Source: a virus
Strand: one strand, 5' to 3'
Length of the DNA: 21,331 nt
IMG/VR virus record: IMGVR_UViG_3300006919_000566
Span: 1 to 21,331 of that record
Each line of letters opens with the position of its first letter. Position 1 is the stretch's first letter. This document shows, piece after piece, positions 1-21,331 of this stretch. The notes beneath the pieces were generated by a model. That model searched no databases and was not told where the DNA came from. It saw only the letters and a program-made list of their open reading frames with translations. The position numbers and the translations under genes were made by a program.

Positions 1-77
1 CTAAAGTTTTCTGTTTCCTCTGATATGTCGTGGTCACTGCCCCATATCAGTTCGTGCTTACAATGCCAGCAGTTCAT
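1..77 (-). CDS. Small CxxC protein, 3' end cut by window edge
   Basis: Only the first 25 codons are inside the window. The protein starts MNCWHCKHELIWGSDHD and continues acidic (ISEETENF) to the edge. The C-x2-C pair (residues 3 and 6) followed by an ELIWGSDHD stretch is the look of a family of very small phage zinc-ribbon proteins that carry a second cysteine pair near the C-terminus; that second pair would lie beyond position 1. The ATG overlaps the TGA of the upstream 74-aa gene in an ATGA arrangement, so translation is probably coupled. No function is known to me. The open frame, the overlap and the recognisable N-terminus make it likely to be real. Confidence 0.66.
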   Translation of the reverse strand, partial: MNCWHCKHELIWGSDHDISEETENF

Positions 78-298
78 TCTTCTAGCTCCACATACGCAGT
101 GCTATAGTCTTGGTCACCATACGCCCAGCCACCATCGTTTTCCACATCTATGTCAACACCAATCAAGTGCTGGGTCTGTTCCCTTGCCATCTCACGCGCT
201 TTTACTTCTGCTTCTAGTTCATCGTACGCCTCAATCTCAAAGTTGCGGTCATACCAAACGGTCAGGTCAATCTTGACGTTGTACAGTTTCTTTTTCAT
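74..298 (-). CDS. Hypothetical protein, 74 aa
   Basis: Small mixed alpha/beta protein starting MKKKLYNVKIDLTVWYDR, with a charged helix rich in Glu, Ala and Arg in the middle (about residues 26-40) and an acidic, aromatic C-terminus (WAYGDQDYSTAYVELEE). I do not recognise the family. It begins at the second copy of a 25-bp leader that supplies AAGGA eight bases before ATG. Its start overlaps the stop of the upstream 112-aa gene by four bases, and its own stop overlaps the next ATG. It belongs to the second minus-strand early unit. Confidence 0.75.
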   Translation of the reverse strand: MKKKLYNVKIDLTVWYDRNFEIEAYDELEAEVKAREMAREQTQHLIGVDIDVENDGGWAYGDQDYSTAYVELEE

Positions 299-318
299 CT
301 GCTTTGTCCTTGTGTTGT
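294..318 (-). repeat. 25-bp leader repeat, copy 2 (RBS and start of the 74-aa gene)
   Basis: Identical over 25 bases to 629-653. On the minus strand it reads from ACAACAC through the ribosome binding site AAGGA and a CAAAGCAG spacer into ATGAA. Here it also encodes the last residues of the upstream 112-aa protein (TTQGQS and the stop), so that protein's C-terminus has been shaped by the repeat. The likely origin is duplication of a translation-initiation cassette. Confidence 0.85.
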
Positions 319-633
319 GTAGTATCTAGGAGATGCCCGTTGCGTTTCATAAGATTCTTTAAGACAATGTTCATTTAATTCGTGCAAACAGCCTCCATCA
401 TCCTCAAAGTCAAATTGGTCGTATTCCACCCACTCGCCTTTGTTGTTTAACTTTTGAATAAAATATATATAGTCAGGCCACCCATCTTCATTGAATTGTG
501 TACTCAAGTAATATTCGCTATGATTCCAATCTTCCACATATGTACTGGCCTCTTGAAAGCTAGAACAAACCTTAAATACTTTTACTTCTTTTATGCTTTC
601 ATCTTTTTCCCAAGATACTACTCTATAATTCAT
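295..633 (-). CDS. Hypothetical protein, 112 aa
   Basis: Starts MNYRVVSWEKDESIKEVKVF. It is rich in aromatic and acidic residues (EEYDQFDFEDDGG-like stretch around residues 66-82) and has no cysteine pairs or membrane segment. I do not recognise a family. It is the first gene after a candidate sigma70-type promoter and follows the terminator of the upstream unit. The ribosome binding site AAGGA lies eight bases before ATG inside the 25-bp leader repeat. Its last few codons are provided by the second leader copy, which overlaps the start of the next gene. Confidence 0.75.
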   Translation of the reverse strand: MNYRVVSWEKDESIKEVKVFKVCSSFQEASTYVEDWNHSEYYLSTQFNEDGWPDYIYFIQKLNNKGEWVEYDQFDFEDDGGCLHELNEHCLKESYETQRASPRYYTTQGQSR

Positions 634-653
634 CTGCTTTGTCCTTGTGTTGT
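629..653 (-). repeat. 25-bp leader repeat, copy 1 (RBS and start of the 112-aa gene)
   Basis: Exact match to 294-318 over 25 bases, covering the Shine-Dalgarno AAGGA, an eight-base spacer, ATG and two more bases. It sits directly upstream of the first gene of the unit, downstream of the candidate promoter at 667-696. Confidence 0.85.
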
Positions 654-666
654 TTGCATTAAGTTA

Positions 667-696
667 CCCATACAACAAACAAATGTTGCCTGTCAA
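667..696 (-). promoter_or_regulatory. Candidate sigma70-type promoter for the left-most minus-strand unit
   Basis: On the minus strand a perfect -35 TTGACA (696-691) is followed after 18 bases by TATGGG (672-667), a weak -10. It lies between the terminator of the upstream unit (T-run 706-698) and the 112-aa gene start at 633, where a new promoter would be expected. The -10 matches consensus at only three positions, so the call rests mainly on position and the perfect -35. Confidence 0.42.
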
Positions 697-697
697 C

Positions 698-734
698 AAA
701 AAAAAACAGGGGCGACAAATCAATGCCACCCCTG
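698..734 (-). terminator. Rho-independent terminator
   Basis: Minus strand: CAGGGG (734-729) pairs with CCCCTG (712-707) across a 16-base loop and is followed immediately by nine T residues (706-698). It lies about 30 bases downstream of the stop of the 88-aa gene and ends the first minus-strand unit before the next candidate promoter. The six-pair stem is short and the loop long, but the uninterrupted T-run is strong. Confidence 0.72.
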
Positions 735-759
735 CTTTCCACACAACAACATGAAAGCA

Positions 760-790
760 ACCTTATGGGGAAGGAGCAACCTCATAAGGT
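760..790 (-). repeat. Hairpin spanning the stop codon of the 88-aa gene
   Basis: ACCTTATG (760-767) and CATAAGGT (783-790) form a perfect 8-bp inverted repeat with a 15-base loop. The stop codon of the minus-strand 88-aa gene lies in the stem. No T-run follows directly, so it is not a terminator by itself; with the terminator at 698-734 it makes a tandem hairpin 3' end that could protect the transcript from exonucleases. Confidence 0.5.
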
Positions 791-1029
791 ATGCCTATTC
801 TTACCACGTTCTTTTCGTTTGCGTCAAGCCATTTTTTACATTCTTTTTCAGTTTTTCCCACATAAGCAGTGACAAGCCGCAGATAATCTACACAATCTTT
901 TGACTTGACAAGTTCGCGGGATGTTTCCCCCAATCTCACAGACGATGCGGGTACAAGAACTTCCCACCTTCCTTCGGCAGGGGATATGACTTCGACTTTT
1001 AGCTTGGGCGTTTTCAAATTAGTTTTCAT
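763..1029 (-). CDS. Hypothetical protein, 88 aa
   Basis: Basic protein starting MKTNLKTPKLKVEVISPAEG and ending VRIGIPYEVAPSP, with a Lys/Glu/Cys-containing helix in the C-terminal half (YVGKTEKECKKWLDANEKN). No recognised family. An earlier in-frame ATG exists at 1047, but the start at 1029 is preceded by GAGGAAG at good spacing while 1047 has no ribosome binding site. The gene overlaps the end of the RHH-like gene by 11 bases. It is the last gene of the first minus-strand unit, before a hairpin and terminator. Confidence 0.7.
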   Translation of the reverse strand: MKTNLKTPKLKVEVISPAEGRWEVLVPASSVRLGETSRELVKSKDCVDYLRLVTAYVGKTEKECKKWLDANEKNVVRIGIPYEVAPSP

Positions 1030-1216
1030 CTTCTTCCTCGATGGCACTCAGGTAAACATCTATAGCGTCACGGATTATGTCTGCTACTGCTACCTGTTCT
1101 AGGCTTGTCTTTTGCATGTGTTCTGCTATTGCAGTTAGTTTTTCAAACTGACTAACCTTAATCATCATGTTGTAAGGTTTTGTTGGTTCAAGTATCTTTA
1201 TCGGTCTTGGCATCAT
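1019..1216 (-). CDS. Putative ribbon-helix-helix protein, 65 aa
   Basis: After a basic leader (MMPRPIKILEPTKPYN) comes a short strand-like MMIKVS (residues 17-22), then two helices: SQFEKLTAIAEHMQKT and VADIIRDAIDVYLSAIEEE. This strand-helix-helix order and length fit the CopG/Arc/MetJ ribbon-helix-helix DNA-binding fold, which works as a dimer with the strand in the major groove. Such proteins commonly act as phage regulators. That role is inferred from predicted fold only. The start at 1216 has AAAGAAAG upstream; a start at the internal MM (1168) lacks one. It overlaps the 47-aa gene by 29 bases and the 88-aa gene by 11. Confidence 0.68.
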   Translation of the reverse strand: MMPRPIKILEPTKPYNMMIKVSQFEKLTAIAEHMQKTSLEQVAVADIIRDAIDVYLSAIEEEDEN

Positions 1217-1331
1217 ACATTTCTTTCTTTGCCTGTTTATCCTGTAATGTTTTTCTTTTGTCAGGTATTACTTGCTTACCAAACTTAGGTAACTGTTTAG
1301 CTATAGGGTTGATTCTATTAATCTTTTTCAT
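1188..1331 (-). CDS. Small basic protein, 47 aa
   Basis: Begins MKKINRINPIAKQLPKFGKQ and continues VIPDKRKTLQDKQAKKEMYDAKTDK-like to a TGA, with about one third Lys/Arg. The opening pattern, M-K-[KR]-[IV]-N-x-I/P-A-K-x-L-x-x-F-x-K-x-V-I-P, matches a recurring family of very small basic proteins in T7-like phages (recalled, not searched). It is the first gene of the minus-strand early unit and overlaps the next gene by 29 bases in another frame. The ribosome binding site is poor (ATAGGTAACCC). Function unknown; high charge suggests nucleic-acid binding. Confidence 0.62.
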   Translation of the reverse strand: MKKINRINPIAKQLPKFGKQVIPDKRKTLQDKQAKKEMYDAKTDKDT

Positions 1332-1357
1332 AGTAGGGTTACCTATAGGGTTTGTTC
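1299..1357. repeat. Degenerate tandem element with core CTATAGGGTT
   Basis: Two copies of CTATAGGGTT lie 42 bases apart (1301-1310 and 1343-1352, plus strand). Extended on the minus strand they agree at 17 of 21 positions (AGAAnnAACCCTATAGnTAAn). One copy is inside the 47-aa gene, the other just before its ATG. The core CTATAGGG is also the start-site core of T7-type phage promoters, here pointing toward the primase operon, but the upstream half does not match well and no phage RNA polymerase gene is in the window. A repressor operator is an alternative. Confidence 0.42.
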
Positions 1358-1407
1358 TCTTTAATGGGTATCAGTTTTGTCAACCCACGTCAACAACAAA
1401 AATGCAC

Positions 1408-1436
1408 TTGACTGAAAATAATTTCTAGCGTATCTG
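1408..1436 (+). promoter_or_regulatory. Candidate promoter of the replication operon
   Basis: TTGACT (1408-1413), a 17-base spacer, then TATCTG (1431-1436), ending 23 bases before the primase ATG. The -35 is one base from consensus and identical to that of the stronger promoter at 5667; the -10 matches at only three positions. Position in the only divergent intergenic region supports it. Confidence 0.42.
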
Positions 1437-1459
1437 TTTTGCCATGAAAGGAAACACAC

Positions 1460-2257
1460 ATGACATCTTGGATAAAAGATTACGTTGCAGATTTGTCTAT
1501 TGCACCCGAAGGTCAGTTGCGTATGGACTGCCCTGCGTGTGGCAAAAAGAATACGTTTAGCGTTAGTGACACGGGTGGTGAACGCCTGTGGTTTTGTTTT
1601 CACGCTGACTGTGGTGTTCGCGGTCGGACAGGATTCCGAATCAGGAAAGACGCACCCTACCATCCTTTGCTATCCAAAGTAAAGCCCACACCAAGACCCG
1701 ACATTCACACGGGGTCTTTCGAGTTGCCCGATACTTTCGTGGCACTGTCCCGCGAACACGCGGCAGAATCTTACGTAAAAAAAGTAAATGCCTACCCTGC
1801 GTACCAAGAAGGTCGCGCAGACATTCGCTACGACTTTCGCATGAACCGTGTGGTCTATCTTGTAAAGGATGGTCGCAAGGTTATCGATGCGGCGGGTCGC
1901 ACCCTAACAAACCAAAAACCAAAATGGTGGAGATATGGAAAATCAGGTTATCCTTTCGTTTGCGGCACAGGACGTGTCGCTATTCTTTTGGAAGATTGTG
2001 CTAGTGCTTGCTGTGTATCTGATATTTTTTCGGGGATAGCCCTGCTGGGTACTAACCTATTGGACAGCCACTTGCCTATCCTAAAAAGATATGATAAAGT
2101 AATTGTGGCGTTGGATAAAGACGCAACAGCAAAAGGTTTGCAACTGGTAAGAAAACTACAGGGTCACATGCCCGCCAGCTTGCTTGTATTGAACAAAGAT
2201 TTGAAGGATATGAACAACGATGAACGAGAACGAACACTCGAAAAATACGTCCCTTGA
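1460..2257 (+). CDS. DNA primase (zinc ribbon plus Toprim), T7 gp4A-like
   Basis: Synthesises RNA primers for lagging-strand replication. The N-terminus carries a zinc ribbon with C24-x2-C27 and C46-x4-C51 for template recognition. The C-terminal half is a Toprim domain: the catalytic Glu is E178 (ILLEDCASA) and the metal-binding pair is D219-K-D221 (ALDKDATAKG). At 265 aa it corresponds to the primase half of T7 gp4 without the helicase. The helicase follows as a separate gene overlapping by 38 bases in another frame, so the two presumably associate after translation. Start chosen for AAAGGAAA upstream. First gene of the replication operon. Confidence 0.9.
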   Translation: MTSWIKDYVADLSIAPEGQLRMDCPACGKKNTFSVSDTGGERLWFCFHADCGVRGRTGFRIRKDAPYHPLLSKVKPTPRPDIHTGSFELPDTFVALSREHAAESYVKKVNAYPAYQEGRADIRYDFRMNRVVYLVKDGRKVIDAAGRTLTNQKPKWWRYGKSGYPFVCGTGRVAILLEDCASACCVSDIFSGIALLGTNLLDSHLPILKRYDKVIVALDKDATAKGLQLVRKLQGHMPASLLVLNKDLKDMNNDERERTLEKYVP

Positions 2258-3458
2258 ACTACAGGTTCTGGGCTACATACTAAATAAGGACTTTTATGGT
2301 CGGGTAAAGAACATTGTTACCCGTGACATGTTCGAGGGACGGTACGCTACCGTGTTCGATGCAATCACACACGGGCATAAGAAGTACGATGTGACCTTGC
2401 ACCCTCGACAGCTATCGGCAATCATTGCAGACCGTAACCCTGCCACGCCCCTGTCGGCTATGGAAGAACTGTACGGTATAGTTGACAACCTACCCACCCA
2501 CATGTCCGATGCTGGTGACCTAGAGATGGACATTGTGCGTAACTTCTGGGTGCGTGACCGTGCGCGGCAGATTGGTGAGAAAGCTATAGCAATCTTTACA
2601 GGGGAGTCCGAACACTTTGGCGAACTCAAGACCCTAATTGATATGGTAGAGGATGGTCGGATGTCGGACAAAACTACCTATAGTGAAATGGACAAAGGCT
2701 TTGAACAACTAATGGAAGAGGAGACAGGCGAACCCGACTTCCCTTTTGATTGGGACTTGTTGTCCGAACATTTGTCAGGAACGGATAGGGGCAACCTTGG
2801 TATTATCTTTGCCCGTCCAGAGGTAGGCAAGACCACCTTCTGTGCCTTCATTGCCGCAGGGTACATACGGCGACAGCAAAAGGTGGTGTATTGGGCTAAC
2901 GAGGAACCTGCTGAAAAAATCAAGCTGAGAATTATACAGTCAATATTCCGACTGACCCGTGAAGAGATGCGTCAACAATCTGACACACTCAAGATGCGGT
3001 ACGCCGAAGAGATAGAACCGTACCTGACTGTCATGGATTCTGTGGGTACATCTATGGATGAATTAAATGATTATGCCCAGCTAAACGAACCCGATGTAAT
3101 GTTCTGTGACCAGCTAGATAAATTCAGGGTTGCTGGTGAGTTCAACCGTGGTGACGAACGCCTCAAGGAAACCTATGTGCTTGCGCGGGAGATTGCCAAG
3201 CGTAACAAACTTATGGTATGGTCGGTCAGTCAGGCCAGCTTCGAGGCACATGACCGTCAGTTCATTGACTATGCTATGTTGGATGGTTCGCGTACAGGTA
3301 AGGCTGGTGAAGCAGATGTCATCATAGGCATTGGCAAGACAGGAACATCAGAAGAAGAGAATACGGTACGACACATTTGTATTTCAAAAAATAAACTTAA
3401 CGGGTGGCACGGTATGTTTACAAGCCACATCGATGTGCAAAGAGGAGTGTATTACTAA
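2220..3458 (+). CDS. Replicative DNA helicase, DnaB/gp4 type
   Basis: Ring-shaped RecA-fold helicase that unwinds the fork, driven by NTP hydrolysis. The N-terminal ~150 residues resemble the DnaB N-terminal primase-contact domain (SLELQVLGYIL, then helices). The motor domain has Walker A ARPEVGKT (198-205), which has Ala rather than Gly at its first position as DnaB does, a NEEP element with E228, Walker B VMFCD ending at D297, and the polar H3 strand WSVSQAS (334-340). The DGSRTGKAGEADVIIGIGK segment (355-373) carries the arginine-finger region. ATG 2220 follows AAGGA by 11 bases. It partners the separate primase upstream. Confidence 0.92.
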   Translation: MNENEHSKNTSLELQVLGYILNKDFYGRVKNIVTRDMFEGRYATVFDAITHGHKKYDVTLHPRQLSAIIADRNPATPLSAMEELYGIVDNLPTHMSDAGDLEMDIVRNFWVRDRARQIGEKAIAIFTGESEHFGELKTLIDMVEDGRMSDKTTYSEMDKGFEQLMEEETGEPDFPFDWDLLSEHLSGTDRGNLGIIFARPEVGKTTFCAFIAAGYIRRQQKVVYWANEEPAEKIKLRIIQSIFRLTREEMRQQSDTLKMRYAEEIEPYLTVMDSVGTSMDELNDYAQLNEPDVMFCDQLDKFRVAGEFNRGDERLKETYVLAREIAKRNKLMVWSVSQASFEAHDRQFIDYAMLDGSRTGKAGEADVIIGIGKTGTSEEENTVRHICISKNKLNGWHGMFTSHIDVQRGVYY

Positions 3459-3607
3459 TGAGCAATCACGAGAACGAAGAAATACTAGAACGCATATACG
3501 AAGAAGAGTATGAACGCTTGCGCAAAAGGTATCCACAGTTTAACGAGGCTTCTATAGAAATATTAGCCAAATACTTTGCAGGTAAGATATTTGGGGAAAT
3601 GGAATGA
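3458..3607 (+). CDS. Hypothetical protein, 49 aa
   Basis: Highly charged, mostly helical protein (MSNHENEEILERIYEEEYE, then RLRKRYPQFNEASIEILAKYF). It starts with a TAATG overlap on the helicase stop and has AGAGGAG about 12 bases upstream. A longer in-frame opening at 3404 would run inside the helicase gene without a ribosome binding site and is rejected. Its TGA overlaps the exonuclease ATG. No family recognised; its place between helicase and exonuclease suggests an accessory replication role, which is an inference only. Confidence 0.68.
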   Translation: MSNHENEEILERIYEEEYERLRKRYPQFNEASIEILAKYFAGKIFGEME

Positions 3608-4191
3608 ACGTACTAACCCTAGACGTGGAGACCACGCACAAAGAACGTGCCAACGGTAGGACAACACCCCTGCCTTACTTTGGAAACTCTTTGGTTTCAA
3701 TAGGTTACAAGTGGTTAAACGAGGAGCGGGTATTCTACGACTGCTACTACCACAGCACTGAGCCACCCACGGACAGTGCCGCCCAAGATATGCAAACGGC
3801 ACTCAACTACGCTGACGTTATCATTGGACAAAACTTTAAGTTTGACTTAAACTGGCTACGTGAATGTGGCTTTACATACGAGGGACATATCTATGACACG
3901 ATGGTTTCGGAATATATACTGGCGAGGTCGCAGAGATGGCCTCTGGGACTTGCTTCTCTTGCAGAAAAGTATAGTGACGTACAAAAGCAGAAGGACGTTA
4001 TCACACCGTATTTCAAGGAAGGTAAAACGTTTTATGACATTCCTTGGGATGTGATTAAAGAATACGGCATTGCCGATGTACTATCTACAGAGCAAGTAGC
4101 ACTTGCACAACTCGAAGCCTTTGGCACTACATTTGAGGAACTATTCAATGAACAACCGGACTCTCTTGCCCACTTTGCGTCTGTCGCTTGA
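3604..4191 (+). CDS. 3'-5' exonuclease (DnaQ/PolA-type proofreading domain) as a separate protein
   Basis: Corresponds to the proofreading domain of T7-like family A polymerases but is its own gene of 195 aa. Exo I is LDVETT with D7 and E9. Exo II is IIGQNFKFDLNWL with N77 and D81. Exo III is EYGIADV, giving Y154-x3-D158, so all four metal-binding carboxylates and the catalytic Tyr are present. The C-terminal linker (FEELFNEQ) is what normally leads into the polymerase thumb, but the frame then runs to a stop 44 bases into the polymerase gene. Starts ATGA-coupled to the 49-aa gene with GGGGAA upstream. It likely acts in trans with the polymerase. Confidence 0.88.
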   Translation: MNVLTLDVETTHKERANGRTTPLPYFGNSLVSIGYKWLNEERVFYDCYYHSTEPPTDSAAQDMQTALNYADVIIGQNFKFDLNWLRECGFTYEGHIYDTMVSEYILARSQRWPLGLASLAEKYSDVQKQKDVITPYFKEGKTFYDIPWDVIKEYGIADVLSTEQVALAQLEAFGTTFEELFNEQPDSLAHFASVA

Positions 4192-5695
4192 CATGACAAA
4201 AGTTCTTGCCCGTATGGAGCAGAACGGAATCAAAGTAAATAAACAAACCCTAGACGAAATCAGAGAACAGTACCAGACCGAACTGTTCACCCTAGAGCGG
4301 CGGCTAACCGAACTCGCCGCGAACGCAATGGGGGATACCCCTATCAACCTAGCCAGTGCAGATGACCGCTCCAAGCTGTTCTACTCCTGCGCCGTACGCA
4401 ACAAGTCCCGTTGGGCAAGCATCTTCAACTTGGGGATGGAATTGCGGGGTGCAGGTATGAAGCCCAAGCGGCGAACCCGCATGTCCCGTCAAGACTTCAA
4501 CAGGTACGTAATCAACGAGACAGACGTGCTGTACAAGACCAAGGGCAGTCAGTGTACCGATTGCGGGGGCAAGGGACGCTACACAGCCCGCAAGAAGGAC
4601 GGGACACTAGGTAAGGCTATCAGAATCTGCAAGCCCTGTGGTGGCAAGGGAGTGCGCTACGAATCGACTGGTGAGGTAGCGGGCTTCAAACTCATACCCC
4701 GTGATGTTTACAGCACTGCGGCGGCTGGCTTCAAGACGGACAAGGAAACCTTGGAACAGGTTTTGTCTAGCCTACGAGGTGAAGCCCGCGAGTTTGCTGA
4801 GTCGTACATACGGTACAGTGCGGTTCGCACCTATGTCGGTTCCTTCCTCGAAGGAATGGAAAACAACATGGATGCCAACGGTATTATCCACACAGAGTTT
4901 ATGCAGTGTGTGACAGCAACCGGACGACTATCCAGCCGCAACCCAAACTTCCAGAACATGCCACGGGGTAACACGTTCGAGATTCGCCGTGCCGTGGAAA
5001 GTAGGTTCGAGGGCGGGTCTATCCTAGAAGGGGACTCCTCGCAGTTGGAGTTCAGGGTTGCTGGCTTTCTTGCGGGGGACGAGACAGTCATGTCTGATGT
5101 GCAGGAAGGCACAGACGTACACAGTATCACCGCAGGTATTATCGGGTGTACCAGACAAGAAGCCAAGGCGCACACATTCAAACCCTTGTACGGTGGCACC
5201 AGTGGCACTGATGACCAGAAAAGATATTACAACGCTTTCAAGACCAAGTATGCACAGGTTGCTGAGTGGCAAGACGGTATGCAAAAACATGCGGTAATGC
5301 ACAAGTACATCCAGTTACCATCAGGGCGGCAGTATGCCTTTCCGTATGCTAGGTGGACTGATTGGGGTACGGCCACAGACCGCACTGCTATATGTAACTA
5401 CCCTGTGCAGGGATTTGCCACGGCTGACCTTCTTCCGATGGGCTTGGTGTTGCTGGATAGGGAAATGCGCCGCCAAGAAATGAAGTCAGTTATCTGTAAT
5501 ACCGTACACGATTCTATTGTCCTAGATGTTTATCCGGGTGAGGAAGAGAAATGTGTTGACGTGCTATCTAGCTGTATGCTAATGATAAATGAAGAAGCAC
5601 AAAAAAGATACGGGGTCTTCTATGACATGCCTATAGGAATAGAATTAAAAATAGGTAAAAATTGGCTTGACTCCGAAGTTATATTAGAAGTATAA
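4148..5695 (+). CDS. Family A DNA polymerase with DnaJ-like zinc-finger insert, no exonuclease domain
   Basis: Replicative polymerase, 515 aa. Start taken at 4148, seven bases after GAGGAA, instead of an upstream in-frame ATG at 4103. The thumb begins at residue 10 (LRLSLDMTKVLARMEQNGI). Polymerase motifs are complete: TATGRLSSRNPNFQN (256-270), motif A DSSQLEFR (296-303; Tyr of the usual DYSQIELR is Ser, steric-gate Glu E301 kept), motif B R336...K340...F344...Y348-G, motif C VHDS (453-456). Phe344 matches E. coli Pol I Phe762. About 100 residues are inserted in the thumb (roughly 82-185) with C136-x2-C139-GGKG and C161-x2-C164-GGKG, a DnaJ-type zinc finger. HMO-2011 phage polymerase is known for a partial DnaJ domain. 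Confidence 0.93.
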   Translation: MNNRTLLPTLRLSLDMTKVLARMEQNGIKVNKQTLDEIREQYQTELFTLERRLTELAANAMGDTPINLASADDRSKLFYSCAVRNKSRWASIFNLGMELRGAGMKPKRRTRMSRQDFNRYVINETDVLYKTKGSQCTDCGGKGRYTARKKDGTLGKAIRICKPCGGKGVRYESTGEVAGFKLIPRDVYSTAAAGFKTDKETLEQVLSSLRGEAREFAESYIRYSAVRTYVGSFLEGMENNMDANGIIHTEFMQCVTATGRLSSRNPNFQNMPRGNTFEIRRAVESRFEGGSILEGDSSQLEFRVAGFLAGDETVMSDVQEGTDVHSITAGIIGCTRQEAKAHTFKPLYGGTSGTDDQKRYYNAFKTKYAQVAEWQDGMQKHAVMHKYIQLPSGRQYAFPYARWTDWGTATDRTAICNYPVQGFATADLLPMGLVLLDREMRRQEMKSVICNTVHDSIVLDVYPGEEEKCVDVLSSCMLMINEEAQKRYGVFYDMPIGIELKIGKNWLDSEVILEV

Positions 5696-5696
5696 T
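5667..5696 (+). promoter_or_regulatory. Sigma70-type promoter inside the end of the polymerase gene
   Basis: TTGACT (5667-5672), 18-base spacer, perfect TATAAT (5691-5696). The -10 contains the polymerase stop codon (GTA TAA). The next ATG is 34 bases beyond the -10, leaving room for a short leader with GAGAGGAC as ribosome binding site. This is the best promoter match seen in the window and would raise expression of the 285-aa protein and genes below it using host RNA polymerase. Confidence 0.66.
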
Positions 5697-5729
5697 CGCT
5701 ATACAACTCCAACCCATAGAGAGGACATC

Positions 5730-6587
5730 ATGGGAACAGAACTCCAAACACTAAATGACGAACTAGACAATATGGTAGCAGCATTCGATACGGATGATGC
5801 CGAAACTTTGATGAAGGCAAGCGGTCAAAAGTCTGAGGACGGTGACGCACCAAAGATGGGACTGCCCCGCTTGACTATTAACTACGATACAGAAACAGAT
5901 GATGGCCTACCGCTCAAGCGTGGTTCGTGGCGTATCTGGAATGGTAACGCTCCTGTGTATGCAGAGTCAGTTAACATTCGTCCACTCATGCGTACATACG
6001 AGTGGTCACTGTGGGATGCCGAAGAGCGTAAGTTCGCGGCTAAGTCTGTGCAAAAGCCTTCTATGTCAGGGGACTTTCCTGATTCTGTAGGTGGCAACAA
6101 GTGCGGACGACTATCACGCCAAGAAGAAGAAGGTCTGTCTTCGGATGACCCCCGCCTTCTTTTGAGTAAGTCAGTTGCATGTAACCAAGTTATCTATGGT
6201 ATCTTGGATGCGCCTAACGCAACCCTTGCTGATGGCTCACCTTCTCCTATCGAAGGTATGGCATTTGTGGCGTACTTTAAGCGTTCGGGTTTTATGCCTG
6301 TGCGTGACTTCATTGAGAACAACCTCACCCGTAAGAAAATTCTTATGCAAAAAGCAGTGGTCGAGATGTCCACTGAAAAGCACAAGAAGGGTAGCGTACT
6401 TTACTGGACACCTAAGTTGTCTTTGGTAAAAGAGGTTAGCATCACTGATGATGATAAAGACCTGATGAAGAAGTTTGCTGACACTGTTCGTGGCCACAAC
6501 GAATCTGTTATGGGCGAGTTCAAAGAGGCAAACAAAGCAAACATGAGTGCGGATGATGCAGACTTAGCCAGTCGTCTGGCAGGTTAA
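5730..6587 (+). CDS. Hypothetical protein, 285 aa; possible single-stranded DNA-binding protein
   Basis: Soluble protein with no enzymatic motif that I can identify. The N-terminal ~45 residues are acidic and helical (TLNDELDNMVAAFDTDD), followed by a beta-rich core (LPRLTINYDTE, GSWRIWNGNAPVYAESVNI, GMAFVAYFKRSGF, KGSVLYWTPKLSLVKEV), and the C-terminus is helical and partly acidic (NMSADDADLASRLAG). A beta core with flexible acidic ends, located between polymerase and recombination nucleases and behind its own promoter for high expression, is what a phage ssDNA-binding protein would look like; T7 gp2.5 sits in comparable company. This role is inference from context and composition. GAGAGGAC precedes ATG. 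Four intergenic bases or fewer separate it from the nuclease gene. Confidence 0.85.
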   Translation: MGTELQTLNDELDNMVAAFDTDDAETLMKASGQKSEDGDAPKMGLPRLTINYDTETDDGLPLKRGSWRIWNGNAPVYAESVNIRPLMRTYEWSLWDAEERKFAAKSVQKPSMSGDFPDSVGGNKCGRLSRQEEEGLSSDDPRLLLSKSVACNQVIYGILDAPNATLADGSPSPIEGMAFVAYFKRSGFMPVRDFIENNLTRKKILMQKAVVEMSTEKHKKGSVLYWTPKLSLVKEVSITDDDKDLMKKFADTVRGHNESVMGEFKEANKANMSADDADLASRLAG

Positions 6588-6589
6588 TC

Positions 6590-7480
6590 ATGCTTACTCT
6601 TGTAGAAGTCCAAGACTTTCTGCAAAAGGCGGGGCGGGGAGAGGTAGACTCTTCTCGCCTCGAACCTTTGATAGAAAAGTTTGGTGAAGAATGTAAGGAT
6701 GCCTTGCGTAAGCAACTCACAAAGCGTGGGGACTATCGCATACGCATGTCAGGGCTGGGACGCCCCTTGTGTCAGCAACAGCTAGAGAAGCAGGGGATGA
6801 AGCAAGATGTTGCCTATAACGACATCATGCGTTTCCTCATGGGTGATTTGGTTGAGGCTGTGGCTATATTCGTGTTGAAAGCTACAGGCGTAAAGATTGT
6901 AGACGAACAGCGTCAGTGTACCATTGACCTTGCGGGTCAAGAAGTGAAGGGTACACTAGATGTAATCTTGGATATAGACGGGGAAGAAAAGGTTTGGGAC
7001 ATCAAGTCAGCAAGCCCGTGGTCTTTCTCCAACAAGTTCTCAGGTCGCGGTGGTTACGATGTTATCAAGGAAGATGACCCCTTCGGTTACATAATGCAGG
7101 GGCATCTGTATGCCAAGGCAGAAGACAGGCCGTTCGGTGGTTGGATTGTAATCGACAAGTCTAGTGGTGAATGGGATTTTGTACAGGCACCCGAAGACCA
7201 AGACGAAGATAGCAAGACGTACATCGCGGAAGCTGAGAGTCGTGTCAAATCTATAGTAAACGACACACCCTTCAAGGTACCTTTCCAGTCAGTGCCGGAG
7301 ACCTACACGGTCAAAGGCAACAAGATAGAGACAGGTAACCGACTCATGCCCAAGACTTGTACCTTCTGTTCGTTCAAAGAAAACTGTTGGAAATCAGCAG
7401 AGTACGCACCGAAGGTAACATCTAAAGCAAAGTTCAAACCAAACGCTTGGTACACCAAGTTAGTCACTAAGGAACTGTAA
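6590..7480 (+). CDS. PD-(D/E)XK exonuclease, Cas4/RecB-like with probable Fe-S cluster
   Basis: DNA exonuclease expected to resect ends for recombination or degrade host DNA. The core shows GD-x2-E (E89), then GTLDVILDID with D124, DIK (D137, K139) and Q170-x3-Y174 (GYIMQGHLYA), the motif set of RecB-family PD-(D/E)XK nucleases. Cysteines C61, C257, C260 and C266 have the one-plus-three layout (C...CxxCx5C) of the 4Fe-4S cluster in Cas4/AddB-type nucleases. There are no cas genes or CRISPR array nearby, so a phage recombination role is more likely than CRISPR adaptation. Begins two bases after the previous stop; ends with TAATG overlap to the next gene. Confidence 0.86.
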   Translation: MLTLVEVQDFLQKAGRGEVDSSRLEPLIEKFGEECKDALRKQLTKRGDYRIRMSGLGRPLCQQQLEKQGMKQDVAYNDIMRFLMGDLVEAVAIFVLKATGVKIVDEQRQCTIDLAGQEVKGTLDVILDIDGEEKVWDIKSASPWSFSNKFSGRGGYDVIKEDDPFGYIMQGHLYAKAEDRPFGGWIVIDKSSGEWDFVQAPEDQDEDSKTYIAEAESRVKSIVNDTPFKVPFQSVPETYTVKGNKIETGNRLMPKTCTFCSFKENCWKSAEYAPKVTSKAKFKPNAWYTKLVTKEL

Positions 7481-7875
7481 TGCCTATTTTGTACACACAA
7501 ACTTATCCTCGTGATTTGTTCAATCTGAATCCCAAGCTTATGTGTGTGTACATTGAGTCGCATACCAAAAGAGGGGGTGACCCTGCAACCGTGCAAGTTC
7601 GCGGCTTAGAAAGGTCACTCCCACTAACTTTGAAAGAAAACTTTTCTTCCGAAGGCCACCTGTCGTCTGATACGGAGATGCGTGATACGCGCCTAATCGA
7701 AGCAGAGTTTCAGGCTATTACCAACCATTTAAGACAGGGGGCAACTGTATGTCTTCCGACGCTGTTACTGGCAGACGAACTACTGTCACTAGAAAAGCGA
7801 ACACCAAAAGTAGAACAGTATCTATCAAAAAGGCTGAACGAGGTGAAGGTGGGATTTCCGTTGCTAGGATTATGA
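7480..7875 (+). CDS. Hypothetical protein, 131 aa
   Basis: Starts MPILYTQTYPRDLFNLNPKL and contains a strand-like VCLPTLLLADELLSLEKRTPK segment near the C-terminus. The opening (tyrosine/arginine followed by LxxNPxLxxVY) faintly recalls a small phage family of the DUF7831 kind, but the resemblance is weak and I do not assign it. The start is TAATG-coupled to the upstream nuclease. Its last 127 bases overlap the endonuclease I gene in another frame if that gene starts at 7749. Confidence 0.7.
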   Translation: MPILYTQTYPRDLFNLNPKLMCVYIESHTKRGGDPATVQVRGLERSLPLTLKENFSSEGHLSSDTEMRDTRLIEAEFQAITNHLRQGATVCLPTLLLADELLSLEKRTPKVEQYLSKRLNEVKVGFPLLGL

Positions 7876-8252
7876 GAGGCACAAAATTTAGGTCACAGTT
7901 TGAGATAGGGCTGGCAAAGTCACTGGCAAGCAAGAATATTCCTTATGAATACGAACAAATGAAATTAACTTACATACCGAAGCCGCGAACCTACACTCCT
8001 GACTTTGTGCTTACCCAAAATGGGATTATCATAGAAGCAAAGGGACACTTGGATAAGGGCGACAGGGTTAAGATGCAACTGGTTAAAGCACAGTACCCTG
8101 ACCTAGACATACGATTTGTTTTTGTCAGGGCTACGAATAAGATTTACAAAGGTAGCAAGACCACCTATGCTGATTGGGCAAACCGTTACGGGTTTCCTTG
8201 GGCAGAGGGAACCATACCAGAGGAGTGGCTCAAAGATGACGCGGGAACATGA
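7749..8252 (+). CDS. Endonuclease I (T7 gp3-like Holliday junction resolvase)
   Basis: Cleaves branched DNA and helps break down the host chromosome in T7-like phages. The catalytic PD-(D/E)XK set is visible: E52 (FRSQFEIGLAKSL), D85 (YTPDF), E96-A-K98 (IIIEAKGH), equivalent to T7 gp3 E20, D55, E65 and K67, followed by DIRFVF and a KIYKGSKTTYADW segment also seen in T7 gp3. With a start at 7749 (AGGGGG seven bases upstream) it has a 46-residue basic N-terminal tail absent from T7. An alternative ATG at 7872 (MRGTKFRSQFE) makes an ATGA overlap with the upstream stop and gives a T7-like length, but its ribosome binding site spacing is poor. Confidence 0.9.
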   Translation: MSSDAVTGRRTTVTRKANTKSRTVSIKKAERGEGGISVARIMRGTKFRSQFEIGLAKSLASKNIPYEYEQMKLTYIPKPRTYTPDFVLTQNGIIIEAKGHLDKGDRVKMQLVKAQYPDLDIRFVFVRATNKIYKGSKTTYADWANRYGFPWAEGTIPEEWLKDDAGT

Positions 8253-8583
8253 TTTAGAAATAGGAAGCCTTCTGAAAGATAGGTGGTACTTGATATTGAA
8301 GCCAGTAACTGACAGTGATGCAGAGGGGTTCAAAGTCACAGCATACGATACCACCCCCATGCCTGACCCTAACGATGAATACCTAGAGGCGGGTGTCGTT
8401 GCACAGCAGGGTATTATGGAACTGCTAGAGAACGACTTGGAAAGAGTCATGGAAGCGGGCTTGGCAAGACTTTCATTCAACGACTTTGTTGAAAGTGTAA
8501 AAGAAGAACTAGATACCCCAGAAGATAGGCTTCTCAACACAGAGGGTAATGTACTAAAAGTAGACTTCGGAGTTAAACAATGA
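8236..8583 (+). CDS. Hypothetical protein, 115 aa
   Basis: Begins MTREHDLEIGSLLKDRWYLI, with an N-terminal beta-like part (RWYLILKPVTDSDAEGFKVTAY) and two acidic helices (MELLENDLERVMEAGLARL, VESVKEELDTPEDRLL). No catalytic motif or known family recognised. ATG 8236 lies 10 bases after GAGGAG; a further in-frame ATG at 8116 is buried inside endonuclease I without a ribosome binding site. It overlaps the endonuclease gene by 17 bases and is ATGA-coupled to MazG. Confidence 0.77.
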   Translation: MTREHDLEIGSLLKDRWYLILKPVTDSDAEGFKVTAYDTTPMPDPNDEYLEAGVVAQQGIMELLENDLERVMEAGLARLSFNDFVESVKEELDTPEDRLLNTEGNVLKVDFGVKQ

Positions 8584-8921
8584 ATTGGGCAAAGGAATTT
8601 TGGAACTTGAATAACTATCAGATGCAAGCACGTAAGACTGCCATATACCCTGCCAGCGCAAAGATAACGTACCCTGCACTAGGACTTGCGGGGGAAGCTG
8701 GCGAGGTTGCTGACAAGGTGAAAAAAATAATTAGGGACGATAAAGATACCCCTGAGTTTAGGCACGAGATTGCCAAGGAAATAGGTGACGTGCTATGGTA
8801 CTGCGCTGTTCTGGCTGACGACTTGGGCTATGACCTACAGCAAATTGCAGAAATGAACATTTGGAAGTTGAAAGAACGCGCCGCCAGTGGTACTATCCAA
8901 GGCAGTGGAGACAATAGATGA
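8580..8921 (+). CDS. mazG: MazG-type nucleotide pyrophosphohydrolase
   Basis: All-alpha NTP pyrophosphatase that removes the terminal pyrophosphate from (d)NTPs; in phages it is thought to clean or rebalance nucleotide pools, possibly also (p)ppGpp. The metal-binding signature is E39-x2-E42 (GLAGEAGEVADK) with E67-x2-D70 (KEIGDVLWYC), the single-domain MazG pattern. At 113 aa it is a typical phage single-domain form. Both ends are ATGA overlaps, with the 115-aa gene before and the DUF3310 gene after, so it is translated as part of a nucleotide-metabolism set leading to ribonucleotide reductase. Confidence 0.88.
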   Translation: MNWAKEFWNLNNYQMQARKTAIYPASAKITYPALGLAGEAGEVADKVKKIIRDDKDTPEFRHEIAKEIGDVLWYCAVLADDLGYDLQQIAEMNIWKLKERAASGTIQGSGDNR

Positions 8922-9163
8922 GACACGAGAAGTACATGAAAGAGAAGGCAGACAATGTCAACAACCCGCCACACTACAATAAAGCAGGTATCGAGTGCAT
9001 TGAGGCAATCGCGGCGGCGACAGGCGATGGGTTCCAATACTACCTGCAAGGAAACATTATCAAGTACCTCTGGCGATACCGATACAAAAACGGTAACGAA
9101 GACCTCAAGAAAGCCCAGTGGTACTTAAACAGATTGATAGAAGAGAGAGAGACAAATGAATAA
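8918..9163 (+). CDS. DUF3310 protein (T7 gp1.7 nucleotide kinase-related)
   Basis: 81-aa protein with the DUF3310 pattern: NVNNPPHYN (residues 14-22), GIECIEAI, then FQYYLQGNIIKYLWRYRYKNG and DLKKAQWYLNRLI. In T7, gp1.7 with this domain is a nucleotide kinase acting on dGMP and dTMP; the short marine forms consist of little more than the domain, so kinase activity is not assured. ATGA-coupled to MazG, and its end overlaps the RNR start by eight bases, which fits a role in dNTP supply. Confidence 0.85.
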   Translation: MRHEKYMKEKADNVNNPPHYNKAGIECIEAIAAATGDGFQYYLQGNIIKYLWRYRYKNGNEDLKKAQWYLNRLIEERETNE

Positions 9164-11084
9164 TTTACTACCGACACCTTACCAAGAGTTCATCCACAAG
9201 TCACGTTACGCACGTTGGATAGAGGACGAGGGACGCCGCGAAAACTTTGACGAGACCGTGGAGCGATACCTCAAGTTTATGGTCTATCAAGCCAAGGGCA
9301 AGCACAACTACGATTTGTCTAGCAAGGATGTATCAGACCTGCGCGAGGGCATCTTAAACCTAGAAATCATGCCATCTATGCGGGCTATGATGACTGCAGG
9401 TCCGGCACTTGCTCGTGATAACATCTGCGGGTACAACTGCTCGTACATCCCTGTGGACAGTCCGCGTTCATTTGACGAGTGCATGTACATTCTTATGTGT
9501 GGAACAGGCGTGGGCTTTTCTGTGGAACGTGAGAACGTGGAAAAGCTGCCCACAATTTCAGATAACTTCCACGAGACAGACACCACAATCAAGGTAGGCG
9601 ACAGCAAGCCCGGATGGGCGAAGGCGTACCGTGAATTGGTTGCCCTGCTCTATGCGGGACAGGTTCCAGAGATTGATGTGTCTGCTGTTCGCCCTGCGGG
9701 TGAACGCTTGAAGACAATGGGTGGTCGGGCATCAGGTCCGCAACCGCTGGTAGACCTGTTCAACTTCACCATCGAAACATTCAAGAAGGCAAGTGGCCGC
9801 AAGCTATTTCCTATTGAGTGCCACGATTTGATGTGCAAGGTGGGCGAGATTGTGGTTGTGGGTGGTGTTCGCCGCTCTGCCCTAATCTCACTCAGCAACC
9901 TGAATGATGACCAGATGGCACACGCCAAGTCGGGTATGTGGTGGGAGAACGAGGGGCAACGTGCGTTGGCCAACAACTCCGTGTCCTACAAGGGCAAGCC
10001 TGAGATGGGTACGTTTATGCGTGAGTGGGTGTCCCTGTACGAGTCCAAGTCCGGTGAGCGAGGCATCTTCAACAGACAGGCCGCTGACATACAGGTTGGT
10101 CGCAACGGACGCCGTGAGCAAGGACACATGTGGGGGACTAACCCGTGTTCTGAAATTATCTTACGCCCGTACCAGTTTTGCAACCTGTCAGAAATCGTGG
10201 TGCGGGAGTCCGATGACCTAGCATCATTGAAGCGCAAGGTACGCTTGGCAACCATTTTGGGTACCCTGCAGTCTACCATGACAGACTTCAAGTATCTTCG
10301 TAACGTCTGGAAGAAGAACACAGAAGAAGAGCGTTTGCTGGGTGTATCCCTGACAGGCATCATGGACCATCCTGTGTTGTCCAAGAATGTGGACAGCAAA
10401 AGATGGCTAGAAGAAATGAAAGAAGAGGCTGTCAAGGTAAACAAAGAGTACGCAAAGAAGTTGGGCATACCGCAGTCTGCGGCTATCACCTGTGTTAAGC
10501 CTAGTGGCACTGTGTCACAGCTTGTTGATGCCGCCAGTGGTATCCACGCCCGTCATCATCCTCACTACATACGCACAGTTCGGGGGGACAACAAAGACCC
10601 CTTGACGCAGTTCCTTATTGAAAGTGGCGTACATAACGAGCGTGACGTGATGAAGCCAGACTCAACAACCGTGTTTAGTTTCCCGATGGAATCACCCAAG
10701 GGTGCAGTCACACGTACGGAAATGACAGCCATCGAACAGCTAGAGTTGTGGAAGACCTATGCTCTGCACTGGTGTGAACACAAGCCATCTATCACTGTTT
10801 CTGTGAAGGAAGAGGAATGGATGGAAGTGGGTGCGTGGGTCTACGAAAACTTTGACGTGGCGTCGGGCGTATCCTTCTTGCCATTCAGTGACCATACGTA
10901 CCAACAGGCACCATACCAAGACATAGAGCCTGATGATTACCTTGAGTGGAAACAGATGATGTCCCACGTTGAGATTGACTGGTCACGGTTGACTGAGTTC
11001 GAGAAAGAGGACAACACCACGGGTTCGCGGGAACTAGCGTGTACTGCGGGTGTGTGTGAAGTGGTGGACTTAAATGCCGCCTAA
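9156..11084 (+). CDS. nrdJ: Class II (adenosylcobalamin-dependent) ribonucleotide reductase, monomeric RTPR type
   Basis: Reduces ribonucleotides to deoxyribonucleotides without oxygen or a small subunit, using B12 to form a thiyl radical. NPCSE (329-333) gives the thiyl Cys C331 and Glu E333; C342 lies 11 residues later, matching C408/C419 spacing in Lactobacillus leichmannii RTPR. The partner Cys is in CGYNC (C91 or C95). C629-x4-C634 at the C-terminus is the redox shuttle. The PSGTVSQL loop (449-456) is typical of the family. At 642 aa it is about 100 residues shorter than the Lactobacillus enzyme. It needs B12 and a thioredoxin-like reductant, neither encoded here, so both would come from the host. 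Start overlaps DUF3310. Confidence 0.94.
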   Translation: MNNLLPTPYQEFIHKSRYARWIEDEGRRENFDETVERYLKFMVYQAKGKHNYDLSSKDVSDLREGILNLEIMPSMRAMMTAGPALARDNICGYNCSYIPVDSPRSFDECMYILMCGTGVGFSVERENVEKLPTISDNFHETDTTIKVGDSKPGWAKAYRELVALLYAGQVPEIDVSAVRPAGERLKTMGGRASGPQPLVDLFNFTIETFKKASGRKLFPIECHDLMCKVGEIVVVGGVRRSALISLSNLNDDQMAHAKSGMWWENEGQRALANNSVSYKGKPEMGTFMREWVSLYESKSGERGIFNRQAADIQVGRNGRREQGHMWGTNPCSEIILRPYQFCNLSEIVVRESDDLASLKRKVRLATILGTLQSTMTDFKYLRNVWKKNTEEERLLGVSLTGIMDHPVLSKNVDSKRWLEEMKEEAVKVNKEYAKKLGIPQSAAITCVKPSGTVSQLVDAASGIHARHHPHYIRTVRGDNKDPLTQFLIESGVHNERDVMKPDSTTVFSFPMESPKGAVTRTEMTAIEQLELWKTYALHWCEHKPSITVSVKEEEWMEVGAWVYENFDVASGVSFLPFSDHTYQQAPYQDIEPDDYLEWKQMMSHVEIDWSRLTEFEKEDNTTGSRELACTAGVCEVVDLNAA

Positions 11085-11208
11085 AGAAAAGAAACCACTT
11101 GTCTGGAAGCGGGGAAAGGATTATCTTATATACAATCCACCCCGCAAGTCAGAGCAGTGGGACGAGTGGCAAAAGATAAAAGATAAACACGAAGGTAAAA
11201 CCAAATGA
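11074..11208 (+). CDS. Hypothetical basic protein, 44 aa
   Basis: Reads MPPKEKKPLVWKRGKDYLIY, then NPPRKSEQWDEWQKIKD-like to a TGA. Rich in Lys, Trp and Pro. It overlaps the RNR end by 11 bases in another frame, and its TGA overlaps the ATG of the next gene (ATGA), filling an otherwise unexplained 120-base gap in a tightly packed operon. A GTGGTGGA stretch upstream could serve as ribosome binding site. No family recognised. Confidence 0.62.
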   Translation: MPPKEKKPLVWKRGKDYLIYNPPRKSEQWDEWQKIKDKHEGKTK

Positions 11209-11636
11209 ACAGTATGGAACCAAGCGTAGCAGACCGCAAGAAGTTTGACATAGACCTTTCCTACGGCAAAGTACGTGAGCAACAGGTTGCTGACATGCTA
11301 CAGGAAAAGAAGATTGAGGTAAAATCCGAACGCGGTATGTGGATGAAGACGGGCAACATCGCCATTGAGTACGAATCTTACGGCAAGCCCAGCGGTATCA
11401 ATGCCACAGAAGCTGACTTTTGGTTCCACAAGCTGTGCATAGGTGAAGATACTTTTGCAACCCTTGTGTTCGACGTTCCCTCACTACGTCGTATCATAGA
11501 TAACCTAGACTACAAACGTTCCGTGAGTGGCGGCGATAACAACGCCTCACGGATGTACCTTCTGAATTTACAGAAGTTATTTTCAACCGATGTTATTAAG
11601 GCGTACAAAGATGAACAAGAAACGACCAAGGGCTGA
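11205..11636 (+). CDS. Putative PD-(D/E)XK nuclease-like protein, 143 aa
   Basis: Core motif IEVKSERGMWMKTGNIAIEYE (E38, K40, then E55 in a following strand) with GKPSGINATEADFW (60-73) resembles a small restriction-endonuclease-fold family in phages where an ExK strand is followed by TGN-x-x-IEYE and a GKPSGI-x-x-T-x-A-D/W motif. D15 or D17 (FDIDLSYG) may supply the first carboxylate. Target and role are unknown; nicking, DNA packaging or host DNA breakdown are possible. The start MNSM at 11205 is ATGA-coupled to the 44-aa gene; AAGG lies upstream. Distinct from the Cas4-like nuclease and endonuclease I of the same operon. Confidence 0.76.
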   Translation: MNSMEPSVADRKKFDIDLSYGKVREQQVADMLQEKKIEVKSERGMWMKTGNIAIEYESYGKPSGINATEADFWFHKLCIGEDTFATLVFDVPSLRRIIDNLDYKRSVSGGDNNASRMYLLNLQKLFSTDVIKAYKDEQETTKG

Positions 11637-11835
11637 CCTGTTCAAGCTAACGGCTGTTATGAACGACAAGGGCAACGTAGAGATGGATATGGACTGCGTT
11701 AACCCCGAACACTTCATACGGGCAATGGAAGAGGGCATGCCTTCTTTCGACGGAACCTACAAGATTGCAAGCCTAGTGCGCTACTTAAAATCTATGGGCG
11801 ACGAGGTGCTAGAAAAATCTAGCCGCTACGTTTAA
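11611..11835 (+). CDS. Hypothetical protein, 74 aa, last gene of the replication operon
   Basis: Starts MNKKRPRADLFKLTAVMNDK and contains a short acidic Met-rich turn (NVEMDMDCVNPEHF) and a helical C-terminal half (YKIASLVRYLKSMGDEVLEKSS). No family recognised. The start is set at 11611, nine bases after AAGG; an earlier in-frame ATG at 11590 has no ribosome binding site. It overlaps the putative nuclease by 26 bases and ends just before the bidirectional terminator. Confidence 0.75.
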   Translation: MNKKRPRADLFKLTAVMNDKGNVEMDMDCVNPEHFIRAMEEGMPSFDGTYKIASLVRYLKSMGDEVLEKSSRYV

Positions 11836-11844
11836 CCCAACAAA

Positions 11845-11869
11845 AAACCCCGCGAACACGGCGGGGTTT
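11845..11869. terminator. Bidirectional rho-independent terminator between convergent operons
   Basis: AAACCCCGC (11845-11853) and GCGGGGTTT (11861-11869) form a perfect 9-bp GC-rich stem with a 7-base loop. T-rich tails exist on both strands: TTTCCTTTT on plus (11867-11875), and the A-run 11842-11847 giving six T residues on minus. It lies 9 bases after the last plus-strand gene and 24 bases beyond the last minus-strand gene, so it stops both transcripts. Confidence 0.92.
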
Positions 11870-11893
11870 CCTTTTGGTATTTATTTGGGTGGG

Positions 11894-12097
11894 CTACATG
11901 CCCATCTTTTTCTTGGGGTCCATCATGGGATTGGCTGACATGGCCATGTTTCCCGTTTGCATAGGGCTACGAACCATAGAGCCGTAGGCATATCCCTTGC
12001 GTTTGGCTTTGCCGCCATAGGACATGTAGCCCATGTTGTTGCGGACTTTCTTGGGTAGCATGCCCAAGCCTTTATTGTTCTTCGGTACTGGTTTCAT
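11894..12097 (-). CDS. Small basic Met/Gly-rich protein, 67 aa
   Basis: Begins MKPVPKNNKGLGMLPKKVRN, continues NMGYMSYGGKAKRKGYAYG, and ends in a Met/Lys-rich tail (PMMDPKKKMGM). The K-GL-x-x-LPxxVRNxMGYM-x-x-GG pattern recurs in short basic proteins near the virion genes of T7-like marine phages (recalled, not searched). Ten methionines in 67 residues is unusual. Start taken at 12097, with GGAG nine bases upstream; an earlier in-frame start at 12130 is less well placed. It overlaps the end of the 1559-aa gene by 26 bases and is the last gene before the terminator. Function unknown; a virion-associated DNA-binding role is possible. Confidence 0.72.
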   Translation of the reverse strand: MKPVPKNNKGLGMLPKKVRNNMGYMSYGGKAKRKGYAYGSMVRSPMQTGNMAMSANPMMDPKKKMGM

Positions 12098-15000
12098 TTT
12101 CACTTGACTCCGTGTTGAGATATTGTTCATTCATCATCTGCTGTCCTTTGCGGACTACATCTGTAGCTACAAATTCTAATAGCATAGTATCTAGGGTTTC
12201 TAGTTCTGTGGGTGTTATTAATTTAGGGAACCGTATCATTTTGGATACTATCCGGGCTGCATCTTTATTTTGCACAGCAAGTAGTAAAGCATCTGAACTG
12301 TTCTTTTCCATCAGTCGAATAGCCATTTCCGAACCCACGTAGAGGGGACTAACCATGCCCCTAGAAATGTTGTAGGCACGACTCAGGACTTCGTTTGTAG
12401 ACATGCCTCTGACCATGCCTTCTGCTGTAGCATAGACTGCAGATTTTGCCACAGTGTAATCCACTATGTCTGTCAGATATTCAATCTGTTCCTTGTCCAT
12501 TATTTGTTGTAGGTTTTTAACTACAGTAGGGTCAGATAGGTCTTGCAAAAGGGACGCTGCATCGGTAAGCACCTTGCCTGTCATAAGTTCCCCTCGCAAC
12601 CCTCTCTGAGTAGCTGCGACCGTAGAGTACCCGCCCAAGTCTATCATGCCCTCGTAGGTCAAGGAAACAATAGCGGCGTCATACATTTCTTTTGCTTCTT
12701 TAGGACTTATTTCACCGCTTCTTTTCATAGTGGCCATGAACACGTCTTTTAAATCTTCCAAGCTTTCGGTTGCTTTTGAACCTAAGAACGTGTCGTAGAA
12801 GTTCCTTGCGTCGAGGGTTCCTGAAATGTGCTGTAAGTATTTTAACCCTGCTAGTTCACGGGCTTCGTCAATCTTAGCACGGTCTGTTACCCCCGCTACT
12901 GTGTTTTTAAAATCAACCTTGAACTCCTCAAATTGTTTTACAAACCTGCCGCCTTCACCTATTTCATTTACAATATCTTTTTCTTCAGAGAGCATACGGG
13001 AAACATCAGGGAAGCTTACTTCCTCTACGGAGATACTTCCATCTGGATTCTTGACACGAGCCTTTACTTTAGTATATTCGTTCAATATATCTATGTTTGT
13101 GGACTGCTCAAAGCTGTAGCCCATGCCCGGCCTAACGCCACCTGCCCCAGCGCGAGGCTTGAAAGACTCTAGGTAATCGTACGCCCACCCATCGAATATA
13201 CCCTCTTCCATTATCCTTTGTGCAAGTTGAAAGTTCTTTAAGCCTTCCTCAGTGGTCAAGTCGAATATCACTTCGGGCTTTCCATCTACTACTGTCATAG
13301 TATCTGCGAAAGCGTAAGAAGCGTCGGTCACTGCCTGTTGAAGTTTATCTAGGTGTTTTTGCCTATCTCTTCCACCCCTCATAGCTTTACCCATAGGGGT
13401 AGTTATACCATCCCACACAGACAAGGGGTCTACGTTCTTGTAATAATACTTGAAGAAACCAAACTCAGCTTGGCCTACTCTTTCTGCACCTTCCCTAGAC
13501 TTGTAAAGTTCATAGGTCATCATGCCTTTTCTGTTTGCATCTCCCACAGTACCCCGGTATCTGTCCCGTGAAGCTTTCAAAATATCAAAGCCTTCTTTGT
13601 CAGCAGTTTCCATAACTTCGTCTACAAGTTTTTCAAACTTTGTGTACTCACGGCTGACTGCAGGGCTGCTAATTTTATAGCCATAGTCCCGGAAAGCCTT
13701 TCGCATTTCTTCAGCTTCTTCTAAAGTTGCCTTTGCAAATATATTAAAGGAACCTGATTTGTGGGCTATGAGACCTATTTCTAGGTTACTTTTAGTTGCA
13801 ACTTCTTCTGCTGTTGCTATACCCGCAGATATAATTCCTTGGGTCAATACTTCACGAGAATCAGGGCCTAGTTCATCAAATGCCCTGACGACCATATTAT
13901 TAAATACTTTCTGTGCGCGTCTTCCCAGCACACCTGAAAAGAAGGTTCCCTGCGGACCGAACAACAGTGCTATGTCGCTCTCTTCCGATAGCTTCACCAT
14001 TTCTTCTACAAGGGGAGCCATATCTATATCAGGTCGTGTTATGTCTTCGCGTTGCATGTACGCACGAAAAGGCGCGTAAGATTCGCCTCGCTGTTGTTCC
14101 ATGAGTTCGGCTCTGGCTTCAAAGAAATCTTCTGCTAGTCTAGCTAATGCGCCTCTGTGTAAAGTGCGATTGTCTCGCAAAGCAGCAACCTTGGATGTTC
14201 TTTTGGTAGTAGCCTCAATCCAATTCCTGCTAGTTTCCTCAAGGTTCTGCCTAGAGATTGACCCAGAGTAAAAGGGTTCACTCATTTGGGAAACTTTACC
14301 TTCTACTTTCTCAATTCTATGTTTAGCTTCTAACACCTGTTCCATGTAGTTTGCCGGAAGGTCTTGGAATACATCTGCTGCCGCTGCTTGCTCTACATTT
14401 TTTACAATCTCTTTTAATTGCAGGAAGTCTTCTTTTATATTATCTTCCGCCCGCTCTAACTGTGCGCGTGTTTGCCGCACTAGAAGACGAATGCTTTCTT
14501 TGGAGCCTTCCTTTGCTTTAGACAGCGCGTGTTGCTCGAAATTATCTAAGGCTTTTTGAGAGGCTACGGTCTGGTTCCACAGTTCTTCCCCTGCCTTTGT
14601 TACGTCGTTTAAACCATCTCTGCCAATCTTTTTTATATCGAACCTTGATAACGTGGCCTGATAAGATGCGACTAGAGGGGCAAGTCCCGTACTTTCCCCG
14701 AAGGAAAGAGTAAATAATTTGCGGGCTTCTGCCTTTTGGTCGTCCGGGAATCCTGCAATTAGCCTGTCTGTTAGGTCTGTGTAGCCCTGTATGCTATTAT
14801 AAAGTGCTTGCTTTTCTTTCACACCTGCCTTATCGACCATCTTAAATGCGTGTTCGACTGCCAGACGTTCTTGGTAAGACATTCTCTTACCACCGTTCTT
14901 AGGCATGTACACTAATTTCTCGTAGTCTTCTAACGTAGTGTCCTTAAATGTAAGCTTGTAAAACGCAGCGTCTATAGATGCACCAATGCCACCTGTATAT

Positions 15001-16751
15001 CTTATGGCTTTGGTTCCTACAAACCCTGCCGCTCCCATCCCTACTTTTGCAGTTCCTTTGGCTACTTTAGTTAAGGGCCTGTTGAGTATCAAAGACCCTA
15101 CCATACCTGCTAATTCTGACGTTTCACCGTCCATGCCCCACACGCCTGTAAGAACTTCACGTCCGGCCAACCCGCCTAGACCTATCACTACTTCCTGACC
15201 CATGACTTGTGTAGCATAGGGACTTAGTTTGTTTTTAATTGTGTTGCGTATTTGAAGCCTACCAAGATTGTCCATCTCTGACTTTAATATTTTGGCAGTT
15301 GTTGAATTTCCTTCACCCGCAAGTTCTAGGACTTCTAGTTCCCTGCGAATATCCTTCTGACGAATACTTGCCTGTCTCATTTGAGAGTTGAGGTCTTTGG
15401 TGAAAAATCCCAAGTCTAGCATTTGGGTGTCTACTTTTAAGACTATATCATTTTCAGCAGCAAAAGCTGGCATGTCCCGTAGTCGAACATTTTTAAAACG
15501 TGGGTCGGTCTTTTTTATGCGGGCTAGGTTTTTAAGGTCGTCGATTGCTGTTGCGCTTTTTGTTCTTCCTAGTATGCCCCCTGTGAGCATGCCCTCACCA
15601 ACAAGAGTTGTTGCTTGTGATATTTTGTTAGCCTCTATGAAAGACAACTCTATAAGGTCATAGGCAGCTTCATCAGATATGAAGTTACGCTCTACCTTAG
15701 TACCGTCTGTGCCTACAGATTCATAAACTATTGCGTCGTGTTGTTGCTGGGTTATCACGTCGTTTTCTAAGTCTTCGGCTAGAAGTTTTCTAATTTCGTT
15801 GTTAAAGTGTCTGGCTGCAGTCGGCCCCGGAAGTACGGTTTCTATAGTGTCCAGATAGTTTTCCATTCTGTCACTACGGAACTGCTCATCTACTGCCCAT
15901 TCATCACCCAGCGGGGTTCCTTTTCTCATAGAGCGTCCTAACGCCCTGCCAAAAGAACTTGATAGCGTATCCATGTACGGAAGTATGGTGACCATACCCC
16001 TGCTTGCTTCTGTCAATCTAATATTTAGATTATCAAAAAACTTTCCTGTATCGTAGTGGTCTACAAAGTATTGGCGAACTACTGTGTCTATTTCTGAGTT
16101 ACCTGTATCAACCAGTGGCTTCAACAGGTTGTTTACCTTCATACGATTTTCTGCGTATAATTTTGCCCGTTTTTGTTCGGAGGGGTCTTCAATATAATCT
16201 GTAACGACCTTGGTAGCAGAGGGGTCGGTAAAGGCTATGTCAACTTCCTGCTTGCTAGATTCTTTTAGGGCTGAATCCACATCTAGTTTGTACTGAAAAT
16301 CTGCCGCAAAATCAGGGTCTGACTTTAACAGGGGCAAAATCTCAGGGCCATAGTCTTCTTCACCTTTGGCAGATTGTAGCGTAACCACCTCTCCCGCATT
16401 TAACCGTGACAAGGTTTGTTCGGGTGTGACAGGAGTTTCCCGCAAAGCCTTTTGTTCTAGGCTTCTTTTAGCGGAAGCTTCTAGGGTTTTGAATCTGGGC
16501 TGTACAGGTATGACACCATCTGTTTTTACTATATCCACACCTACATCACTCACACCAACTTCAGGACGTGCGGGTATTGCGCCGATGCTTATACGAGGCA
16601 AGCCTGTTTCCACATCCGTTGTAGGGGGAGAATCATCTAACTTTATATTAGGGTCTGACGCGACAGCTTCGGCAAGACTCTTCTTCTGAGGCTCGTCAGC
16701 AGAAACAGGCTGGTCTTCGTCTAACAATACAGGAGATGCTTGTTCAGCCAT
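12072..16751 (-). CDS. Giant internal virion-type protein, 1559 aa (T7 gp16 analogue by position and size)
   Basis: Very large, mostly helical protein. The first ~120 residues are acidic, Pro/Thr-rich and probably disordered. A Gly/Ala-rich region with hydrophobic stretches lies at about 517-590 (VVIGLGGLAG, GMVGSLIL, GMGAAGFVGTKAI), and coiled-coil-like helices follow around 735-800 (QTRAQLERAEDNIKEDFLQL). I found no lytic transglycosylase motif or other enzyme signature. Its size, its place at the end of a run of 450-, 184- and 685-aa genes and the amphipathic segments suggest an internal protein ejected with the DNA to cross the envelope, like T7 gp16 (1318 aa). That is inference from context. 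AAGGA precedes ATG by 10 bases. Confidence 0.88.
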   Translation of the reverse strand: MAEQASPVLLDEDQPVSADEPQKKSLAEAVASDPNIKLDDSPPTTDVETGLPRISIGAIPARPEVGVSDVGVDIVKTDGVIPVQPRFKTLEASAKRSLEQKALRETPVTPEQTLSRLNAGEVVTLQSAKGEEDYGPEILPLLKSDPDFAADFQYKLDVDSALKESSKQEVDIAFTDPSATKVVTDYIEDPSEQKRAKLYAENRMKVNNLLKPLVDTGNSEIDTVVRQYFVDHYDTGKFFDNLNIRLTEASRGMVTILPYMDTLSSSFGRALGRSMRKGTPLGDEWAVDEQFRSDRMENYLDTIETVLPGPTAARHFNNEIRKLLAEDLENDVITQQQHDAIVYESVGTDGTKVERNFISDEAAYDLIELSFIEANKISQATTLVGEGMLTGGILGRTKSATAIDDLKNLARIKKTDPRFKNVRLRDMPAFAAENDIVLKVDTQMLDLGFFTKDLNSQMRQASIRQKDIRRELEVLELAGEGNSTTAKILKSEMDNLGRLQIRNTIKNKLSPYATQVMGQEVVIGLGGLAGREVLTGVWGMDGETSELAGMVGSLILNRPLTKVAKGTAKVGMGAAGFVGTKAIRYTGGIGASIDAAFYKLTFKDTTLEDYEKLVYMPKNGGKRMSYQERLAVEHAFKMVDKAGVKEKQALYNSIQGYTDLTDRLIAGFPDDQKAEARKLFTLSFGESTGLAPLVASYQATLSRFDIKKIGRDGLNDVTKAGEELWNQTVASQKALDNFEQHALSKAKEGSKESIRLLVRQTRAQLERAEDNIKEDFLQLKEIVKNVEQAAAADVFQDLPANYMEQVLEAKHRIEKVEGKVSQMSEPFYSGSISRQNLEETSRNWIEATTKRTSKVAALRDNRTLHRGALARLAEDFFEARAELMEQQRGESYAPFRAYMQREDITRPDIDMAPLVEEMVKLSEESDIALLFGPQGTFFSGVLGRRAQKVFNNMVVRAFDELGPDSREVLTQGIISAGIATAEEVATKSNLEIGLIAHKSGSFNIFAKATLEEAEEMRKAFRDYGYKISSPAVSREYTKFEKLVDEVMETADKEGFDILKASRDRYRGTVGDANRKGMMTYELYKSREGAERVGQAEFGFFKYYYKNVDPLSVWDGITTPMGKAMRGGRDRQKHLDKLQQAVTDASYAFADTMTVVDGKPEVIFDLTTEEGLKNFQLAQRIMEEGIFDGWAYDYLESFKPRAGAGGVRPGMGYSFEQSTNIDILNEYTKVKARVKNPDGSISVEEVSFPDVSRMLSEEKDIVNEIGEGGRFVKQFEEFKVDFKNTVAGVTDRAKIDEARELAGLKYLQHISGTLDARNFYDTFLGSKATESLEDLKDVFMATMKRSGEISPKEAKEMYDAAIVSLTYEGMIDLGGYSTVAATQRGLRGELMTGKVLTDAASLLQDLSDPTVVKNLQQIMDKEQIEYLTDIVDYTVAKSAVYATAEGMVRGMSTNEVLSRAYNISRGMVSPLYVGSEMAIRLMEKNSSDALLLAVQNKDAARIVSKMIRFPKLITPTELETLDTMLLEFVATDVVRKGQQMMNEQYLNTESSENETSTEEQ

Positions 16752-16752
16752 G

Positions 16753-18810
16753 CTATTTATTTCCTTTGTCCGCTATTTCTCTGCGTGTTGATGGATTGCC
16801 TTCAGCATCAAGGTATGCGGGGCCAGTCCCACCTGTCTTGACGAAGCCAGTTCCAAAAGGCCTATAATTATTCATGTCCACTTGGGACGGCGGGGTTTCT
16901 TTTTTTTCTGTAGTTTTATTAGGGGCGTAAGTTCCTGAACCTACAAGAGAGGTCTCCAACATACGGTCTGCGCGGATAGCACGGGCAGTTGTGGCATCAA
17001 TTTTTGTACCCACCGCAGACACTGTTGCTAATACGCTGTTACGTTGCATGTTAGTTCCAAATTCGTCTAGCAACAAACCAAGCTGTCGTTGCACCGACTG
17101 TGCATCACCCAGCAAAGCACCACCAAGTCTCTTTAACTGTATTTCAAAATCTTGGTTAGACAGACGACCTGACGGGTCAATCGCACGAGCCATACGTGCT
17201 GCAAGTGCAAGTTTCAGAGCGTCAGCTTCTGATATATTTGCTAATGTAGAACCTTCAGATAACCTAAATTCACCATTATCAATAAGTTTTTGAACGCTTT
17301 CGTTAATGGATTGTACAGTTGTTTCGCTACCATCCGGGTTTTTCTTGTAGTTACCCTCAAATTCTTCTCCCGATGAAACCACGTCTTTAAGTACACCACC
17401 TAGCTGTTTTGCCTGTGCGCCAGCACCATACATCACTCTTTTGACTTCTCGTGCAAAACCTTGCTCGTCTTTTAGGACAGTTGCTTCTAGTACAGAAAGT
17501 TGCTTTAACATGTCTACAGTTTCTCTGGAATACTTAAATCCATCCTTTATGGCTGTGATTTCCGCATTTGTGTAGCCCAGTTCGTCCATCATAAACTGGC
17601 GACCATTAACAGTAACGCCCGTCTTTCTAGTCGTGGGTTTGTATAGTCTGCCCCCCGTAGGTTGAACAAGGAATACTTCATCTGTTGGTAACATATAACC
17701 CAAGGCAACAGCCATACCGTACCTGTCGTCGCCATACTTTTCATTTAAGAAGCTAACAAGTTCTTCTTTCTTTTTAGGGGAACCTGCCAAAGGATTTGCA
17801 AGAATTTCCCCGAACCCGCGCTTTTGCATTTCAAGCACGTTGTTTAGCATTGAGTATTGTGCATCTGCTATTTCCGCATCGCTCATATTCATGTATATGT
17901 CGCCGCCAAATTCTTCGGAAGTAGGTATATCCCGGAAGGCTTTGAAACTTTCAACAAACTGACCGGGGGTCATGCCATGCTTGGCAGATAGGTCATTGAT
18001 GTGGCTAAGATTGTCATTCGATATATTGCGAAGATATTGTTTTTTATTACCGTCTTCATCCACTGTGATTGTAAAGGCAATAGGAGTACGTCCGTCTGGT
18101 GTATTAGCTAACGCCTTGTTTACTTCTGTTTCTGCAGCCTCTCGGTCCTCATGTAAACCGCCCATAGAATCTATCAGTCTATTTACATTTGTGTAGCGTT
18201 TTATTGATGTAGTAAGGACTTCTCCGGGCTGTAATGCTTTGTCCGGAATCAGTCGATACCCCTCTATGATATCTTGTTCCGCACCCATTAGGTAATCTCT
18301 AACTGCGGCAAAGGTAGACTCATTTTGACTTATGCTTGAAACTACGCTATCGAAAAACTCAGGGTTGGCAAGCTGCCTTTCTATATTCTCCATCTTAATA
18401 GTACCCTGATTGTACACACCTTCGGTACCTTTCAAGTCCGGGTTTTTGAACTCTACTTGTCCTAATTTAAAATGGGTGTTTACCTTCGACATAGCATTGG
18501 CAGTATTTAGCATTTCATCCGTAATTCCGGGGAACATGCCTCTATTCTGCTGTAACCATGCGTTCTTCTGTTCATCGGGAAGAGCCTTAAAAAACTCTAA
18601 AGTCTGCTGCCTTTTTTTGTTCTCCGCTGATACTTTAGCAACAGCAACAGCTTTATCCGTTTCTAACCCAGAGGTAAACGTCTGTTCCTTTTTAAAAATA
18701 TCAAACGCACGATTTTCTTCGTCTATCTTTTTTTGTTCTTCTGCTCTTTCTCGTGCAACGGCGTTGGCTCCCTTGAGAACCCCAGTGGCGAATGCAATAC
18801 CAATTCCCAT
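16753..18810 (-). CDS. Virion protein, 685 aa (possible T7 gp15 analogue)
   Basis: Starts MGIGIAFATGVLKGANAVAR, a short hydrophobic/Gly segment, then a charged coiled-coil-like region (about residues 20-75, EEQKKIDEENRAFDIFKKEQ). The rest is helical with no catalytic motif recognised. The C-terminus is low complexity (Pro/Gly/Thr). Length and position directly before the 1559-aa gene parallel T7 gp15 (747 aa) next to gp16, so an internal/ejected virion protein is the best inference. GGGGGAGAG precedes ATG, and the start shares one base with the stop of the 184-aa gene. The downstream gene begins one base after its stop. Confidence 0.85.
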   Translation of the reverse strand: MGIGIAFATGVLKGANAVARERAEEQKKIDEENRAFDIFKKEQTFTSGLETDKAVAVAKVSAENKKRQQTLEFFKALPDEQKNAWLQQNRGMFPGITDEMLNTANAMSKVNTHFKLGQVEFKNPDLKGTEGVYNQGTIKMENIERQLANPEFFDSVVSSISQNESTFAAVRDYLMGAEQDIIEGYRLIPDKALQPGEVLTTSIKRYTNVNRLIDSMGGLHEDREAAETEVNKALANTPDGRTPIAFTITVDEDGNKKQYLRNISNDNLSHINDLSAKHGMTPGQFVESFKAFRDIPTSEEFGGDIYMNMSDAEIADAQYSMLNNVLEMQKRGFGEILANPLAGSPKKKEELVSFLNEKYGDDRYGMAVALGYMLPTDEVFLVQPTGGRLYKPTTRKTGVTVNGRQFMMDELGYTNAEITAIKDGFKYSRETVDMLKQLSVLEATVLKDEQGFAREVKRVMYGAGAQAKQLGGVLKDVVSSGEEFEGNYKKNPDGSETTVQSINESVQKLIDNGEFRLSEGSTLANISEADALKLALAARMARAIDPSGRLSNQDFEIQLKRLGGALLGDAQSVQRQLGLLLDEFGTNMQRNSVLATVSAVGTKIDATTARAIRADRMLETSLVGSGTYAPNKTTEKKETPPSQVDMNNYRPFGTGFVKTGGTGPAYLDAEGNPSTRREIADKGNK

Positions 18811-19364
18811 TATTCACTCTCCCCCATATCCAAGAAGTTCTTTTCCTGCGGTTCACGCGGGGCTAACCCTGCCCGAATCTGGGCGTTTACTTTTTCATTC
18901 ACAAACTCGAACATGCGTGGGTTGTTTTCCTTCATCATACGGAAGAATGTTTCGTCGTCCATTTCGCCTTCGTCCATTGCATCGTCATTCTCGAACAGGC
19001 GGTAAGGGACATCCTCGTCCTCTGCCATGTCCGCAATGAACAGACCCAAGGCGGGCTTGATAAGCACGGCTACATCCGGTGTGAACTTGCCCTCTTGGAA
19101 TCCCTGCAACAGGAAGCCTTCCACAAGCACTTCCACAGAAACACCCACCATAAGCAACTTCATCAGTTCGCCGCGAACCTTCGGCTTCTTGAGTCCGGCA
19201 ATGGCGCGTTCGAGGGCAGCTTCCGGGTCAACATCCCGTGGAGGCTTACCCCAAGGCCAGCGCGAGTTATCTTGTGTTAGGGAATGCCCCGGCGGTGCGT
19301 AGGCAAATCGGTCCATGTTTTCCACAGAACCCCGGTTCAAAATCTGGGCATCAGTTTCAGACAT
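18810..19364 (-). CDS. Hypothetical virion-region protein, 184 aa
   Basis: Contains SRWPWGKPPRDVDPEAALER (34-53), a hydrophobic helical middle (LMKLLMVGVSVEVLVEGFLLQGF, VLIKPALGLFIADMAE) and a strongly acidic stretch (YRLFENDDAMDEGEMDDETFF) before a PREPQEKNFLD tail. I recall related proteins among virion-region genes of HMO-2011-like and other marine phages, without a defined role. The hydrophobic stretches are interrupted by charged residues, so they look like buried helices more than membrane spans. Begins two bases after the upstream stop. An assembly or connector function is only a guess. Confidence 0.82.
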   Translation of the reverse strand: MSETDAQILNRGSVENMDRFAYAPPGHSLTQDNSRWPWGKPPRDVDPEAALERAIAGLKKPKVRGELMKLLMVGVSVEVLVEGFLLQGFQEGKFTPDVAVLIKPALGLFIADMAEDEDVPYRLFENDDAMDEGEMDDETFFRMMKENNPRMFEFVNEKVNAQIRAGLAPREPQEKNFLDMGESE

Positions 19365-19366
19365 AC

Positions 19367-19855
19367 TTACGTACTTTCTTTTCGGACGGTTGCGGGTTTC
19401 GCCTTGGTGGCGGTAGGTAACTTGGGTGTTTCTAAGCCGACTGTACGGCGTCCCTGCCGGATGTTTCTGTTTACCATTATGTTATTTTGCATGCGGCCCA
19501 TGTGTGGGTTCGCACTTGTACGGTTGATAAACTTTTGCAAGGCACTGGTGATGTCTGGGTTGCGAAGTCCCACGGGGTTGCGGAGTGCCTCTAGTCCGGC
19601 TGCTCTAGGGGCTTGTCCCCTATACCGTGTAATCTTGGGGGGTGTGCGCTTGGTAGTTTCAAAAGGGTCCCGGTCACCATCTTTATCCGTCATAGATGTA
19701 TAGACTTTCGCACCCTTTTGGATAAACCCAAAGATGTCGCCAGAGTCGCTTTTAGGGGAGCCACCATAATCATCGTGGTAGCTGTCCTCGCCACCCGAAA
19801 CCCAGCCTACGGCCTCATCTAGCCAATCACCTATCTTACTAAAACTAAATGACAT
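19367..19855 (-). CDS. Hypothetical virion-region protein, 162 aa
   Basis: Starts MSFSFSKIGDWLDEAVGWVS, an amphipathic helix, followed by a Gly/Ser/Asp-rich linker (GGEDSYHDDYGGSPKSDSG), a second short helix (FGFIQKGAKVYTSM), and a basic Pro/Arg/Asn-rich C-terminal half ending ATVRKEST. It is low in hydrophobic core and likely partly disordered. The start at the ATG (19855) is preferred over an upstream TTG because it follows the 450-aa stop by five bases and has purine-rich AAAAGAA upstream. An amphipathic N-terminus with a basic tail would suit a small DNA-bound or ejected virion protein; the function is unknown. Confidence 0.78.
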   Translation of the reverse strand: MSFSFSKIGDWLDEAVGWVSGGEDSYHDDYGGSPKSDSGDIFGFIQKGAKVYTSMTDKDGDRDPFETTKRTPPKITRYRGQAPRAAGLEALRNPVGLRNPDITSALQKFINRTSANPHMGRMQNNIMVNRNIRQGRRTVGLETPKLPTATKAKPATVRKEST

Positions 19856-19860
19856 TTCTT

Positions 19861-21213
19861 TTAACTTTCTGCTGCCCAACGTGCAAGCCAGTTACCAATT
19901 CCGGACGCCAGCTTATCTTTTTGGTCCTGTTCGTACAGTTCGTTAGCGTTTGCAAACTGCATAGCCATCGTGCCGATATCGTGTTGGCGTCCCAATGCAC
20001 TTTCCGACTTCTGGAAGTTCCAAGAAGCGTTGTCCCTGTACTGTTGCCACAGATTGTTCATGGCTGTTTGACTTGCGTTGTAGGCGTTTTGTACGTTGAT
20101 ACGATTTGATTCGTTTTGCAGGGCTGTGTTAGCCGTGTTGATTTCCCTGCGCCACACAGTGTTCGACTGGTCAATCGCAAACCCCATGTTTGCATTGAAC
20201 TTGTCGCGGGAGTCAGCAACCTGCTGGTTGAACTGTGACATTGCGTTTGCCTCGCCCGTGTTGAACTGGCGCATCGCTGCCACACGGTTGGAGTTGGCTG
20301 TCTCGACCTGCGAACTCAATTCGGCAAAGAACTCGTCCACCTGTAATTCGTTCTTGGCGTTGAATTGCTGACGTGCATTCTCTTCTGCACCATCCTTGAA
20401 CAAGCCTTGAACTAGGCTACTATATGTAAGTGTATCACTTTTTTGTTTATTGTCAAGGTTTTTCAAATCTACAGACAGCAGGGCTTGTGCTTCTGTGACT
20501 GCACCTTGTAGACGTGCAGACAGGTTAGCCTTGTCCATTGCGGCGACTGTGGCTGCATTGGTGAGGGCGGTCTGTTGCTTGTTGTTGAGGTTTTGTAATT
20601 GAATGGCCGCGTACTTGTTTGCATCAGCGGCTGCAATCTGAACACCCGATTCCATCAGGGACTGTGTGATTGCTGCTGCGGCCATAGAAGATGCACCCAA
20701 GCCACGGGCTTGCATAATTGCACTGACCTTGCGAACCTGTGGTGCTGCCCACGCTGGCATAGGTGCGCCAGACTCTAGGCTAGACATGATTTCACCTAGC
20801 TGATACTGGACTGTAGCCTTGGGGTCGAGTTGTTCCGTGGCCGCAACTGCCATAGACTCAGGGGATACCGTTCCCTCGACTCCCGTCATGTCCACATAAG
20901 AGGTTGGCGGGGTTAGCTGGGCAGCTTGTGCGCCGCCCAAAGTTTCCAAACCGGGGGTGATTGCAGAAATCCCGGCAACCTGTCCCACGTCTGCGGCAGG
21001 AGCCACAGGGGCTGCGGGGGCTAGACCTGTTTCGGCTGCTGTGGTTACACCTGCTACGGGAGAAGGAGCCAGTTGCCCAGTTGTAGCTGCCATAGTGGTG
21101 CCAGTACCGACGGTCTGTTCCACGGGCTGTACTTCAGGAAGAACTGTTGTGCTACCCCCAGCCAATGCCCCCATCTCTGATTGGAGTTCCGCGTCTGTCT
21201 TTATAGCTGCCAT
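19861..21213 (-). CDS. Virion protein, 450 aa, with Ala/Pro/Thr-rich N-terminus
   Basis: The first ~110 residues are Ala, Thr, Val, Pro and Gly rich (APAAPVAPAADVGQVAG), a disordered tail. From about residue 130 onward the protein is helical and Ala/Gln/Asn rich (AADANKYAAIQLQNLNNKQQ, then repeated Asn/Gln/Ala helices such as QFNTGEANAMSQFNQQVADS), the composition of phage internal core proteins such as T7 gp14. It ends GIGNWLARWAAES. No enzyme motif. First complete gene of the minus-strand virion run, starting one base after the stop of the small membrane protein. The ejected-protein role is inferred. Confidence 0.84.
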   Translation of the reverse strand: MAAIKTDAELQSEMGALAGGSTTVLPEVQPVEQTVGTGTTMAATTGQLAPSPVAGVTTAAETGLAPAAPVAPAADVGQVAGISAITPGLETLGGAQAAQLTPPTSYVDMTGVEGTVSPESMAVAATEQLDPKATVQYQLGEIMSSLESGAPMPAWAAPQVRKVSAIMQARGLGASSMAAAAITQSLMESGVQIAAADANKYAAIQLQNLNNKQQTALTNAATVAAMDKANLSARLQGAVTEAQALLSVDLKNLDNKQKSDTLTYSSLVQGLFKDGAEENARQQFNAKNELQVDEFFAELSSQVETANSNRVAAMRQFNTGEANAMSQFNQQVADSRDKFNANMGFAIDQSNTVWRREINTANTALQNESNRINVQNAYNASQTAMNNLWQQYRDNASWNFQKSESALGRQHDIGTMAMQFANANELYEQDQKDKLASGIGNWLARWAAES

Positions 21214-21214
21214 A

Positions 21215-21331
21215 TTAATTCATTCCCATAAATACTGTAACTACCATAGCCACCACCATTACAGTGCTACCCATTATCATTGCTTCTAAACGCCACATGC
21301 GCTTGTCTAAACTGTCCAGCTTACCGTGTAC
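21215..21331 (-). CDS. C-terminal end of a small membrane protein (holin-like candidate), truncated by window edge
   Basis: The last 38 codons are visible and end in TAA one base before the 450-aa gene start. The segment has a short amphipathic heptad-like part (GKLDSLDKRMWRLEAMI) followed by one hydrophobic span (MGSTVMVVAMVVTVFMGMN) at the very C-terminus. A coiled-coil stretch followed by a single C-terminal transmembrane helix is the layout of small XhlA/BhlA-type lysis or holin-like proteins, but many tail-anchored phage proteins share it. The start lies outside the window. Confidence 0.66.
   Translation of the reverse strand, partial: VHGKLDSLDKRMWRLEAMIMGSTVMVVAMVVTVFMGMN

Follow-up and report, generated by a model that had tools for sequence, protein, structure and literature searches.

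The family A DNA polymerase encoded in the window (the whole virus record analysed here, 21,331 bases) contains a long insert with a putative zinc module, which structure prediction and alignment place in the thumb between helices H1 and H2, and the associated 3'-5' exonuclease is encoded by a separate, overlapping gene. The insert is characterised by its position (from prediction and alignment), fold class, invariance and charge, and we propose, at about even confidence, that it gives the polymerase a zinc-stapled grip of its own on the primer-template duplex; zinc occupancy, DNA contact and an effect on processivity are what we infer. The presence of a zinc module in HMO-2011-type phages is known, and we found no account of the division of exonuclease and polymerase in this branch in the literature searched.

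The polymerase ORF (4148-5695, + strand; 515 aa) matches Pfam DNA_pol_A (PF00476) over residues 196-507 (E 1.4e-47), its full AF2 model has a pLDDT of 88.6, and its top Foldseek matches are ternary complexes of Bacillus and Taq Pol I (E about 1e-19); the Pfam and Foldseek results identify the family A polymerase domain that characterises the HMO-2011-type DNA polymerases. The closest database relatives are isolates of the HMO-2011 type, which show 35-46% identity across 96-99% of the polymerase and belong to a dominant and globally distributed group of ocean viruses (PMC9038755). The flanking genes code for a Toprim primase, a DnaB-like helicase, a Cas4-type exonuclease, endonuclease I, MazG and a B12-type ribonucleotide reductase, and this gene set is the replication module as described for HMO-2011-type phages. 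Genes near the polymerase include:

1460-2257: primase
2220-3458: DnaB-like helicase
5730-6587: unassigned 285-aa protein

Four large ORFs on the minus strand at 12072-21213 (1559, 685, 184 and 450 aa) gave no PHROGs match at E 0.001. The HMO-2011-type phages, including HMO-2011, roseophages CRP-1/2/3/738 and pelagiphage HTVC033P, share with the window polymerase the same family A core and a partial DnaJ-type insert at the corresponding sequence position. The features of the thumb region, all on the + strand, are:

4241..4330, +: thumb helix H, residues 32-61 (AF2 model, alignment)
4358..4384, +: thumb helix H1, residues 71-79 (AF2; aligned with T7 FNPSSRDHIQKKL and E. coli FNLSSTKQLQTIL)
4388..4738, +: insert lengthening the H1-H2 link, residues 81-197 (AF2 model, alignment, charge)
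4532..4690, +: putative half-DnaJ zinc module, residues 129-181 (Pfam, PDB profile search, Foldseek)
4553..4576, +: putative zinc motif 1, CTDCGGKG, residues 136-143 with C136 and C139 (Cys conservation, predicted site)
4577..4627, +: basic beta hairpin between the motifs, with the turn K149-K150-D151-G152 (conservation, AF2 strands)
4628..4651, +: putative zinc motif 2, CKPCGGKG, residues 161-168 with C161 and C164 (Cys conservation, predicted site)
4742..4771, +: thumb helix H2, residues 199-208 (AF2; aligned with T7 DDEVLEGV)

In the AF2 model H2 is followed by helix I at residues 211-239. The helix assignments agree with an alignment in which INLASADDRSKL (residues 66-77) pairs with T7 FNPSSRDHIQKK and E. 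coli FNLSSTKQLQTI, and TDKETLEQV pairs with T7 DDEVLEGV; the H1-H2 link is 117 residues long here and 17 in both E. coli Pol I and T7. Both CxxCxGxG motifs are flanked by INLASADDRSKL on one side and YSTAAAGF (188-195) on the other. The preliminary description of this DNA had recognised an insert with two such motifs and assigned it to the thumb, and both the motifs and the thumb placement are borne out by the structure prediction and alignment; its extent is about residues 81-197, not 82-185 as first given.

The same description equated the location with the thioredoxin-binding place of T7, a correspondence that the alignment and predicted helices lead us to reject. In T7 gp5 the relevant elements are H1 (339-348), 6c (355-357), 6d (361-363), H2 (365-372) and I (376-400), and the thioredoxin-binding domain (TBD) precedes H1 (PMC9198812). 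The T7 segment thus comes before FNPSSRDHI, which forms helix H1, whereas the insert described here comes after the equivalent INLASADDRSKL helix. T7 gp5 is likewise a replicative phage polymerase of family A with a basic thumb insert (about 76-120 residues), but that insert sits between helix H and helix H1, lacks a zinc motif and depends on host thioredoxin; the insert in the window polymerase is not in the H-H1 position that defines the T7-type thioredoxin-binding polymerases. From the H1-H2 location it follows that the insert expands or replaces the short 6c-6d turn, the T7 thioredoxin site being another loop. Template DNA crosslinks to T7 gp5 at peptides 346-355 and 360-373, which together cover H1, 6c, 6d and H2 (PMC9198812).

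Long links at this position are also found elsewhere, and those of the ICP2, Xaa phi31, Vibrio 526E57-1 and IMG/VR contig L335 polymerases are 54-119 residues long with no CxxC. Among the sequences compared, the H1-H2 link is thus a hot spot for phage inserts, and the predicted zinc site is a speciality of the HMO-2011-type phages among the sequences examined. Xanthomonas phage phi31 (L333:748-3105) and Vibrio phage 526E57-1 (L334:985-3342) have H1-H2 links of 105 and 119 residues, respectively, with no CxxC. In Vibrio phage ICP2_2013_A_Haiti (L085:1697-3790) the polymerase annotation is divided into two adjoining CDSs, broken between thumb and palm, and the H1-H2 link is a non-zinc one of 60 residues. 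ICP2-type polymerases were considered as zinc-carrying relatives and set aside because their H1-H2 link is non-zinc; one scan yielded two relatives. Stenotrophomonas phage StenR_269 (L331:309-575) has an annotated thioredoxin-domain protein close upstream of a family A polymerase, possibly its own processivity factor.

A tblastn search with the insert among 50,697 phage records found no zinc insert outside the HMO-2011-type phages. Scanning of genome contigs turned up seven loci in marine MAG records, which are probably phage contigs. The HMO-2011-type contigs L338, L340, L342 and L343, whose names and lengths are identical, are filed under two MAGs (Flavobacteriales TMED123 and Neomarinimicrobiota MED589), and are probably mis-binned phage contigs.

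The description that fits the insert best is half of a DnaJ-type domain forming a zinc knuckle with a single predicted site, a label that derives from profile, Pfam, AF2 and Foldseek results. A PDB search with a profile of the insert picks up phage antiterminator Q (E 0.003) together with the Cys-rich repeats 2-3 of E. coli DnaJ (E 0.004), and matches to half-DnaJ knuckles are weak overall (E 0.003-0.008). Pfam DnaJ_CXXCXGXG is found in 86 of 87 members, and Anti-TRAP in 42 of the 87; the window polymerase itself matches the former with an E value of 0.00026, below the curated cut-off, over profile positions 13-55 of 65, corresponding to only two of the four repeats. Folded alone by AF2 the insert has a pLDDT of 91, and Foldseek places BSD2, DnaJA2, anti-TRAP, Q-lambda and UvrA at the top, with probabilities of up to 0.99 and weak E values (0.2-2.4). 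The phage Q antiterminators, anti-TRAP and BSD2 are alike in having CxxCxGxG-type knuckles, but these are not polymerase inserts. DnaJ/Hsp40 proteins have four CxxCxGxG repeats and two zinc sites, whereas the polymerase module has two repeats. Scans of the polymerase, the exonuclease and ten window proteins gave no J-domain match, and we reject identification as a true DnaJ/Hsp40 co-chaperone given the lack of a J domain with its HPD motif and the presence of half the repeats. The window polymerase does share the hallmark of the HMO-2011-type phages, a partial DnaJ domain that lies between the exonuclease and polymerase regions and carries two CXXCXGXG motifs. Such a 'partial DnaJ domain' is already published for HMO-2011-type polymerases (PMC9038755, PMC6918029), as the preliminary description noted, and its motifs are confirmed here; in the literature on these phages we found the module only under that name, with no structural placement or tested function.

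Conservation of the module was evaluated in a 305-sequence alignment of IMG/VR relatives plus isolates, with relative loci taken as the best 80 per scan, so that distant relatives are under-sampled. C136, C139, C161 and C164 are Cys in all 305 aligned relatives, and each of the remaining seven Cys residues of the polymerase varies, being kept in 11-48% of the 305. Given this invariance, recurrence of the two motifs is judged from the sequences to be far beyond chance, and a single four-Cys site is supported by both the AF2 model and conservation. Four glycines (G141, G143, G168 and G179) are also invariant, on a par with catalytic residues in the alignment. Positions 130 and 149 are K or R in 100% of the 305 sequences, 181 in 98% and 150 in 80%, and D and E are nearly absent at 139-160 save for turn residues 151-153; the hairpin strands are predicted by AF2 at 144-148 and 154-160. 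Counted over residues 80-198, the window insert has 26 K/R and 10 D/E. Among 42 diverse members the net charge of the insert has a median of +12 (range +6 to +19) and is positive in all 42, compared with a median of -8 for the rest of the polymerase. Mean pairwise identity is 0.47 in the zinc module and 0.40 in the neighbouring helix H.

The exonuclease is encoded by its own ORF (3604-4191), which the preliminary description did not mention, and the junction is organised as follows:

3604..4191, +: separate ORF for a 195-aa 3'-5' exonuclease (Pfam DNA_pol_A_exo1, E 7e-10)
4135..4140, +: Shine-Dalgarno-like GAGGAA ahead of the polymerase ATG (GAGG conservation)
4148..4191, +: 44 nt shared by the end of the exonuclease ORF and the start of the polymerase ORF (stop TGA 4189-4191)

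The exonuclease has all three DEDDy motifs (D7xE9, N77FKFD and Y154GIAD) and falls in PHROGs under DNA polymerase / exonuclease subunit. The window and all 78 relatives whose junction is readable have separate, overlapping genes; many of these relatives are close to each other and do not amount to 78 independent observations. In all 78 the exonuclease TGA closes a 44-nt overlap with the polymerase ORF or stands at the corresponding position, and GAGG is at exactly 9-nt spacing to the polymerase ATG, though the ATG itself shifts between 11 and 14 codons before D15. The polymerase-frame codon at the exonuclease TGA is always CTT or TTT; all 68 Leu codons at this position are CTT, a codon used for about 18% of leucines across these ORFs, and the exonuclease stop therefore seems to be kept. 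The polymerase-frame LLPTLRLSL is also kept, with a pairwise identity of 0.56 compared to 0.45 for the more variable exonuclease tail. Because all 78 relatives are split in this way and retain the ribosome-binding site and ATG, we reject a frameshift or sequencing error at the junction. Programmed +1 frameshifting at the TGA is unlikely, as it would skip the conserved LLPTLRLSL; GCT-TGA is not a good slippery site. We read the split pair, from its gene arrangement, as a putative two-subunit polymerase with coupled translation.

The split lineage forms one clade (SH-aLRT 100) that adjoins HTVC033P in the tree with a support of 92 and long branches. In HMO-2011, HTVC033P and CRP-738, exonuclease and polymerase are fused in a single gene of 678-716 aa, whereas here there are proteins of 195 aa and 515 aa; the two are thus not in one protein, unlike in the three isolates whose genes were examined. 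Because fusion is not a stated criterion of the published HMO-2011-type group, we keep the window polymerase as a variant member. No mention of a split exonuclease/polymerase was found in the HMO-2011-type literature, as far as searched. The published tree took only polymerases above 540 aa (PMC9038755), a threshold that would leave out the 515-aa split class.

In the grip that we propose, a single-zinc half-DnaJ knuckle with a basic beta hairpin would stand in for the 6c-6d turn. C136, C139, C161 and C164 would hold one zinc ion and so keep the hairpin rigid, K130, K149, K150 and K181 would touch the DNA backbone behind the active site, and this contact would lower dissociation from DNA, giving processivity that does not depend on a thioredoxin-type partner. 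Of the two roles first suggested for the module, that of a processivity clamp is plausible from the AF2 model, conservation, charge and analogy with other thumb inserts, and that of binding a host chaperone found no positive support. According to the part of PMC10061031 that cites Minnick 1996, truncation of the E. coli Pol I thumb cuts processivity and fidelity. Thumb insert 1 of Pol theta makes a minor-groove contact and supports processivity (PMC9962433), and lysine-rich insertions of plant organellar polymerases have been modelled against dsDNA (PMC7699545). Pol theta insert 1 is likewise a thumb insert of a family A polymerase, but has 31 residues, belongs to a eukaryotic repair polymerase and has no zinc described (PMC9962433).

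Basic thumb patches can also dock partner proteins, and this counts against a grip on DNA: the T7 TBD (net +6) binds the SSB tail (PMC7699545). The main rival is accordingly that the module docks another protein of the replisome (the DnaB-like helicase, the primase, the 285-aa protein at 5730-6587, or the exonuclease) in the manner of the TBD basic patches, which we regard as possible, if on the doubtful side. It draws on the T7 thumb insert mediating SSB binding (PMC7699545), and on an AF2-modelled PolA of a mobile element that is predicted to bind its SSB by the thumb tip (PMC10061031). Replication genes adjoin the polymerase in the window. Known half-DnaJ knuckles include protein-binding modules, which again tells against the grip. 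Both anti-TRAP and BSD2 bind proteins by such knuckles. The module is, however, equally conserved in relatives with a fused exonuclease, and so is not specific to holding a separate exonuclease; moreover, the window helicase ends in HIDVQRGVYY, which is not an acidic tail, and no partner was identified. The C terminus of the T7 gp4 helicase is an acidic tail.

The zinc could alternatively be a structural staple only, in a long loop that is passive or lineage-specific and has no role in processivity. The H1-H2 hot spot, with its long CxxC-free links in ICP2, L335, phi31 and 526E57-1, is consistent with this, but the four Cys and G141, G143, G168 and G179 are as invariant as catalytic residues and net positive charge is kept in all representatives, and we consider a mere staple unlikely. 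Sequence likeness to the DnaJ Cys-rich region has suggested a chaperone-type role, in which the module recruits the DnaK/DnaJ system of the host or works on unfolded proteins, and an analogy to lambda replication is drawn in the HMO-2011-type literature (PMC9038755). Against this, only two of the four repeats are present, the same half-domain occurs in non-chaperones (Q and anti-TRAP), and the absence of a J-domain match among the proteins scanned makes a DnaJ/DnaK-style role unlikely; we rate the chance of such a role as very small. Four-Cys zinc sites can be redox-active, as in DnaJ and Hsp33, and a redox-sensitive switch, in which oxidation of the four Cys frees the zinc and tunes replication, is similarly improbable.

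Returning to the zinc-stapled grip, placement in a thumb loop near the template DNA turns what had been a chaperone guess into a directly testable question of polymerase processivity. The zinc module would be a further kind of thumb add-on, beside the T7 thioredoxin site and Pol theta insert 1, and the separate exonuclease gene would make this a natural two-piece family A replicase. Taken jointly, these features raise the tentative prospect of a family A replicase that is self-sufficient in processivity, by way of a basic, zinc-stapled finger that has grown out of the 6c-6d turn, with no recruited partner, and that, in a branch for which we found no isolate, may be a two-subunit enzyme made from overlapping, separately started exonuclease and polymerase genes.
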